Source: Gammaproteobacteria bacterium (GTDB lineage Bacteria > Pseudomonadota > Gammaproteobacteria > Steroidobacterales > Steroidobacteraceae). Taken from it: a stretch of DNA of 64,000 bases. Shown here in pieces: positions 1-64,000 of the stretch. The DNA lies in assembly GCA_021323735.1 (NCBI GenBank), contig JAJPKM010000023.1, positions 62,001-126,000 of the forward strand, given 5' to 3'. Each line of letters opens with the position of its first letter. The first letter of the stretch is position 1. The translations under genes and the position numbers were made by a program. The notes below the pieces were generated by a model, which did no database searches, was not told the DNA's origin, and was given only the letters and a program-made list of their open reading frames with translations.

Positions 1-52
1 GGGAAAGCCTCAGGCGACGGCGGGTACCGAAGCTCTGGCGTGGTTGAGAGCA

Positions 53-625
53 ATGGCGCGGCAAGTCCCAGAAAACTTCACGCAGCTGCTCACCGAATGG
101 CGCTCCGGTCAGCCGCAGGCGCTGGAGCGGTTAACCCCGTTGGTCTATGACGAGCTGCGCCGCTTGGCGCGAAGTCATATGCGCGCGGAACGCGGCGGCC
201 ACACTCTGCAAGCCACCGCGGTGGTGCATGAGGCGTTTCTTCGCTTGATCCAGACGGACGTCGATCTGCAAGACCGTGTGCATTTTTTCGCGCTGGCCTC
301 GCGGCTGATGCGCCGCGTGCTGGTGGATCACGCGAAGTCGCGCTCGCGCCTCAAGCGCAATGCCGGCGTTCGGGATTTGATCATCGAGGAATTCGTTCCC
401 GAATCGCCTACGGGAGCAGTGGATGTCATCGCACTCGATGAGGCGCTGGAGGGCCTGCAGCAGCTCGAACCGCGGCTGGCGCAAGTCATCGAGCTACACT
501 ATTTTGGCGGCATGACCTATGACGAAATCGCGTCGGCCTTGGCGACATCGCCGTCTACGGTGCACCGCGACATACGCCTCGCCAAAGCTTGGCTGCTCAG
601 AGAAATAGCCGGCGCCGGATCGTGA
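53..625 (+). CDS. ECF-type RNA polymerase sigma factor (Sig-70_X6-like)
   Basis: Predicted alternative sigma factor of the extracytoplasmic-function class. The N-terminal half has a region-2 pattern (LTPLVYDELRRLARSHMRAE, then QATAVVHEAFLRL). The C-terminal part has a region-4 helix-turn-helix (MTYDEIASALATSPSTVHRDIRLAKAWL). About 190 residues, the normal size for the class. The ATG at 53 is preferred over an in-frame TTG at 44. Its stop overlaps the GTG start of the kinase gene, so the two are probably translationally coupled. ECF factors of this type are often genetically linked to Ser/Thr kinases with C-terminal TPRs; that phosphorylation controls this factor is inference. No anti-sigma factor is visible. 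Confidence 0.9.
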   Translation: MARQVPENFTQLLTEWRSGQPQALERLTPLVYDELRRLARSHMRAERGGHTLQATAVVHEAFLRLIQTDVDLQDRVHFFALASRLMRRVLVDHAKSRSRLKRNAGVRDLIIEEFVPESPTGAVDVIALDEALEGLQQLEPRLAQVIELHYFGGMTYDEIASALATSPSTVHRDIRLAKAWLLREIAGAGS

Positions 626-3318
626 TTCCCCGCGAACGTTGGCAGCAGATTCAATCCTTGTTCCAGGAACTGGCGGACATGGATGGTGCGCAGCGCACTT
701 CGCATTTGGAGAAACGCTGCGGCGGCGACGAGGATTTGCGCCTCTCGGTCCAGTCCCTGCTGGCATTGGATGTTACTTCCGAAGATCCGCTACTACATGC
801 CATCGGAGCCGCGGCCGATTCGCTGCTCGATGATCATCGCGATCGCTTGATAGGAACTCGGATCGGCCCCTACCGGGTGGTGTCGATTCTCGGTTACGGC
901 GGCATGAGCACCGTGTACCGCGGCGAGCGCGACGATGCGCAGTACCATCAGACCGTGGCGATCAAGGTGCTGCAGCATGCGGCCGTGCATCCTCGGCTGC
1001 GCAGCCGCCTACACAGCGAGCGTCACATCCTCGCGACGCTCGATAACCCATCGATCGCGCGATTGATCGACAGCGGCGATATCGAGGACGGGACCCCCTA
1101 TCTAGTGATGGAATTCGTCGACGGCGATCCCATCGATGTCTTCTGTGACAGCCGGAATCTGTTCATCCGCGAGCGCCTCGAGTTGTTCATCGCAGTCTGT
1201 GGCGCGGTGCACTTTGCGCACCGCAATCTGATCGTCCATCGCGATATCAAGGCGTCGAACATCTTCGTCACGAAGGAAGGCGCCCCGAAACTGCTCGACT
1301 TCGGTATCGCCAAACTCCTGTCGCCGGAGAGCTTTGCACACACAGTGCCCGTGACGCGCCTGCATGAGCGAATTCTTACGCCTGAGAATGCCGCGCCCGA
1401 GCAGGTGCTTGGCCGCCCGATCACCACCGCGACCGACGTCTACTCCCTGGGCGTGCTGCTGTATTTGCTATTGACGGGCCGTTCCCCGTACCGCCTGCTG
1501 AGCTACAGCCAGCTGCAGCTCGAGCGCGCGATTTGCGTGGACGACCCGACACGACCGAGTCAAATGGTGATCTCCAAGCTGCAGGGCGAAGTCGACAGCG
1601 ACCTCAACCGCATTTCCGATCAGCGCGGCCTGTCTCCACAGCGTTTGCGGACCCGCTTGAGCGGCGACCTGGACGCCATTGTGGCCATGGCAATGCGTAA
1701 GGAGCCCGACCGGCGCTACGCGTCGGTCGAAGCCCTCGCCGATGACGTACGCAGGCACCTTGCAGGCCAGCCGGTGCGCGCTCGCCAGGGCGATTGGCGC
1801 TATAACACGGCCAAGTTTCTGCGGCGCAATTTGCTTCCCGTCGTGGCGACGGCGGCGCTTTTCGGGGGACTGGTATTGATTGCGGGGATGACGCTTTGGC
1901 AGAACCATCGCATCAGCCAAGCGCGCGACGCGACGGCCCAGGAGCGCGATCGGGCGCAGCAGGTGTCGGCATTCATGGTCGACGTGTTTTCCCGCGCCGA
2001 TCCGTTCAGGGCGCAAGGCAAGGAGGACACGGCCAAGGACCTGCTCGCTCAGGGCGCCGAAAAGATCAAGGCGAACACGACCCTGCAACCCGAGGTCCGC
2101 GCACAGCTCCTCGAGAGCATAGGACTCGCCGACCGGCGCCAGGGATTGAGCGAGATCGCCATCCCACTGCTCGAACAGGCGGTTGGTATTCGCCGCGAGG
2201 CGCGCCCCTTCGATGCTCGCAAGCTCGCGGCGGCCATGGCGAATTTGGCGGAGGCACAAACCGACGCCGGCCGGTTCGTCACTGCGGAAAAGAACATACA
2301 AGAGGCACTATCCTACCTGCAGGACGGCAATGCGCCGACGGCCGAGACGGCAGATATCCTGTTTCAATACGGGCACCTTCTGCTCCTCGCGAAAAGCGAT
2401 TCCCAACGCGCCACCCAGCTGTTCACCCAAGCCCTGAGCATCTATCGCAGCGTTCCCGGCGATCAGCATCTGGCGATTGCCACGACCTTAAGTTCGCTCG
2501 CAGCACCAGCGATGTGGTCGGGAGATTTCTCGAGCGCCGAAAAGTACCAACGCGAAGGGTTGAGCCTGCTGCGTTCCACCGTCGGCCACAACTACCCGGA
2601 CTATGCCTCTGTTCTGCAGGGACTCGGCTACATATTGACCGAGCGGGGAAAATACGCCGAGGCTGAGCAGACGCTCAATGAGGCGCTGCAAATCGAACGC
2701 GGTGATTTCGGCATGGATAATCAGCGGATCGCGGCCATCGAGGCCAATTTAGGAACGATTTACCAGCGCCAAGGCAACCCCGAACGCGCCGTAGCCCTGA
2801 CCATGGACGCTTTGCGACTCGTTGCTACTCGCCTTGGGGCCGGCCACTACCTAGTGGGTTACTATCTGGATGCGCTCGCCCACCTGTATCTCGTGAACGA
2901 CAATTTGATGGTAGCCGAAAGCCACGCGCGCCGCGCCATGCTGATATACGCCCAGGCGCTGCCGGCGCGTCATCTCTATGTAGCCGCAACGCGACACCTG
3001 ATCGGCGAAGTACTCCTGCGCCGCGGAGAATTCGCGGCCGCTGAGATCGAGCTGCGTACCGCATTGGATCTGGACCTGAGCTTGGTCGGCCCGGCCAATT
3101 GGCGGGCGGCGCGCACTCAAGCCAGCCTCGGCTGGCTGTTGATCGCGGAAGGCCGCGAGGCGGCCGGTGAACCGATGCTGGTTGCCGCGCGGAAACAACT
3201 GCTGGCGAGCTTAGGCGCGCAACATCCCGAAACAAAACTCGCGACATCGCGGCTCGCCGAGTACTACCGCGCACACCACCGCGATAACGATGCGGTGAAG
3301 ATTCTTTCATCCGACTGA
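622..3318 (+). CDS. Ser/Thr protein kinase with TM segment and TPR sensor region
   Basis: Hanks-type kinase of about 898 residues. The kinase domain spans roughly residues 83-370: Gly-rich loop LGYGGMSTVYRG, VAIK lysine, catalytic loop HRDIKASN, DFG, and a PEQ motif in the activation segment. One hydrophobic segment (about 406-427, LLPVVATAALFGGLVLIAG) follows, then repeated helical TPR-like units from about 490 to the end. The GTG at 622 overlaps the TGA of the sigma-factor gene (GTGA). A further upstream TTG (589) is in frame but lies inside the sigma gene. The layout predicts a cytoplasmic kinase and a TPR region on the other side of the membrane; the ligand is unknown. The nearest likely partner is the adjacent ECF factor. 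Confidence 0.9.
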   Translation: MIPRERWQQIQSLFQELADMDGAQRTSHLEKRCGGDEDLRLSVQSLLALDVTSEDPLLHAIGAAADSLLDDHRDRLIGTRIGPYRVVSILGYGGMSTVYRGERDDAQYHQTVAIKVLQHAAVHPRLRSRLHSERHILATLDNPSIARLIDSGDIEDGTPYLVMEFVDGDPIDVFCDSRNLFIRERLELFIAVCGAVHFAHRNLIVHRDIKASNIFVTKEGAPKLLDFGIAKLLSPESFAHTVPVTRLHERILTPENAAPEQVLGRPITTATDVYSLGVLLYLLLTGRSPYRLLSYSQLQLERAICVDDPTRPSQMVISKLQGEVDSDLNRISDQRGLSPQRLRTRLSGDLDAIVAMAMRKEPDRRYASVEALADDVRRHLAGQPVRARQGDWRYNTAKFLRRNLLPVVATAALFGGLVLIAGMTLWQNHRISQARDATAQERDRAQQVSAFMVDVFSRADPFRAQGKEDTAKDLLAQGAEKIKANTTLQPEVRAQLLESIGLADRRQGLSEIAIPLLEQAVGIRREARPFDARKLAAAMANLAEAQTDAGRFVTAEKNIQEALSYLQDGNAPTAETADILFQYGHLLLLAKSDSQRATQLFTQALSIYRSVPGDQHLAIATTLSSLAAPAMWSGDFSSAEKYQREGLSLLRSTVGHNYPDYASVLQGLGYILTERGKYAEAEQTLNEALQIERGDFGMDNQRIAAIEANLGTIYQRQGNPERAVALTMDALRLVATRLGAGHYLVGYYLDALAHLYLVNDNLMVAESHARRAMLIYAQALPARHLYVAATRHLIGEVLLRRGEFAAAEIELRTALDLDLSLVGPANWRAARTQASLGWLLIAEGREAAGEPMLVAARKQLLASLGAQHPETKLATSRLAEYYRAHHRDNDAVKILSSD

Positions 3319-3347
3319 AGCACCCCTTTGTCTTGCGGTAGACTAGA

Positions 3348-3400
3348 AGCCTGTCCAAGCACTCCCTGTGGCCGCGAGCGCGGAGTACTTTGGACAGGCT
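3348..3400. repeat. Inverted repeat between kinase and SYLF gene
   Basis: The arms AGCCTGTCCAA (3348-3358) and TTGGACAGGCT (3390-3400) are perfect 11-bp complements. Pairing nearly continues inward (GCACTCC against GGAGTAC). No T-tract follows, so this is not a standard Rho-independent terminator. The GCCTGTCC word recurs at 61007-61015, which suggests a dispersed repeat. Confidence 0.6.
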
Positions 3401-3426
3401 CCTAAATCGATATGGAGGGCTCGTCG

Positions 3427-4242
3427 ATGCCGAACAGAAATATGCCGATTACCGCGCTCGCCGTGGCCCTACTCACAGCAGCCGTTGTAAATATTGCGCA
3501 AGCCGGTGCTCGCGAGGAGGGACGCTTGCTCACCGCCACGGAAGTTCTGGAGGAGGTGCGGGCGATGCCCGATGTGCGCCTGCCGGATACCTTGCTGGCG
3601 CATGCCTACGGCATTGCCGTGATACCCGATGTCACCAAAGTCGCGTTTATCTTCGGCGGCCGGCACGGCAACGGGGTGCTCTCGGTGCGCGACAAATTGA
3701 ACGCGCCTTGGAGCAATCCGGTTTTCATTTCTCTGACCGGCGGCAGTTGGGGATTCCAAGCCGGCGCGCAATCCTCCGACATCATCTTGGTCTTCACCAC
3801 CAAGACGGGCATCGAAGGCATCGCCGGCGGCAAGCTCACCCTGGGTGCCGACGCCTCGGTGGCCACCGGACCTGTGGGACGGCAAGGGTCCGCCGCCACC
3901 GATATGAACTTCAATGCGGAGATTTATTCCTACGCGCGCACCCGCGGATTGTTCGGCGGCGTTGCGCTCGATGGCAGCGTGATCTCCATTGACCGCTCGG
4001 CGAATGCTTCGCTGTACCACAAGAGCGGCGTTGGTGCCTCGGAGATCATCTCCGGACAAGCACCCGCACCACCGGCCACGGCTCAGCGCTTCCTGGAACG
4101 CCTGGCGCAGGCCACGGGCACCTCGGTACGAACCTCGCCCGCCCCGCAGGCGGATGTCCCGCCGGCCGGCGGTCAGCCATCGAACGTCGCGCCGACCGCG
4201 GAGCCCGCGCGCACGTATCCTCTGGAAGATCAGAAGAAGTGA
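3427..4242 (+). CDS. SYLF (Ysc84-type) lipid-binding domain protein, exported
   Basis: About 271 residues. The N-terminus (NMPITALAVALLTAAVVNIAQA) is a cleavable signal peptide. The body matches the SYLF/Ysc84 pattern: LAHAYGIAVIPDVTKVAFIFGGRHGNGVLSVR as a run of short motifs, then GGSWGFQAG, DIILVFTTKTGIEG and KLTLGADASVATGPVGR. Family members bind phosphoinositides or other lipids in eukaryotes; bacterial roles are poorly defined. The C-terminal 60 residues are Pro/Ala-rich and probably disordered. The ATG at 3427 is chosen because GGAGGG lies 7 bases upstream; an ATG at 3412 is in frame but overlaps that ribosome site. Confidence 0.85.
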   Translation: MPNRNMPITALAVALLTAAVVNIAQAGAREEGRLLTATEVLEEVRAMPDVRLPDTLLAHAYGIAVIPDVTKVAFIFGGRHGNGVLSVRDKLNAPWSNPVFISLTGGSWGFQAGAQSSDIILVFTTKTGIEGIAGGKLTLGADASVATGPVGRQGSAATDMNFNAEIYSYARTRGLFGGVALDGSVISIDRSANASLYHKSGVGASEIISGQAPAPPATAQRFLERLAQATGTSVRTSPAPQADVPPAGGQPSNVAPTAEPARTYPLEDQKK

Positions 4243-4251
4243 ATTTCGGTC

Positions 4252-4278
4252 CCGACCGCCGCGTCAATTGGCGGTCGG
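4252..4278 (+). terminator. Hairpin after the SYLF gene
   Basis: CCGACCGCC (4252-4260) and GGCGGTCGG (4270-4278) form a perfect 9-bp stem with a 9-base loop, starting 10 bases after the stop codon. There is no following T-run, so intrinsic termination would be weak. It may instead mark the boundary with the next two genes. Confidence 0.35.
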
Positions 4279-4306
4279 CGCGGATCGCCGACAATTGAGC
4301 CATGCG

Positions 4307-4759
4307 TTGATATTTCGCTGCAGTGGAAAGGGCGGATTCTCTGCCGAGGTTGCCGGCCATCCGCAGCATGTCGAGGCGAGAAAACGCGAGCGCGAAGTCG
4401 AGGTCCGCTTCACCGACGTCGCCTGCATCGTAAGAACCCCCGAAGGCGCGGTTCATGCCCACCCCGGCGATGCCATCCTGACGGGCAACGGCGGACAGCA
4501 TTGGCGGGTGTCGCACGCGAAGTTCGAGCACAAGTACCGGCCCATACCGCCCACCCTGCCCGGCCGGTCCGGCCGCTATATGAGCCTACCCTATCGCATT
4601 CTGGCGCTGCGGCTGCATGAACCCTTCGATGTCTGGCTCGCGGACGGGGTATCCGCCTTGAGCGGCCACGCGGGCGATTGGCTGGTGGACTATGGCGACG
4701 GCAGTCTCGGCATCGTCGCCCAGGACATCTTTGCGACGACCTATGAAATCCTGAGGTAG
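4307..4759 (+). CDS. PGDYG-domain protein
   Basis: A roughly 150-residue cytoplasmic protein. Typical features are EVRFTDVACIVRTPEGAVHAHPGDAILTG as consecutive motifs, WRVSHAKFEHKYRP, and the near-terminal HAGDWLVDYGDGSLGIVAQDIFATTYE. The name-giving motif of the family (PGDY-like, here AGDWLVDYGDG) recurs as PGDAILTG earlier, which fits an internally repeated small beta domain. The start is uncertain: no ATG lies near the N-terminus, TTG 4307 is the best short option, and TTG 4268 is possible. The stop is one base from the next ATG, so the two genes form an operon. The biochemical function is not established. Confidence 0.65.
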   Translation: MIFRCSGKGGFSAEVAGHPQHVEARKREREVEVRFTDVACIVRTPEGAVHAHPGDAILTGNGGQHWRVSHAKFEHKYRPIPPTLPGRSGRYMSLPYRILALRLHEPFDVWLADGVSALSGHAGDWLVDYGDGSLGIVAQDIFATTYEILR

Positions 4760-4760
4760 C

Positions 4761-5804
4761 ATGAGCATGGCGTTCCACCAATTGATTCAACGAGTGCTGC
4801 TGATCGGGACTCGATTGAACGGTGCACCGCCGCCTGCACTCTCCAGCCCCCCGCGGCGGTTGCTGCCCCTCATCGAGGCTCTCGCCCCCGTCCACCTCAA
4901 GTTCGATGCACGTGCCGTGTACTATGGCCACCGCTATCGCAGCGGATTCTGGGCGATCTATCTCTTGAGTGCGATTGCGGTGCTGTTCGCGGTGCTGCCC
5001 CTGGCGCTGGGATGGGACGACCGGCGCCACCTCCAGCACCCCGTGGTTGGATTGTGGGCGGTCGCCGAGGTACTCATCATCGGCACCGTGAGCGCGATTT
5101 ATTCGCTGGGGCATCGGCGCGATTGGCAAGGCCAATGGCTGCGCGCACGGACCACGGCCGAATTGATCTGGTATCTGCCGCTGGTCGCGCCGCTGCTCGA
5201 TTTCAGCCGGCCGCAGGCATCCGCAAACTGGTACATGCGTGTGTTCGATCCGGGCAATCACCTGCGGGTCGGCGACGATCTTGAAGCGACCTGCGTACAG
5301 AACGAACCCTTGGCCAGCACGCTGCTCGACGGAGCCTGGTGTGACCCGGAATTCGTCGCACTGTACGCGCAGTGGACGGTGAGCGTGCTCGAGGCCCAGA
5401 CGCACTATCATCAGCGCGTTGCGACCCGGCAGCGCGCCCTGATGCACCGCGTCCATTCGGTGAATATCGGGTTGTTCGGACTGACCGCCCTCGGGGCTTT
5501 GCTGCATCTCGCGATACATACCGTTTGGCTGTCGGTGATCACCACATTTTTCCCGGCGCTCGGCGCTTCGCTGCACGGCGCGCTCGCGCAGTCCGAATCC
5601 TACCGGCTGGGTACGACCTCCGAACGTCTGGCCGCGGAATTGCAACGCGCCATCGGCAGCTTGCGCGAAACCTTGGGCGAGCCCGGATCACTGCCGCAGC
5701 CGGAGCCCATCAAGGAGTCGATCCAAGAGGCCATCGAATTGATACTCGAGGAGCATCAGGATTGGCACATGCTGGTACGGCCGCACCATCTGCCATTGGC
5801 CTAA
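4761..5804 (+). CDS. SLATT/DUF4231-like multi-TM protein
   Basis: A 347-residue membrane protein. A paired hydrophobic region (GFWAIYLLSAIAVLFAVLPL and VVGLWAVAEVLIIGTVSAIY) is followed by RRDWQGQWLRARTTAELIWY, which resembles the post-TM helix of SLATT/DUF4231 proteins. A second membrane block near residues 240-275 precedes FFPALGASLHGALAQSESYR and a coiled C-terminal helix. SLATT proteins are known from comparative genomics as predicted membrane effectors of nucleotide-triggered conflict systems. Assignment to that superfamily is by pattern only. It sits one base after the PGDYG gene, so the pair is probably a functional unit. Confidence 0.6.
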   Translation: MSMAFHQLIQRVLLIGTRLNGAPPPALSSPPRRLLPLIEALAPVHLKFDARAVYYGHRYRSGFWAIYLLSAIAVLFAVLPLALGWDDRRHLQHPVVGLWAVAEVLIIGTVSAIYSLGHRRDWQGQWLRARTTAELIWYLPLVAPLLDFSRPQASANWYMRVFDPGNHLRVGDDLEATCVQNEPLASTLLDGAWCDPEFVALYAQWTVSVLEAQTHYHQRVATRQRALMHRVHSVNIGLFGLTALGALLHLAIHTVWLSVITTFFPALGASLHGALAQSESYRLGTTSERLAAELQRAIGSLRETLGEPGSLPQPEPIKESIQEAIELILEEHQDWHMLVRPHHLPLA

Positions 5805-5835
5805 ACCCACATGACGTTGGACGTTGGATTGGACC

Positions 5836-5877
5836 TTGGACCTCAAACGTTAGGCATTGGACCTCAGGCGTTAGACG
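5836..5877. repeat. 21-bp imperfect tandem repeat
   Basis: Two adjacent 21-bp copies both start TTGGACCTCA and share CGTTAG (17/21 identical). They are preceded by two copies of ACGTTGG (5814-5827). They occupy most of the gap between the SLATT-like gene and the S9 peptidase gene. Confidence 0.7.
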
Positions 5878-5917
5878 TTACACTACGGGCCCCTTCAGCT
5901 GCTGCGAGTAAGATGCG

Positions 5918-8029
5918 ATGAACGTTCAGACGAAGTCTTGCGCGATCCTGATGGTCTGCCTTTTCGCCCCGCTGGCGATGGCCCAATCCACGGTGCCGCC
6001 CAAACCCATCACTCACGAAGCGCTTTGGATGATGAAGCGCGTCGGCGCTCCTGCATTGAGTCCCGACGGCAAGTGGGTGGTGTACTCCGTCGTTGAACCC
6101 TCCTATGAAACCGACAAGAGCGTCAGCGATTTGTGGCTGGTGTCCACCGACGGGCTAAAAGCCCCGCGCCGAATCACCAACACCAAAGCCCCTGAGGGTG
6201 ATGTCGCATGGTCCCCCGACAGCAGCAGCATCGCCTTCACCACAAAGCGCGAAACCGACGATGCCGAGCAAATCTACATTCTCGATCTGGCCGAGGGAGG
6301 CGAAGCGCGCCGGCTCACCAATATCTCCACGGGCGCATCGAGTCCGAAGTGGCGCCCGGACGGCAAGGCCATACTGTTCGAATCGCTGGTGTACCCGAAT
6401 GCCATGGACGACGAAGCCAACAAGAAGATTGCCGCGGACCGTAAGGCGCGCAAATACAACGTGCGTGCCTATGAGCATTTCCCGATCCGCTATTGGAATC
6501 AGTGGCTGGACGACCGCCAACCCACCCTCTTGGTGCAGTCGCTGGAACCGGGTTCGGCTCCGAAGGACATTCTCTCGGCGACGGCGCTGGCGCGTACATC
6601 GGGATTCTCGGGGATGGAGACGGAGAGCAGCGTCACGCTCGCGCCCTTGTGGAGCCCCGACGGGCGTGAAGTGGTGTTCACCGCCACCACGGAACGATGG
6701 CATGCGGCCTTCGCCCACGTGGGCTACCACCTCTACCGCATGGCGGCGGACGGCGGCGTGCCGACCGTGGTCAGCCCGGCTCTGGGGCAGTATGAAGAGG
6801 CGACGTTCAGCCGCGACGGCAAGTCGCTGTTCTTCAAGTACGAGATACAGGACCAGGAGGTCTATCACCTGCCGCGCCTGAACAAGGTCGCGTGGCCGGC
6901 CGGCGGACAGCCCTCGCCGGTGACGTTGAACTTCGACCGAGAAGCGGCTCGCTATGCCTTGAGCGCCGACGGTAAGTTTGCCTACCTGCTGGTGCCGGAG
7001 GCGGGCAAGGAGAACCTCTATCGGGTCGCAGTGCAAGGCGGCAAACCGGAACTCGTGATCGAACCGTCCACGGGCGGCTACACTTCTCTGGAGATAGCGG
7101 AGAAGGCGGCCAAGCCTACGCTGATCGCCGGTTACGGAAGTTCGGTCTCTCCCACCGAGATCGTCCGGCTCGATGCTTCGCGGCGCTCCCATGTGAACCT
7201 CACGCATGTGAACACGGCGGCAGCGGCGGCCATCGATTGGCAGCCGCCGCAGCACTTTTATTTCACCAGCACCAAGGGCCGCAATATCCACAACATGATC
7301 GTGCTGCCACCCGCCTTCGATGCCGCGAAGAAATATCCGATGCTGGTACTGATCCACGGCGGTGCGGCCAGCAACAATCCCGACCAGATCGGGCTGCGCT
7401 GGAACTATCACCTGCTGGCGGCACCCGGGTATGTGATATTGATGACGGATTACACCGGATCCACCAGCTTCGGCGAACAATTTGCCCAAGCCATCAAGCT
7501 CGATCCGTTGAAAACGCCCGGAGATGAAATCAATCAGGCAGTCGATGAAGCGATCAAACGCTATTCATTCGTCGACGGATCGCGGCTGTGCGCTGCCGGC
7601 GCCAGCTATGGGGGCCACCTGGCCAATTGGATCGAGGCGACCACCACGCGCTACAAGTGCATCGTGAGCCACGCAGGCGAAGTCGATCTGCTCAGTCAGT
7701 GGGGAACCAGCGACGGCATATATGGCCGCGAGGTGACCAATGGCGGTCCGCCGTGGGCGGGGAATCCAATCTGGCGGGATCAGAGTCCGATCACTTATGC
7801 GGCCAATTGGAAGACTCCGATGCTGCTCAGCATCGGCGAGCGCGACTTCCGCGTGCCCATCAACAACACGCTGGAGAATTGGAGTACGTTGCAGCGCATG
7901 CAGGTGCCGAGCCGCCTTCTGGTCTGGCCCGATGCCTGGCATTGGATTACCAAACCGGAAGACAGCCGGCATTTCTACGACGAGGTGCAGAGCTGGCTCG
8001 CCACCTATCTCAAGAACGGCGCGCCCTGA
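5918..8029 (+). CDS. Exported S9 family peptidase (acylaminoacyl-peptidase/DPP-like)
   Basis: A 703-residue serine peptidase. A signal peptide (SCAILMVCLFAPLAMA) precedes a beta-propeller region with repeated WSPDS/WRPDGK/WSPDGRE motifs. The C-terminal alpha/beta-hydrolase domain follows from about residue 450 (YPMLVLIHGG). The nucleophile motif is GASYGG (Ser about 563), with the acid Asp about 643 (GERDFRVP) and His about 675 (WHW). S9 enzymes cleave short peptides, often at penultimate Pro/Ala or acylated N-termini. The signal peptide predicts periplasmic peptide degradation. It converges on an S10 carboxypeptidase gene, which may be related in role. Confidence 0.92.
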   Translation: MNVQTKSCAILMVCLFAPLAMAQSTVPPKPITHEALWMMKRVGAPALSPDGKWVVYSVVEPSYETDKSVSDLWLVSTDGLKAPRRITNTKAPEGDVAWSPDSSSIAFTTKRETDDAEQIYILDLAEGGEARRLTNISTGASSPKWRPDGKAILFESLVYPNAMDDEANKKIAADRKARKYNVRAYEHFPIRYWNQWLDDRQPTLLVQSLEPGSAPKDILSATALARTSGFSGMETESSVTLAPLWSPDGREVVFTATTERWHAAFAHVGYHLYRMAADGGVPTVVSPALGQYEEATFSRDGKSLFFKYEIQDQEVYHLPRLNKVAWPAGGQPSPVTLNFDREAARYALSADGKFAYLLVPEAGKENLYRVAVQGGKPELVIEPSTGGYTSLEIAEKAAKPTLIAGYGSSVSPTEIVRLDASRRSHVNLTHVNTAAAAAIDWQPPQHFYFTSTKGRNIHNMIVLPPAFDAAKKYPMLVLIHGGAASNNPDQIGLRWNYHLLAAPGYVILMTDYTGSTSFGEQFAQAIKLDPLKTPGDEINQAVDEAIKRYSFVDGSRLCAAGASYGGHLANWIEATTTRYKCIVSHAGEVDLLSQWGTSDGIYGREVTNGGPPWAGNPIWRDQSPITYAANWKTPMLLSIGERDFRVPINNTLENWSTLQRMQVPSRLLVWPDAWHWITKPEDSRHFYDEVQSWLATYLKNGAP

Positions 8030-8079
8030 TCTGAATCTCGTGGATTCGGGGCCTCCCCGACGCCAACCAGATTCGGCGG

Positions 8080-8110
8080 CATGTCGCGCAGCTTCCCGCT
8101 GCGCGACATG
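8080..8110. terminator. Hairpin between convergent peptidase genes
   Basis: CATGTCGCGCAG (8080-8091) and CTGCGCGACATG (8099-8110) are perfect 12-bp complements around a 7-base loop. It lies between the stop codons of the convergent S9 and S10 peptidase genes, as a shared bidirectional terminator would. Neither side has a T-tract, so efficiency is uncertain. Confidence 0.5.
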
Positions 8111-8149
8111 CTCGGACGAAACTCCTACCCGATGAACTCCGAACTCCGG

Positions 8150-9817
8150 TCAATTTCCTAGGTTGCTCGTGCGCCGAATGAAGCCGGCGACATTGTCGTG
8201 CAGCAATTTGAGCGAGGAGTCCTTGGCGTAGACCATGTGACCTGAGTCGTAGAACTTGTACTCGATGTTCGCCTGCAAACTCGCCGGGATCGGCAGGTGG
8301 TGCATCTCGTACACACCCTGGTAGAACGGCGTGGCGAGATCGAAATAGCCCGCATTCAACTGAATCTTCAGGTTCGGATTGATCTTCATCGCGTTCGCGA
8401 GATCGGGCATGACATTCGAACCCTGCCGCGCGGAACCCGGCCGCTGATTCTGCCCCGGCTGACTGTGCTGAAAATTCCAGGTGCCGAAGGTTTGAATGCT
8501 GTGTTTGAAGCTCTTGCCCTCGCCATAGTGCAAGTCCTTGCGCACATACTCGTTGAATCCCGAGACATAGGCCGATCCAAGCGCCGTGGATTGCGGGTCA
8601 TAGTCCGCGCGCTGACTCAAGGGATCGATGTCGGGTCCGGAAAAGCGCGTGTCCAGGCGGCCCGTCGTCAGACCGGCGTCATCCTGCAAATTCTGGCGAA
8701 ATTCCCCGCCGTCGATGCGCAGGTCCGCCTTCAAGATGTACTCGACCGGCAGGCCGGTGTACTGGTGAAGCCTGTCGGCGATTGAACGTCGGTCGGCCGC
8801 GCTAAGATCCGAGCCGGCCGCAAGGGCTCGCGCATAGTCGCCCAGCGCGAATTTCTCGACCTCCGCCAGCAGCGGTTCGAGCTCCTTGCGTTCACCCGGC
8901 AGCTTCTTGTGGTACCAGGCGGTTGCGGCGTAGGTGGGCAGGACCGTCTGGTAAGGAAGATCGATGCCGGGATTGCCCGTGGGCCGATCCGGGCTCAGGT
9001 CGAAATTCAGTATCTGCGACAGCAGTATCACACCGTTGAAATCGATCGCGCGATCACTTTGCAGCTGATTGATGAGCACCGCGGAACGAGGCGTGCCGTA
9101 GCTCTCGCCGAACAAATACTTAGGCGAATTCCAGCGGCCGTATTTCGACAGGAACTGCGATATGAACTCGGCGAAGGCGTATGCATCTTGATCGACGCCG
9201 AAAAATGCCTTCTCCTTGTCCTTACCCGCAATGCGGCTGAAACCCGTGCCCGGCGCGTCGATGAAGACCAGATCCGTGGCATCCAGCAGGCTGGCGGCGT
9301 TGTTGGTCAGCGAGTAAGGCGCCGCCGGGGTATGCGCATCGGTCGCAGTGACGATACGGCGCGGACCGAAAGCTCCCATGTGCAGCCATACGGTGGCCGA
9401 ACCCGGGCCGCCGTTATAGACGAAGGTTACGGGCCGCGTGCCGCCGCCGTTCTTGAAGTAGGCGACGTAAAACATCGATGCCTCGGCGGTAGGATTCTTG
9501 CCTTCGCCCTCATCTCCCGCTCCCGGGTTCTTGTCGGTCTTCGGATCGCGGGGAACATCGTCCCAGTCCTTCGGATGCACGATGAGCGTGCCGGCGATGG
9601 CCTGGTAGGAAATGGCCTGGCCGCCGATGGTCACCGTGCCTGAGCTGCTGACCGAGTCGGCTTTGAACGGCTGGAACTTCCCGCCGTCCGCTTTCTCCGT
9701 TTCGCTGTCGGATTTTCTATCCGGCGGGTTCGGTGCACCGGGTGCGGCGAACAAGTATGCCGGTAAGGCCAATGCCGCAGCTACACCCAAGCAAGCACGC
9801 AATTTAAATCGACTCAT
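8150..9817 (-). CDS. Exported S10 family serine carboxypeptidase-like peptidase
   Basis: About 555 residues. A signal peptide (FKLRACLGVAAALALPAYLFA) is followed by a Ser/Asp/Lys-rich linker. Hallmarks of S10 are VTFVYNGGPGSATVWLHMG (oxyanion region), the nucleophile motif FGESYGT (Ser about 239), an Asp near FDLATPFY, and His in SGHMVY near the C-terminus. The family removes C-terminal residues from peptides. The ATG at 9817 is chosen because GGAG precedes it at good spacing; the reading frame extends to 9913 without a better start. Together with the convergent S9 enzyme it suggests periplasmic peptide scavenging. Confidence 0.92.
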   Translation of the reverse strand: MSRFKLRACLGVAAALALPAYLFAAPGAPNPPDRKSDSETEKADGGKFQPFKADSVSSSGTVTIGGQAISYQAIAGTLIVHPKDWDDVPRDPKTDKNPGAGDEGEGKNPTAEASMFYVAYFKNGGGTRPVTFVYNGGPGSATVWLHMGAFGPRRIVTATDAHTPAAPYSLTNNAASLLDATDLVFIDAPGTGFSRIAGKDKEKAFFGVDQDAYAFAEFISQFLSKYGRWNSPKYLFGESYGTPRSAVLINQLQSDRAIDFNGVILLSQILNFDLSPDRPTGNPGIDLPYQTVLPTYAATAWYHKKLPGERKELEPLLAEVEKFALGDYARALAAGSDLSAADRRSIADRLHQYTGLPVEYILKADLRIDGGEFRQNLQDDAGLTTGRLDTRFSGPDIDPLSQRADYDPQSTALGSAYVSGFNEYVRKDLHYGEGKSFKHSIQTFGTWNFQHSQPGQNQRPGSARQGSNVMPDLANAMKINPNLKIQLNAGYFDLATPFYQGVYEMHHLPIPASLQANIEYKFYDSGHMVYAKDSSLKLLHDNVAGFIRRTSNLGN

Positions 9818-9957
9818 ATTGTTCTCCACAGGGATTTTCTGGCTAGTATGTCCCGCGCCGAAGTTTAGCGGGACCGTCGGGCAGAAGTCTCGGGTTTCGC
9901 TGAACGGCGTCATGATGGGCCGTTTCCGTCGATAAAATGACTGCGAGGACGTTGAAC

Positions 9958-11349
9958 ATGAAGCGCAACAGTAGGAGTTTTCTCGAGTATTCTCCGTCGC
10001 CGCGCGCGAGACGGATTTGCCGATCGTCGAGGCGGAGCCGTTGGGTATGCTGCCTTCGATGGGCGTTTATTTTCCCGCTTGCCTGGCCCTTGGCTGCGGG
10101 CGCTGCGGCGGCCGCATCGAAGGATGGGCCATATTTTCCGACGGCCATAGGCCAGACCGAAACCGACGAATACACCCGTTATGAACTACTGGCCCCCGAG
10201 ACAGCCAGTTTCAAGATTTATTACGAAGTATCCGCGACCACCCCGGGGGCGAGGTTCTTTTACAATCCGATTCGCAAAGGCAGCGCCGCGAGCGAGGAAA
10301 GCGTCTACGACGCGATGCTCGGGACTCCGCTGCATTTCGAGATCGTGAGCGGAGCGCAGGCGCGCATGGATGCCTTGATGCCCGACGCCGATCCGGCGTC
10401 CAGCTACATCAAAGTCACGCTGGCCCGCCCCGTACCCGAGCACGGCCAGGGACGTGTGCTCATCGTCAAGACCTACAAGGACCCGAAGAGTTACTACCTG
10501 GATGGGAAAGCCATCGTTTTCAACCGCCCATTGGGCGTGAAGCGCAACAAAGTGGTGCTGCCAGCCGGCTATGAAGTCATCGGCCTGACGGTTCCCTCGC
10601 AGATTTTGACCGAGAAAGACGGACGCATTGCCATCAGCTTCCTGCACGCAGGATCCGGCGAAGCACCGCTGGTGCTGCGGGCGGCCAAGGGCGCCCAAGT
10701 TGGACAGGCGGCACTGCCGCGTTCATTGAGTTCGCAACGGAGCTGGGAATCGCCGTTCGCGGGAGAGACGGAACAAGAGCGGCTCTCCGAGCGCGCGCAT
10801 CAGGATCGGGACATCGTGTACTTCCTGCAGCAGCCTGATACGCATGCGTTCAGCCTGTACCACGACTACACCGAGTCACGGGCGGGGGTGAGCGGCTATG
10901 CAAATGTCGTTCGTGAAGGCAGCGTGGCCAGCCACCCGTCCGCCAGCATCTTGGACACGGGCGAACAGCTGAAAACGCTGGAGATGAGCGGCGCCGAACT
11001 TGCGGCCTCGAAGATCAACGTGGGCGAGACCGTGCCTGCGGCGGCCCGCGTCGTCGTGATTCCGTTTCCGCCGGTGCAGGCGGGCCAGACCTTGCGGCTG
11101 CGTATCGCGGAGACCTACACGGCGCCGGTGAGCTACAAATTGGACGGCGAGGATCTGGTATTCGATCGCAGCCTCGGCAGACCGCGCAATGCCGTGGTGC
11201 TGCCGTCCGGATGGTACTGCACCTTCAGTGCCGCGCCCGCAACCGTCACACAGTTGCCGGATGGCCGGGTACGGCTGGACTACTGGAACGATCGACCCGA
11301 GGCGGTGGATGTATTGCTGAAAGCCAGGCGGCGTACCGCCGCGGAATGA
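9958..11349 (+). CDS. Exported protein with two repeated beta-rich domains, unknown function
   Basis: About 463 residues, family not recognised. The N-terminus is very basic (many Arg in the first 40 residues), then hydrophobic (WAFIFPLAWPLAAGAAAAA), consistent with a long signal peptide. The mature part looks duplicated. KTYKDPKSYYLDGKAIVFNR followed by PLGVKRNKVVLPAGYEV in the first half matches ETYTAPVSYKLDGEDLVFDR followed by SLGRPRNAVVLPSGWYC near the C-terminus. The ATG at 9958 has GAGG 8 bases upstream; an ATG at 9937 is also in frame. It is divergent from the S10 peptidase gene. Periplasmic location is inferred. Confidence 0.75.
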   Translation: MKRNSRSFLEYSPSPRARRICRSSRRSRWVCCLRWAFIFPLAWPLAAGAAAAASKDGPYFPTAIGQTETDEYTRYELLAPETASFKIYYEVSATTPGARFFYNPIRKGSAASEESVYDAMLGTPLHFEIVSGAQARMDALMPDADPASSYIKVTLARPVPEHGQGRVLIVKTYKDPKSYYLDGKAIVFNRPLGVKRNKVVLPAGYEVIGLTVPSQILTEKDGRIAISFLHAGSGEAPLVLRAAKGAQVGQAALPRSLSSQRSWESPFAGETEQERLSERAHQDRDIVYFLQQPDTHAFSLYHDYTESRAGVSGYANVVREGSVASHPSASILDTGEQLKTLEMSGAELAASKINVGETVPAAARVVVIPFPPVQAGQTLRLRIAETYTAPVSYKLDGEDLVFDRSLGRPRNAVVLPSGWYCTFSAAPATVTQLPDGRVRLDYWNDRPEAVDVLLKARRRTAAE

Positions 11350-11361
11350 AACCGATTCAAT

Positions 11362-11805
11362 CTAGGATTGCGGCTGGCTCTGAGCTTGGCTGGCTGTCGG
11401 CGACTGCGGATCTTTAGGCGCAGTTGCCGGTTCCACCGGGATCACCGGCAAGTGATAGGCGTCCACTTTGGGCGTTTTGGCTTCCTGTTCCTGCCGCTGC
11501 TTCTCCTGCTGCGCCCGTAGCTGCTCGCGGCTCTTCTCGAAGTCCTCGGCGCGCTTCGCCTCCGTGGCGGGGTCGACTCGCGCCGCAAGACGCTCGATCG
11601 CAACGCGCGCATTCACGCACTCCGAATCCGAGCGCGCCTTCGCCGGATCACGGTTGCACTTCATGAGCACCCCATCCAGCAAAACGCGATCTTCCATCAG
11701 ATCCGATACCGTCAGCGGCGGAATGCGCCGCGGGCTGCAACCCGCTAGGGCAGCCAAACCGGCAAGACAGCCGCAGACGATGGTCAATTTCAGTGAATAT
11801 GGCAT
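11362..11805 (-). CDS. EexN-like small lipoprotein
   Basis: About 147 residues. The N-terminus SLKLTIVCGCLAGLAALAGC carries a lipobox ending in AGC, so a lipidated Cys is expected. The following segment LTVSDLMEDRVLLDGVLMKC with NRDPAKARSDSECVNA resembles the EexN entry-exclusion lipoprotein family (two conserved Cys in the mature part). A charged coiled region (EDFEKSREQLRAQQEKQRQE) and a Pro/Gln-rich tail follow. No conjugation genes are nearby, so a real exclusion role is unlikely here. The start at 11805 puts the signal peptide at residue 1. Confidence 0.65.
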   Translation of the reverse strand: MPYSLKLTIVCGCLAGLAALAGCSPRRIPPLTVSDLMEDRVLLDGVLMKCNRDPAKARSDSECVNARVAIERLAARVDPATEAKRAEDFEKSREQLRAQQEKQRQEQEAKTPKVDAYHLPVIPVEPATAPKDPQSPTASQAQSQPQS

Positions 11806-12020
11806 ATAGCTTCTCAGGCCATGGTACCCAAATCGGGGCATTAAACGACCCTGTCCCTGTGACGCGTCTCACGGCTTGACAATGTTTATGAGCCTGTCGC
11901 ACGGCGCATCCGCTTCCTTTGCCAACGCGCCCCGGAAAGCCTTAAGAGGGCTCCTGTCCCGCGCGGCGCGTGGCGCGCACCGCGTTTGACCCCGCCGAAG
12001 CGCATGTGTACCGTTCCGGC

Positions 12021-12281
12021 ATGCCCGCCCCAAAAACCCCAAAACCAGAAACGCCCGACTTTGAGACGGCCCTGCGCGATCTGGAAGAGCTGGTCGAGCG
12101 CCTGGAACACGGCGATTTGCCCTTGGAGGAATCCCTGGCGGCGTTCGAGCGTGGCGTCCTGCTGACGCGTGCCTGTCAAAGCGCATTGAAGGATGCAGAG
12201 CAAAAGGTCGCGATCTTGCTGAAGAAGGCAGGTGAACCCGCCGTTGAAGACTTCATGCCCGACGAACCCAGCAACGGCTGA
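12021..12281 (+). CDS. xseB: Exodeoxyribonuclease VII small subunit
   Basis: An 86-residue protein matching Xse[21 protein letters not shown], then [19 protein letters not shown] and [11 protein letters not shown]. XseB is the helical small subunit that assembles on XseA to form exonuclease VII, which degrades single-stranded DNA. The ATG at 12021 starts the conserved protein; the frame is open upstream. It is followed after a few bases by ispA, the common xseB-ispA arrangement. dxs does not follow. Confidence 0.95.
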
Positions 12282-12303
12282 ACACCCAGTGAATCCGGAC
12301 GCG

Positions 12304-13188
12304 ATGGCGGCGCGTATGCGCGGATATCAGTCACGCGTGCACGCCGTCCTCGATGCCGCATTACCGGCTGCGGATTTGGTACCGCAGCGCCTGCACGCGG
12401 CGCAGCGCTATGCCGTTCTCGGCGGCGGGAAGCGGCTGCGTCCCCTGCTGGTCTACTGCACGGGTGAAGCGCTGAACATCCCCGTGGCCTGGCTGGACGC
12501 GCCCGCCGCCGCCGTGGAACTCATTCATTCCTATTCGCTGGTTCACGATGATCTGCCTGCGATGGACGATGATGATCTGCGTCGCGGGCAACCGACGACT
12601 CACCGCGCCTTCGACGAAGCAACCGCCATCCTGGCCGGCGATGCGCTGCAAGTCCTGGCTTTCGCATTGCTGTCGCGCGACCGAACCCCCGGCGTGAGCG
12701 CCGAGGCGCGGCTGAAAATGATTCAAATCCTCGCCGATGCCAGCGGCACCGCCGGCATGGCCGGCGGCCAGGCGATCGATTTGGCGGCCGTCGGCCGAGC
12801 CTTGACGCTCGAGGAATTGGAGGCCATGCACCGCCTCAAGACCGGCGCCCTGATCCGCGCCAGCGTACTCATGGGCGCGGCCTGTTTGCCTGGCTTGAGC
12901 ACGGCGGCGTGGGACGCGCTCGACGGCTATTCGCAGGACATCGGTCTTGCCTTTCAGATCCAAGACGACATTCTCGACGTGGAAGGCAAGACCGAGGAAA
13001 TCGGCAAGACCAGCGGCGCGGACGCCGCCCGGGCCAAGCCCACCTACCCCAGCGTACTGGGCCTCGAAGCCGCCAAAATCCGCGCCCGGGACTTGAAGCA
13101 GCGGGCCTGCGAACGGCTGGCGCCGCTCGGTGAGGCCTCTCAGGTCCTGGCCTGGCTGGCCTCTTATGTGATCCAACGGCGGGTTTGA
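12304..13188 (+). CDS. ispA: Farnesyl/geranyl diphosphate synthase
   Basis: About 294 residues, a polyprenyl synthetase that condenses isopentenyl and allylic diphosphates. Both aspartate-rich motifs are present: DDLPAMDDDDLRRG (first, with the two-residue insertion typical of bacterial short-chain enzymes) and QIQDDILDVEG (second). Also GGGKRLRP and GMAGGQAIDL. The start is ATG 12304; a GTG at 12289 is in frame and closer to xseB. Cotranscription with xseB is likely. The product feeds quinone, undecaprenyl and other isoprenoid synthesis. Confidence 0.94.
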   Translation: MAARMRGYQSRVHAVLDAALPAADLVPQRLHAAQRYAVLGGGKRLRPLLVYCTGEALNIPVAWLDAPAAAVELIHSYSLVHDDLPAMDDDDLRRGQPTTHRAFDEATAILAGDALQVLAFALLSRDRTPGVSAEARLKMIQILADASGTAGMAGGQAIDLAAVGRALTLEELEAMHRLKTGALIRASVLMGAACLPGLSTAAWDALDGYSQDIGLAFQIQDDILDVEGKTEEIGKTSGADAARAKPTYPSVLGLEAAKIRARDLKQRACERLAPLGEASQVLAWLASYVIQRRV

Positions 13189-13369
13189 GACCCCAACCCG
13201 CGGCTATGGTCGTCGAACAGGGAGGGTAAGCCCGCTTGCAGGCTACCGCCTGTCGGTCGCCCCTCGCCCGGACGGCGGCCAGCCAAAGCCGATTGAATGG
13301 TCTAATATTCTTGAGTTACGCGGTTTCGACTCCATGTGGGGGTCTGATCGCCTGGAGTAGGAAACGAAT

Positions 13370-14194
13370 ATGAGCGTCGCCGTGCCCGTCAAGAAACCCA
13401 AAGCCACCGCCGTGGAAGATGTCCAAGGACACGCCGATACACGCCGTATCCCCATCAACAAGGTTGGGATCAAGGACATCTTTCACCCCGTCAAGGTCAA
13501 GGACCGCTCGCGCGGCGAGCAGCACACGGTGGCCAATTTCAACATGTACGTGAATCTGCCGCACAATTTCAAGGGCACGCACATGTCGCGCTTCGTGGAG
13601 ATCCTGCATCGCCCGGGACTGGAAATTTCCGTCGAGTCCTTCGGCAAGATGCTGGCGGAAATGACCGGCCACCTGGCCGCGGACTCCGGCCACATCGAGA
13701 TGACTTTCCCCTACTTCGTCATGAAGAAGGCACCGGTATCGGGAGTCGAGAGCCTGATGAACTATCAGGCGACGATTTTCGGCGAACATCGCCATGGCAA
13801 GACGGAAGTTTGGCTCAAGGTGGTCGTGCCGACGACCAGCTTATGCCCTTGCTCGAAGGAAATTTCCGACTACGGCGCGCACAATCAGCGCTCCCACATC
13901 ACCTTGACGGCGCGGCTGATCGAGCACATGTGGCTGGAAGAATTGATCGAAATCGCCGAACGCGAAGCGTCATGCGAGGTTTACGGAGTTCTGAAGCGCC
14001 CCGATGAGAAATTCGTCACCGAGCGCGCCTACGACAATCCGAAATTCGTCGAGGACACGGTGCGCGACGTCGCGGTCGCGCTCAACAACGACAAGCGTAT
14101 TCGTGCTTATGTGGTCGAGGCGGAAAATTTCGAGTCGATTCACAATCACTCGGCATACGCGATGATCGAGCACGACAAGGAAACGGCTTCCTAG
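13370..14194 (+). CDS. folE2: GTP cyclohydrolase IB (FolE2)
   Basis: A 274-residue GTP cyclohydrolase of the metal-flexible IB type. It converts GTP to 7,8-dihydroneopterin triphosphate, the first step of folate/pterin synthesis. Family motifs include [20 protein letters not shown] and the Cys-containing [20 protein letters not shown]. Start ATG 13370 has AGGA upstream. FolE2 is often used under zinc limitation; no clear Zur operator was seen in the 180-base upstream region. No folE (type IA) lies in the window. Confidence 0.94.
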
Positions 14195-14270
14195 GACAGA
14201 TGCTTCTCGGCACAGCTGTTTACGATAGCCTTTCAGAGCACGCCTCCTAAAGCGTGCCTGGCCGGGATCC

Positions 14271-15563
14271 TCAGGAAACTCCGCGCTCCGCGCTTTGCAG
14301 ACGCCCGATCATGCTGCGCAGGAACACCTGGTTGAATCGCAGCTGGCACTCCGCGGAAACCTGCTCCAGCAGAGTCGAACTGACTTTCATCACGGTGACC
14401 GCACCGGACGCGCAGATGGTGGCGGTGCGCTTGGCGCCTCGGACGTAGCTGGTCTCGCCGAAGCAATCTCCGCTGTCCAAATAACCCAGCGCCTTGCCGT
14501 TGCGCTGCACTCCCACCCGGCCTTGAACGATGATATAGAACCGGTCGTCCATCTCGCCTTCCTTGACGATTTCCTCGGCGTCCGCATAGTCCTGCCAACT
14601 GCTGGCGCGCAGCACTTCCCAGATCTCGCCGTGCGAGAATTCATGGAAGAACTTCAATTTCCGCAGCAAGCTGAATTGTTCCTGCTGATCGATCCGATTG
14701 TATTGCGCGCGCAATTTCTGATGCACGCGCGTCAGCTCCGCGGCAAAATCCAGGCCGGTCTTGTAGCGCTTTTCAGGATCCTTCTGCAGCGCCATCGCCG
14801 TCACGTTCTCGAGCTCTTCGGGGATCTCGGGACGCAGAGTATGAATCGGCGGCGGCGTGGCGAACACGATCTGGTGCAGAAGCTTCTGCAAGTTGCCGGC
14901 TCTGAAGGGCCGGGTCCCGGTCAACAGCTCGTACATCACGGCGCCCAGCGAGTACAGATCCGAGCGATTGGTCAATTCTATCGACTGAACCTGTTCGGGG
15001 GACATGTACGAGGGGCTGCCCGCAATGCCCTCGATGCGTGAAATCTCCGAGTCGGCCACCAACGCAATGCCGAAATCGATGATCCGCACATCGCTGTCGA
15101 GGGTGAGCATGATGTTGCTCGGCTTGATGTCGCGGTGAATCACGCCGCGGCTGTGTGCGTAGTGCAATGCGCGCGCGGCTTTGTAGACCAGTTCGACCAC
15201 ATCGTCGATGCGCAGCAAGTTGTCGGGACGGCAATAGGCAGCCAGTGTACGTGCGCCGTGCACATGCTCGGTCACGATGTAGCAGTGGCCATTCTCCTCG
15301 CCGGCGTCGTAGATCGGCAGGATGTTCGGATGCTGCAGCATGCCGACCATATGCGCCTCGGAGAGAAACATCTTGCGCGCGATGCGTTTGCGATTCTCAT
15401 CGCCGCTGGAATCCACATTGTAGACTTTGATCGCCACGTCGCGGCCGTAGTACGGATCGTGCGACAGATAGACTACACCCGTGCTGCCGCGCCCCACCTC
15501 GTTGATGATGACGTACTTGCCGATCTTCTCGGGCAAGGAGCCGCGGCCGGACTGAGCTTTCAC
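14271..15563 (-). CDS. Ser/Thr protein kinase with C-terminal cyclic-nucleotide-binding domain
   Basis: About 430 residues. Kinase domain: IGKYVIINEVGRGSTGVVYL, VAIKVYN, HRDIKPSNIMLTLDS, DFGIAL and SPSYMSPEQV, with GLDFAAELTRVHQKL at its C-terminal side. A cNMP-binding (CAP_ED) domain follows: FSHGEIWEVL, DRFYIIVQGRVGVQRNGKAL, YLDSGDCFGETSYV and RTATICASGAVTVMKV. No TM segment is seen, so it is probably cytosolic. The start is uncertain: GTG 15563 begins the conserved protein, while the frame stays open into thiL. It sits at the distal end of the glyA-to-thiL block, where pgpA often lies in relatives. cAMP or c-di-GMP control of the kinase is inference. Confidence 0.85.
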   Translation of the reverse strand: MKAQSGRGSLPEKIGKYVIINEVGRGSTGVVYLSHDPYYGRDVAIKVYNVDSSGDENRKRIARKMFLSEAHMVGMLQHPNILPIYDAGEENGHCYIVTEHVHGARTLAAYCRPDNLLRIDDVVELVYKAARALHYAHSRGVIHRDIKPSNIMLTLDSDVRIIDFGIALVADSEISRIEGIAGSPSYMSPEQVQSIELTNRSDLYSLGAVMYELLTGTRPFRAGNLQKLLHQIVFATPPPIHTLRPEIPEELENVTAMALQKDPEKRYKTGLDFAAELTRVHQKLRAQYNRIDQQEQFSLLRKLKFFHEFSHGEIWEVLRASSWQDYADAEEIVKEGEMDDRFYIIVQGRVGVQRNGKALGYLDSGDCFGETSYVRGAKRTATICASGAVTVMKVSSTLLEQVSAECQLRFNQVFLRSMIGRLQSAERGVS

Positions 15564-15678
15564 GAGGGCAGGAGAGCGGGTATTGGTCAAGGGTAACCGT
15601 GCACTGCAGGCGTCATTCGACTTTGATGACGCGAGGATACTGATGTGGCCCAACCCAAACTGTGATTTGGGTCGAGGC

Positions 15679-16659
15679 TTAGGCGAAGTGGTCGAAACCC
15701 CGAACGCGCGGCACGAATTCCCGACCACTTTGCGACCACGTCACACCCGATCCGCTACGCAGTTCACCGATCCGCGTCAGCGTTAAGTTCAATCGAGCGG
15801 CCGCCGCCCGCTGCAATTCATCGAATCGCAGGGCGGGCACGGCCAAGAGCAATTCATAGTCATCGCCCCCGGAAAGCGCCCATTCCAGGGCCTGGCTTGG
15901 GGTGGCCACCGACGTCAAGGCAGCGGATAAAGGCAATCGTTCGACCTCGACATGTGCGGCAAGACCGCTCGCCCGGGCCAATTTCGGCAGATCTGCGACC
16001 AGGCCATCGGATAAGTCCATCGCAGCGGTCGCGATGCCGCGCGCGCACAGGCCCAAGCCTACCCTGGGCTCCGCATAGTCAAAACGCCGGATCAGCTCGC
16101 TCACCTCGCGGCTATCGGCGCGCGGCGGCGAAGCCTTGAGGCAAGCAAGACCCGCGGCGGCATCACCCAGTGTGCCGCTCACCGCCAGATAGTCCCCCGC
16201 CCCGGCACCACTACGCCGCAAGGCGGTGCCGTGCGGAACGTGGCCTAAAATCTGCACGCTGACGCTCAAGGGGCCGCGCGTGGTGTCGCCGCCAACCAGT
16301 TCGACGCCGTGCGCGTCTGCAAGCGCCCAAAAACCCGCGGCAAACTTTTCCAACCAGGCGCAATTCGAGTCGGGCATGGTCAATGCGAGAGTTGCCCATG
16401 CGGGAATCGCACCCATGGCGGCGATATCGCTCAAGTTCACGGCCAGCGCGCGATGGCCTATCGAATGGGGGCTGCTATCCTCGGGAAAGTGCCGGCCCGC
16501 CACCACCGTATCCACGGCAGTCACCAAGTCGGCGTCCTTGGGAACATCGAGAAGCGCGGCGTCATCGCCTATGCCTAAGATCACACCCGGGCCCCGCGTC
16601 CGTCGATCCCGGACGAAGAAGCGGTCGATCAATTCGAACTCGCCGAGATCGGAGGACAC
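15679..16659 (-). CDS. thiL: Thiamine-monophosphate kinase
   Basis: A 326-residue AIRS/PurM-like kinase that phosphorylates thiamine monophosphate to thiamine diphosphate. The N-terminus GEFELIDRFF is typical. Metal/ATP motifs are GIGDDAALL, AVDTVVAGRHF and ALAVNLSDIAAMGA, then VGGDTTRGPLSVSVQ, MDLSDGLVADL and SGGDDYELL. It lies 9 bases after nusB in the same transcription unit. No TPP riboswitch was seen. Confidence 0.95.
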   Translation of the reverse strand: MSSDLGEFELIDRFFVRDRRTRGPGVILGIGDDAALLDVPKDADLVTAVDTVVAGRHFPEDSSPHSIGHRALAVNLSDIAAMGAIPAWATLALTMPDSNCAWLEKFAAGFWALADAHGVELVGGDTTRGPLSVSVQILGHVPHGTALRRSGAGAGDYLAVSGTLGDAAAGLACLKASPPRADSREVSELIRRFDYAEPRVGLGLCARGIATAAMDLSDGLVADLPKLARASGLAAHVEVERLPLSAALTSVATPSQALEWALSGGDDYELLLAVPALRFDELQRAAAARLNLTLTRIGELRSGSGVTWSQSGREFVPRVRGFDHFA

Positions 16660-16668
16660 CCGTGCTCC

Positions 16669-17118
16669 TTACCCCGGCGCGCGGCCGTACTCGTGCGGCC
16701 GGGTTTCCTGAGCGGCGCGGTCCAGCACGGCATTGACGAACTTGTGCCCGTCGGTGGCACCAAATTGCTTGGCAAGCTGCACGGCTTCCGCGAGCGCCAC
16801 GCGGTACGGCAATTCAGGACACGACTGCAATTCGTGAAGCCCCAACCAGAGGACGGCATGCTCGATCGGATCGAGTTCCTGAGGTGGAATCTCGCACAGG
16901 CCGGTCAACCGAGAATCGAGAGCCTCGCGCTGCGGCGCCACCCCTTCGATCAAGCGTCGAAAGTAGTCCCGATCGACTCGCTCGGCTTCGGGATCCGCGG
17001 CGAATTGCAGCTGCACGTCCTGCCAGGGCAGCGGATTGATCTGAATCTGGTATAGCGCCTGCAGCGCGAGTCGACGGGCAAGACTTCGAGCTCGATGGCT
17101 GGAGTCCCCTGAATTCAC
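16669..17118 (-). CDS. nusB: Transcription antitermination factor NusB
   Basis: A 149-residue helical protein that binds boxA RNA with NusE (S10) during rRNA antitermination. Recognisable motifs are RSLARRLALQALYQ, DRDYFRRLIEGV, LDPIEHAVLWLGLHEL and PYRVALAEAVQLAKQFGATD with KFVNAVLDR. It starts with GTG at 17118, directly after the TGA of ribH, so reinitiation coupling is likely. The ribH-nusB-thiL order is common in Proteobacteria. Confidence 0.95.
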   Translation of the reverse strand: MNSGDSSHRARSLARRLALQALYQIQINPLPWQDVQLQFAADPEAERVDRDYFRRLIEGVAPQREALDSRLTGLCEIPPQELDPIEHAVLWLGLHELQSCPELPYRVALAEAVQLAKQFGATDGHKFVNAVLDRAAQETRPHEYGRAPG

Positions 17119-17601
17119 TCAATTATCCAGGCGGCGCAGCAGATTTGCCATTTCGATCGCCACCAGCGCCGCGTCCGCGCCCTTGTTGCCGGCCTTGCCC
17201 CCGGCCCGATCCACCGCCTGCTCCGCGGTATCGGTGGTGAGTACGCCAAAGGCAATCGGTACTCCTGACTCGAGCGCAATGCGCGCCAAACCTGAAGCGC
17301 ATTCGCCGGCGACGTAGTCGAAGTGCGGCGTTTGGCCGCGGATCACGGCACCGAGCGCAACGAGCGCCTCGTAGCGATGGGACATCGCCAGCTTGCGCGC
17401 CACGATGGGGATGTCGAAAGCTCCCGGTACACGCACGATCTCGATCTGCTTTTCGCCGACCCCGTGGCGCTTCAAGGCATCCAGTGCACCGCGCACCAGC
17501 GGCTCAACCACGAAATCATTGAACCGGGCGGCGATGAGCGCAAAGCGCAAATCACGGGCCAGCAGTTCTCCCTCGACTATTTTCAGCTGATCATTGGGCA
17601 C
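17119..17601 (-). CDS. ribH: 6,7-dimethyl-8-ribityllumazine synthase
   Basis: A 160-residue lumazine synthase. It condenses 5-amino-6-ribitylamino-uracil with dihydroxybutanone phosphate, the penultimate riboflavin step. Motifs: [53 protein letters not shown], and [20 protein letters not shown]. The catalytic His lies in the HFDYV segment. Members form icosahedral or pentameric shells. It is separated from ribBX by a gap filled with 13-bp tandem repeats. Confidence 0.95.
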
Positions 17602-17614
17602 AAATCATCCCTCG

Positions 17615-17666
17615 CATTGGCATATGGCATTGGCATACGGCGTCGGCAGACACAATTGGCACACGG
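17615..17666. repeat. Four-copy 13-bp tandem repeat between ribBX and ribH
   Basis: Consecutive 13-mers start at 17615 (CATTGGCATATGG), 17628 (CATTGGCATACGG), 17641 (degenerate, CGTCGGCAGACAC) and 17654 (AATTGGCACACGG). They fill most of the 81-base spacer upstream of ribH on the minus strand. They may be a slipped-strand repeat or carry binding half-sites; nothing identifies a regulator. Confidence 0.75.
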
Positions 17667-17682
17667 AAGTATAAGCCCTCGC

Positions 17683-18786
17683 TCATTCTTCTCCGTCCAC
17701 GTAGCTGGTTATCTCGAGGTCGAAGGCCGCCAGGCCCTGCAACTGCTTGGGCGCACTCAATACCCGCATGCGCTTCAAACCCAGATCCTTGAGTATTTGC
17801 GCGCCGATTCCGTAGGTCCGCACCACGGTGGCGCCGCCGTGCCGCACCGGTGGCGTGGCATCCAGCTGCATCAAGCTATCCATGAAGTCCCGCGGCGATT
17901 CCTCGGACCGCAGGATCACCACGACACCCGATTCCTCCCGTGCCACCCGGCGCATGGCGGCACGCAACGGCCAGCCGAGCTTCTCGCTGTTGACGCCGAG
18001 GACATCGCGCAGCGTATCCTTGATGTGCACCCGCACCAGCGGCGGTAGAGCGGAATTCAGATCGCCCTTCACCAGGGCGATGTGCACGGTTTTATTCACG
18101 TGGTCTTCGTAGCAACAAAGCCTGAATCCGCCGTACTCGGTATCGACGCGCGCATCGTAAACGCGTTCGACCGAGCGCTCATTTTTCAGACGGTAGCGGA
18201 TCAAATCCGCGATCGTGCCGATCTTCAGGCCGTGCGACTTGGCGAAAAGCTCCAGATCAGGCCGCCGGGCCATGGTCCCGTCGTCGTTCAAAATCTCCAC
18301 GATCATGGCGGCGGCGGAAAAGCCGGCCAGGCGTGCCAGATCGCAGCCGGCCTCGGTGTGCCCGGCGCGCGTCAAGACGCCGCCGGGCTGAGCCATCAGC
18401 GGGAAGATATGGCCAGGCTGGCGCAGATCTTCGGGTCTCGCATTGGGCGCCACGGCGGTCTTGACGGTATGTGCCCGGTCATGCGCCGAGATGCCCGTGG
18501 TCACTCCCTCCGCGGCCTCGATCGACAGCGTGAAATTCGTGCGGTGCGTGCTGTCGGTATCGCTCACCATGAGCGGTAGACGAAGCTGGCGGCAGCGCTC
18601 GCGACTCAAGGTGAGGCAGATCAGGCCGCGGCCATACCGCGCCATGAAATTCACGTCCTCGGGGCGCACGCATTCCGCGGCCATGATCAGATCGCCCTCG
18701 TTCTCCCGGTCCTCATCATCCATGATTACCGCCATCTTCCCGCGGCGCAGGTCCTCTAGAATTTCATCGATGGTATTGAACGCCAT
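17683..18786 (-). CDS. ribB: DHBP synthase fused to degenerate GTP cyclohydrolase II-like domain (RibBX type)
   Basis: 367 residues. The N-terminal half (about 1-205) is 3,4-dihydroxy-2-butanone 4-phosphate synthase: DDEDRENEGDLIMAAE, DSTHRTNFTLSIEA, GHTEAGCDLARLAG. The C-terminal half has the GTP-cyclohydrolase-II outline but not the zinc Cys set (the usual C...RCDCG stretch reads VRVHIKDTLRDVLG here). TYGIGAQILKDLGL is retained. Such RibBX fusions are known to retain DHBP synthase only. A separate true ribA is therefore expected elsewhere. It lies between ribE and ribH in the operon, preceded by a structured spacer. Confidence 0.9.
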   Translation of the reverse strand: MAFNTIDEILEDLRRGKMAVIMDDEDRENEGDLIMAAECVRPEDVNFMARYGRGLICLTLSRERCRQLRLPLMVSDTDSTHRTNFTLSIEAAEGVTTGISAHDRAHTVKTAVAPNARPEDLRQPGHIFPLMAQPGGVLTRAGHTEAGCDLARLAGFSAAAMIVEILNDDGTMARRPDLELFAKSHGLKIGTIADLIRYRLKNERSVERVYDARVDTEYGGFRLCCYEDHVNKTVHIALVKGDLNSALPPLVRVHIKDTLRDVLGVNSEKLGWPLRAAMRRVAREESGVVVILRSEESPRDFMDSLMQLDATPPVRHGGATVVRTYGIGAQILKDLGLKRMRVLSAPKQLQGLAAFDLEITSYVDGEE

Positions 18787-18852
18787 GTGTACCTTGGTCG
18801 AAATCGCCCCCGTGGGAGGGCGCGCTATTGTAGCCGGAGTTCGGGGGCTCGG

Positions 18853-18940
18853 CGGGATGCTTGTGGACTTCCACCATGCGGACTCGAGGCAGGCCGAAAG
18901 TCGTCAATAGGCCGAGTTCTAGTGGCGGGCAAGCATCCCG
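18853..18940 (-). promoter_or_regulatory. Candidate structured RNA leader upstream of ribBX
   Basis: In the 175-base gap before ribBX, CGGGATGCTTG (18853-18863) pairs perfectly with CAAGCATCCCG (18930-18940). Nested inside are CCAC/GTGG, ACTCG/CGAGT and GGCC/GGCC complements, giving a long branched or bulged stem on the transcript. It stands where proteobacterial FMN riboswitches often lie. It does not match the FMN-riboswitch consensus as I know it. A different attenuator or an inverted-repeat element are both possible. Confidence 0.4.
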
Positions 18941-18961
18941 TGGGCGGCCGACAACAGCATG

Positions 18962-19564
18962 TCATACCAGGCCGACTGGCCGCACGAGCCTATCCAGATA
19001 GCGCGCGACCACGTCGATCTCGACATTGACTTCGTCGCCCACGCGCAGCTCTCCCAAGGTCGTGACCGCATGAGTGTGGGGAATGATGTTCACGTCGAAT
19101 CGCAGCCCGTCCACGTGATTCACGGTGAGACTCACACCGTTCAAGGATATCGAACCCTTGGCAGCGACGAATCGCGTCAACGCCGCGGGCAATTCGAATT
19201 CCAGCCGCCAGGAACGGGCGTCCTGTTCGAGGCGCACGAGGCGACCGACCGCATCGACGTGCCCGCTGACCATGTGGCCGCCGAGGGCATCGCCGGCGCG
19301 CAAGCTGGGCTCCAGATTGACGTTCGAGCTCACTTGCAACTTGCCCAACGTGGTTTTTGACAGCGTCTCGCGCGACACATCCGCGAAGAAGGCTGAGCCC
19401 TGCAGGCGGGTCACGGTGAGGCATACGCCTTGGACGCACACGCTGTCGCCGATAGCCGTGCGCGCCAAATCGAGCCCCGCGGCATCGATACCTAATTCCA
19501 AGTCACCCACCCGCTCCGCCAGAGAAATGATGCGGCCCTTCGCCAAAATGATTCCAGTAAACAT
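18962..19564 (-). CDS. ribE: Riboflavin synthase alpha chain
   Basis: A 200-residue trimeric riboflavin synthase that dismutates two lumazines to riboflavin. The start MFTGIILAKGRI is diagnostic. The two beta-barrel repeats each carry a GVCLTV / GVSLTV motif (DSVCVQGVCLTVTRL, SISLNGVSLTVNHVDG), and GHMVSGHVDAVG joins them. NIIPHTHAVTTLGELRVGDEV is the typical C-terminal segment. It lies 86 bases downstream of ribD and 175 bases upstream of ribBX. Confidence 0.95.
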   Translation of the reverse strand: MFTGIILAKGRIISLAERVGDLELGIDAAGLDLARTAIGDSVCVQGVCLTVTRLQGSAFFADVSRETLSKTTLGKLQVSSNVNLEPSLRAGDALGGHMVSGHVDAVGRLVRLEQDARSWRLEFELPAALTRFVAAKGSISLNGVSLTVNHVDGLRFDVNIIPHTHAVTTLGELRVGDEVNVEIDVVARYLDRLVRPVGLV

Positions 19565-19650
19565 GAGTTGCCCTTTGCCTTCGTTATGCCTTGCCTTCGT
19601 TCATCGAACTGATGCCATCCCCGCGGTGCTGGTTCGATCGCCCGTTCTCT

Positions 19651-20742
19651 TCATGGCTTCTTCGGCCGCAGAATCAGGCGCAGATCCTCTCCAAACTGTT
19701 GCACCTCGCGAAACTCGAACGACGGCAGCCAGCCGGCGCCTGAATGAACGCGTAACAGGGGTGCGGTATCGCACCCCAACACCTTGGGCGCGACGTAAAG
19801 CACGAGTTCATCGACGAGCTGCCTCGCCACGAATGCTCCCGCCAGGGTCGGACCGCACTCGAGCAGCACTTCGTTGACCTCGCGCGCCGTCAAATTCTGC
19901 ATGACGGCATCGAGATCCAGGCCGCCGCCCGCGGCGCGCGGTACTCTCTCCACGGGGATGTCGTCGAACGAGCCGAGCGGCGCTTCCGCGGCGGCAAACA
20001 CCAACCTCTCGCCAGGTTCGAAGATCCTGGCGTCCCGCGGACAGGTGAGCATGGTGTCGAGCACCACGCGAAGCGGCTGGCGCACCCGAGGCCCGTAGTC
20101 CAAGCGCACATTGAGCTGGGGATTGTCGGTGCGTACGGTGCCCGCACCCGTGACCACCGCCGAGCTGCGCGCGCGCCACGCCTGCACGTCCGCTCGCGAC
20201 GCCTCCCCGCTGATCCACCTCGGACCGCCCGCCGCAGTGGCCGTGCGCCCGTCCAGACTCATGGCAAGTTTCAACCGCACAAAGGGACGGCCGCGCTCGA
20301 ACCGTGAAAAAAACCCTGCGTTGAGCCTGCGGGCCTCATCGGCCAACAGACCCACCTCCACCGCAATGCCCGCGCTGATGAGGCGCTCTATCCCGGCGCC
20401 GGCGACTTTGAAATTCGGGTCACGCGTGCAGCACACGACACGTGCCAGGCCAGCGGCAATCACCGCATCGGCACACGGTGGCGTGCGTCCGGTATGGCTG
20501 CAAGGTTCCAAGGTCACGTACAAGGTGGCACCGCGGGCGCGCGGCCCGGCGGCACGCAGCGCCAGGACTTCCGCGTGGGGCTCGCCGGCGCGCACATGCC
20601 AGCCTTCTCCCAGCACGCCCGCCGAGTTCGCGATCACGCATCCCACCCGAGGATTCGGGTCGGTGGTGTACAGGCCGCGCGCGGCCAATTCCAGCGCGCG
20701 CGCCATGTGCACTCGATCTAGCGCTGCGGATTCCTCGCTCAA
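19651..20742 (-). CDS. ribD: Bifunctional riboflavin biosynthesis deaminase/reductase
   Basis: 363 residues. The N-terminal CMP/dCMP-deaminase fold has zinc ligands in [11 protein letters not shown] (HAE) and [14 protein letters not shown] (PCxxxxxxPPC). The C-terminal reductase domain ([49 protein letters not shown]) uses NADPH. Together they carry out steps two and three of the pathway. The start is TTG at 20742, which overlaps the nrdR stop (TTGA), indicating translational coupling; no ATG lies before the conserved region until residue 13. Confidence 0.95.
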
Positions 20743-21263
20743 GGCTTTTTATCGTCCGTGACGTCACCGGGCAGCAAAGGCAATTGGTCCTTGCTGGTTT
20801 CACGGCGGCGGCGATGCCGCCGCAGCTGATCGATTTCGGTGCGGAATGCGTCCACATCCTGAAAGCTGCGGTACACGGACGCAAAGCGGACATACGCGAC
20901 CTCGTCCAGATGGCGCAGCTCCTCCATCACCAAGTCGCCGATGGCGCGCGAGTCGATTTCACGCTCCCCCAAACTGAGCAGCTTGTGGCAAATTCTCGCG
21001 GCGGCGGCCTCGGTCGCCTCGCGCGAAACAGGGCGCTTTTCCAGGGCCTTGAGCATTCCCGCGAGCAGCTTTTTCTCATCGAAGGGTTCGCGGCTGCGAT
21101 CCCCTTTGACGACGGTGGGCAGCAATAATTCTGCCGCTTCGAAGGTGGTGAATCTCTCGGTACATGCCAAACATTCGCGGCGTCTGCGAATCTGCCGTCC
21201 CTCGCCGGCGAGGCGAGAGTCGATCACCTTAGTCTCGGTGTGACCGCAAAAGGGGCAATGCAT
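20739..21263 (-). CDS. nrdR: Transcriptional repressor NrdR
   Basis: A 174-residue regulator of ribonucleotide reductase genes. The N-terminal zinc ribbon has CPFC and CLAC pairs ([30 protein letters not shown]). An ATP-cone domain follows ([20 protein letters not shown]). It senses ATP/dATP and binds paired NrdR boxes. It is 22 bases downstream of glyA and overlaps ribD by four bases, the usual glyA-nrdR-ribD order in Gammaproteobacteria. Confidence 0.96.
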
Positions 21264-21285
21264 GGGAGCTGCTCATCGAGCGCAT

Positions 21286-22551
21286 TCAGACAGGCTCCCT
21301 GCCGTACACCGGGAATCGGCGGCAGATGGCCAGCACCTCGGCCCGTACCCGCTGCAACGTCACCTCATCGCCGAGATGATCCAGCACATCGGCAATCCAG
21401 TTGGAAAGCTGCCGGACCTCGGGCTCCCTGAAGCCGCGCGTGGTCACGGCCGGCGTGCCGATGCGCAGACCGCTGCTGATGGAAGGAGGCCGCGGATCGT
21501 TCGGTACCGCGTTCTTGTTCACCGTCATATGCGCCCGTCCCAAGGCAGCGTCCGCATCCTTGCCCGTGATGTTCTTATCGATCAGGTCGAGCAGGAACAA
21601 GTGATTGTCGGTGCCCCCGGAAACGATGTTGTAGCCCCGCTGCTTCAGCACCTCAGTCATGGCGCGCGCATTGGCAACGACCTGCGTGCAATAGGTCTTG
21701 AATTCGGGCTGCAGCGCTTCGAGGAAGGCGACGGCTTTGGCTGCAATCACGTGCATCAGGGGGCCGCCCTGGATGCCTGGGAACACCATGGAGTTGAACT
21801 TCTTGTGCAAGTCCGCATGCGGCCGCGCCAGAATCAGTCCGCCGCGCGGACCGCGCAGCGTCTTGTGCGTGGTGGTGGTCACCACGTCGGCGAACGGCAC
21901 CGGATTCGGGTACACGCCGGCGGCAATCAACCCCGCGACATGCGCCATGTCGACGAACAAATAAGCGCCGATGGAATCGGCGATGGCGCGGAAACGCGCC
22001 CAGTCGATGACGCGCGAATACGCCGAAAAACCGGCCACGATCATCTTCGGGCGATGTTCCTGCGCCAGGCGCTCCACCTGATCGTAATCGATGATGCCGG
22101 TTTCGGGCACGATCCCGTACTGCACGGCCTTGAAGAACTTACCGGAGAAATTCACCTTGGCGCCGTGCGTCAGATGGCCGCCATGGTCGAGGCTCATTCC
22201 GAGGATGGTATCTCCCGGACTCAACAAGGCGAAGTAAACCGCGGCATTGGCCTGCGATCCCGAATGCGGCTGCACATTGGCGTATGCCGCCCCAAACAGC
22301 CGCTGGGCACGCTCGATGGCCAGACTCTCGGCAATGTCGACGAATTCACACCCACCGTAGTAGCGCTTGCCGGGATATCCTTCGGCATACTTGTTCGTGA
22401 GCACCGACCCCTGCGCTTCCAGAACCCGCGGACTGGCGTAGTTCTCCGAAGCGATCAGTTCGATGTGGTCCTCCTGCCTCTGAAGCTCGCCGCCCAGCGC
22501 TTCGGCGAGTGCAGGATCGAAACCGGCGATGGTCATCTGGGCGCTGAACAT
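21286..22551 (-). CDS. glyA: Serine hydroxymethyltransferase
   Basis: A 421-residue PLP enzyme converting serine and tetrahydrofolate to glycine and methylene-THF. Motifs: [38 protein letters not shown], and the PLP lysine in [14 protein letters not shown]. The start is ATG 22551 with GGAG upstream; a TTG at 22566 is in frame and overlaps that ribosome site. It is the first gene of the minus-strand block that ends at thiL, divergent from ettA. One-carbon units link it to purine synthesis (purL lies nearby) and to folate (folE2). Confidence 0.96.
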
Positions 22552-22701
22552 GAAGGGAATCTCCAAAAGATAGCCGCCAATTGTAGCTTAATCGGCTCAT
22601 CTTCCCTAACGGGAAATCCGCACCGTGACAACCTTGAGGCACTCGCGGATAATTCGCGCGGATCTTCAGCGAATTCACGCGTACTTCAAAACAGGCGACA
22701 G

Positions 22702-24375
<1,674 letters not shown>

Positions 24376-24377
24376 CC

Positions 24378-25061
24378 ATGGGCATCTACATCACACCGCA
24401 GGATGAGTTGCATGTCGACTATCAAGGCATTGCCTTGACATGCCCGCATTGCCAAACTCTGACCCATCTTACCCCCGCGGCGGTTCCTCATTTCGAGGAC
24501 CTCAGCCGGCGCAAGCCCAAGCACATCGGCATTGTGTTCCGCTGCGACACTTGCATCGAACCGATCTTCCTCAAGTTCGCCGCCAAGGCATATACGGCGC
24601 TGCGCATTGAACTCGTGCCGAACTTCATCGAGATCGAGCGTGCTCGTGAGAATTTTCCGCTGAGTTATCTGCCGGAAGAGGCCGAAAGCCTGTTCAAGGA
24701 AGCGCTCGCCTGCTACTCGGCCGCCTGTTACAGCGCCTTCGGCTCGATGAGCCGGCGAACCGCGCAGTCCTTGTTTCGCGAGCTGGGAGAGCGTGGCAAG
24801 CTGGAGCTGTTCGATACGCTCCAGGAAATTCGCTCCCTGGCGGATCTCGACGAAGACATCTTCTCGATCTTGCGCTCGGTGCTGTTCGGCAGCGACAGCG
24901 ACCCTTGGCCGAATCAGCCCCACTTGACCGCCGAGCACGCCGGGATTTTATTGGAAGTGATGCGCGACTTGCTGTATCAAACCTTCGTGCGCAAGGCCCG
25001 CCTGGTACAGGCCATGGCCTTTCGGCGCTTCGTGGCACCCAACCAAGCTGAAACGGGTTGA
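24378..25061 (+). CDS. DUF4145-like protein with N-terminal zinc-ribbon-like Cys pairs
   Basis: 227 residues. Two CxxC pairs near the N-terminus (LTCPHCQTLTHL, FRCDTCIEPIF) suggest a zinc ribbon. The C-terminal half is helical (LPEEAESLFKEALACYSAAC, SMSRRTAQSLFRELGERGKL) and resembles DUF4145 proteins, some of which accompany nucleases or restriction systems. The ATG lies two bases after the ettA stop, so it is probably translated with ettA. A role is not known; family placement is by pattern. Confidence 0.65.
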   Translation: MGIYITPQDELHVDYQGIALTCPHCQTLTHLTPAAVPHFEDLSRRKPKHIGIVFRCDTCIEPIFLKFAAKAYTALRIELVPNFIEIERARENFPLSYLPEEAESLFKEALACYSAACYSAFGSMSRRTAQSLFRELGERGKLELFDTLQEIRSLADLDEDIFSILRSVLFGSDSDPWPNQPHLTAEHAGILLEVMRDLLYQTFVRKARLVQAMAFRRFVAPNQAETG

Positions 25062-25130
25062 GAGCAGCCGGCCTTCGAAGACCGTTTCGCCCAGGGACTC
25101 GATGCATCCTTCAGCGGTGAGAGCGATCGG

Positions 25131-28100
25131 CTAACCGACGAACACCCGGGCGTTTCGGAACAGGCGCATCCAGCCGCCGTCTTCCGACCATGCTTTGGAA
25201 ACCCAGGAATTCTGCACGCTGCGAAACACCCGCTCGGGGTGCGGCATGATCGAGGTCACGCGGCCATCGTCGCTGCACAATCCTGCCAACCCTAAGGCGG
25301 AGCCGTTCGGATTGAAGGGATATCGCTCCGTGGGCTGATCGCGATGATCGACGTACTGCAGCGTCACGACGTTCTGCGCCAGCAATGCAGCCGCGCTCGA
25401 ACCTGCGTCGAATTCCGCCCTGCCCTCGCCATGCGCCACGGCAATGGGCAACACCGAGCCGTGCATGCCGGCGAACATCACGGAAGGGGACTTCGGGATG
25501 CGCACCAGGGTCAGGCGCGCCTCGTACTGTTCGGACCGGTTGCGCACGAAGCGCGGCCACGCCGCCGCGCCTGGGATCAGGCCTTTCAGCGCGGACAGCA
25601 TTTGACAGCCATTGCACACGCCCAAAGTAAATGTGCCCGCGCGCGCGAAGAACGCGGCGAACTCATCGCGCGCCCGCGCATTGAACAGAATCGATTTGGC
25701 CCAACCCTCGCCGGCGCCCAATACATCGCCGTACGAAAAGCCGCCGCAGGCCACCAGTCCATGAAATCTTCCCAGGCGCACGCGGCCGGCCAGAATGTCC
25801 GTCATGTGTACATCGTAGGCGTCGAATCCGGCGCGGGTGAATACCGCGGCCATTTCGACGTGGCTGTTGACCCCTTGTTCGCGAAGCACGGCGATCGCCG
25901 GCCGCACGCCGCTCAGGATGAACGGTGCGGCAACATCGACATTGGGGTCGTAGCTCAAATCGGCATGCAGCCCGGGATCGCCGGTATCTTCGAGCCGCGA
26001 ATACTCCTCCCGCGCGCACTCCGGATTGTCGCGCAGCTCCTGCATGCGATACGACACTTCGCTCCAGCGCCGATGCAATGCGATGCGCGAGGCAGAATAG
26101 ACCACGCTGCCGTTGGCGCTCACTTGAACCTCGGAGCCGGGCATCGGCTCGCCGACGTCGTGAGTGAGGGGCAGCAATCCATGCCGTTGCAAGACCGTGC
26201 GCACTTCGTCGATGCGCGCCTGCGGCACTTGGATGACGGCGCCCAGCTCCTCGGCAAAGCAGGCGGCGATCGTGTCCGCCACCTCACTCAAGTCGATGCG
26301 CAGGCCGCAATGCGCGGCAAACGCCATCTCCAGCAGGGCCACCAACAACCCACCGTCCGAGCGGTCGTGATAGGCGAGCACCAAGGCCCGATCCTTCAGC
26401 TCGCGCAGCGCCGCAAAAAGCTGGCTCAAGAGAACCGGGCGGTCGAGGTCCGGGGGGTCGCCGCCATGCTTCAGGTGCACCTGCGCCCAACAGGAGCCGC
26501 CCAGGCGATTTTTCCCCGATCCCAAATCGATGAGCAGCAGGCGCGACGGCTGCGACAGGTCAAGCTCGGGCGTCAGGGTCGCGCGCGCGTCCTGGACGGG
26601 TGCGAATGCCGAGACGATCAGCGATACCGGCGCGATCACCGCCCGTTCCCGGCCGCCGTCCCGCCACGTGGTCCTCATCGACAACGAGTCCTTGCCCACG
26701 GGGATGGTGACCTGAAGTGCGGTACAGAGCTCGCTGACGGCGCGCACCGTGGCATACAGATCGGCATCCTCGCCCGGCTCGCCGCAGGCCGCCATCCAGT
26801 TCGCCGATAGGCGAATATCCGTCAGATCGCGGATGTCGGCGGCCAGCATGTTGGTCAGCGCCTCGGCCACCGCCAGCCGCCCCGATGCCGGTGCATCCAG
26901 GACCGCCACGGGCGCTCGCTCTCCCATGGCCATGGCTTCACCGCAGTATTCCGTGTAGCTACTGAGCGAAACCGCGACGTCGGCGACCGGCACCTGCCAA
27001 GGCCCCACCATCTGGTCCCGGCTGATCATGCCCCCGACCGTGCGATCGCCGATGGTGATCAAAAAAGACTTGTCGGCGATGGTGGGCAGGCACAGCAGCC
27101 GATCGAGGGACTCACCGATGGTCGAGCCGGCGGTGGCTAGCGCAGAGCCGCTCTTGGGGACGGATCGCACGTCGCGCACCATGCGCGGCGCCTTGCCGAG
27201 CAGCACCTCGATGGGCATGTCGACCGGCGCGGCGTGAAGCAAGGGATCATGGACCTCGAGTCGCCCATCCCCGGTGATCTCGCCCACCACCGCAAAGGGA
27301 CAGCGTTCGCGCTCACACAACGCGGTGAACCGGCCGACACTTCCGGGAACGAGCGCCAGCACGTAGCGCTCCTGCGCTTCGTTGCACCAGATTTCCATGG
27401 GCGAGAGTTCCGATTCGGCGCTCGGAATCTTGCGCAAATCGATGCGCCCGCCGCGATGGCTGTGCGCAATGGCCTCGGGCAGCGCGTTGGAGAGTCCGCC
27501 GGCACCTACGTCGTGGATCAACAAAATGGGATTGGCATCCCCCAGGGCGATGCAGCCGTTGATGACTTCCTGTGCGCGGCGCTGCATTTCAGGGTTGCCG
27601 CGCTGCACCGACGCGAAGTCCAGGTCCGATGTGCTCTGGCCGCTGCCCACCGACGAGGCGGCGCCGCCGCCCAATCCGATCAACATCGCCGGACCGCCGA
27701 GCACGATGAGCGGAGCACCGACGAAGACGTCCTTCTTCTCCACGTTCGCTCGATGCACGCTGCCTAAACCGCCGGCCACCATGATGGGCTTGTGATAGCC
27801 GCGCACCACCGTGCGGCCCGCTTGGTGCGCTTCCTGTTCGAACACCCGGAAATACCCGCAGGTGTTGGGGCGCCCGAATTCATTGTTGAAAGCGGCGGCA
27901 CCCAAGGGAGCAGCCGTCATGATCTCGAGTGCCGAGGCAATTCGATCGGGTTTGCCGAAGTCGATTTCCCAGGGCTGGGTCATGCCGGGAATCTTCAAGT
28001 TCGATACCGAAAAGCCGGTCAACCCGGCTTTAGGCCTTGCACCGATTCCGGTAGCGCCTTCGTCGCGGATCTCACCGCCCGACCCGGTGGCAGCTCCGGG

Positions 28101-29024
28101 AAAGGGCGAGATGGCGGTGGGATGATTGTGCGTTTCCACCTTCATCAAGATATCGATCGGCCCTTCGCTCTTTAAGTAGCGCTGCGTGTGCGGATCGGCG
28201 GCGAAGCCCGCGCCGCCGGCGCCCTCGATCACGGCCGCATTGTCGCGATAGGCGGACAGCACGCCACGAGAATTACGCGCGTACGTGGCGCGAATCATGG
28301 CCATCAGCGATTGCGGCATCGACTCTCCGTCGATGATGAACTGTGCGTTGAAAATCTTGTGCCGGCAGTGCTCGGAATTCGCCTGAGCGAACATCATCAA
28401 TTCCACATCGGTGGGGTCCCGCCCCAACCCTTCGAACGCCTGCACCAGATAATCGATCTCATCGCTCGACAGGGCGAGCCCCCACTCCCGGTTGGCCCCT
28501 GCCAAAGCTTCGTGGGCATGCTCCCCCAAGGCGACCCGGCGCAGCTCGCGAGGGGGGGCCGAGTGAAACAGCCCTACCGGCTCCAAGGAATTCACCCACA
28601 CCGATTCGGTCATGCGGTCGTGCAAGTGGGCAGCCAATCGCCCCAGCTCCGCTGGACTCAAGGGTTCGGTGGACTCGATGACATACAGGGTGCCGCGCTC
28701 GACGCGGGTCACGGCGCCCAACGCACAAACATGCACGATGTCGGTGGCCTTGCTCGACCACGGCGACTCGGTGCCCACGCGTGGTGTCACCAAGATGGTC
28801 TGACCGCCGCGTGGATCGGGCAGCGGCTCAAGGGGGCTCATCCCGTAGGTGAGGAGCTTGCCGAGCACGGTAAGCTCAGGCTGGCTCAAGGGCCGGATGG
28901 CGTCGACGAAGTGAATCCAGCGGCTGCTCAACCTCGTGACGCGCGAATCTTGCGTCTTGAGCCCGCGCAGCAGCTGCTCGATACGGAATTGCGACAGCGC
29001 CGGCGCGCAGAAAAGGCTAAACAT
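25131..29024 (-). CDS. purL: Phosphoribosylformylglycinamidine synthase, single-chain
   Basis: 1,297 residues, the large proteobacterial/eukaryotic type that fuses PurS-like, two AIRS-like synthase halves and a PurQ glutaminase domain. Landmarks: FAQANSEHCRHKIFNA, LMKVETHNHPTAISPFPGAA, GEIRDEGATG, IPVGKDSLSMRT, and the glutaminase nucleophile in LGVCNGCQMLS, with PHPERVFR near the end. It carries out the fourth step of de novo purine synthesis using ATP and glutamine. It lies 22 bases downstream of the DUF1820 gene, so the two may be cotranscribed. Confidence 0.97.
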   Translation of the reverse strand: MFSLFCAPALSQFRIEQLLRGLKTQDSRVTRLSSRWIHFVDAIRPLSQPELTVLGKLLTYGMSPLEPLPDPRGGQTILVTPRVGTESPWSSKATDIVHVCALGAVTRVERGTLYVIESTEPLSPAELGRLAAHLHDRMTESVWVNSLEPVGLFHSAPPRELRRVALGEHAHEALAGANREWGLALSSDEIDYLVQAFEGLGRDPTDVELMMFAQANSEHCRHKIFNAQFIIDGESMPQSLMAMIRATYARNSRGVLSAYRDNAAVIEGAGGAGFAADPHTQRYLKSEGPIDILMKVETHNHPTAISPFPGAATGSGGEIRDEGATGIGARPKAGLTGFSVSNLKIPGMTQPWEIDFGKPDRIASALEIMTAAPLGAAAFNNEFGRPNTCGYFRVFEQEAHQAGRTVVRGYHKPIMVAGGLGSVHRANVEKKDVFVGAPLIVLGGPAMLIGLGGGAASSVGSGQSTSDLDFASVQRGNPEMQRRAQEVINGCIALGDANPILLIHDVGAGGLSNALPEAIAHSHRGGRIDLRKIPSAESELSPMEIWCNEAQERYVLALVPGSVGRFTALCERERCPFAVVGEITGDGRLEVHDPLLHAAPVDMPIEVLLGKAPRMVRDVRSVPKSGSALATAGSTIGESLDRLLCLPTIADKSFLITIGDRTVGGMISRDQMVGPWQVPVADVAVSLSSYTEYCGEAMAMGERAPVAVLDAPASGRLAVAEALTNMLAADIRDLTDIRLSANWMAACGEPGEDADLYATVRAVSELCTALQVTIPVGKDSLSMRTTWRDGGRERAVIAPVSLIVSAFAPVQDARATLTPELDLSQPSRLLLIDLGSGKNRLGGSCWAQVHLKHGGDPPDLDRPVLLSQLFAALRELKDRALVLAYHDRSDGGLLVALLEMAFAAHCGLRIDLSEVADTIAACFAEELGAVIQVPQARIDEVRTVLQRHGLLPLTHDVGEPMPGSEVQVSANGSVVYSASRIALHRRWSEVSYRMQELRDNPECAREEYSRLEDTGDPGLHADLSYDPNVDVAAPFILSGVRPAIAVLREQGVNSHVEMAAVFTRAGFDAYDVHMTDILAGRVRLGRFHGLVACGGFSYGDVLGAGEGWAKSILFNARARDEFAAFFARAGTFTLGVCNGCQMLSALKGLIPGAAAWPRFVRNRSEQYEARLTLVRIPKSPSVMFAGMHGSVLPIAVAHGEGRAEFDAGSSAAALLAQNVVTLQYVDHRDQPTERYPFNPNGSALGLAGLCSDDGRVTSIMPHPERVFRSVQNSWVSKAWSEDGGWMRLFRNARVFVG

Positions 29025-29046
29025 GCATCATTCTACAGGAATCAGC

Positions 29047-29388
29047 CTATTTGCGAGCGCTGGAGTCTCCGCCCGGAGTATAAATGGGGACAGGGAATTG
29101 CGAGACGTTGGAGCCTTCCAGCGCGACAATCTTACTCACACCCTGTTTCTTCACCTCATCGATGCGCAGCACCGAATGCATGGGCAGATAGGTGCGCTTT
29201 ACATCGTTGAACTCCGCCTTTATCTTCTCCTCAGCGGGGTCCACCACCACGGTTGAGCGCTCCCCGAAGACCAGTTCCTCGACCTCGATGAAGCCGAACA
29301 AACTGCCGTGGCTCACCTTGCGGGCGTAGATCTCATAGACCTTGCCTTGATTCACGAACAGAACTTTGAAAATGTGACTCGCTGCCAT
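29047..29388 (-). CDS. DUF1820 family protein
   Basis: A 113-residue cytoplasmic protein of the DUF1820 family, conserved in Gammaproteobacteria. Visible motifs are HIFKVLFVNQGKVYEIYARK, GSLFGFIEVEELVFGE and YLPMHSVLRIDEVKKQGVSK. The start is ATG 29388 with GGAG upstream; an upstream in-frame GTG (29406) is less likely. It precedes purL with a 22-base gap. The function is unknown; c-di-GMP or membrane roles are not supported by anything visible here. Confidence 0.85.
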   Translation of the reverse strand: MAASHIFKVLFVNQGKVYEIYARKVSHGSLFGFIEVEELVFGERSTVVVDPAEEKIKAEFNDVKRTYLPMHSVLRIDEVKKQGVSKIVALEGSNVSQFPVPIYTPGGDSSARK

Positions 29389-29423
29389 TCGTAAGGCTCC
29401 AACCATTGCTAGTATTTCACCAT

Positions 29424-29429
29424 ATTATA
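29424..29429 (-). promoter_or_regulatory. Consensus -10 box upstream of the DUF1820-purL unit
   Basis: On the minus strand the spacer reads GGTATAATATGG, a perfect TATAAT about 36 bases before the DUF1820 start. No convincing -35 hexamer stands at 16-18 bases upstream (the best is TCAAGG), so promoter strength is unclear. The site lies between divergent tagH and DUF1820. Confidence 0.5.
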
Positions 29430-29474
29430 CCGGCACTTAGCGCAAACCTTGAGACCCGCTGGAGGGAGTGAATA

Positions 29475-30821
29475 ATGGCCCTGCGCTTACGCGTCGTCAG
29501 CGAACACTCAACCCGGCTCGGAGCGCTCACCACCAAGGTCTTTGGTGTGCACGGCGGCAGCATTGGGCGCGCAACTGACAACGACTGGATTCTACCCGAC
29601 CCGGAGCGTTACCTCTCGGGCAAACATGCCCACATCGACTTCCGGGCAGGCGCCTACATCCTGACCGATACCAGTTCCAATGGGACCTATATCAATGGCG
29701 CGCAGGTTCCGCTGGGTAAATTCCATGAGTATGGGCTCAAGGACGGCGACTACATCCGCCTGGGCGAGTACGAACTCTTGGTCAGCATCGACCAGAGCAA
29801 TGACTTCCCGCCCGAAGAGAGCGCCATTGTCGCCTACGACGGCCAAGCCCCCTCCTCCGCGGTCAAGAAATCCACGGCTGACGACTTGGGCGCTGAGCTA
29901 GACCTCAGCATGCTGCTGGAGCCGAGCAACTCGTCGATAGCCGATTCGGGCGTGCGGCCGCGCAATGCGTATGGTCAGGCCGTGCCGGCCGATCCCTCGC
30001 CGGGGGCAGCGAACGCTGCCGGCACGCCTTGGCATATGATGACGCGGCCGCTGAAAGTCGATGCTGCCAAGCCGGTTCTGCCCGGCGCAAGTGCACCCAT
30101 CGCGCCGGCATCGATCGCGACGCCCAGCCCCGCCCTGGGGCGTTCTCAAAGTCTCCCGCTCTATGAAGGGGATTTCGACAGCGGACTGTCTGCGTTTTGC
30201 CGGGGTGCGGGGATCGATCCGCGCTCCATCACGACGGAAGCACGCAGTACCGCACTGCAGCTCGCCGGACAGTTGCTGCGCGAGGCCGTGGTGGGTTTGC
30301 TCGATCTGAACCAGGGTCGCAATGAATTTCGCAACCGGTTCCGCATTTCATCGTCCAGTGAAGAAGCCCCCGAGTCGCCCCTGAACCTGTCACGCGGAGT
30401 CGATGAGGCTTTGGTGAAGCTGTTGACGACGTTGTCGACCCGGGCCGGATCGGTGGAAGCGCTGCGGGAGAATTTCCGCGAACTCAAGGCACAGAACGGC
30501 GCAACGCTTGCCGCGACGCATGCCGCATTCGAGGAATTCCTGAGCCGCGTCGATCCGAAAGAGCTGGAGGAGCGCTTCGAGCGGGCGGGGAAACGCGGCG
30601 TCTTCGGCGGCCAAAACAAGGCGAAGTATTGGGACCTGTATGCCGAGCTGTTCGCGGGCCTGGCACAGCGCCCACCCGATGGATTTCCCCATTTATTCAT
30701 GGAGACCTTCGCCAAGGCATACGAGGCCAAACTGCGCGCGTTGGTTCCGCCGCGGCGCACCGGTTTCGGCGAGCGTGAAGAGCCGGTCAATCCCAAAGGT
30801 CATGCGGTCGGCGATCCTTAA
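29475..30821 (+). CDS. tagH: T6SS-associated FHA-domain protein (TagH/ImpI-like)
   Basis: 448 residues. The N-terminal FHA domain (about 25-100) has the phosphothreonine-binding signature GSIGRATDNDWILPD, SGKHAHIDF and TDTSSNGTYINGA. A long Pro/Ala/Ser-rich linker follows. The C-terminal region (GRNEFRNRFRIS, SPLNLSRGVDEALVKLLTT, RFERAGKRGVFGGQNKAKYW) is the TagH/ImpI C-terminal domain. Such proteins normally work with a PpkA kinase and PppA phosphatase to control type VI secretion. No T6SS structural gene lies in the window, so this copy is an orphan. Confidence 0.85.
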   Translation: MALRLRVVSEHSTRLGALTTKVFGVHGGSIGRATDNDWILPDPERYLSGKHAHIDFRAGAYILTDTSSNGTYINGAQVPLGKFHEYGLKDGDYIRLGEYELLVSIDQSNDFPPEESAIVAYDGQAPSSAVKKSTADDLGAELDLSMLLEPSNSSIADSGVRPRNAYGQAVPADPSPGAANAAGTPWHMMTRPLKVDAAKPVLPGASAPIAPASIATPSPALGRSQSLPLYEGDFDSGLSAFCRGAGIDPRSITTEARSTALQLAGQLLREAVVGLLDLNQGRNEFRNRFRISSSSEEAPESPLNLSRGVDEALVKLLTTLSTRAGSVEALRENFRELKAQNGATLAATHAAFEEFLSRVDPKELEERFERAGKRGVFGGQNKAKYWDLYAELFAGLAQRPPDGFPHLFMETFAKAYEAKLRALVPPRRTGFGEREEPVNPKGHAVGDP

Positions 30822-30839
30822 CCTTGCCCGTCGTTGACC

Positions 30840-31508
30840 GTGCGCCTGCTACTCGTAGAAGATGATGACATCGTTGCCGACGCCATTCTGCGAGGCCTGA
30901 CCGCGGCGCAGTATTCCGTGCACCGGGTCATGAGCGCGGAAGCCGCACAGGCTGCCATTGCCCATGAGGAATTCGCGCTGGCCGTCATCGATGTGGGTCT
31001 CCCGGGCGCCGACGGCCTGACCCTGGTGCGCCGGCTGCGCAGTGCCGGCAAATCCCTGCCCACGCTCATTCTCACCGCCCGCTGCACGCTCGCGGACAAG
31101 GTCAAGGCGCTCGACTTGGGCGCCGACGATTTCCTGAGCAAACCGTTCGAGGCCGCGGAACTGGCGGCGCGCTGCCGCGCCTTGATGCGCCGTTCGAGCG
31201 GCGCCGCCAACGGCATCGTCAAGCTCAACCGCATGAGTGTCGATCTGTCGGGCAAACGCCTGTGCATCGACGAGATGGAAATCGATCTCACGGCGCGCGA
31301 ATGGCTGGTGCTCGAGTGCCTGGTGCGGCGTATCGGCCAGATCGTGCCCAAGGAGCGAGTCCAACAGGCGGTGGCTCCCGACCAGGACATCACCGCCAAC
31401 GCCCTTGAAGTCCATGTCTCCCGGCTGCGGGCCAAACTCGGCGACGCGGCCATCATCCGCAGCCTGCGGGGCCTCGGATATCGATTGGAAGAAATGAGAC
31501 CCGCGTGA
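30840..31508 (+). CDS. OmpR/PhoB-family response regulator (TctD-like)
   Basis: About 222 residues. Receiver domain: LLVEDDDIVADAI (acidic pocket), phosphoacceptor Asp in AVIDVGLPGADGL, Thr in LILTAR and Lys in FLSKPFEA. C-terminal winged helix: LTAREWLVLECLVRRIG, ITANALEVHVSRLRAKLGDA, IRSLRGLGYRLEE. GTG 30840 gives the conserved start; a TTG at 30834 is two codons upstream. Its TGA overlaps the GTG start of the sensor kinase (GTGA). The kinase N-terminus suggests a TctDE-like pair, but no citrate/tricarboxylate transporter gene is nearby. Confidence 0.92.
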   Translation: MRLLLVEDDDIVADAILRGLTAAQYSVHRVMSAEAAQAAIAHEEFALAVIDVGLPGADGLTLVRRLRSAGKSLPTLILTARCTLADKVKALDLGADDFLSKPFEAAELAARCRALMRRSSGAANGIVKLNRMSVDLSGKRLCIDEMEIDLTAREWLVLECLVRRIGQIVPKERVQQAVAPDQDITANALEVHVSRLRAKLGDAAIIRSLRGLGYRLEEMRPA

Positions 31509-32869
31509 GTTCCTCCATCAGCCGCCGCCTGATTTTTTGGCTGGCCGTGCCGCTCATGCTGATGGCGTTGTGCGGATCGCTGGTGCACTACTACAACAGC
31601 ATTGCTCCAGGGGTCATCAGCAGCGACCGGCGTCTCAAAGACGCGGCGAATTCCCTGATGACGCATGTGCTCGTCAAGGAAGGCGTGGTCACGCTCGATA
31701 CCAGCTTGGAACGCAAGCCGCCGCTGCCCGCGGCCGACTCGATAAAATATACGCTGCGCGATACGCAGGGCCGTCTGATCGCCGGCGACGCGCAACTCCC
31801 GATCGTCCCAATGAGCGACGCAACCAGTCAGCTCAGTTCCATGTCGCAAGTTGACAGGCGCAGCATGCGCACCCTGACCACCCGGTTCGACACACGCGCC
31901 GGCGTCATCTTCATAACGGTTGCCGACGTGCATCCGCCGAGCGAGCCGGCCGTCAGGTACGGCTTCATGAGCACGCTGCTCTGGGATTTCGTTCAGCTCG
32001 ACGTAACCCTGGTGTTGGTGTGGATAGGCATTCAGCTCGGACTGCGCCCGATTCGAAAACTACGGGACGAGATTGCGCAGCGTTCGCCGCTGGATCTGCG
32101 CCCCATTGTCGATACCACCGTGCCGCGCGAAATCGCTCCCGTGGTGATCACTTTGAATCGCCTGTTCGCGACGCTTCGCACGGCGTCGCAGTCGCAGCAG
32201 CAATTCATCGCCAACACCGCGCATCAACTGCGCACGCCGATCACGGGCATGCAGGCGCAATTGGACGTACTCGCAGCGGAGCCGGAGGCGCAGCCCATCA
32301 AGGCGCGCTTGCTGACTTTGCAGGAGGGCATCAGGCAACTGGCCCGCACCGCCAACCAGCTGCTGACGTTGGCGCGCGCCGATCCCGCAGCCAATATCGC
32401 CATCAAGAACCAAGCTGTGAATTTGGGCGCGTTGATCGAAGAAGTCGCTGCAAAATTCTTCGATCGCGCGCTGCAAGCCGGCATCGATTTGGGCATCGAC
32501 ATCCAACAGTCCGTCTCCATCGTCGCCGACCCCTCGCTGCTTGACGATCTATTGACCAACCTGGTCGACAACGCGCTGAAGTACACACCCGCCGGAGGCA
32601 GCGTCACGGCAGCTGCCGGCGTGCGCCATGGCAAGGCGTTTCTCTCGGTCGAGGACACCGGCCCCGGCATTCCCGAGGCTGAAAGGCAACTGGTATGGCA
32701 AAGGTTCTATCGACTGCCGAATTCCCCCGGGCACGGCAGCGGGCTTGGGCTGGCGATCGTCAACGAGATTGCGCGTCTGTACTCTGCCTCTGTGAGCATT
32801 GCCTCGGGGGCCGGCGGCCGCGGCACCCAGGTGCTGGTGCAGTTTCCGGACCTGGCAGAGCGCGCCTGA
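31505..32869 (+). CDS. Sensor histidine kinase (TctE-like)
   Basis: 454 residues. TM1 near the N-terminus (LIFWLAVPLMLMALCGSLVH) is followed by a periplasmic domain of about 130 residues resembling the TctE sensor domain (SSDRRLKDAANSL, LRDTQGRLIAGDAQLP). TM2 lies around 155-180. H-box: QFIANTAHQLRTPITGMQAQ. N-box NLVDNALKYTP, G1 DTGPGIPE, G2 GSGLGLAIVNE. It autophosphorylates on His and passes phosphate to the preceding regulator, with which it is translationally coupled. Signal unknown. Confidence 0.92.
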   Translation: MSSSISRRLIFWLAVPLMLMALCGSLVHYYNSIAPGVISSDRRLKDAANSLMTHVLVKEGVVTLDTSLERKPPLPAADSIKYTLRDTQGRLIAGDAQLPIVPMSDATSQLSSMSQVDRRSMRTLTTRFDTRAGVIFITVADVHPPSEPAVRYGFMSTLLWDFVQLDVTLVLVWIGIQLGLRPIRKLRDEIAQRSPLDLRPIVDTTVPREIAPVVITLNRLFATLRTASQSQQQFIANTAHQLRTPITGMQAQLDVLAAEPEAQPIKARLLTLQEGIRQLARTANQLLTLARADPAANIAIKNQAVNLGALIEEVAAKFFDRALQAGIDLGIDIQQSVSIVADPSLLDDLLTNLVDNALKYTPAGGSVTAAAGVRHGKAFLSVEDTGPGIPEAERQLVWQRFYRLPNSPGHGSGLGLAIVNEIARLYSASVSIASGAGGRGTQVLVQFPDLAERA

Positions 32870-32967
32870 AACGCGCAGCCCAAGTTGAACTGCGAACCGC
32901 GTCTCATTTTGAGAGGCGGCGCACCCCTTGTCAGCTTCGCGAAGGCTTCAAAAGGTAGGGTGGCTCC

Positions 32968-33564
32968 ATGACGTCATTGACCTGTCGATTCGAACGCTCC
33001 AAGCGCACGCGGCGGCACTTCCTGCCGGGATTTACGCTGATGGAACTGATGATAACCATCAGCATCGCCGCAATCCTTCTGGCAATCGGTGTGCCCTCGT
33101 TCAAGTATGTCACCTCGGCGAATCGCGCTTCCAGTGAAATCAATGGCTTACTGGGAGATCTGCAATTCGCACGCGGCGAAGCGATCAAGGAAGGACAGAC
33201 GGTCACGATTTGCGCGAGCGTGAACGGCACATCATGTTCAGGAAGCACTTCGTGGAATACCGGGTGGATTGTCTTCTCGGACGCCATCCCCCTTGGCATC
33301 GTCGACCCAAACGACGCGATCTTGAAGGTACAGGCGCCATTCTCAGGCTCGGATGTGTTGACCGCCGACCACGCCGTCAGCAGTGTAACCTTCAGCCGCG
33401 AGGGATTTACGCAAGGTCTAGGCAACAATGCAGTCACCATCACGCTGCATACGACACCGGTCAATGCGCCGTACACGCGCTGCCTGTCGATGACCATCAT
33501 CGGCGCGCTTTCGACCCAGATCAACGGCAAGCCGACGGCGGAGAGCCCCAACCTATGCAACTGA
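32968..33564 (+). CDS. fimT: Type IV minor pilin FimT/FimU (GspH-like)
   Basis: 198 residues. The prepilin leader and methylation domain read PGFTLMELMITISIAAILLA, cleaved by PilD before Phe. The GspH/FimT domain follows (SSEINGLLGDLQFARGEAIK, then a Cys pair region and SGSTSWNTGWIVF). Minor pilin of the priming complex at the pilus tip. RBS TAGGGTGG precedes ATG 32968. First gene of a tightly packed operon; its last 10 bases overlap pilV. FimT has also been linked to DNA uptake in related bacteria. Confidence 0.9.
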   Translation: MTSLTCRFERSKRTRRHFLPGFTLMELMITISIAAILLAIGVPSFKYVTSANRASSEINGLLGDLQFARGEAIKEGQTVTICASVNGTSCSGSTSWNTGWIVFSDAIPLGIVDPNDAILKVQAPFSGSDVLTADHAVSSVTFSREGFTQGLGNNAVTITLHTTPVNAPYTRCLSMTIIGALSTQINGKPTAESPNLCN

Positions 33565-34100
33565 AAATTCAAGTCCAGCGCGGCTTCACCCTGCTCGAAG
33601 TCATGGTGGCGCTGCTCGTCCTGACGGTGGGTCTCTTGGGAGTATTGAAACTGGAAACCGTGGCGTACGCCAGCACCAATATAGCCGCCAAACGTTCCCT
33701 GGCGGCGCTCGAGGCCGCGAGTTTGGCCGCCTCCATGCATGTCAACCGCGGCTACTGGGCGACCCCCGACACGTCCGCCGCGGCAATCAGCCTCAATGGC
33801 ACCGTCATCACGATTGCCGCTGGCGCGCCGCTTTTATCAGGCGTGATCAACACGGCTCAAGTCTGCACGTCTTTGACGGTGCCGTGCGCGCCGCCGCAAA
33901 TGGCCGCCTACGACTTGCAGCAATGGGCGCGGACGATGAAGCCGCTTTTGCCAAATTATACCGCGACGGTCAATTGCGGCACGGCCAACCCGGTGAGTTG
34001 CATGATCAATATTCAGTGGAACGAAAACGCCGTCGCCTTCAACAACCAAGAAACCGGCGCACTCGCCAGCCCAAGCTACACGTTGTACGTCGAACCATGA
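33555..34100 (+). CDS. pilV: Type IV pilus modification protein PilV
   Basis: 181 residues starting inside the fimT end. The prepilin motif is RGFTLLEVMVALLVLTVGLL. The following helix (LKLETVAYASTNIAAKRSLA) and the Cys-bearing C-terminal part (QVCTSLTVPCAPPQM, CGTANPVSCMINIQW) fit PilV. It overlaps pilW by four bases (ATGA). Minor pilin acting with PilW, PilX, PilE and PilY1 in initiation of pilus assembly. Confidence 0.88.
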   Translation: MQLKIQVQRGFTLLEVMVALLVLTVGLLGVLKLETVAYASTNIAAKRSLAALEAASLAASMHVNRGYWATPDTSAAAISLNGTVITIAAGAPLLSGVINTAQVCTSLTVPCAPPQMAAYDLQQWARTMKPLLPNYTATVNCGTANPVSCMINIQWNENAVAFNNQETGALASPSYTLYVEP

Positions 34101-34891
34101 AGAAACTCACACCATCCATCGCAAGATTGGACCACAAACGTGCGCACGGCTTCACGTTGATCGAGCTCATGGTTGCCATCACGGTCGGCATATTTCTCGT
34201 CGGCGGCCTGCTCACCATGGTGCAAAGCACGCGTGATGCCTTCGGCAAGCAAAACTTGTTGGCCCAACTTCAGGACAACGAGCGGCTGGTGATGACCTTC
34301 GCGGCCGAGGTGGTGGAATCAGCAGGGTACTTCCCTGACCCGGTGCACAATACGTCCATGGTTATCTTCCCCGGCACGTTCAACATACCTCACGGCGGCT
34401 CATTCGCCACTGCCGGCCAGGCCGTCTTCGGCACATCCAACGCAGCAGCGCCCGGCGACACGGTGACGGTGCGCTATGCAGCGGCGCCGAATGACAATGT
34501 TTTTAATTGCCTGGGAACCACCAACACGACGGCCGGCAACCAGGTCTTCGTCAACACCTTTTGGGTGAACAATGCGAATGCGAACAATCCCGTCCTGACA
34601 TGTACGGTCAGCAGCGCCGCAATAGCCGCCGTCGACGTGCCGCTGGTGAACGGCGTTCAAAACTTGACGATTCTCTACGGCGTCAAGAGAAGCATCCTCG
34701 ACACCGGCAGCTGCGCCGACACCTATTTGACCGCCGCCCAAATGGCGCCGGTCGCGTTTCCGCTGGACTGGGTCAATGTTTGCTCGATCAACCTGCAAAT
34801 GTCGTTCACCAATCCGCTCAATCCGGCCGGCCCGGCGATCATCATCAACCGGGTCATCGCGACCATGACTGCCGCGGGTGTCAATTCATGA
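34097..34891 (+). CDS. pilW: Type IV minor pilin PilW
   Basis: 264 residues. Prepilin motif HGFTLIELMVAITVGIFLVG, then a long helix (STRDAFGKQNLLAQLQDNER) and a C-terminal beta domain with Cys residues. Features typical of PilW are NERLVMTFAAEVVESAGYFP and a terminal segment AIIINRVIATMTAAGVNS that resembles the conserved end. Overlaps pilV and pilX by four bases each, so translation of the operon is coupled. Confidence 0.88.
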   Translation: MKKLTPSIARLDHKRAHGFTLIELMVAITVGIFLVGGLLTMVQSTRDAFGKQNLLAQLQDNERLVMTFAAEVVESAGYFPDPVHNTSMVIFPGTFNIPHGGSFATAGQAVFGTSNAAAPGDTVTVRYAAAPNDNVFNCLGTTNTTAGNQVFVNTFWVNNANANNPVLTCTVSSAAIAAVDVPLVNGVQNLTILYGVKRSILDTGSCADTYLTAAQMAPVAFPLDWVNVCSINLQMSFTNPLNPAGPAIIINRVIATMTAAGVNS

Positions 34892-35487
34892 AGACGCAAG
34901 ATCCAGTAATACGACATCGCCAACGCGGTGTCGTTTTGATTACCGCCATGTTGCTGCTCGTCGTCGTGACTATCATGGCGCTGAGCATGTTTCGCAGTTA
35001 CGGTATACAGGAAAGATTGGCGGGCAATACCCGCGACAAGCAGCGCGCGATCAACGCCGCCATCAGCGCGCAACAGTACGCGGAATCCTTGCTGGCGAGC
35101 GGCACGGCACCCGCGACCGGTACTTGCCCCGCCGGACTTCTGCCCTCCTTGACCAGCGCCGAGGTATGTAATGCCGTGCTGGCTGATTTTTCAAAATTGC
35201 CCTGGGCCGCCGGCAACATCTACACCCAGTTCACCTCCAACGCCATCAATGGTGTGGCCAATGTCATCAGCGCGACGGGCACTGCCGACAAGGCGGGGCA
35301 ATCTGCCTCCTATGCCCTGCCACCGGTTTTCTATATCACCGATCTGGGGGCCAACGCAGGTTCCCCCGCCGGCGAGGTCTATCAAATCGATGCACTGGGC
35401 TATGGCGGCACTGCAAACACGGTAGCCATCGTCGAGAGCACGTTCGTTATCGGCACAAATTCATCACACGATGAGACTCAACCATGA
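34888..35487 (+). CDS. pilX: Type IV pilus assembly protein PilX
   Basis: 199 residues. The N-terminus RGVVLITAMLLLVVVTIMAL is the PilX-type hydrophobic helix (G-V-V-L in place of GFTL). It continues with the conserved SMFRSYGIQERLAGNTRDKQ and RAINAAISAQQYAESLL. It links the other minor pilins to PilY1. Overlaps pilY1 by four bases. Confidence 0.88.
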   Translation: MKTQDPVIRHRQRGVVLITAMLLLVVVTIMALSMFRSYGIQERLAGNTRDKQRAINAAISAQQYAESLLASGTAPATGTCPAGLLPSLTSAEVCNAVLADFSKLPWAAGNIYTQFTSNAINGVANVISATGTADKAGQSASYALPPVFYITDLGANAGSPAGEVYQIDALGYGGTANTVAIVESTFVIGTNSSHDETQP

Positions 35488-38400
35488 TGCACAAATACCC
35501 GATGATTTCCCTCACGAGTCTGGTGGGTACCATTGCCCTGGGATTCTCGGGCGTTATTCACGCCCAGACAGTTGCGCCACCGCCGACCACGACGAGTCAG
35601 TCGTTGAACGATGACTTCACCAAGGCCAGCGACCCCAATAGCTGGAAGCCATTTAACGGCGCCTGTCTCACGGCAGGAGACGGTACAGGCAGCATTCCTG
35701 CCTGCGTGGGCTTGCCCTACTACAAAGGCCAGGTTCAGGTCGGCGGCAACAACGGCTTCCTGGGGAATAGTTCTTCTCCGACCGGCTCGCAAACGGGCGA
35801 TGCCCCGGGCACCGGTGCGCTGCGCTTCACCAATGGATTCACTGCCGGCCACGGCGGCGACTTCCTGTACGGCTACAAGCAGGCCGGCAGCATCATCTCC
35901 AGCGGCACGCCATTTGCGACCGGCGCGGGATTGCAGGTTGTCTTCAAGACCATTACCTATCGCGGCGACACCGGCAACGGTGACGGCGCGGACGGCATAG
36001 GGTTCTTCCTCATGGATGGCTCCCTCAACCCGTACGACACCGGCGCCTTCGGCGGCAGTCTTGGGTATACCTGCTCGAATACAAACAATGACCCGACCGC
36101 GCGAGCCGACGGCTCGATTCGAGGCTTCGACGGTCTCCGAGGCGGCTATATCGGCCTGGGCATCGATGAATTCGGCAACTTTTTGAATCCCGGCGACAAT
36201 ACCGCGTCCGGACCCAATCAAACGCCCGGACGCATCGGCGTGCGCGGCAGCGGCAGCATTTCCTGGGCTGCGCTGAGCACCAATCCCGCGACTGCGCAAT
36301 ATTATCCAACGACGCTTTCTCTGTCGCAGCAGCAGGCCGCCGTGCAGAATACCTGCAAGACCGGTGTTGTCTGGGACTACACCCAATCGATACCCGCGCC
36401 CGCCCTCATCAACACCAACACTGGGAAAGGGAAACCCGTGGATGTCACTATCCCGATCCAAGACTATCCGGCGTTCGGCACGGGGGTCACTCTTTCCTCG
36501 ATCCTGCCGGGAAAGAACATCTCCAACATAAGCGCCGTCAAACGCAGTGATGGCGTTCCGATTACCTACAGCCTCAAGATCACGCAGGATGGAATATTGA
36601 GCCTGAACATCGCCTACAACGGCGGCACATACCTGCCGGTCATTACCAAGCAGAGCATTACCGCTGCCAACGGCCCTCTGCCCGCAAGTTTCCGGTTTGG
36701 ATTCACAGGCTCGACCGGCGGCAGTACCAATGTTCACGAGATCCTTTGCTTCCAAGCCGCGCCGTCGGACGTTGCCGGCACTTCCGTGGGCGTTAACGAA
36801 CAGGAGGCCACCAAGATCGCGAGCGGCACTCAGGCGTATCTAGCCTATTACTTCCCCAGCAATTGGACGGGAGACATGACTGCGAACGACCTCGTGCTGG
36901 TCACGGGAGCAAACGGCTTGTCGGCGATCGACATCGCCAACACGCCGGCGAACTGGGATGCGCAGTGCAACTTGACCGGCGTTCCAACCACAAAAACCTG
37001 CGCCTCCACCGGCGCGACAGGGACGGGCAGCCCGCTAATTCCCCTTCCAACGAACCGCGTCATGCTGACCTTTGACGACATCGCTGGAAAGGGTGTCGCG
37101 TTCCGTTGGGACAGCACTGCCAGCGGCAGCTCGATCAATAGCACGCAGCAAGGCATTCTCGATGCCGGCGATTCCACGCCGTTCAACGCGAACCGGCTCA
37201 ACTATTTGCGGGGCGATCGCACCAACGAGATCGACATCCACGGCAACGGCCTGTTTCGTCCGCGGGACGGCGTGTTGGGCGACATCGTGGACTCCAGCCC
37301 CACCTGGGTCGGCCCGCCGACATCGCATTACGCGGCCAACTTCAAGGACCAGTTGGTCTCCACCGACCCGACTCCTGAGAATACCGCGACGCAGACATTC
37401 GCCCAGTACATTCTCGCCGAGCAAACCCGGCTCAATGTCGTGTACGCCGGCTCGAATGATGGCTTCATACATGGCTTCCGCACCGGATCATTCGACGTCA
37501 ATGGCAACTATGTGAAGACCGGTACCACACCCAATGACGGCAAGGAGGTCTTGGCATACATGCCTGCCGCCGTGCTCAAGACCATTCACAACACGACCGA
37601 CGGAACCCTCGACTTCGCGGGATCGCAGTACTCGCACAATTTCTTCGTCGATGCGACACCCGACGTTGACGACGTGTTCTACAAGAGCTCGTGGCACACC
37701 TGGCTGGTGGGAGGGCTCGGCGCGGGCGGATCTGCCATTTACATGCTCGACATCACCAACCCCGATCCGGCCGCCAGCTTCGTCGAAACCAACGCCAGCA
37801 ACATAGTCATGGGCGAATGGTCATCGGCGACCATCGGCTGTCATGGCGAGACTCCTACTTCCACCGTCCTATGCAAAGCGAACATGGGCAACACCTATGG
37901 CACGCCCATCGTACGCCGGCTGCACGATGGCAAGTGGGCCGTCATATTCGGCAACGGCTTCGGCAGCTCCACGGGCGATGCCGGCATCTTCATCATGCTG
38001 CTCGACTCGAACGGCGGCACCCAGGCGTCCAATACCTATTATCTGAGCACCCACCAGACAGTAGGCGCCAAGGATGGCATCGCCTATGTATCGTCCGCCG
38101 ATTTGGACGGCGACCACATCACCGATTACGTGTACGCCGGCGACTTGCTCGGCAACATATGGCGCTTTGACCTGACCAGTCCCTCTGAAACTGCGTGGGC
38201 TGCCTCGAGCACCCCGCTGTTCACCGCACCGGCCGGAGAGCCGATCACCACGAAGGTACAGGTGGTTGGCGTGCCCCAGGGCACCGGTCCGATGCGTCTG
38301 ATGATCGACTTTGGAACGGGACAGAAATTTCCGCCGACCACCCTTCTTCCGACCTCTTACCAGCCGGGCACGCAGTATCTGTATGGCATCTGGGACTGGA

Positions 38401-39053
38401 ACATGGCGGCATGGAATGGCAAGTCACCGACCAAGTATCTGAGTCTGCCTGCGGCCTCGCCGGTACCGTCGAATTTGATACTGACCCCGGCGAATCTGAG
38501 ATCGCAGACCCTTTCGGTGGTCGGCGATGGATCGCTCGACATCACCTCCAACACGGTGTGCTGGGCCGGCGGCACTGTTTGCAGCACCAATAATCAGTTT
38601 GGCTTCATGATCGCCCTGCCCGGCGCTCAAGAGCAGATCGTGTTCAATCCGTTGGTCTATCAAAATGCGCTGATCGTGAACACGACGATTCCGGCGGTCA
38701 ATACACCGTCCAGTTGCTCGATCACCCACGACACCGGCAATACGATCGCCATCTCCCTGCTCAACGGCGGCTCGCTTGGCAGCTCTACCGGCGGAAGCTT
38801 CTTCAAGAACACGGCGGATACCCAATCGGCCGGGTCTCAATCGAATGGCACGGGTACGCCCTTCATCGCCCAGGCGGGAGGCAACACTTACATCCTGACT
38901 CAAACGCTGGGAGATGGGGCGTTCCAAGTACCGCCCGGAGCCGGCCCTGCGCCGGGACCCGTAAGCTGCACCACGGGATCGAAACTTTGCTCAGGAAGTA
39001 TTCAGTCCGCTACCCTGAGCTCCAAGCGTCTCACGTGGATCGAGCGTCGCTGA
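35484..39053 (+). CDS. pilY1: Type IV pilus tip adhesin PilY1 with N-terminal L-type-lectin-like domain
   Basis: 1,189 residues, exported (signal ending GFSGVIHAQT). The C-terminal half is the PilY1 beta-propeller: RDGVLGDIVDSSPTWVGPP, LNVVYAGSNDGFIHGFRTGS, WHTWLVGGLGAGGSAIYMLD, and a calcium-loop-like DLDGDHITDYVYAGDLLGNI. The N-terminal 300 residues look like a bacterial L-type (legume-lectin-like) domain: GADGIGFFLMDGS, GAFGGSLGYTC, GGYIGLGIDEFGNFLNPGDN. No von Willebrand A domain with MIDAS motif was recognised. PilY1 sits at the tip, regulates pilus retraction and mediates adhesion. The lectin-like domain would give glycan binding; that is inference. Confidence 0.9.
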   Translation: MMHKYPMISLTSLVGTIALGFSGVIHAQTVAPPPTTTSQSLNDDFTKASDPNSWKPFNGACLTAGDGTGSIPACVGLPYYKGQVQVGGNNGFLGNSSSPTGSQTGDAPGTGALRFTNGFTAGHGGDFLYGYKQAGSIISSGTPFATGAGLQVVFKTITYRGDTGNGDGADGIGFFLMDGSLNPYDTGAFGGSLGYTCSNTNNDPTARADGSIRGFDGLRGGYIGLGIDEFGNFLNPGDNTASGPNQTPGRIGVRGSGSISWAALSTNPATAQYYPTTLSLSQQQAAVQNTCKTGVVWDYTQSIPAPALINTNTGKGKPVDVTIPIQDYPAFGTGVTLSSILPGKNISNISAVKRSDGVPITYSLKITQDGILSLNIAYNGGTYLPVITKQSITAANGPLPASFRFGFTGSTGGSTNVHEILCFQAAPSDVAGTSVGVNEQEATKIASGTQAYLAYYFPSNWTGDMTANDLVLVTGANGLSAIDIANTPANWDAQCNLTGVPTTKTCASTGATGTGSPLIPLPTNRVMLTFDDIAGKGVAFRWDSTASGSSINSTQQGILDAGDSTPFNANRLNYLRGDRTNEIDIHGNGLFRPRDGVLGDIVDSSPTWVGPPTSHYAANFKDQLVSTDPTPENTATQTFAQYILAEQTRLNVVYAGSNDGFIHGFRTGSFDVNGNYVKTGTTPNDGKEVLAYMPAAVLKTIHNTTDGTLDFAGSQYSHNFFVDATPDVDDVFYKSSWHTWLVGGLGAGGSAIYMLDITNPDPAASFVETNASNIVMGEWSSATIGCHGETPTSTVLCKANMGNTYGTPIVRRLHDGKWAVIFGNGFGSSTGDAGIFIMLLDSNGGTQASNTYYLSTHQTVGAKDGIAYVSSADLDGDHITDYVYAGDLLGNIWRFDLTSPSETAWAASSTPLFTAPAGEPITTKVQVVGVPQGTGPMRLMIDFGTGQKFPPTTLLPTSYQPGTQYLYGIWDWNMAAWNGKSPTKYLSLPAASPVPSNLILTPANLRSQTLSVVGDGSLDITSNTVCWAGGTVCSTNNQFGFMIALPGAQEQIVFNPLVYQNALIVNTTIPAVNTPSSCSITHDTGNTIAISLLNGGSLGSSTGGSFFKNTADTQSAGSQSNGTGTPFIAQAGGNTYILTQTLGDGAFQVPPGAGPAPGPVSCTTGSKLCSGSIQSATLSSKRLTWIERR

Positions 39054-39063
39054 GGAATATCAC

Positions 39064-39525
39064 ATGATCAATCGAAATTCGCTTTCATCTTCACGTCGTC
39101 TTAGCGGTTTTACGCTGGTCGAGTTGATGATCACAGTGGCCATCCTGGCGATTATCGCCGCGATCGCGGTACCTGCTTACACCCGGCAGGTACAAAAGGC
39201 GCGGCGCACCGATGCGCGCAACGCCCTGCTCGACCTGGCAGGACGCGAGGAAAGGTGGCTAAGCGTTGCGAATTCGTACAGCCAAAACACCACAGATTTG
39301 GGATACACGGGCGCGTGGCCTGTGGCGACCACCAACGGCTACTATAATGTCACGGTGAAGGTCCCCGATCCGAACGCTGTCAGCCCCACCAATCCCTCTT
39401 TCATCATCACAGCCACGGCGGTGGGCACCCAAGCCAACGACACGGCCTGTGCCACATTTTCGGTGAATCAGCTCGGTCAGCAATTCGCAACGCCGTCCGC
39501 GGCAGCAACCTGTTGGGGTCCTTAA
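39064..39525 (+). CDS. pilE: Type IV pilin PilE (minor pilin)
   Basis: 153 residues. Prepilin motif SGFTLVELMITVAILAIIAA with Glu5, then IAVPAYTRQVQKARRTDARN, ALLDLAGREERWLSVANSYS and a C-terminal disulfide pair (TACATF, ATCWGP). It is the last gene of the operon and is followed 5 bases later by a strong terminator. In Xanthomonas and Pseudomonas this position holds the minor pilin PilE rather than the major subunit. Confidence 0.9.
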   Translation: MINRNSLSSSRRLSGFTLVELMITVAILAIIAAIAVPAYTRQVQKARRTDARNALLDLAGREERWLSVANSYSQNTTDLGYTGAWPVATTNGYYNVTVKVPDPNAVSPTNPSFIITATAVGTQANDTACATFSVNQLGQQFATPSAAATCWGP

Positions 39526-39530
39526 AGAAG

Positions 39531-39554
39531 GCCGCGCTCCGAGCGCGGCTTTTT
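39531..39554 (+). terminator. Rho-independent terminator of the pil operon
   Basis: GCCGCGCT (39531-39538), CCG loop, AGCGCGGC (39542-39549), then five T (39550-39554). A perfect 8-bp GC-rich stem and T-tract directly after pilE. Confidence 0.93.
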
Positions 39555-39556
39555 CA

Positions 39557-39564
39557 TTTGCTAC
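39557..39564. repeat. Target-site duplication, left copy
   Basis: TTTGCTAC lies immediately outside the left terminal inverted repeat and is identical to 48304-48311 outside the right one. IS1595-family elements are known to make 8-bp duplications. The site begins two bases after the T-tract of the pilE terminator. Confidence 0.93.
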
Positions 39565-39587
39565 GGGTGTTACTACGCAAATGGCCA
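39565..39587 (+). repeat. Left terminal inverted repeat of the IS1595-family element
   Basis: GGGTGTTACTACGCA, then AATGGCCA. Compared with the reverse complement of 48281-48303 only positions 16 and 17 differ (AA against TG). Confidence 0.92.
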
Positions 39588-39660
39588 AAGCAGTGTTAAA
39601 TAGCTGATTCGTCTGGATTTTCCATAAACCAGTTCGCTTCACGACGGGTACCCTTACCGG

Positions 39661-40155
39661 ATGCCCGCCGACATGCGCAAAAAAGTTCGTTCCTATCTCA
39701 AAGGTCTTGCAGAGAATCGGGCCCGGGCCGCGGGCGACATCGTGCGACTCGAGGCGATGGCCGCGCAAGTCGCCAAGGCATTGGTGGAGGCGCGACTAGA
39801 CCTTGAGAGCTGCGATAGGCTCATTAAAAAATACGACCCCCGGTTACGCCCGGAGCGGATCGAACCAGTGCGAGAGTGGCGGCACCACAAGGGTAAGCGC
39901 GGAGATCTTCGGCAGTTTCTCGTTGATACCATCGCGCAAAAAGCGCCCGCTCCACTCACCTTAACGGAGATTTGCTGCGAGATCGAAATGCGGTGGGAGC
40001 TGACGTTTCTCACAGACCTGGATCGATCAAGTTGGCGACGCGACTGCGTTGCCCGGGCGCTGCGCGCTTTGGTCGTCCAAAAGAAAATCGCGGCACTGCA
40101 CACAAAGAAGGGTGGGGATTCTATCTCGGAGGTCGCCCGCTGGAAGGCGATCTAG
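39661..40155 (+). CDS. Unknown protein with coiled coil and possible winged-helix C-terminus
   Basis: 164 residues, not recognised. The first 65 residues are basic and helical (MRKKVRSYLKGLAENRARAA, ALVEARLDLESCDRLIKKYD) and could form a coiled coil. Residues 80-150 (RQFLVDTIAQKAPAPLTLTE, then CCEIEMRWELTF and VARALRALVVQKKIAALHTK) have the look of a winged helix. It begins 74 bases inside the left repeat. Its last 35 bases overlap the end of the convergent transposase gene. A DNA-binding accessory role in transposition is conceivable but unsupported. Confidence 0.65.
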   Translation: MPADMRKKVRSYLKGLAENRARAAGDIVRLEAMAAQVAKALVEARLDLESCDRLIKKYDPRLRPERIEPVREWRHHKGKRGDLRQFLVDTIAQKAPAPLTLTEICCEIEMRWELTFLTDLDRSSWRRDCVARALRALVVQKKIAALHTKKGGDSISEVARWKAI

Positions 40156-41404
40156 GGTTGCGACCCTTGGCCGGGCCACTGGCCCTGGCCGGCGCCGGGT
40201 GTGGGTGCGTTAGTTCCTCTTTTCGATGGCGGCCGTGCGTAAAACCGCGCCAGTAGCGCGACAACCCGACATTCAGCGCGAGGTGCAGCGCGATCTGCAA
40301 CTGGCTGCCGTTCGGCATGCGCCTCGTGTCGGCGCGAAACGCGGTCTCAACCGCATAGTCGAGCAGGTACTTCGGTTCCAAGTTCAGATACACGCCTTGC
40401 TCCGCGCGGTCCATGCGGAAATTCAGCTCCTCCGCCAAGTTGTTGTTCTCTCCGTTGGGACCGACCAAAGCCTCGCTGTGGTTTGCCTGCCGGTGTTCGA
40501 GGAAGTCATCGCCGAGTTTGTCGTAGGGGCCAAACCCGTCCGTGTTTAGGAAGCTCTCGCCCTTGGCAATGAAGTCGGAAATGACCGCCGTGAGCGATTT
40601 GGCGTCCTCCGCTCTTGCGATGGCGACTTTGGAGACGACTGCTCCATAGCCGCGGACACCGGAGCGCTTTCGCACCGTGATGAACTGACGTCGATCCGCG
40701 GGGAACTGTGTGCCAAAGACAGGATCTCGCGGAGCGTTCGGATTCTTCGCGGCGTTTTTCCTGCGTTGGTTTCGGCGCTTTTGCTGCGCGACGCCCGTCA
40801 GTGATGCTTCCTCAATCTGCGCTTGCAGCTCCTCGACCGGAGTGTCCTTGGTGTCTGGCTTTGATACTTGAGGTCTGCCGCGTCGTGCGACGGAATCCTT
40901 TCCTGATGCATGAGCACCGTCCATCTCGATATCACCGCTCAAAAGGCCCACGTTGTAGCCACGGACAAGGGCTTCGCGCATCTTGTGCTGCAAAGTGAAC
41001 GCCGTGTTATAGGTCTTATCGAAGTGGCGCTTGAGCTCAAGTGCGGGTTGACCCGCGGCGCTATTGATCCATAGGAGGCTGCCGGCAACGATGTCCTGAA
41101 GCTTCAGCTTTCTGGCTGCGAATACCGTATCCGACGTGACACTGAAAGCTCGATCACACGCGCGACATTTCCAGCGTCGCTCGAGGGGCCGAAAATAGTG
41201 GTTCGAGATCGACCCGCAATGCGGGCATCTGCTCGTCTCGGCACTTCCCCAGCGGATCTGTATCAAGAATTGAAGGCACTCCTTGTCCTCCATCGCGTAG
41301 ATTTCTTGAAGCGAAAGATCCACCGCAAATCGCGACATGTGCCACTTTGCGGTTCCTGATCGCCGTCGCCTTCTCTTCCATGGTGCTGGATCCGGCGTGC
41401 TCAT
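40121..41404 (-). CDS. IS1595 family (ISXO2-like) transposase
   Basis: 427 residues. An N-terminal zinc ribbon (SRCPHCGSISNHYFRPLERR, KCRACDRAFSVTSDTVF) precedes helical RKLKLQDIVAGSLLWI and an RNase-H-like core: first Asp in DIEMDGAHASGKD, second in FLNTDGFGPYDKLG, and the third segment in NHSEALVGPNGENNNLAEEL / FRMDRAEQGVYLNLEPKYL. The family uses DD(N/E)K chemistry; I cannot fix the third residue by eye. The C-terminus has a Pro/Arg-rich extension. The ATG at 41404 overlaps the TGA of the upstream 248-residue gene (ATGA), so transposase translation is probably coupled to it. An alternative start is 41338. Confidence 0.9.
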   Translation of the reverse strand: MSTPDPAPWKRRRRRSGTAKWHMSRFAVDLSLQEIYAMEDKECLQFLIQIRWGSAETSRCPHCGSISNHYFRPLERRWKCRACDRAFSVTSDTVFAARKLKLQDIVAGSLLWINSAAGQPALELKRHFDKTYNTAFTLQHKMREALVRGYNVGLLSGDIEMDGAHASGKDSVARRGRPQVSKPDTKDTPVEELQAQIEEASLTGVAQQKRRNQRRKNAAKNPNAPRDPVFGTQFPADRRQFITVRKRSGVRGYGAVVSKVAIARAEDAKSLTAVISDFIAKGESFLNTDGFGPYDKLGDDFLEHRQANHSEALVGPNGENNNLAEELNFRMDRAEQGVYLNLEPKYLLDYAVETAFRADTRRMPNGSQLQIALHLALNVGLSRYWRGFTHGRHRKEELTHPHPAPARASGPAKGRNPRSPSSGRPPR

Positions 41405-42147
41405 ACCGCTTTCTTCAAGAATTCGTTGAATAGCTCATAGGGCACAGCGCTTGCCCTAGCATCGTAGGGTCTTTCCGCGGGATTCCTTTTTCGTTGCAGT
41501 AGCCAGCGCCTAAATCCGCTGCAGGCCGGCTCCGGGATTCTCTCAGTGAGTGCATACCTCTCATCATTGATGATTTCCGGTTCGATTTTCAGGAGACTCG
41601 GACGCGTCGGTAGTCGCGTGCTATTTCCGGTAAGCCCTTGGAGAATGCCGCGCAAAATAAGTTCGGACGGTCTTAAGAATCGCGGGGCAAAGAAGAAGGG
41701 TGCCGGCCTTAAAGTGGGCATCATTTCCTCCTTGACCGTGGTGCCGTAGAAGCCCCTTTCAAACTCATCGCCAACAATCTCGATGGCGCCGAGTTGTCGG
41801 ATAGCGTTGCCGCTATTCGGAATATGCTGGATAACGGCGCTCATGCGGTCTGCAAACGCAACCTTTTTTGAGACATCATCAACGGGCTGCACTTCCTCTT
41901 TAGGATTTTTAGGATCCGGCGAGAAAGCTGCAGCGATGGCCCGAGCAGCCAAATCCCAGACACTTGCAGACCAACGCGGATACTTGTACAGGACTACCTG
42001 ATCGCGAACACCGCAACCCACCTCAAAGAGCACCACCTTGTAATCAGCTTCCTCCGCGAGGTGCTTGTAACCAATCTCAACCCAATCGAGTCGGTTGAAT
42101 CGGGAAATGCCGGTCAGGGGACCGGCATGTATGCTGATCCGTAGCAT
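41401..42147 (-). CDS. Unknown 248-residue protein coupled to the transposase
   Basis: Not recognised. No signal peptide or clear TM segment. The first 60 residues (GPLTGISRFNRLDWVEIGYK, EADYKVVLFEVGCGVRDQVV) look alpha/beta. The C-terminal part is basic (CSGFRRWLLQRKRNPAERPY). Its ATG overlaps the stop of the 98-residue gene by one base (TAATG), and its stop overlaps the transposase ATG (ATGA). The three genes are therefore one translational unit inside the element. A role in controlling or targeting transposition is possible, but the sequence gives no direct evidence. Confidence 0.7.
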   Translation of the reverse strand: MLRISIHAGPLTGISRFNRLDWVEIGYKHLAEEADYKVVLFEVGCGVRDQVVLYKYPRWSASVWDLAARAIAAAFSPDPKNPKEEVQPVDDVSKKVAFADRMSAVIQHIPNSGNAIRQLGAIEIVGDEFERGFYGTTVKEEMMPTLRPAPFFFAPRFLRPSELILRGILQGLTGNSTRLPTRPSLLKIEPEIINDERYALTERIPEPACSGFRRWLLQRKRNPAERPYDARASAVPYELFNEFLKKAV

Positions 42148-42443
42148 TATTCGATCTCGACGTCCCAGGCTTGCGCATACTGAACTGCACCAGCCATTTC
42201 AAAGCCCCGCAGGCGCAGCTTCTTACCATAAACTGACAACAGTACAACGTCGTGCAGAACCAGTTGCACGATCTCTGGAGTGCTCAAAAGATCGACGACC
42301 TGTGCCGTTAATAGCACTCTTCCAAAGGCATCTTCGCGAACATCGGATACTCGAAGATCCCCGTGAACCGCTGCGCCTTCAGTGCGTTCCTTTGTGGACA
42401 GAGCGACGCCATGCACATTGATGGGGCGTACCTGCACTCTCAT
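42147..42443 (-). CDS. Unknown 98-residue protein, first gene of the transposase operon
   Basis: Not recognised. Predicted to be beta-rich from alternating pattern (MRVQVRPINVHGVALSTKER, GRVLLTAQVVDLLS, LHDVVLLSVYGKKLRLRGFE). Ends AQAWDVEIE. No TM or signal. Its stop shares one base with the ATG of the 248-residue gene. The upstream 428 bases hold no convincing gene and would contain the operon promoter. Confidence 0.65.
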   Translation of the reverse strand: MRVQVRPINVHGVALSTKERTEGAAVHGDLRVSDVREDAFGRVLLTAQVVDLLSTPEIVQLVLHDVVLLSVYGKKLRLRGFEMAGAVQYAQAWDVEIE

Positions 42444-42871
42444 TGATTCATCCTGATTTTGCGCGACGCGGCTGGTGAAATGGCCACTTCACTTGATCGG
42501 CGGCGATCATCGAATATGGAGAGAAAGAAACCCAACCGTCTCACACATTCGATTAATTGCGTCAGTGCCCGCATGACAGAAAAACCTCCCCCTATGCGAA
42601 GCGGGAAGTCCGCTTGGGTTCAATAATTCGTAACGACTCGGATTTACTAGCGCGTATGTGGAGGAGAAGCGCGCCGCACGCGAGAGACTTTATGGTTCCG
42701 GTGTCAGCAGTTCAAGTGACCGCTCGAAATTAATTTGGCATATGTAACGCAGCGTGAGCTCGCGCAAGAAAAATCCGGGCCACATACAGCATCGGTGGAT
42801 CCATGCCTCTGTATATCGCCGGCATATACAGTGTTGAGCTGCTCTAGGAACTGTAGACGCCGTGAATTCCG
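42444..42871. other. 428-base gene-free stretch with inverted repeats
   Basis: No convincing coding region. Contains a perfect 8-bp inverted repeat CTGTATAT/ATATACAG with a 7-base spacer at 42809-42831, and AAGCGG/CCGCTT around 42610. The first resembles an operator; its half-sites are too far apart for a LexA box (CTGT-N8-ACAG). The region should hold the promoter for the three-gene transposase operon. More AT-rich than the flanking chromosome. Confidence 0.5.
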
Positions 42872-43093
42872 TCAATCGTCTTCTGGCCAAGTGATTTTCG
42901 CGGCCTTCACGAGATCGGGATGAATTAGAAACATTTCATCAACTGCTCCACCCTTCGCTACGAGCTTGCGATCTCGCGATTGCGAGTCGCTCTTCATCTT
43001 TTGAAGCTTTTTCGATGACGCAACGCGACTGCCTATCGGCGCTTCGAGTTGGCGCTTTTTAGGTATCATGGATTTGACACCGCGGCTTTTCAT
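42872..43093 (-). CDS. Small basic protein, duplicated in the element
   Basis: About 73 residues, not recognised. Lys/Arg-rich N-terminal part (MIPKKRQLEAPIGSRVASSK, KLQKMKSDSQSRDRKL) and a distinct tail AKGGAVDEMFLIHPDLVKAA ending WPEDD. The tail is nearly repeated in a decayed copy on the plus strand at 47977-48078, so it is a real conserved protein. The start is uncertain: ATG 43093 or 43069, neither with a good ribosome site. It could be a small DNA-binding or antitoxin-like protein; there is no direct evidence. Confidence 0.6.
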   Translation of the reverse strand: MKSRGVKSMIPKKRQLEAPIGSRVASSKKLQKMKSDSQSRDRKLVAKGGAVDEMFLIHPDLVKAAKITWPEDD

Positions 43094-43173
43094 TGCTCGC
43101 CGAGTGTAGCCGCAAGAACCGGGCGGCACAAAGTGATCACACTCGCGATTGCCAAAAATGGCTGCCGAGGGCA

Positions 43174-43323
43174 TCAGTGCAAAAACTTGCCCCAATGCAT
43201 CACGGCCAGCCCTATCGAGGAGCCCAGGACGCCAATGGTGCCAATAGTTGCGCCAATGTTTACGAGCGTGTCCCGCGCGTGTTCTTCATCTTGAAAATGT
43301 GTGTTAAACCAATTTTTTATCAT
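43174..43323 (-). CDS. 49-residue single-TM protein
   Basis: MIKNWFNTHFQDEEHARDTL followed by one hydrophobic helix (VNIGATIGTIGVLGSSIGLA) and a short basic tail. The ATG overlaps the stop of the upstream 142-residue membrane protein (ATGA), which is the main support for it being real. Gly-spaced helix suggests helix packing or oligomerisation. Function unknown. Confidence 0.6.
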   Translation of the reverse strand: MIKNWFNTHFQDEEHARDTLVNIGATIGTIGVLGSSIGLAVMHWGKFLH

Positions 43324-43748
43324 GTTCGAACCCTTAACGAAAAGTGTACAACCGTATAGATAACTCCTGCAGCTAGGGTCATTCTTGCGGACCAAACGAA
43401 TGTCCTATAGTGCTGTCGCCAATGCGGGTCGGTAGGTCTACGCAGACGAGTTGAAAACACAGAACCGCTTGCTGCAAAAATTGAGCACGCCACAAGCGTT
43501 ACAATCAGGCTTCCGACAATCCACCACTCTTCGAGCGTAAGCCCATTGGGACGGTGTGCGTCAGCAATTTCATAGAGTGCCGATGCACAAAAAGACATTC
43601 CAACCCAGCACAATTGTCCGTCCTTGATTGGCACAATCAACTTCGTTTTGGCGCTAAATGTTTGCGGTAGAGGTAAGACACCGTAAAGCGCCGTCAGGAG
43701 GACCGGCGCAATCAACGGAATTGCTATTGTTACGGCTAACCAACCCAT
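43320..43748 (-). CDS. Unknown 142-residue membrane protein
   Basis: About four hydrophobic segments: WLAVTIAIPLIAPVLLTALY, LCWVGMSFCASALYEIA, WWIVGSLIVTLVACSIFAAS and WSARMTLAAGVIYTVVHF. ATG 43748 has GAGG upstream. No family recognised. It is translationally coupled to the following 49-residue TM protein, and the pair is likely a membrane complex. Confidence 0.65.
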   Translation of the reverse strand: MGWLAVTIAIPLIAPVLLTALYGVLPLPQTFSAKTKLIVPIKDGQLCWVGMSFCASALYEIADAHRPNGLTLEEWWIVGSLIVTLVACSIFAASGSVFSTRLRRPTDPHWRQHYRTFVWSARMTLAAGVIYTVVHFSLRVRT

Positions 43749-43920
43749 ATCAACCTCTTCAGGCGTGTTTCCGCGCAAAGCCAGGGGAAATCATGTGAAA
43801 CCATGACGTCTTACCAAAGTCCAGGCGCTGCATTCCGATCGTGCACGCTTTCGTAGCTGAAAATGCTGCCGGCTTTTTCGCAAAAGTTGGCTAGTCGTTT
43901 CGTACGTATGGGAATTGATA

Positions 43921-44439
43921 CTACAAATCCTTGTTCGCCGCAGCGATGTGCTCGCGCATTTCCTGTCGCTTCTCTGCCGACATGACGAACATTACCGACT
44001 TGTTGATATTCCCAGCAACACGCGCCAGGTAGATTCCGTCCTTGGAAGTTTCGAAACGACAAAGGACTTGAGGGACGTGCAACCCCAGTCGTGTTATTAC
44101 CTCAGAATTCTCGCATTTCGTACCGGGGAATTTCTCGAGCATCGCGGCTCGGAGCTGGTCAAACCCGAAGCTATCAAAAATGAAGTCGATCGAATCCGCT
44201 GTACCGTTGTTGTCATAGGTGGTGGCGAGCAACCTCCCTTTTACGCCCCCGACCGTGAATGGAGTCTTGCGCGAAAACGCACAACCTTCCAGGTAACAAA
44301 AGTCCGTCAAGTGTCCGGTAAGTTCGTAGCGTTTCATGCCGGCATGAAAGCCCTTGATATCGACACTGTCTTCGGCAAATGCAGTCCCGCTCAAGAGTAT
44401 GGAACCGAGCAACGCCCCCAATGTCCATCTGTTGGTCAT
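43921..44439 (-). CDS. Exported protein of unknown function
   Basis: 172 residues. A signal peptide (RWTLGALLGSILLSGTAFA) precedes a mature domain with four Cys (FCYLEGCAF, GTKCENSEV, QVLCRFE), probably two disulfides. DIKGFHAGMKRYELTGHLTD at the start of the mature part recalls small periplasmic proteins with a GMKxxE pattern (structural repeats of unknown role). The start is ATG 44439, preceded by GGAGGGG. Divergent from the subtilase gene across a 382-base gap. Periplasmic location inferred. Confidence 0.75.
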   Translation of the reverse strand: MTNRWTLGALLGSILLSGTAFAEDSVDIKGFHAGMKRYELTGHLTDFCYLEGCAFSRKTPFTVGGVKGRLLATTYDNNGTADSIDFIFDSFGFDQLRAAMLEKFPGTKCENSEVITRLGLHVPQVLCRFETSKDGIYLARVAGNINKSVMFVMSAEKRQEMREHIAAANKDL

Positions 44440-44821
44440 AAACAATTCCCCTCCCTTCGGCAAAACGCCGTAATCCTAAATTAAAGCTCTCACCCTGCGT
44501 TCGGCAACAGAATCGATCACAAATTCAAGGCGGTTTCCGCTCAACAATTCCAATCTTTTTCAAGCAGGGGGTGTGCCCGTCGATGAAGGCACTATTAAAT
44601 TTCGAAGATCCACAAGGGCTAGCACGTCTACTTGGTCGCCAAAGAAGACTGGGATTCCCAGACAGAAGAAAAAACACGTGGACGACACAAGCTTGCGTAT
44701 CGCGATTCAGTTCACAAGAAATCTGTCAGTCGTCGTGATCTAGCTCTCGCACAACATATTGTGTGAGATGGGAGACTGCAAAAAATTGCCGCATGTTTCA
44801 AAAATATTGAGGGAGCGAATT
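44440..44821. other. 382-base divergent spacer upstream of the subtilase gene
   Basis: No convincing coding region; the longest candidate is a 53-codon frame beginning near 44583, with no homology I recognise. Contains CACAA-CATA-TTGTG (44748-44761), a small inverted repeat 60 bases before the subtilase start that could be an operator. Promoters for both flanking genes should lie here. Confidence 0.45.
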
Positions 44822-47188
44822 ATGGCGAAGCTTCAAACGGCTATCGCCCGGACAAGGGATTGCTTACATCGCGGAGTCTTGTCGGGCTTTTTTCTAGTAT
44901 TAACCGCGTGCGGTGGCGGTGGCGGTGGAGGAGGCAGCGCGGCCCCACCATCTCCTCCCGTCGCAACCGCGTCTGCGAATGTGTCCCAGGGCCAAGCTCC
45001 ATTGACGGTGAACTTCGATGCGTCGAAGAGCACTGATCCGCAGAATTTCCCACTGACCTATTCTTGGACATTTAGCGACGGAGCTACCGCGACCGGCGCA
45101 ACCGCGGCGCACACTTTTCAGAATCACGGGAGTTATACGGCAACGGTTGCCGTAAACGATGGCCACAATACGGCGACCTCGGCACCGATCGCGATCTCCG
45201 TCAGCCCGGCGCCGCCCACCGTACAGCCGCTGACTGTTCAGGTAAATGTCATGGGAGTTGCCGCCACCGCTGTCACGGCGCAGCTCTTGGCGTCCGACCG
45301 AGAGAACCTGGCGCTGACGTACACGCTTACAACCCCGCCCACCGTAGGAACCGCTACCGTGAACAGCAGTACGGGTGCCGTCACCTACACCGTTCCTGGC
45401 TATGTCACTGCGACAACAGATTCGTTCGTGGTTACGGCCGCAAACCTTGATGCGTCTTCGCCGAGCACCGTCAACGTATCGCTAAATTCCGACCCGTTGC
45501 TGACCAATCAGTGGCACATCCAAAATGTAGGCCAAAATACGTTTGCCACGACATTTCCCGTCGCCGGCAATGACATGAACGTGACTGGCGCTTGGACTGC
45601 TGGGTATTCCGGCAAGGGTATCAAGGTTGGGGTAGTTGACTCGGGACTTGAGGCCGCGCACGAAGACCTGGCCGCCAACGTGGACCTGACCCATTCGTTC
45701 AATTTTGTCACCGGAACTAACGATCCGACTCGGCCGCCGACTGACGCAGGCGATGACCATGGGACGCAGGTGGCAGGCATTATCGGTGCGGTTGCTTTTA
45801 ACGGGAAGGGCGGGCGCGGTGTCGCATATAACGCCACTCTGCGAGGATATAACCTGCTTGCCCCAACTGTGCCCTTCAGCGTAGCCAATTTCGGAAAGGC
45901 GATGGGGAGCGATCCGGTTTCAGCGGACAACGATCTGTTCAATGCCAGCTTCGAAGCCGCGCAGGGATTCTCGTTGCCCACATTTAGCGGCGCCTACCAG
46001 GCAATCACAGGGACGACTCTGACGCTCCGGGCAAATCTTGGCGCTGCCATCGTCAATGCCGCCGGTAACGATTTTGTCAGCTTAACCGGTGCTCCGGCGG
46101 GTGCGTGCGCTCTCGCTAACCAGTTTGGTGTCGGTTGCGGCGACACTGCAGGGGATGAGCGTCGGGGAGGTTTTGCTCCAATCATCGTCGCGGCACTCAA
46201 TGCGAACGGCATCCACTCGAGCTATTCAAACACCGGCGCTTCCTTGTGGGTGTCTGCGCCTGGCGGCGAGTTTGGGGGCAACGTTTCTGTGATTCCGTCG
46301 CAATTCTTTTCCCAGTTTGCTGATCCGATTCATGCGATCCAGCCGGCAATTATCACCACCGCGCGCACGGGTTGCCCATACGCATCGCAGGCCTTCTTCA
46401 ATCAAACGCCCCCGGTGTCTATGAATCCGCTCGATGATCAAGGTGCCAATCCGTTGGCGCCGCAGTGTCAGTACACGGCACAAATGAACGGGACTAGCTC
46501 CGCGACCCCGAATACCGCAGGTACGGTTGCGATGATGCTCGAGGCAAACCCAAAACTCTCGGTTCGGGACGTCAAGTACATCCTGGCCAAAACCGCGAAA
46601 CACGTCGATCCCAACTTCACAGGGGTTGCATCCACGAACGTCGTTCCTGGAAATACAATCACGCTGGAGCAGGGCTGGGTGACGAACTCGGCGGGATTCT
46701 CATTCAGCAACCGATATGGTTTCGGTGGCGTGGATGCAGCCGCCGCGGTTGCGATGGCGAAGTCGTACACCAGCTTCCTACCGACGCTTCAGAACTCGAC
46801 CGGCAACTACGCCTTCACGGCCACGACCGCGGCTGATGTGGTCCCGCCGGGTTCGGTGACTGGTGCGACCATCACGTATACCGTGAGTGAGCCTTTCTCG
46901 ACGGTAGAATTTGTCGTGGTGATCGTCAGTCTCTCCTCGACCCCTGGAATGCTGTGCAACCAGATAGAACTCACCTCCCCGTCGGGGACAAAATCGATCC
47001 TGGTGCATGCGGCGAACGGCTTTCAAAACACTTCGGTGCCCCTGTCACGATTAGAATCGAATGCGTTCTATGGCGAGCCGGTAAATGGAGCTTGGAAACT
47101 GAAGTTTCTCGACTTTTGTAACGCGTCAGGAACGTCAACTACGCTCTCAACAACGCAGGCCCAACTACTGTCGATTGAAGGCCATTGA
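44822..47188 (+). CDS. Lipoprotein subtilisin/kexin-like protease (S8) with PKD and P domains
   Basis: 788 residues. The signal ends FFLVLTAC with a lipobox Cys followed by eight Gly, so the protein is probably membrane-anchored by lipid. Next a PKD domain (ASANVSQGQAPLTVNFDASK, TYSWTFSDGATATG, HGSYTATVAVNDG), then a second beta domain. Peptidase S8 domain: Asp about 273 (VGVVDSGLEAAHED), His about 313 (DDHGTQVAGI), Ser about 559 (MNGTSSATP). The C-terminal P/proprotein-convertase domain (TVEFVVVIVSLSS, QIELTSPSGTKSIL, NGAWKLKFLDFC) completes a kexin-like layout. No I9-type propeptide is seen before the catalytic domain. ATG 44822 has GAGGGAG upstream; the frame is open from 44759. A cargo gene of the IS1595 element. 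Confidence 0.92.
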   Translation: MAKLQTAIARTRDCLHRGVLSGFFLVLTACGGGGGGGGSAAPPSPPVATASANVSQGQAPLTVNFDASKSTDPQNFPLTYSWTFSDGATATGATAAHTFQNHGSYTATVAVNDGHNTATSAPIAISVSPAPPTVQPLTVQVNVMGVAATAVTAQLLASDRENLALTYTLTTPPTVGTATVNSSTGAVTYTVPGYVTATTDSFVVTAANLDASSPSTVNVSLNSDPLLTNQWHIQNVGQNTFATTFPVAGNDMNVTGAWTAGYSGKGIKVGVVDSGLEAAHEDLAANVDLTHSFNFVTGTNDPTRPPTDAGDDHGTQVAGIIGAVAFNGKGGRGVAYNATLRGYNLLAPTVPFSVANFGKAMGSDPVSADNDLFNASFEAAQGFSLPTFSGAYQAITGTTLTLRANLGAAIVNAAGNDFVSLTGAPAGACALANQFGVGCGDTAGDERRGGFAPIIVAALNANGIHSSYSNTGASLWVSAPGGEFGGNVSVIPSQFFSQFADPIHAIQPAIITTARTGCPYASQAFFNQTPPVSMNPLDDQGANPLAPQCQYTAQMNGTSSATPNTAGTVAMMLEANPKLSVRDVKYILAKTAKHVDPNFTGVASTNVVPGNTITLEQGWVTNSAGFSFSNRYGFGGVDAAAAVAMAKSYTSFLPTLQNSTGNYAFTATTAADVVPPGSVTGATITYTVSEPFSTVEFVVVIVSLSSTPGMLCNQIELTSPSGTKSILVHAANGFQNTSVPLSRLESNAFYGEPVNGAWKLKFLDFCNASGTSTTLSTTQAQLLSIEGH

Positions 47189-47202
47189 TTTCGGAGCCGC
47201 TC

Positions 47203-47730
47203 ATGAATCGCATCATTATTTCATTGGTTTTAGCCCTGGCAGTTTCGCCCGTGTGTGCCGCACTCCAGGCGCCGACTCGCACTCTGCAGCCGGTTGGGGA
47301 CGCATCTATGGTTGTCATGGACCGAGGCGCCAAACTCGAAGTAATCCCGACCAAGCGAGCTATGCCGCAGGCCGACGCCACGAGCCGGGTCACCATACAT
47401 CGTGTTGTCGCTGCAAGCGCCGGCTCGATGATCGGTCCGCAGCAGCTAGGCGTTGTTTTCAACCACGCCAGGCAGGAGCAGGGCTACATATCGGGCGAAA
47501 TCGCCTTTCAGATGAAATCCGGGCTAAAACTGTCTGGGCTCTCTTCAGCCATTTACCCAGGCCTCAAGAAGGTTACGAACCCCGAGGTCTATGTTGTGAA
47601 CGCGAGGACACCCGCAGAGTTCATTGCGGTGCTGAAGCGCCTCCAAGCGCGTGATGATCTCGCATGGGTTGAGCCCACCGTAACATACGGACCTAGTCAG
47701 ACCTCCGTCACAAACGAGCTGGCAAAATAA
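47203..47730 (+). CDS. Exported S8-propeptide/I9-inhibitor-like protein
   Basis: 175 residues. Signal peptide NRIIISLVLALAVSPVCA. The C-terminal 45 residues (VYVVNARTPAEFIAVLKRLQ, ARDDLAWVEPTVTYGP) have the pattern of subtilase propeptides and I9 inhibitors, ending in a VEP-type motif that in propeptides contacts the active site. It follows the protease gene by 14 bases with GGAG before ATG 47203, so the two form an operon. Because the protease lacks its own propeptide, this protein may be a separately encoded foldase/inhibitor. That function is inference; the pattern match is by eye. Confidence 0.65.
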   Translation: MNRIIISLVLALAVSPVCAALQAPTRTLQPVGDASMVVMDRGAKLEVIPTKRAMPQADATSRVTIHRVVAASAGSMIGPQQLGVVFNHARQEQGYISGEIAFQMKSGLKLSGLSSAIYPGLKKVTNPEVYVVNARTPAEFIAVLKRLQARDDLAWVEPTVTYGPSQTSVTNELAK

Positions 47731-48280
47731 TTCGATCGGAAACCGCGCGAGCGTTGCGTGATTTGAGCTGGCCGACGCTTTCGGCCGCACCTATCACGGC
47801 AGTCCAAGAGCTTACGGATATGAGTTCTAAATATTACCAATATCAGTAAGTCCAAACTGGTTGTGACGTTTCCGACCACCTACGGATCCTTTGCTTCCTG
47901 GATCTATTTGATGCGAGAACCTTGCGAATATCTCCCGGTCAATGACGGATTTAGGGGGACTAATTGTGATAAGTGAGCCTCACAATCGAGAGGATCGCAA
48001 GCTCGAGCGAAGGGCAGCGCTGCCGATGAAATGTTTCTCATCCACCCAGATCTTGTCAGTGTGCGGGAAATGGACTAGCCCACGGACGATTGCGCTTTTC
48101 CTACAAGTTCCTAGGAGTTCTATCGATTTTATAACTTTCCCGTAGAGCAGGATCATGGGGGTAATGCCAAAACTAACGGATTGTGGTTAGCCGTTCTGGC
48201 GTATCAGCTGCAATCGAGCTGCCGAACAAATTCGCGCCGGTCGGGTGGGGATTCTCTAAATCATTGAATACTAAAGCAAA
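47731..48280. other. 550-base right-end region of the element without an intact gene
   Basis: Contains a decayed copy of the small basic gene (47977-48078) and otherwise no supported coding region. A 67-codon open frame at 47942-48145 overlaps that fragment in a different phase and is not considered real. The right terminal repeat follows at 48281. Confidence 0.6.
47977..48078 (+). pseudogene. Decayed paralogue of the 42872-43093 gene
   Basis: Reads SQSRGSQARAKGSAADEMFL then IHPDLVSVREMD and stop. The core AKGSAADEMFLIHPDLV matches AKGGAVDEMFLIHPDLV of the intact gene at 15 of 17 positions. The frame has a stop just upstream at 47974-47976. At nucleotide level one base is missing relative to the intact copy (GCTCGAGCGAAGG against GCTCGTAGCGAAGG). 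Opposite orientation to the intact copy. Confidence 0.75.
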
Positions 48281-48303
48281 TGGCCACATGCGTAGTAACA
48301 CCC
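48281..48303 (-). repeat. Right terminal inverted repeat of the IS1595-family element
   Basis: Ends TGCGTAGTAACACCC on the plus strand, the reverse complement of the left end. 21 of 23 positions match. Confidence 0.92.
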
Positions 48304-48311
48304 TTTGCTAC
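48304..48311. repeat. Target-site duplication, right copy
   Basis: TTTGCTAC, identical to 39557-39564. Removing the element and one copy restores a continuous spacer between the pilE terminator and the convergent Gly-rich protein gene. Confidence 0.93.
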
Positions 48312-48343
48312 AAGAATCCTCCGAGCGGGCGAGCGGGCCTGAT

Positions 48344-49183
48344 TCAGCGGGCGCTGTATCCGCGTCCTTCGACGCAGGCCACCATGGCGCGATTGTAGTC
48401 GGAGCCATTCTGCGCCACCTGGCCGGCCTGCTCCGCTGCCCATCGCTGGCACTCAGCCCTGTCGCTGGCCTGCTGCTCGGCAGTCTGGCCATTCCTCGGG
48501 TACATGAAGATCTGACCCGCTACGGGACCGCCGGGGCCCGGGCTAGGACCGGGATTCGGCGCGCCCACTTCGCTGCTGGGTGCCGGACCGGATCCCGACA
48601 CATCGGCCGAACCGCTCGATTCGGCCACCGGCGGCGGGTCGGTCGCGACGTAGCCGTCGTAGGTGGGATTCCAGGTGTAATAAACGTCATTGGCGTAGTA
48701 GTACGGCACGCCGCCATACCAATAGGTGGCGTAAGCCAGCGGCAGAACGGGCAGGAACCAAGAGAAACCTAAGCCGTAGTACGCACCGGGCCAGAAGCCG
48801 CCGTGCCAGTAGCCACCGCGCCAGCCGGTCCCTCGCCATCCGCCGCCGCGCCAGCCCCCACCCCCGCGCCAGCCGGTCGAGTAGCCATGGCCGGCATAAC
48901 TGGTGCCGTGACCCGCATAGCCGCCGCCGGCGTAACTGCCATGGTATCCAGAGGCAAAGTGGGAACCGCCGGCATAACCGCCATAGTGCGCGCCGCCCGC
49001 GAAATGGGCGCCGCCGGATGAATGCCCTCCACCGCCGGCGTGGCCCCCGCCGGATGAGTGTCCGCCGCCACCGCCATGGCCTCCACCGCCACCGTGGCCC
49101 TGCGCCAATGCCGGCCCAGCGCCTGCCAGGATCAATCCCAGCGCGCTTGCCGCCAAAGTAACGCCTTTGCCCTTGATAATCAT
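48344..49183 (-). CDS. Exported Gly/His/Tyr-rich protein
   Basis: 279 residues. Signal peptide VTLAASALGLILAGAGPALA. The mature N-terminal part is low-complexity GHGGGGGHSSGGGH-type and then GWRGGGWRG repeats. A hydrophobic aromatic stretch (YYGLGFSWFLPVLPLAYATY) leads to YYYANDVYYTWNPTYDGYV, seen in many proteobacterial Gly-rich exported proteins. The C-terminus IFMYPRNGQTAEQQASDRAE, CQRWAAEQAG, with a second Cys in MVACVEGRGYSAR, is a conserved helical module. ATG 49183 has AGGAG upstream. Function unknown; cell-envelope location inferred. Confidence 0.8.
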   Translation of the reverse strand: MIIKGKGVTLAASALGLILAGAGPALAQGHGGGGGHGGGGGHSSGGGHAGGGGHSSGGAHFAGGAHYGGYAGGSHFASGYHGSYAGGGYAGHGTSYAGHGYSTGWRGGGGWRGGGWRGTGWRGGYWHGGFWPGAYYGLGFSWFLPVLPLAYATYWYGGVPYYYANDVYYTWNPTYDGYVATDPPPVAESSGSADVSGSGPAPSSEVGAPNPGPSPGPGGPVAGQIFMYPRNGQTAEQQASDRAECQRWAAEQAGQVAQNGSDYNRAMVACVEGRGYSAR

Positions 49184-49300
49184 GTACTTCTCCTTCCCCG
49201 CCTACCTGCGGCCGGTTTCCACCAAGACATCATATAGGACCCTGTCCCATACAACGCGGTTCAAGGCTTTTGGTGTACTTAACATCAGATAATTGCAGGG

Positions 49301-51463
49301 TTAGTTGCGGAGTGCCGCATTGAACATTACATAGGCTGTGCGCCCGGGCGCAGGCTCGAAAAACCTCGAATTCGTCTCATTCACAATGACGGATCCTACA
49401 TAGGCGCGATTGGCGAGATTATCAAGACGTGCATATTCGCTGAATCGCCAGTGCTTGGTCTGCTGTTCAAACCCCGCTCGCCAATTGGCCACCCAATAGC
49501 CCGCCGCCGCATCCGTATTGCGGTCGTCGGCGTAGATTTTGGCCCTGCCTTCAGTTTCCAGCGTGGTCGAGAAGCCCCACGCGCTGTAGCCCCAGGTGAT
49601 CCCCAGATACAGCGAATTGCGCGCAATGGCGGGTAGGAAGTTTCCGGCGGCCACGGGAAAATAATTGGCCGGCGGCCGGCCGGCGGTCGCGGTCAGCGGA
49701 TTGCAGGGTGCGGCGACGCAGGTGAAATACGCCTGCGCCACCAGCGCGCGGATATAGGTGTATGCCATTCGGGCGCTGAAGCCGCCGCCCCACTGTGCAT
49801 CTGTGGCAAGCTCCGCGCCGCGTCGCGTGGTCTGGCCTATATTTTGATCGACGGTACGACCGCTCAAGTTCTGCAGCACCGCCAGCTCATCCACCGTCTT
49901 GGTATAGAAGGCTGCCAGGTTGGCCCGTACGTAGGCATTGCCGGCCTTGATGCCCGCTTCGTAGTTGTTGCTGCGCGCTGGTTTCAGCCCGAGGTTGAGT
50001 CCCGGAAGGCTGCCGTCCACCGAACGATACGCCAAGTCGTTCAACGTCGGGGTCTCGAATCCCTTGCCATAGGAGCCGTAGAGATTGACCACATCGCTGG
50101 CGCGAAAAGTAATGCCGCCCACGGGATTGACCGCGGAATAGCGAACTTCACTGTCCGCGGCATCGAGCACCGCGAGATGTCCATGCGAAGTCACGTCGAC
50201 CAAGCTGTTGCGCACGCCGGCGACGACCCGCCAGCGCGACGACGGGTCCCATTGCGCCTGCAGGTACTGGTCGAAATCGTATACATAGTTCGCCTCGTCC
50301 CGGCGCAACGCACCCGGCACCCCGAGCTGCGAACCGATGTAGTTAAGATCGCCCTTGCGCGCCTCGGCCAAATCGTCATAGTTCACGCCGGCGACCAGCA
50401 GCAAGGGCGTGCCGCTCAACGTGCGCTGATCCGTGAGGTGCAGGTCAACACCAAAGTACGCCCTGCTCAGGTCGATCACGCCTCCCGGAGACAGCGGCGC
50501 CGCCTGCTGGGTGGCCTGCGGAATCGCTTGGAACTGAGTGGTGGTCCGATGCCCGGTATAGGCGCTGGCAACGACGTCATCGGCGCCGCTCAAGTGGTCT
50601 TCGTACACCACACCGCCTTGTTCCTGCGCCAGGGACTTGCGCGTGTTGTACGCGACGGCATTCACACCCGCCTGAGTGGGATCGGCGGCGAGCTGCGCGC
50701 GCGTCAACCCTAAGGGATCTTGCACGAACGGCGTCTGCACGGCGTTCGCGACCACGGTCAACTTCGACGTGTCGCTCGGAGCAAAGCTCACTTTGGCATT
50801 GAAGAGATTGCGTTCCGCGTCGCTGTGGGCGCGATAGCCGTCGGTTTGAAAATGTGAGGTATCGACGACGTAGTTGATGAGCCCGTTGTCGCCCGTCGTC
50901 TTCATGGCATAACGCTGGGTATTGAATGTGCCGTACTCGGCGCTGCCTTCGAGAGCCACGCCCGGCTGCGCGTCCTCGGTGAATATGGCGATGACCCCTC
51001 CCGAGGAGTTGCCATAAAGCGCCGAGAAAGGACCTCGCAGCACCTCGATGTGGTCCGCGGATCCCAAATCGAATTGCGAAAATTGCCCCTGGCCGTCGGG
51101 TGCGGTGCCGGGAATCCCGTCGGAATACAGGCGCACCCCGCGGACACCGAAACTGGAGCGGGCCCCGAATCCGCGCACCGACAGCTGCAAATCCTGCGCG
51201 TAATTTTGCCGGCTTTGCACCGAGACGCCGGGAACGGTGACCAGCGATTCGGACAGATTGACCTGCAGCTGCCCGTTGCGAATGGTCTTATCGTCTACCC
51301 GGTCGATCGACACCGGCAAGTCACGGCTCTCCTCTGCAACGCGTGTCGCGGTGACCACCACCGAGGACAATTCCCCGGCGCTCTCGCCCAGCGCGACGAT
51401 GGGCGCAGCCAGGCACGAGAACAAGGCAACACTGCCAATGGCAATTCGTCCGCGTCGCATCAA
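49301..51463 (-). CDS. TonB-dependent outer membrane receptor
   Basis: 720 residues. Signal peptide (IAIGSVALFSCLAAPIVALG), TonB-box-like SSVVVTATR, plug domain (VPGVSVQSRQNYAQDLQLSV, RGFGARSSFGVRGVRLYSDG, IEVLRGPFSALYGNSSGGVI) and a 22-strand barrel with the late motif FETPTLNDLAYRSVDGSLPG and NYEAGIKAGNAYV. Imports a scarce ligand (siderophore or other) using TonB energy. No linked periplasmic or regulatory gene identifies the substrate. Start ATG 51463; TM periodicity supports one intact protein. Confidence 0.92.
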   Translation of the reverse strand: MMRRGRIAIGSVALFSCLAAPIVALGESAGELSSVVVTATRVAEESRDLPVSIDRVDDKTIRNGQLQVNLSESLVTVPGVSVQSRQNYAQDLQLSVRGFGARSSFGVRGVRLYSDGIPGTAPDGQGQFSQFDLGSADHIEVLRGPFSALYGNSSGGVIAIFTEDAQPGVALEGSAEYGTFNTQRYAMKTTGDNGLINYVVDTSHFQTDGYRAHSDAERNLFNAKVSFAPSDTSKLTVVANAVQTPFVQDPLGLTRAQLAADPTQAGVNAVAYNTRKSLAQEQGGVVYEDHLSGADDVVASAYTGHRTTTQFQAIPQATQQAAPLSPGGVIDLSRAYFGVDLHLTDQRTLSGTPLLLVAGVNYDDLAEARKGDLNYIGSQLGVPGALRRDEANYVYDFDQYLQAQWDPSSRWRVVAGVRNSLVDVTSHGHLAVLDAADSEVRYSAVNPVGGITFRASDVVNLYGSYGKGFETPTLNDLAYRSVDGSLPGLNLGLKPARSNNYEAGIKAGNAYVRANLAAFYTKTVDELAVLQNLSGRTVDQNIGQTTRRGAELATDAQWGGGFSARMAYTYIRALVAQAYFTCVAAPCNPLTATAGRPPANYFPVAAGNFLPAIARNSLYLGITWGYSAWGFSTTLETEGRAKIYADDRNTDAAAGYWVANWRAGFEQQTKHWRFSEYARLDNLANRAYVGSVIVNETNSRFFEPAPGRTAYVMFNAALRN

Positions 51464-51667
51464 AAGAACTCCCCGCTTGATTGCATTATGTCCGAAGGAC
51501 CATCCTAAACCGAAGTCGCTAAAGTACAGCCGATATTTGGCGCTATTTAGGGACCGCCGCCCTTAGGCCTGCGTCCCAGAGATATTCATCGAAGTGGCGC
51601 CACCGACACTCGCGCGCGTACTTCAGTCGCACCCGATCTTGTCGATATCTTCGCTGTGGGCAAGATC

Positions 51668-52141
51668 ATGAAATGGTCATGGGCATTCAATTGTTTGATC
51701 GGCGCCGCGGCGTTGCTGCTGCCGCCGACGGCCGCACCGGACTCGCATCTTCAGGCGCAAGCGGGCAGCGGTCCATCGAGCGCCGCGGCTCATGTGGATT
51801 TCAAGATCATCATACCGCCGGTTCTCTACTTGCACGTCGCGAGCGCAAGTGAGCACGCCGCGGACCCGCGCACGGTGGCCATCATGAGCAATAACCACAA
51901 CGTCACGCTGACGGCGACCATCCGCACGTCCGACGATGACGCTGCCGGTGCGCCCAGAGGCACGCGTAGCGACGCACACACCCGCACGCCGGCGAACACC
52001 GTCGCGGGGACCTTCATCCTGAGCGCCTCCGCGCAAAAAATCATCGCCCAGGAGGCCGTGTGCACACCCTCCGCAAGCGCTGATCGCGGCATGGGCATGG
52101 GCCATGGCAACGGGCTCGTATGCACGGTCTCGATCCCCTAG
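51668..52141 (+). CDS. Pilin-like exported subunit A
   Basis: 157 residues, signal peptide SWAFNCLIGAAALLLPPTAA. The mature start AAAHVDFKIIIPPVLYLHVA parallels ATAHLDFSIVIPKILYLRVG of the next gene, so the two are paralogous. The rest is shorter and divergent, with two Cys (EAVCTPSASA, GLVCTVSIP) and a Met/Gly/His-rich patch. Likely a minor fibre subunit. The gap to the next gene is 208 bases, so it may have a separate transcript. Confidence 0.65.
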   Translation: MKWSWAFNCLIGAAALLLPPTAAPDSHLQAQAGSGPSSAAAHVDFKIIIPPVLYLHVASASEHAADPRTVAIMSNNHNVTLTATIRTSDDDAAGAPRGTRSDAHTRTPANTVAGTFILSASAQKIIAQEAVCTPSASADRGMGMGHGNGLVCTVSIP

Positions 52142-52349
52142 ATATTGCGACTCACCCTTAAGGGAACGACCCGCCAATTCGCCGACATTGGCCTATGGGC
52201 GTGCGAACTGGCGCACAAAACCTAAAGGATATCGGCGACTTTAGCCGGAACTTGAGCGCGCCGGAGCCGAATTGCGACCTGGTTCAAGGTGCCATTAAGG
52301 TTTTTCCCTAGTATCTGCTCCGCACCGTCAAACACACAGGAAGCAGATA

Positions 52350-52988
52350 ATGAAGATATCGATTGCCTTGAAAAGCTTGTTGGGCGCCGGGGCATTGATG
52401 CTTCCGCTCATGGTTTCCGCAGAGTCCAATGTTCAGACAGGTGCCGCTACCAATTCGCCCGGCGCGACGGCCCATTTGGACTTCTCCATCGTTATTCCGA
52501 AGATTCTCTATCTACGGGTCGGAACCGGCTCTTTATACGCAACCGGCGCTCTGACTTCCGTCAACACCATCGATCTGATCACGTTCTCCCCGGCAGCGGG
52601 CACGGTGGGCAACGGCACCGCGGTGGCCGGCACCGGCGGCGATCTGAGCAACGGCGTCGAGACGGCCGCAATCGTCAGCAACAGCGGCAACGTCACTCTG
52701 AACGCCACCGCGAGCGGCGCGCTCGGCAACGGCAACGGCGACTCCATCCCGTTCACGCAGATCACCACCGGTTCCCAGACGCTCACCTCGGCCACGGCGC
52801 TCCCGGCACCGGTGCTCAGCAATGGCGTCAGTACGAACGTGCTGCTCGTCGCCCCGGCGACGAAGTTCATCTCGCAAGACGCCAAGTGGACCTACAGCTA
52901 CGCCAACACGGCGAATGCGCCCGCCGGTACGTACGGCGGCGTCAATGTGAACAACGGCCGCGTGGTTTACACGGCGACGATGCCGTAA
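52350..52988 (+). CDS. Pilin-like exported subunit B (possible major subunit)
   Basis: 212 residues. Signal peptide SLLGAGALMLPLMVSA, then AHLDFSIVIPKILYLRVGTG. The body is Gly/Asn/Thr/Ala-rich beta sequence (AAIVSNSGNVTLNATASGAL) and the end reads KWTYSYANTANAPAGTYGGV then NVNNGRVVYTATMP, a terminal beta-strand pattern like chaperone-usher subunits. RBS AGGAAG precedes the ATG. It is the first gene of the compact part of the fibre locus. Confidence 0.7.
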   Translation: MKISIALKSLLGAGALMLPLMVSAESNVQTGAATNSPGATAHLDFSIVIPKILYLRVGTGSLYATGALTSVNTIDLITFSPAAGTVGNGTAVAGTGGDLSNGVETAAIVSNSGNVTLNATASGALGNGNGDSIPFTQITTGSQTLTSATALPAPVLSNGVSTNVLLVAPATKFISQDAKWTYSYANTANAPAGTYGGVNVNNGRVVYTATMP

Positions 52989-53013
52989 TTGGATTTAGGC
53001 AAGAGGCCAGTCC

Positions 53014-53664
53014 ATGCACGCGCCACATTGCGGAAACAGGCTGCGCCGAGCGTTTATCGGCGTAGCCCTGTTTGGCGCGTTGCCGGGAAGCGTCTCGGCG
53101 TTCACCGCAACCCTCACGCCGGTAGCGCCGCAGACAGTGTACCTGCAAGTAGGCGTCGGTAGTTTCACGGGCGACTACATCAACGGAGGCCAGCCGCAGA
53201 ACAACACGACCATAAATACCGTATCGGCGACGGTGGCGGCCGCCGCGGTGGGCAACGGCACTGCTCAGGCCATGACGACCAACAGCTCGGCCACGCAGAG
53301 CTTCTTCGACGGTTTTACGTTTTGCAGCGTTCCCGGGCAAGTCTATATCGGCGGCTTTTATCGCACTACCGGCGCGAACACGTCCGCGGCGCTGGTCACC
53401 GCCGCGGTGCCGGCGGCATTGACCAACGCCACTGGCAGCACGATTCCGTTTTCAAAAATCAGCTGGACCTCGAGCGGCAACGCCGATGCCGGCGCCGAGC
53501 CGTTTCCGTCCGGCACCTTTGCCAACGGCGCCATGCAAAACGTCGGCTCCATGGGCAGCAATAGCTGGAATGAAAGCTGCCTGACGTTCTCCTATGCGAA
53601 CAACACTGTGCCGGCCGCCGGCACCTTTACCGGCGTTGTCCTGTACACGCTGAGCTCGCCATAA
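53014..53664 (+). CDS. Pilin-like exported subunit C
   Basis: 216 residues. Signal peptide RRAFIGVALFGALPGSVSAF. Mature start ATLTPVAPQTVYLQVGVGSF resembles the other two subunits (xVYLxVGxGS), and the end CLTFSYANNTVPAAGTFTGV with VVLYTLSSP parallels the end of subunit B. Two Cys (TFCSVPGQVY, ESCLTFSY) may form a disulfide. It begins 25 bases after subunit B and ends in a TAATG that overlaps a short blocked frame (see the slippage finding). Confidence 0.7.
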   Translation: MHAPHCGNRLRRAFIGVALFGALPGSVSAFTATLTPVAPQTVYLQVGVGSFTGDYINGGQPQNNTTINTVSATVAAAAVGNGTAQAMTTNSSATQSFFDGFTFCSVPGQVYIGGFYRTTGANTSAALVTAAVPAALTNATGSTIPFSKISWTSSGNADAGAEPFPSGTFANGAMQNVGSMGSNSWNESCLTFSYANNTVPAAGTFTGVVLYTLSSP

Positions 53665-53680
53665 TGGCCGCGAGCCGCTC

Positions 53681-54145
53681 GTGTCTCGAGCCTGCTTTTT
53701 TTTAGTCTGCGCATTTAGCATAATCTGGGCATCCGCGGCGCAGGCGAAAACGACCACGATCGATGATTCGGGCACGCAGGCGCTGGAACCTTCCGTCAGC
53801 ATGCGCTGGCAAACGTCGACGCCATCGCGCAAGGGCGGCGCCAATCTCATGATCGGCACGACCACGCTCCGGGTGCGGCTCAACGTGACTCCGTGGCTGC
53901 ACCGCGCGTGCCGAATCTATCTGGATTTTCCCGCACAGCGACCAGGTGCCATCACCACTTCATGGGTCACGCAGGGACGATTTATGCCGGGTCAGGTGCA
54001 CTCCGGCAATCGCGTTCTGATCTATTCCGGCCCGATCGCGACGCCCTTCCTGGAGGACGTCATGAAGTTTCAATTTAGCCTGGACGGCAGCCTGATCAGC
54101 CGGGCCACCCCCGTAACCTTCCACTTTGAAATGGATGAGGATTGA
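53681..54145 (+). CDS. Exported protein of the fibre locus, possible adaptor or tip component
   Basis: 154 residues with signal peptide CFFLVCAFSIIWASAAQA. The mature part is beta-rich (VSMRWQTSTPSRKGGANLMI, TTTLRVRLNVTPWLHRACRI, MKFQFSLDGSLISRATPVTF). Not clearly a paralogue of the three subunits. The start is GTG 53681, inside a region where an ATG at 53664 overlaps the previous stop but is out of phase across an eight-T run; either a weak GTG start or slippage is used. Confidence 0.6.
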   Translation: MSRACFFLVCAFSIIWASAAQAKTTTIDDSGTQALEPSVSMRWQTSTPSRKGGANLMIGTTTLRVRLNVTPWLHRACRIYLDFPAQRPGAITTSWVTQGRFMPGQVHSGNRVLIYSGPIATPFLEDVMKFQFSLDGSLISRATPVTFHFEMDED

Positions 54146-54147
54146 TC

Positions 54148-54939
54148 ATGCGAGTACGTGTCCTTTTACTGCTCACACTTGCCGGCATCGCTCGCCTTGA
54201 CGGCGCGCAAGCGCAGGGGTTCGCGGCATTGGTATCCCCGCCGCGTTTTGAACTTGCGGCGCAGGCTGGGAAGACGCTGCGCAGCGTGATCGAGGTGAGC
54301 AATCGATCCACGGCGCCCGCACGCTACCTCATGCATACCGCCGATTGGAGCTTCTCGCCGGACTTCACCGTGAACTTTCACGACGACCTGCAGCCGGACA
54401 GCTGCCGGCCGTGGGTCGCGATCGAGCGGCCCGAGATTGTGGTGCCCGGCGGTGGAACTCTACGCTATCGCTTCGAGGTGAACGTTCCGGCGGATGCACC
54501 GGCCGGCGAATGCCGCTTCGCCGTGATGATCGAAGGCGCAGAACCTTCGATAGCGCGCAGCAACGGTGTCAATATGCCCGTCACCGGCCGCATCGGTGTC
54601 ATTGTCTATCTGACGGTTGGCAGCGGCGCTCCCATACTGGAAGTGTTGGGGCCGAAAATTGGGACTCTCAATGGCCAGCAGATTCCCACCTTGCGGGTCC
54701 ACAACTCCGGGACCGCTCACGGCCGCATGACCGGATTCTTGACGGGGACGGATGCGAAGGGAATCTCGTACGATTTCACGCCGTCGGATTTTCCGATTCT
54801 GCCACACGAGGAGCGTGAGGTATTCCTGGCTCCCTCGACCGCGACGGACGATCACCCGACGCTCACTTTTCCGGTCACCGTAAAGGGCACGCTGGAGTGG
54901 GGGACTCAGAAGACTAAGCTCGACGAGCGGTTCGACTGA
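54148..54939 (+). CDS. PapD-like periplasmic fimbrial chaperone
   Basis: 263 residues. Signal peptide VRVLLLLTLAGIARLDGAQA. First Ig-like domain: ALVSPPRFELAAQAGKTLRS, VIEVSNRSTAPARYLMHTAD, then PEIVVPGGGTLRYRFEVNVP, the pattern of chaperone G1/F1 strands. Second domain: ILEVLGPKIGTLNGQQIPTL, VHNSGTAHGRMTGFL, ending TFPVTVKGTLEWGTQ. It would donate a strand to the fibre subunits. It starts two bases after the previous stop. The family match is by pattern and moderately secure. Confidence 0.7.
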   Translation: MRVRVLLLLTLAGIARLDGAQAQGFAALVSPPRFELAAQAGKTLRSVIEVSNRSTAPARYLMHTADWSFSPDFTVNFHDDLQPDSCRPWVAIERPEIVVPGGGTLRYRFEVNVPADAPAGECRFAVMIEGAEPSIARSNGVNMPVTGRIGVIVYLTVGSGAPILEVLGPKIGTLNGQQIPTLRVHNSGTAHGRMTGFLTGTDAKGISYDFTPSDFPILPHEEREVFLAPSTATDDHPTLTFPVTVKGTLEWGTQKTKLDERFD

Positions 54940-54950
54940 GATTTCGCGCC

Positions 54951-56948
54951 ATGTTCGCCCCTCGGCTCGCTTTCGGCCTTTGCGGGTTGACGGCTATCGC
55001 CCTCTGCAGCGCGGCTCGCGCGCAGTCGGTGGCGCCGGCCCCCACGCCGCAGTACCAGGATCGATACATCGGCGGCGGATCGCTCGCACCCGACATCACC
55101 ACGGGCAATGACGCGACCAGCGATACTTCCGGCTTGGCGCGTTCACTGCAGATCGACGGCGTCGCGAGCGTCCTGAACTCACGCGACTCCGGCTCGTCCC
55201 ACAACACCATGGAAAACGGCATCATCGCCAAGTCGCAGTGGGAGACGGCGACATACGGCGCCTGGTCGCTCGATGCTTCTGTGCGCACCGGAGGCTCCGG
55301 CGGTGATCCGTCCGAACAAGGTCAAGGCGGTGTCATCACGCTCCGGCAACGCGGCATGCCTTTTGACGGCGGTTGGCAGGCCGACAACGCGCTGGGAGAC
55401 GTGAACTCCACGGACATCACCCTGGCACGGCTGCAACCCCGATTCTATTTGCCGACCGGCCCGATGCAGGGAATCACGACGGAATGGCGCGGGCCCTCAG
55501 GTATTCAGATCATCGCGGGGGGCGGAGTTCCGGGTCTGTATGACGGCATCGTCGCGCCCAACTTCCGTACCTTGGACGGGTCGACCGCGACTGCCGGCGC
55601 ACAATGGTCCCCGACGTCGCAGTGGACCGTGGGCGGGCAGTTCATCGATGCTCACGGCGTCAATCTCGCCATCGGCCCGGTGATCGACGGTTCCTCGCGC
55701 GAGTCGTCCAACACCGGGCTCCTGACCGCCGCGTGGGCCGACGGCGGCAAACACGTTCAGCTGAATCTCCTGGATGGCGCTGTCAGCGGCAATGGCAACG
55801 CGCTCGGGACCTGGGTCGACGCGTCCATGGCGCAAGGCCGGTTCCTGCAGAATGCCGGCATATTTAGGATTGATCCGGGCATGACGTGGGGCAACCAGCT
55901 GATCTCGAATGACGCGGAAGGCGGCTACTACCGCCTCAACTACCAGAGCCGGCAATGGCTGGCGGACTTAGGGCTCGATGCGGTTCGGTCGGTGTCGGGC
56001 CTCGGCGCCAACACCACTTTTCTCACCGGCGATACGCGTTATCAAATGTCGCGCGACTGGGGCATCGGCGCTGTCGCCAATGTCAGCCACAGCGAGGGCG
56101 GCACCAATTGGTCGCTCGAAGGCTATGTCGATCATTCGAATGGCGGAGGCACCGGCCGCGCGCAAGTTGACTTCGCCGAAACCACGCAGGGCCAGGACAC
56201 CATGCTGACTCTGAATGAAACATGGTCGACGCCCGCTGCGCTTCGTCTCAGCACCTCGGCTTCCGTCGGACGCATCAGCGGCGCCGTCGCCAATGATCTG
56301 CAGCAGGACAGCACGGTGCTCAGCATCGCGGCCTTCGGTGGCGGCCAGCTCAGCGCGCGGATGGGCATTGAGGGGAATGTACGCTGGGCCACCGCCGTGC
56401 AAGGCCGGGCCGCACCGGGTGTGTCCGCCAATGTTTCATTGACCTGGCAGCTGTCGCAGTCCTGGGAAATTCTGGCCACATACTACGAGAATCGAGTCGG
56501 ATCCTGGACGCCGCTCGCCGTAGTCTCACCGCTGACACCGCCGATGGCCACCGTGGTTCCTTCGGTCCAGGAAAGCGGAATGTTTCTGACACTGCGCTAC
56601 CGGCGAGCCTCAGGATCGCACTTCGCGCCACTCGGTGGGGCGCCTGGGGCGGGGTCCGGTGAAATCGCGGGAGTCGTCTTTCTCGATGCCAACAACAATG
56701 GGCGCGCCGATGCGGGAGAGGCCGGCGCGCCGAACGTCACCGTTGTGCTCGATGGCCGATTCTCCGTGCAGACCGATGCCACCGGCCGCTTTAGTTTCCC
56801 CGTGGTCGCAACCGGTCATCACGTGATCTCGGTGGTCCCCGACAACTTGCCGCTGCCATGGACCCTGATCAACGAAGGCCGCGCGGAAATCGAGGTCACA
56901 ACGCGCGACCGTACCGAGATCAACATGGCCGCGCAACGCATGCGCTGA
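54951..56948 (+). CDS. Outer-membrane beta-barrel with C-terminal SdrD-B-like domain, usher-like position
   Basis: 665 residues. Signal peptide (LAFGLCGLTAIALCSAARAQ). The central 450 residues are amphipathic beta strands with many Gly/Trp/Tyr turns (WSPTSQWTVGGQFIDAHGVN, GYYRLNYQSRQWLADLGLDA, LSQSWEILATYYENRVGSWT), consistent with a barrel. The C-terminal SdrD-B/carboxypeptidase-regulatory-like domain has GVVFLDANNNGRADAGEAGA with a calcium-type loop, and PNVTVVLDGRFSVQTDATGR. Classical ushers are about 800 residues and carry PapC plug/N-terminal motifs, not seen here. Gene order after the chaperone suggests it takes the usher's place; that is inference. Confidence 0.65.
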   Translation: MFAPRLAFGLCGLTAIALCSAARAQSVAPAPTPQYQDRYIGGGSLAPDITTGNDATSDTSGLARSLQIDGVASVLNSRDSGSSHNTMENGIIAKSQWETATYGAWSLDASVRTGGSGGDPSEQGQGGVITLRQRGMPFDGGWQADNALGDVNSTDITLARLQPRFYLPTGPMQGITTEWRGPSGIQIIAGGGVPGLYDGIVAPNFRTLDGSTATAGAQWSPTSQWTVGGQFIDAHGVNLAIGPVIDGSSRESSNTGLLTAAWADGGKHVQLNLLDGAVSGNGNALGTWVDASMAQGRFLQNAGIFRIDPGMTWGNQLISNDAEGGYYRLNYQSRQWLADLGLDAVRSVSGLGANTTFLTGDTRYQMSRDWGIGAVANVSHSEGGTNWSLEGYVDHSNGGGTGRAQVDFAETTQGQDTMLTLNETWSTPAALRLSTSASVGRISGAVANDLQQDSTVLSIAAFGGGQLSARMGIEGNVRWATAVQGRAAPGVSANVSLTWQLSQSWEILATYYENRVGSWTPLAVVSPLTPPMATVVPSVQESGMFLTLRYRRASGSHFAPLGGAPGAGSGEIAGVVFLDANNNGRADAGEAGAPNVTVVLDGRFSVQTDATGRFSFPVVATGHHVISVVPDNLPLPWTLINEGRAEIEVTTRDRTEINMAAQRMR

Positions 56949-56981
56949 CCGAGCCCGCCGCGCGGCGATTCCGTGGGTTGC

Positions 56982-58283
56982 CTACACCGTCTCCAGCGCG
57001 GCGCTCAAGTCGGCGATGAGATCATCCGCGTCTTCGATACCCACCGAAATGCGAATCAGGGCATCGGTGATTCCGAGCCGGTCGCGCGTCCGCTTGTCAA
57101 CGCCTGAATGGGTGGTGCTGGCCGGATGCGACATCAGCGTTTCGGTGCCGCCCAGACTTACGGCCAATTTGATCACCTGCAGCGCATCGAGCAGCCGGAA
57201 CGCTTCCGCCTCGCCGCCCTTGACGGCAAATCCAAAGGTCGAGCCGGCACTCTCGCACTGTTGTTTGAACACTGCACTGCGCGGATCGTCCGCGGCGAGG
57301 AATCCGAGATAATTCACGGCGGCGATCTTGGGATGCCGCCGCAGAAAGTCCGCCACCAAAGCCGCATTCTCGGCCGACCTATGCATGCGCAACGACAGGG
57401 TTTCCATGGAGCGCATGATCATCCACGCGGTATTAGGATCGAGCTGAGTACCCAATGCCCCGCGCAATTTCTTCACCGGGCCTACCGCTTCGCGCGAACC
57501 CACGACGCCCCCGGCGACCAGGTCAGAATGGCCTCCGACATACTTAGTCAGCGAATACATGACAAGGTCGACACCGTGCCGCAGCGGCCGCTGAAACACC
57601 GGACCTAAGAAGGTGTTGTCGACCGTCACGGGCGGACGGCCGCCTGTCTGCCGCGAACCGATCAACTCCGATACTTCGCGCATCAATTTCAAATCGACCA
57701 GGCTGTTGGTCGGATTCGCGGGTGTCTCGACGATGATGAGACAGACGCGCCCCTTGGTCTCGGCGGCTTTCTTGCTCGCCCGGTCGGCCGCTTCCAGCAC
57801 GGCGTTCCGATCGTGCCCTAGATTGAATCCGACCGCGCTCACCCCAAAACCGGGCAGCGTCTTTTCGATGAGGGTTTCGGTGCCGCCGTACAGCGGCTGG
57901 CTCATCAGAATCACATCGCCGGGGCGAACATGGGCCCAAATGACGGTCGATATCGCCGACATGCCGCTGGAGAAAACCGCTGCCGCCTCGCCTTCCTCCC
58001 ACAGCGCCAGACGATCCTCCAAAACCTCCAGATTGGGATTGTTGAAGCGCGAGTACACCAGGCCCGAAGTCTGACCCGCGAGAGGCTCGCGACGGCCCGA
58101 GGTGTAGTCGAAAAAATCCTTGCCGTCCTGCGCCGTTTTGAAAACGAAAGTCGACGTCAAGAAGATCGGCGGCTTGAGCGAGCCCTCCGACAAACTTGGA
58201 TCGAACCCGTAGCCCATCATCTGGGTTTCGGGCTTGAGCACGTGCTTGCCGACCTTGCGCTTATGATACGTGTCGTAACTCAC
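56982..58283 (-). CDS. Cystathionine gamma-synthase/methionine gamma-lyase family PLP enzyme
   Basis: 433 residues of the Cys/Met-metabolism PLP family. The N-terminal region is longer than in MetB. Motifs: [66 protein letters not shown], and the PLP lysine in [19 protein letters not shown]-terminal [20 protein letters not shown] and [14 protein letters not shown]. Substrate cannot be fixed: gamma-synthase and gamma-lyase are both possible. An RhtA-like exporter gene lies just upstream on the same strand. Confidence 0.88.
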
Positions 58284-58329
58284 GCTACCCCCGGGGAAGT
58301 TGACATTGTGGCCTGCAATATAACATTCA

Positions 58330-59238
58330 TCAGCCGGGCAGTAGTTCCCGAGTCGCCGCGCTGCCGGCCGAAGCGGCGACGATGCTGGCGATGGCCGACC
58401 ATTGGATCAGGGTCAAACTCTCGCCCAGAAAAATCAGCCCAAAGAGTGCGCCCAGCGCGGGATTCAAGCTCATGAGCACGCCGAACGTGCGGGTTGCGAT
58501 GCGCGGCATGGCATACATTTCCAGCGAGTAAGGCAGTGCACTGGAGAGCACCGCCACACCGACGGCGACGGACAGAACCGCCGGCGAAAACAACTGCGCG
58601 CCGCTTTGCGCGACGCCCACCGGCACGATGACCACCGCACCGATCATGGTTCCCCATGCAGTGATCTGGCCTCCATGTGCGGCGCCGGCTCTGCGCCCAA
58701 AGAGGATGTACAGCGCCCAACAAACGCCGGCTCCCAGCGCATACAGGACACCGAGGGGCGACAGCGAAGCACCGCCCAACCCCAAGGGCAGCAGGGCGAT
58801 GAGGCCGAGCGCTGCCAGAGATATCCACAGAAAGTCGATGGGGCGCCGCGACGCGAACAGCGCGACGCCCAAAGGGCCGGTGAATTCCAACGCCATCGTG
58901 ACGCCGAGCGGGATGTAGCTCAACGCGAGATAGAAGAGGAAATTCATCAGACCCATCGCCACGCCGTAGACAACGACTACACCCAACTCCCGTCGCGTGA
59001 ATCTCAAGCGCCATGGGCGCCAGACGGTGAGCAGGATCAGGGCGGCGATGGCCAGCCGGAGAGCCGCGGTGCCGCCGGCGCCGACGATGGGGAACAACCC
59101 CTTGGCCAGCGTGGCGCCCAGTTGAAAGCAGACCATGGCCACCAGTAACGCCGCGACGGGTAAGGCAATGGGAAGATTGTCGGATGACGTCTTCAACGGT
59201 GGAAAATAGCGCCGCCACGCACCGGCCGCGGTGCGCAC
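58330..59238 (-). CDS. EamA-family transporter (RhtA-like)
   Basis: 302 residues, about ten TM helices in two EamA repeats. PIVGAGGTAALRLAIAALIL, FTGPLGVALFASRRPIDFLW and SALPYSLEMYAMPRIATRTF, then GVLMSLNPALGALFGLIFLG, match RhtA (threonine/homoserine exporter). The start is GTG 59238, the only option before the first helix. It is 46 bases upstream of the cystathionine-gamma-synthase-family gene, so export of homoserine or a related amino acid fits the neighbour; that is inference. Confidence 0.88.
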   Translation of the reverse strand: MRTAAGAWRRYFPPLKTSSDNLPIALPVAALLVAMVCFQLGATLAKGLFPIVGAGGTAALRLAIAALILLTVWRPWRLRFTRRELGVVVVYGVAMGLMNFLFYLALSYIPLGVTMALEFTGPLGVALFASRRPIDFLWISLAALGLIALLPLGLGGASLSPLGVLYALGAGVCWALYILFGRRAGAAHGGQITAWGTMIGAVVIVPVGVAQSGAQLFSPAVLSVAVGVAVLSSALPYSLEMYAMPRIATRTFGVLMSLNPALGALFGLIFLGESLTLIQWSAIASIVAASAGSAATRELLPG

Positions 59239-59320
59239 TCGGCGGTTGGAATTTCCGGCAGATCCGTCACGCGCGTAGAGAAGTTGGGTATTCTTCGATG
59301 GCCTGAGCGCTTAGCATGCT

Positions 59321-59962
59321 GTGGAGACTACCATCGTGGCCGAGGTTGCGCGCGAACTTAGCAAGCCCATCCAGCGGATTGCACGCGGTAGCATGACCCC
59401 GGATACCGTCGGACTGGCGCGTGCCTTGCTGGGCAAGGTCCTGGTCCGCGAGTTCGGCGGCATCATGGCAGCCGGCAGGATCGTCGAGACCGAGGCTTAT
59501 TTGCAGCATGATCCGGCCTGTCACGCATTTCGGGGAATGACACCGCGCAACCGCTCGTTGTTTCTCGAACACGGCCATGCCTATGTGTATCTGTGTTACG
59601 GCACCTCCTACCTCTTGAATGTGTCGAGCGAAGCGGGCGGGATCGGCTCCGGCGTCCTGTTGCGCGCATTGGAGCCTCTGTACGGTACGGAGCACATCCA
59701 GCGCCATCGCCGTCATGTCAAGTCCAATGACCTGATGCGGGGGCCCGGCCGTCTGGCCGCCGCCCTGCGGGTGGATCGGCGCCATGACGGCCTGGATCTT
59801 TTCACCGACAGGCAACTTTGGATAGGTCACGATGGTCATAACATCGCATCTATCGGTGAAAGCGTACGCATCGGACTCAGCAAGGCGGCAGATGAGCGAT
59901 TGCGGTACTTTGTGGTCGGCAGCCGCTACTTGAGCGGGCCGCGAAAGCTCAATCAGGCATAG
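59321..59962 (+). CDS. mpg: DNA-3-methyladenine glycosylase (AAG/MPG type)
   Basis: 213 residues. Monofunctional AAG fold: LARALLGKVLVREFGGIMAA, GRIVETEAYLQHDPACHAFR (catalytic Glu in ETEAY), GMTPRNRSLFLEHGHAYVYL and CYGTSYLLNVSSEAGG, then LMRGPGRLAAALRVDRRHDG. It removes alkylated purines in base excision repair. Start GTG 59321; a GTG at 59336 is also possible. Divergent from the RhtA-like gene. Confidence 0.93.
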   Translation: METTIVAEVARELSKPIQRIARGSMTPDTVGLARALLGKVLVREFGGIMAAGRIVETEAYLQHDPACHAFRGMTPRNRSLFLEHGHAYVYLCYGTSYLLNVSSEAGGIGSGVLLRALEPLYGTEHIQRHRRHVKSNDLMRGPGRLAAALRVDRRHDGLDLFTDRQLWIGHDGHNIASIGESVRIGLSKAADERLRYFVVGSRYLSGPRKLNQA

Positions 59963-59971
59963 CTCCAAGTA

Positions 59972-60037
59972 TTCATGAACGATTCATATATGCATGCCGA
60001 GTACGCCTTCACCGGCTTTTCCATTTGTTCATGAACA
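59972..60037. promoter_or_regulatory. Two palindromic sites upstream of the peptidase-MA-like gene
   Basis: TTCATGAA (59972-59979) and the 12-bp perfect palindrome TGTTCATGAACA (60026-60037) share TTCATGAAC, with centres 56 bases apart (five to six helical turns). The second is 21 bases before the start codon, as a repressor operator would be. The regulator is not identified. Confidence 0.4.
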
Positions 60038-60057
60038 TTTCAGGATAGGAATCAGGA

Positions 60058-60996
60058 ATGCGCGCATACCCCCTTGTCATCGCGGCTGTTCTGGCCTTGC
60101 TCTGCACCGCTGCACATGCGGGGTGTCCATCCTCGGTGAACACCGAACTGACGTTGGGCGGCTCGACGCTCTGCGTCTTCATCGAGGACGACGCACTGGC
60201 GAAGCGTCAACCGATATTACGGACGTGGATCGATCGTTCGGCGCACATCGTCGCCGCCTACTACGGTAAGTTTCCCGCGCCCTTGGTCGTCATTCGGCTT
60301 CGCGGGAGGGAGGGCAGCGGCGTGAGCGGCGGCCGCACCACCAATTATTCCGGCCTGATGATTCAAATGCGCGTGGGCCGCGAAACCACGGCCGAGGCGC
60401 TCGCGGCCGATTGGGTACTCGTGCACGAGATGGTGCATCTGGCGCTGCCGGAAGTGGGTGACAGCCATCTGTGGCTGGCCGAAGGCTTGGCCGTCTATGT
60501 CGAAGGCATCGCCAGAGCTCAGTTCGGTAATCGCGACGCCGCGGATGTGTGGGCCGAGGACCGCCGTTCCATGCCCTTGGGGTTGCCTCGGGCCGGAGAG
60601 GGCGGCGTGGATCAGCCTTTGAGCTGGGGCCGCACCTACTGGGGCGGCGCGCTGTATTGTCTCCAGGCCGACATCGCCATCCGCGAACAGACCGCCAATC
60701 GAGTCGGCCTGCAAACCGCGTTACGCGCCATCCTCAAGGAGACCGGAGGATACGGATTCGACCGCGACATCGCCGAGGTACTTCGCATCGGCGACCGAGC
60801 CACCGGTACTCACGTGATGTACGATCTGTATCAGCGCATCAGAGCGACGCCGCAAACCGCGGATCTGGACTCGATGTGGACTTCGCTCGGCGTCCCCAAC
60901 GACCCTAAAACCCAAGCGTTCGACGATCGTGCACCGCTCGCGGCGATACGCGCGGCAATCACCGCACCACCGAACGAAGGCCTGCCGCGAAGCTAG
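60058..60996 (+). CDS. Exported peptidase-MA-like zinc metalloprotease
   Basis: 312 residues. Signal peptide YPLVIAAVLALLCTAAHAG. The zinc motif LVHEMVHLALPE (HExxH) is followed by HLWLAEGLAVYVEGIARAQ, the WLxEGxA pattern of gluzincin peptidase-MA proteins, whose Glu is the third ligand. An upstream edge strand reads GRTTNYSGLMIQM. Further helices contain RTYWGGALYCLQADIAIREQ. RBS TAGGA is seven bases before the ATG. Likely periplasmic; substrate unknown. Confidence 0.82.
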   Translation: MRAYPLVIAAVLALLCTAAHAGCPSSVNTELTLGGSTLCVFIEDDALAKRQPILRTWIDRSAHIVAAYYGKFPAPLVVIRLRGREGSGVSGGRTTNYSGLMIQMRVGRETTAEALAADWVLVHEMVHLALPEVGDSHLWLAEGLAVYVEGIARAQFGNRDAADVWAEDRRSMPLGLPRAGEGGVDQPLSWGRTYWGGALYCLQADIAIREQTANRVGLQTALRAILKETGGYGFDRDIAEVLRIGDRATGTHVMYDLYQRIRATPQTADLDSMWTSLGVPNDPKTQAFDDRAPLAAIRAAITAPPNEGLPRS

Positions 60997-61001
60997 GGAA
61001 G

Positions 61002-61018
61002 CTAGGAGCCTGTCCTAG
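61002..61018. repeat. Dispersed GCCTGTCC repeat with small inverted arms
   Basis: CTAGGA-GCCTG-TCCTAG (6-bp arms). The wider AGCCTGTCCTAGTGCTCC resembles AGCCTGTCCAAGCACTCC at 3348-3365. It overlaps the stop codon of the enoyl-CoA hydratase-family gene. Confidence 0.45.
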
Positions 61019-61803
61019 TGCTCCGTAAAATTCGGCTCCCGCTTCTCGAAGAAGGCGCGGACTCCCTCGACGCAGTCATGGGTCTCCAGCGTCATCTCCT
61101 GCGCGCTGCGCTCGGCGCGCAGTTGCTCCTGCAGAGAATTGTCGAAGGTCGATGCGTGCAAGGTGCGGATCTGCCCGAGCACCGCACAGGGACCCGTCGC
61201 CAGCCGGTGCGCCAGTGCCTGCGCGCGGCCCACCAATTCCCCGGCCGGTACCACCGCATAGGCTAAGCCCCATTCCAGCGCGGTCTTGGCATCGATGCGC
61301 TCCGCCAGCATCAGTGAGGAGAGCGAGCGGCCCGCGCCGATGCGGCGCGCCAGATGAAAGGTAATCCCGGCGTCGGGCACCAACCCTAAGCGCGCGAATG
61401 ACGGCAGGAAATAGGCCGTGTCCGCCGCGATGATGATGTCGCTCGCCAGCGCAAGACTCATCCCTGCGCCGACGGCTGCACCATTGACGGCCGCCACGAT
61501 GGGAAACCTAAAGCCGCTCAAGCGCAGGATCAAAGGATCCATGAAGCGGCGCATTTCGAAGTGCGCCCGCTGCCTGGCCTCAGCCGTTTTCAAGTCGATC
61601 GAATGCAAGTCCAGGCCGCTGCAGAACACGTCATTGCTGCCGGTGATCACCACCGCCTTGGCACCGCCCTCGCCCTTCTGGATTTGATCGAGCGCAAGAT
61701 GGATGGCGCGAATGACGGTGATGTCGATGGCATTGCTGCATGTGGAGCGCTGCAGCGCCAGGGTGGCAACTCCGTCGGATACCGTGAAAGACAAAGAACT
61801 CAT
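61015..61803 (-). CDS. Enoyl-CoA hydratase/isomerase family protein (PaaG-like active-site pattern)
   Basis: 262 residues, crotonase fold. Oxyanion-hole segments: AVVITGSNDVFCSGLDLHSI and VAAVNGAAVGAGMSLALASD. The two hydratase glutamates are not evident: the GGGCELAL position reads GAGMSLAL, and the second site reads FARLGLVPDAGITFHLARRI. The retained PDAG with LGLVPD resembles PaaG-type isomerases that use Asp. The substrate is therefore unclear; beta-oxidation or an isomerase role are alternatives. Convergent with the peptidase-MA gene. Confidence 0.88.
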   Translation of the reverse strand: MSSLSFTVSDGVATLALQRSTCSNAIDITVIRAIHLALDQIQKGEGGAKAVVITGSNDVFCSGLDLHSIDLKTAEARQRAHFEMRRFMDPLILRLSGFRFPIVAAVNGAAVGAGMSLALASDIIIAADTAYFLPSFARLGLVPDAGITFHLARRIGAGRSLSSLMLAERIDAKTALEWGLAYAVVPAGELVGRAQALAHRLATGPCAVLGQIRTLHASTFDNSLQEQLRAERSAQEMTLETHDCVEGVRAFFEKREPNFTEH

Positions 61804-62029
61804 GTGTCTGCCCTCCTCGCGACCTTGTCGACTTTATCATGCCCCTGCCCACCCTTCCCCGCAAGGACAAGGGGCTTGGCGCGCTCTGGATGGGGGTCAG
61901 TCGTTGGCCCGCCGGGGCCGCGCCTGCCGGGGGCTGGCCCAGGGGGCCCCGCCGTTGCGAACCGGCCTCTGATCGCGCAACATCCGCGATTCCTGAAGTT
62001 GGACCCTACCCTACTAAACCGGAGTTTCC

Positions 62030-64000
62030 ATGACCTCGACATTGGGCGCGCACACCGGCGCGGGCATAATTTTGCGCGGCGCAATGCTGCTGCTCCTTTT
62101 CGCCGGCGCGCCGGCATTTTCCGAGTCCCTGCCGAACGAAACGCCCGCGAATTTTGTGCCGCGCGTCGAGACCTTCAACTACACGCAGCGCGAAGTCATG
62201 ATTCCCATGCGCGACGGCGTCAAACTGAAGACCGTCATTCTCGTGCCTCGCGGCGCGCATCGCGCGCCGATTCTGCTGACCCGCACCCCCTACGGTGCGA
62301 ACTCGCGTGTCGGTAAGAACATCAGCGCGCATCTCGCGACGCTGCTCGACAACAACGACGTCGCGGACGATGCGGTGGTCAATGGCGGCTACATCCGCGT
62401 GATGCAGGATGTGCGCGGCAAGCACGGTTCCGAGGGCGACTACTTCATGACCCGGCCGCTGCGCGGCCCCTTGAATCCTGCCGACGTGGATCACTCCACA
62501 GACACCTACGACACCATCGATTGGCTGGTCAAGAACATCCCGGAGAGCAATGGCAAGGTCGGCATCCTCGGGATTTCCTACGACGGCTTTACTTCGCTGA
62601 TGGCGCTGGTGCACCCGCACCCGGCGCTGCGGGCGGCCATCCCGATCAACTCCATGGTCGACGGATGGATGGGCGATGACTGGTTTCACAAAGGCGCATT
62701 TCGGCAAGACAGCCTCACCTACATCCACGATCAAGAAGCCACGCGCGGCAGCGACATTTCCTGGTGGACGGATCACTACGACGATTACGACACCTGGCTG
62801 AGCGTTGGATCAGCAGGTGAAATGGCGCGGCGGCACGGACTCGAACAAGTGGGCTTCGCCGCCAAGCTCATGAACCATCCGGCGTACGATGAGTTCTGGC
62901 AGGCCCAAGCGTTGGACCGGATCCTGGCCAAGCAGAACGTCGCGGTGCCCGTCATGCTGGTGCACAGCCTGTGGGATCAGGAGGACATCTACGGCAATAT
63001 CGCGCTGTACAAGGCGCTCAAGGCACAACAGGCCGATACCTCCAATATTTACCTGGTCATCGGACCTTGGTTTCATCACCAGCAGCGGCTCGACGGCAGC
63101 GCCATCGGCCAGATTCGCTTCGGCAGCGATACCGCGGAGTATTTCCGCAAGAACTTGGTGCGGCCATTTTTCGATCATTACCTGAAGGATGACGCGCCGC
63201 CGCTCAAGTTGGCACGCGTCACTGCCTTCGAGACCGGCACGAACCGATGGCAGGGTCTTCCCACGTGGCCGAGCGGCTGCGACTCAGGTTGCGGCGTTCA
63301 CACGCAAAAGCTCTATTTGCAAAGCGGCGGCGGTCTGCGTCTGGGCGCAGCAGCCGACTCGAGCGTAGGCTCTCGCGCCGGCACCGCGGACTTCGACGCC
63401 TACGTGGCGGATCCCGCCAAGCCGGTGCCCTACATTTCGCGGCCCATCCACATCGGCAGCGAAGACGGCCGGATGAGCTGGCAGACCTGGCTGGTCAGCG
63501 ATCAACGCAACGTCGCCTCGCGGACCGATGTCTTGAGCTTCTCAACCCCAGTGCTGACCGAGCCTGTGAAGATCAGCGGTGAGCCCATCGCCAATCTCAT
63601 CGCCTCGACCACGGGGAGCGACGGCGACTTCGTGGTGAAGCTCATCGATGTGTATCCGGACGAGATGGGGCGCGAGCCTGCGATGGGCGGCTATCAATTG
63701 ATGGTGTCGGCCGACATCCTGCGCGGTCGTTACCGCGAGTCCTTCAGCAATCCGAAACCCATCCCTGCGGATCAACGACAGGTGTTTCGCTTCGCACTAC
63801 CCACCGCCAACCATGTGTTCCTGCCGGGCCACCGCATCATGGTGCAGGTGCAATCGAGCTGGTTCCCGTTGTATGACCGCAATCCGCAGACCTATGTGGA
63901 GAATATTTTCTTCGCCAAACCGGGCGACTACAGAAAAGCCACCGTCAAGATATTCGACGGCGGTGCCGCCACCAGCTTCGTCGAACTGCCGGTGGTGCAG
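62030..64000 (+). CDS. CocE/NonD family hydrolase (alpha-amino acid ester hydrolase-like), 3' end cut by window
   Basis: At least 657 residues, open to the window end. Signal peptide LRGAMLLLLFAGAPAFSESL. Alpha/beta-hydrolase core: EVMIPMRDGVKLKTVILVPR, LLTRTPYGAN, GGYIRVMQDVRGKHGSEGDY, nucleophile motif GILGISYDGFTSLMAL. A later segment VIGPWFHHQQRLDGS holds the likely catalytic His. The C-terminal jelly-roll domain is present, and SFVELPVV at the edge suggests only a few residues are missing. The X-Pro dipeptidyl-peptidase/CocE family hydrolyses esters or amides of amino acids. ATG 62030 has GGAG upstream. Confidence 0.92.
   Translation, partial: MTSTLGAHTGAGIILRGAMLLLLFAGAPAFSESLPNETPANFVPRVETFNYTQREVMIPMRDGVKLKTVILVPRGAHRAPILLTRTPYGANSRVGKNISAHLATLLDNNDVADDAVVNGGYIRVMQDVRGKHGSEGDYFMTRPLRGPLNPADVDHSTDTYDTIDWLVKNIPESNGKVGILGISYDGFTSLMALVHPHPALRAAIPINSMVDGWMGDDWFHKGAFRQDSLTYIHDQEATRGSDISWWTDHYDDYDTWLSVGSAGEMARRHGLEQVGFAAKLMNHPAYDEFWQAQALDRILAKQNVAVPVMLVHSLWDQEDIYGNIALYKALKAQQADTSNIYLVIGPWFHHQQRLDGSAIGQIRFGSDTAEYFRKNLVRPFFDHYLKDDAPPLKLARVTAFETGTNRWQGLPTWPSGCDSGCGVHTQKLYLQSGGGLRLGAAADSSVGSRAGTADFDAYVADPAKPVPYISRPIHIGSEDGRMSWQTWLVSDQRNVASRTDVLSFSTPVLTEPVKISGEPIANLIASTTGSDGDFVVKLIDVYPDEMGREPAMGGYQLMVSADILRGRYRESFSNPKPIPADQRQVFRFALPTANHVFLPGHRIMVQVQSSWFPLYDRNPQTYVENIFFAKPGDYRKATVKIFDGGAATSFVELPVVQ

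Follow-up and report, generated by a model that had tools for sequence, protein, structure and literature searches.

An IS1595-type cargo transposon beside the pilE terminator of a Steroidobacteraceae genome and related elements located at intrinsic terminators

Tn7 places its cargo at a harmless site in the terminator region of glmS and reads one conserved sequence through TnsD. Bacterial group IIC (class C) introns, the known terminator-targeting elements, integrate behind Rho-independent terminators (PMC3522654). Members of the IS1595 family generate 8-bp duplications and usually have a single transposase gene (PMC8101967), and for ISApl4 of the IS1016 subgroup a preference for A/T-rich 8-bp sites was described (PMC12561309). 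Transporter ISs with passenger genes were defined on the IS1595 family (PMC3129680; PMC11891212; Siguier 2009 as cited there), and ISNha5 reportedly has a transcription regulator as passenger (PMC11891212).

The element described here was found in the window, the whole stretch of 64,000 nucleotides of a Steroidobacteraceae genome that was analysed. Like the ISNha5 group, it combines an IS1595 transposase, 8-bp duplications and passenger genes. As far as that group is described in the sources consulted, the window element differs from it in a convergent winged-helix partner gene (orf164), an operon with the genes o248 and o98, an inferred terminator targeting and a cargo that in its relatives is frequently of the defence or toxin-antitoxin type. 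The regulator passenger of ISNha5 might correspond to orf164 or to the LexA-like gene of related elements. Group IIC introns are retroelements with a ribozyme, whereas the window element combines a DDE transposase with inverted ends and a target duplication; the window had no Rfam match, and a reverse transcriptase domain was absent from the proteins of the element. Tn7 uses one conserved target, the present family many unrelated terminators and an IS1595-type transposase, and no TnsA/TnsB, TnsC or TnsD/TniQ domain was present in any protein of the element. The present family includes short transposase-less copies with the same ends, which resemble mobile insertion cassettes and MITEs (named in PMC3129680), but several of these copies have toxin-antitoxin genes and are located at terminators. 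The family is little described. Our literature search revealed no DDE transposon that targets terminators in general; key subscription papers were outside its scope, thus priority is not established.

The transposon extends from 39565 to 48303 (8,739 bp). Its terminal inverted repeats, end A on the transposase side (39565-39587, plus strand, GGGTGTTACTACGCAAATGGCCA) and end B (48281-48303, minus strand, GGGTGTTACTACGCATGTGGCCA), match at 21 of 23 positions and are flanked by the left (39557-39564) and right (48304-48311) copies of the perfect 8-bp target duplication TTTGCTAC, so that the exact borders of the original prediction were recovered. The perfect 15-mer end was present at two sites in the 64-kb window, both of them ends of the element. 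Inverted pairs with at least 19 of 23 matches and identical 8-mers were limited in the window to one besides the element ends, and five shuffles of the window yielded none. This other pair (52616-53250, 635 bp, 20/23, GC-rich, flanked by GGCAACGG) is probably a product of chance in GC-rich DNA. The G+C content was 54.8% within the element and 62.0% outside.

Read from end A, the genes are orf164 (plus strand), the transposase, o248 and o98 (all minus), three small ORFs, a subtilase and its exported-looking partner. The one transposase inside the element (40121-41404, 427 aa) is of the predicted IS1595 type: the DDE_Tnp_IS1595 (ISXO2-like) domain PF12762 scored 59.5 bits against a cut-off of 27 and the N-terminal zinc ribbon PF12760, expected in every IS1595 group except IS1016, 39.6 bits against 25.4, while the NCBIfam IS1595 domain model remained with 73 bits slightly below its cut-off of 75. 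The candidate triad D162/D289/E325 was invariant in the family alignment. Transposase domain and duplication place the element in the IS1595 family, where it is of the 'transporter IS' type. It departs from the single transposase gene, a typical, not strictly defining habit of IS1595 (PMC8101967), and is counted as a variant because orf164, o248 and o98 are conserved with the transposase. New with respect to the IS1595 elements described in the sources consulted are these conserved partner genes, the inferred terminator targeting and the frequent defence or toxin-antitoxin cargo.

In the window's subclade, o248 and o98 are small overlapping genes ahead of the transposase; start-to-stop overlaps join all three genes in an operon-like manner. 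The accessory gene o248 (41401-42147, minus strand) overlaps the transposase start and has no known domain; o98 (42147-42443, minus strand), also conserved, overlaps the o248 start and gave a weak PHROG match of unknown function. Three of the about eight genes first counted as non-transposition genes (39661-40155, 41401-42147 and 42147-42443) are kept along with the transposase in further elements and look like part of the mobility module; about five remain as true cargo. The original prediction missed the conserved partner genes as well as the definition of the site by a terminator. The cargo starts with three minus-strand ORFs: 42872-43195 (107 aa, no significant match), 43320-43778 (152 aa, no match) and 43921-44463 (180 aa, no match), the last with a signal-peptide-like start by eye and an exported appearance. 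The subtilase (44759-47188, plus strand) has Peptidase_S8, PKD and P domains in Pfam, a lipoprotein-type signal LTAC by eye and a likely start at the ATG at 44822. Its partner (47203-47730, plus strand) looks exported, and the pair is conserved in the same-genus genome G225. A propeptide-type protease inhibitor as identity of the 181-aa partner is a lead by eye only, with no Pfam or PDB match.

orf164 (39661-40155) encodes a coiled coil and a winged helix and is a conserved partner of the transposase clade, as judged from HMM, tree, structure model and fold search. In a draw of 399 genomes (Thiobacillus order), the HMM detected an orf164 homologue convergent with the transposase in all eight nearest loci (L116-L123), four of which had contributed to the HMM; the ordinary IS1595 loci L011-L038 gave no match. 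Three alphaproteobacterial plasmid copies were accompanied by the homologue, five gammaproteobacterial ones were not. The orf164-bearing clade comprised 17 of the 45 rows of a transposase tree, with a support of 100/100. orf164 adjoined every testable member of this clade and none of the 28 transposases outside; the sole clade row without it, L007, is on a 4.6-kb contig ending shortly past the transposase. In the AlphaFold model (mean pLDDT 78.5) a long helix leads into a winged helix, and among the best Foldseek matches, none of which reached E<=0.001, most were winged-helix DNA-binding folds. The role of orf164 is inferred, on co-occurrence and a modest model only. For o248 no confident structure model was obtained, and relatives were found in the class in G000, the source genome, only (369 genomes) and in no plasmid.

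On the Rhodovastum plasmid NZ_OW485602.1, two inverted 1,597-bp copies with 99.9% identity (L189:482-2078 and 3885-5481) hold an IS1595 transposase and an orf164 homologue only, so the two-gene unit exists as a small cargo-free IS; no terminator was found in their flanks. A 3.5-kb element (L169:1540-5004, G1104:C102) lacks a transposase; its genes include one resembling orf164 and one for an ECF-sigma-type protein (Sigma70_r2/r4, DUF6596). A LexA-like gene was considered as a core part; it is present in L005, L006, L086 and L116, but left no trace in the window. The scan for ends gave no clean pair in the plasmid copies L188-L195 and among ordinary IS1595 loci a clean pair in L023 only (AAAATATT), without terminator there.

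Two further large elements, independent of that in the window, share its ends, differ in cargo and are each flanked by a perfect 8-bp duplication of their own, which bears out the mobile cargo unit and the 8-bp duplication fitting IS1595 that had been claimed for the window. L005 (Thiobacillus MAG) is an element of 10,979 bp with the duplication CGGGCGTA and a transposase 57% identical to that of the window, L006 (Burkholderiaceae MAG) one of 9,478 bp with the duplication TTTGGCGA and a transposase of 47% identity. The same module was observed on the IMG/VR contig L086, where one end was located at position 13,993 and the other is missing because the contig starts inside the element. All three have orf164, transposase, o248 and o98 in unchanged order and in addition a LexA/S24-type gene; L007 and L008 are partial elements. 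A search with the end pattern (at most one mismatch) in 217 genomes of the window's family returned 53 matches in 27 genomes and one match for the reversed control. Draft and MAG genomes make up most of the relatives. Sampling by one end motif biased this collection to one lineage. It included transposase-less copies of 0.15-3.5 kb with the same ends, e.g., L162 (207 bp), L174 (151 bp), L164 and L182. For the sister-clade elements, distal ends were searched for and not found.

Back-to-back copies were observed at L080:19043 and L081:552 and 3581 (G134:C41) and at L166:1443, 3723 and 3733 (G126:C47), separated by just the 8-bp duplication or by 9 nt, as if a second copy had inserted between the terminator and the first; target immunity is not in evidence. 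Another relative, L088:2198 (IMGVR_UViG_2775506897_000002), with CBASS and restriction-modification-type genes, lies beside a Dam-type methylase and phage-looking genes and may have entered a prophage.

Among the paired elements, 13 exceed 300 bp, and eight of these bear defence or toxin-antitoxin genes. L005 carries prokaryotic E2-E1-JAB together with an MBL-type protein and a patatin protein, L081 PDC-S27 (716 bits), L153 a Fic protein (a 511-aa homologue in L155), L161 and L170 AbiE, L164 HTH_37, Gp49 and PIN proteins, and L182 PIN with Phd/YefM. Behind the single end of L086 are a 4TM/CD-NTase CBASS pair, a cytosine methylase and Vsr, and two sister-clade loci whose far ends were not found have IetAS (L118) and a restriction-type methylase adjoining the transposase (L116). 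The bias to such cargo is a strong impression and not a test, because an enrichment control is lacking. The window element itself carries the secreted subtilase and its partner and no recognised defence system; its subtilase module is not claimed as one, since the PADLOC 'subtilase' match was weak (9e-11). In G225, three loci are homologous to the window's subtilase with 63-68% identity (L040, L083 and L084 on contigs C39, C161 and C64); the partner gene is present in two of them, and all are short contigs without transposon ends.

In a rival reading, an older, smaller element may have gained the subtilase block by recombination or nested insertion and no longer move in full; the subtilase pair elsewhere in the genus without these ends, the variation of the G+C content inside the element (50-57%) and the single full copy seen in the source genome would fit such a mosaic. 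We regard it as unlikely: the ends and the perfect duplication bracket everything, hence the element was inserted whole or stayed intact, and L005 and L006 are 9-11 kb units of the same plan.

The element lies behind a pilE-like type IV pilin gene (39064-39525, plus strand), a host gene outside the element according to the ORF list and the gene order in same-genus genomes. The sequence and a terminator scan place the intrinsic terminator of pilE, the inferred target, at 39531-39554 (plus strand; hairpin GCCGCGCTCCGAGCGCGGC and T tract), and the left duplication begins 2 nt past the T tract. At least 14 genomes of the same genus have PilE immediately ahead of the Gly-rich gene without insert, as anticipated for relatives lacking the element; the gaps measured about ten to about 210 bp, and the intergenic DNA was too diverged for a comparison with a join at a single TTTGCTAC. 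In G225 (L061) the empty site has a pilE-type hairpin, GCCGCGCTTCTTAGCGCGGC, followed by TTTTTT.

For the family, loci were gathered by end sequence alone in the 217 genomes, and outer flanks were scored for a GC-rich hairpin with T tract. A terminator was scored at 31 of 70 ends (a few being the same end in two overlapping loci), compared with 1.3% of random positions. Paired elements, defined by an 8-bp duplication with at most one mismatch, had a terminator at exactly one end in 14 of 15 cases and never at both; the exception, L166, abuts another copy. Of the intergenic control positions, 2.8% (295/10,500) scored on one side or the other, corresponding to P about 3e-21 for 14/15 under the assumption of independent sites, which is not fully true. 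The 31 terminator flanks formed 19 non-homologous clusters, and counted per cluster a terminator was present at 11 of 12 paired sites. The distance from hairpin to end was 7-14 nt, and read from the terminator side the duplication started with TTT in 12 of 15 elements. The 8-mer flanking the visible end of L086, read from the other side, is TTTTCGGC and fits this pattern. Either end can face the terminator; it is end A in the window and in L008 but end B in L005 and L006. In the sister clade, a strict terminator was found by the orf164 side in five of eight loci versus 5.7% in the control; three had none. Some of the single-end matches without terminator (e.g., L089, L159, L178, L179) may be due to chance or represent distal ends.

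The largest flank cluster comprises 13 loci in related genomes and corresponds to the terminator of a gene beside lexA that encodes an Lpp-type alanine-rich lipoprotein; the elements there differ in cargo and duplications. In the source genome a third family end was observed at the same Lpp-type gene on contig C5 (L082:9907). A HipA-like reading frame, apparently broken by eye, lies inside L082:8584-9907 (G000:C5), and no partner end with matching duplication was found for this single end. Translations inspected by eye placed pilE, a porin, a histone-H1-like protein, Amt, ribosomal protein L27, the L28 region and rpoC upstream of other target terminators, and pnp upstream in the sister clade. 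Such genes are of usually highly expressed kinds.

An IS1595 cargo element of the ordinary kind, inserting nearly at random, would also come to lie at terminators if harmless intergenic insertions are those that persist, and a large survey found IS1595 elements enriched in intergenic positions (PMC9208149). This explanation is improbable in view of the intergenic rate of 2.8% against 14/15, the narrow spacing and the TTT at the duplication edge. We reject the idea that the hairpin is part of the element and the true ends are farther out, since in spite of the resemblance among many hairpins of the Lpp-type hotspot these share a host gene, hairpins vary by site, the duplication sits between hairpin and end, and G225 keeps the pilE-type terminator without an element. 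The preferred reading, to which we assign a probability of about 85%, is an IS1595-clade DDE cargo transposon placed at the 3' edge of the pilE terminator by the mechanism proposed below. The Rhodovastum copies and the three sister-clade loci without terminator, as well as the lineage bias of the collection, count against it. That the family inserts just 3' of intrinsic terminators is inferred from genomes only; no transposition was observed.

Beyond the observed anatomy, distribution and site preference, a mechanism with a role for orf164 is inferred. The transposase would bring the two GGGTGTTACTACGCA ends together and, alone or with the winged-helix protein orf164, would pick the 3' edge of intrinsic terminators; the protein that reads the target is unknown. 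An 8-bp staggered cut, usually starting in the T tract, would then allow insertion of the cargo with either element end toward the terminator. Insertion in the gap that separates a terminator from the following gene leaves both neighbours unharmed, so that even a large unit can persist. The copies that lack a transposase gene (0.15-3.5 kb) would have been moved in trans, and o98 and o248 may be accessory factors of unknown role. Only tentatively, and at somewhat less than even odds, we extend this to a dedicated two-protein system, a DDE transposase with a coiled-coil/winged-helix partner, that recognises terminators generally, favours highly expressed genes with the Lpp-type gene as an attachment-like hotspot, and distributes cassettes of the defence and toxin-antitoxin types to these safe sites.

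A DNA transposon that reads terminators and not one sequence would, if true, solve the safe-insertion problem in a new way and might serve as a tool to place large DNA beside genes, not within them. The question of target selection becomes directly testable. For the arrival of defence and toxin-antitoxin cassettes in bacterial chromosomes, the family would provide a concrete vehicle and a landing rule.
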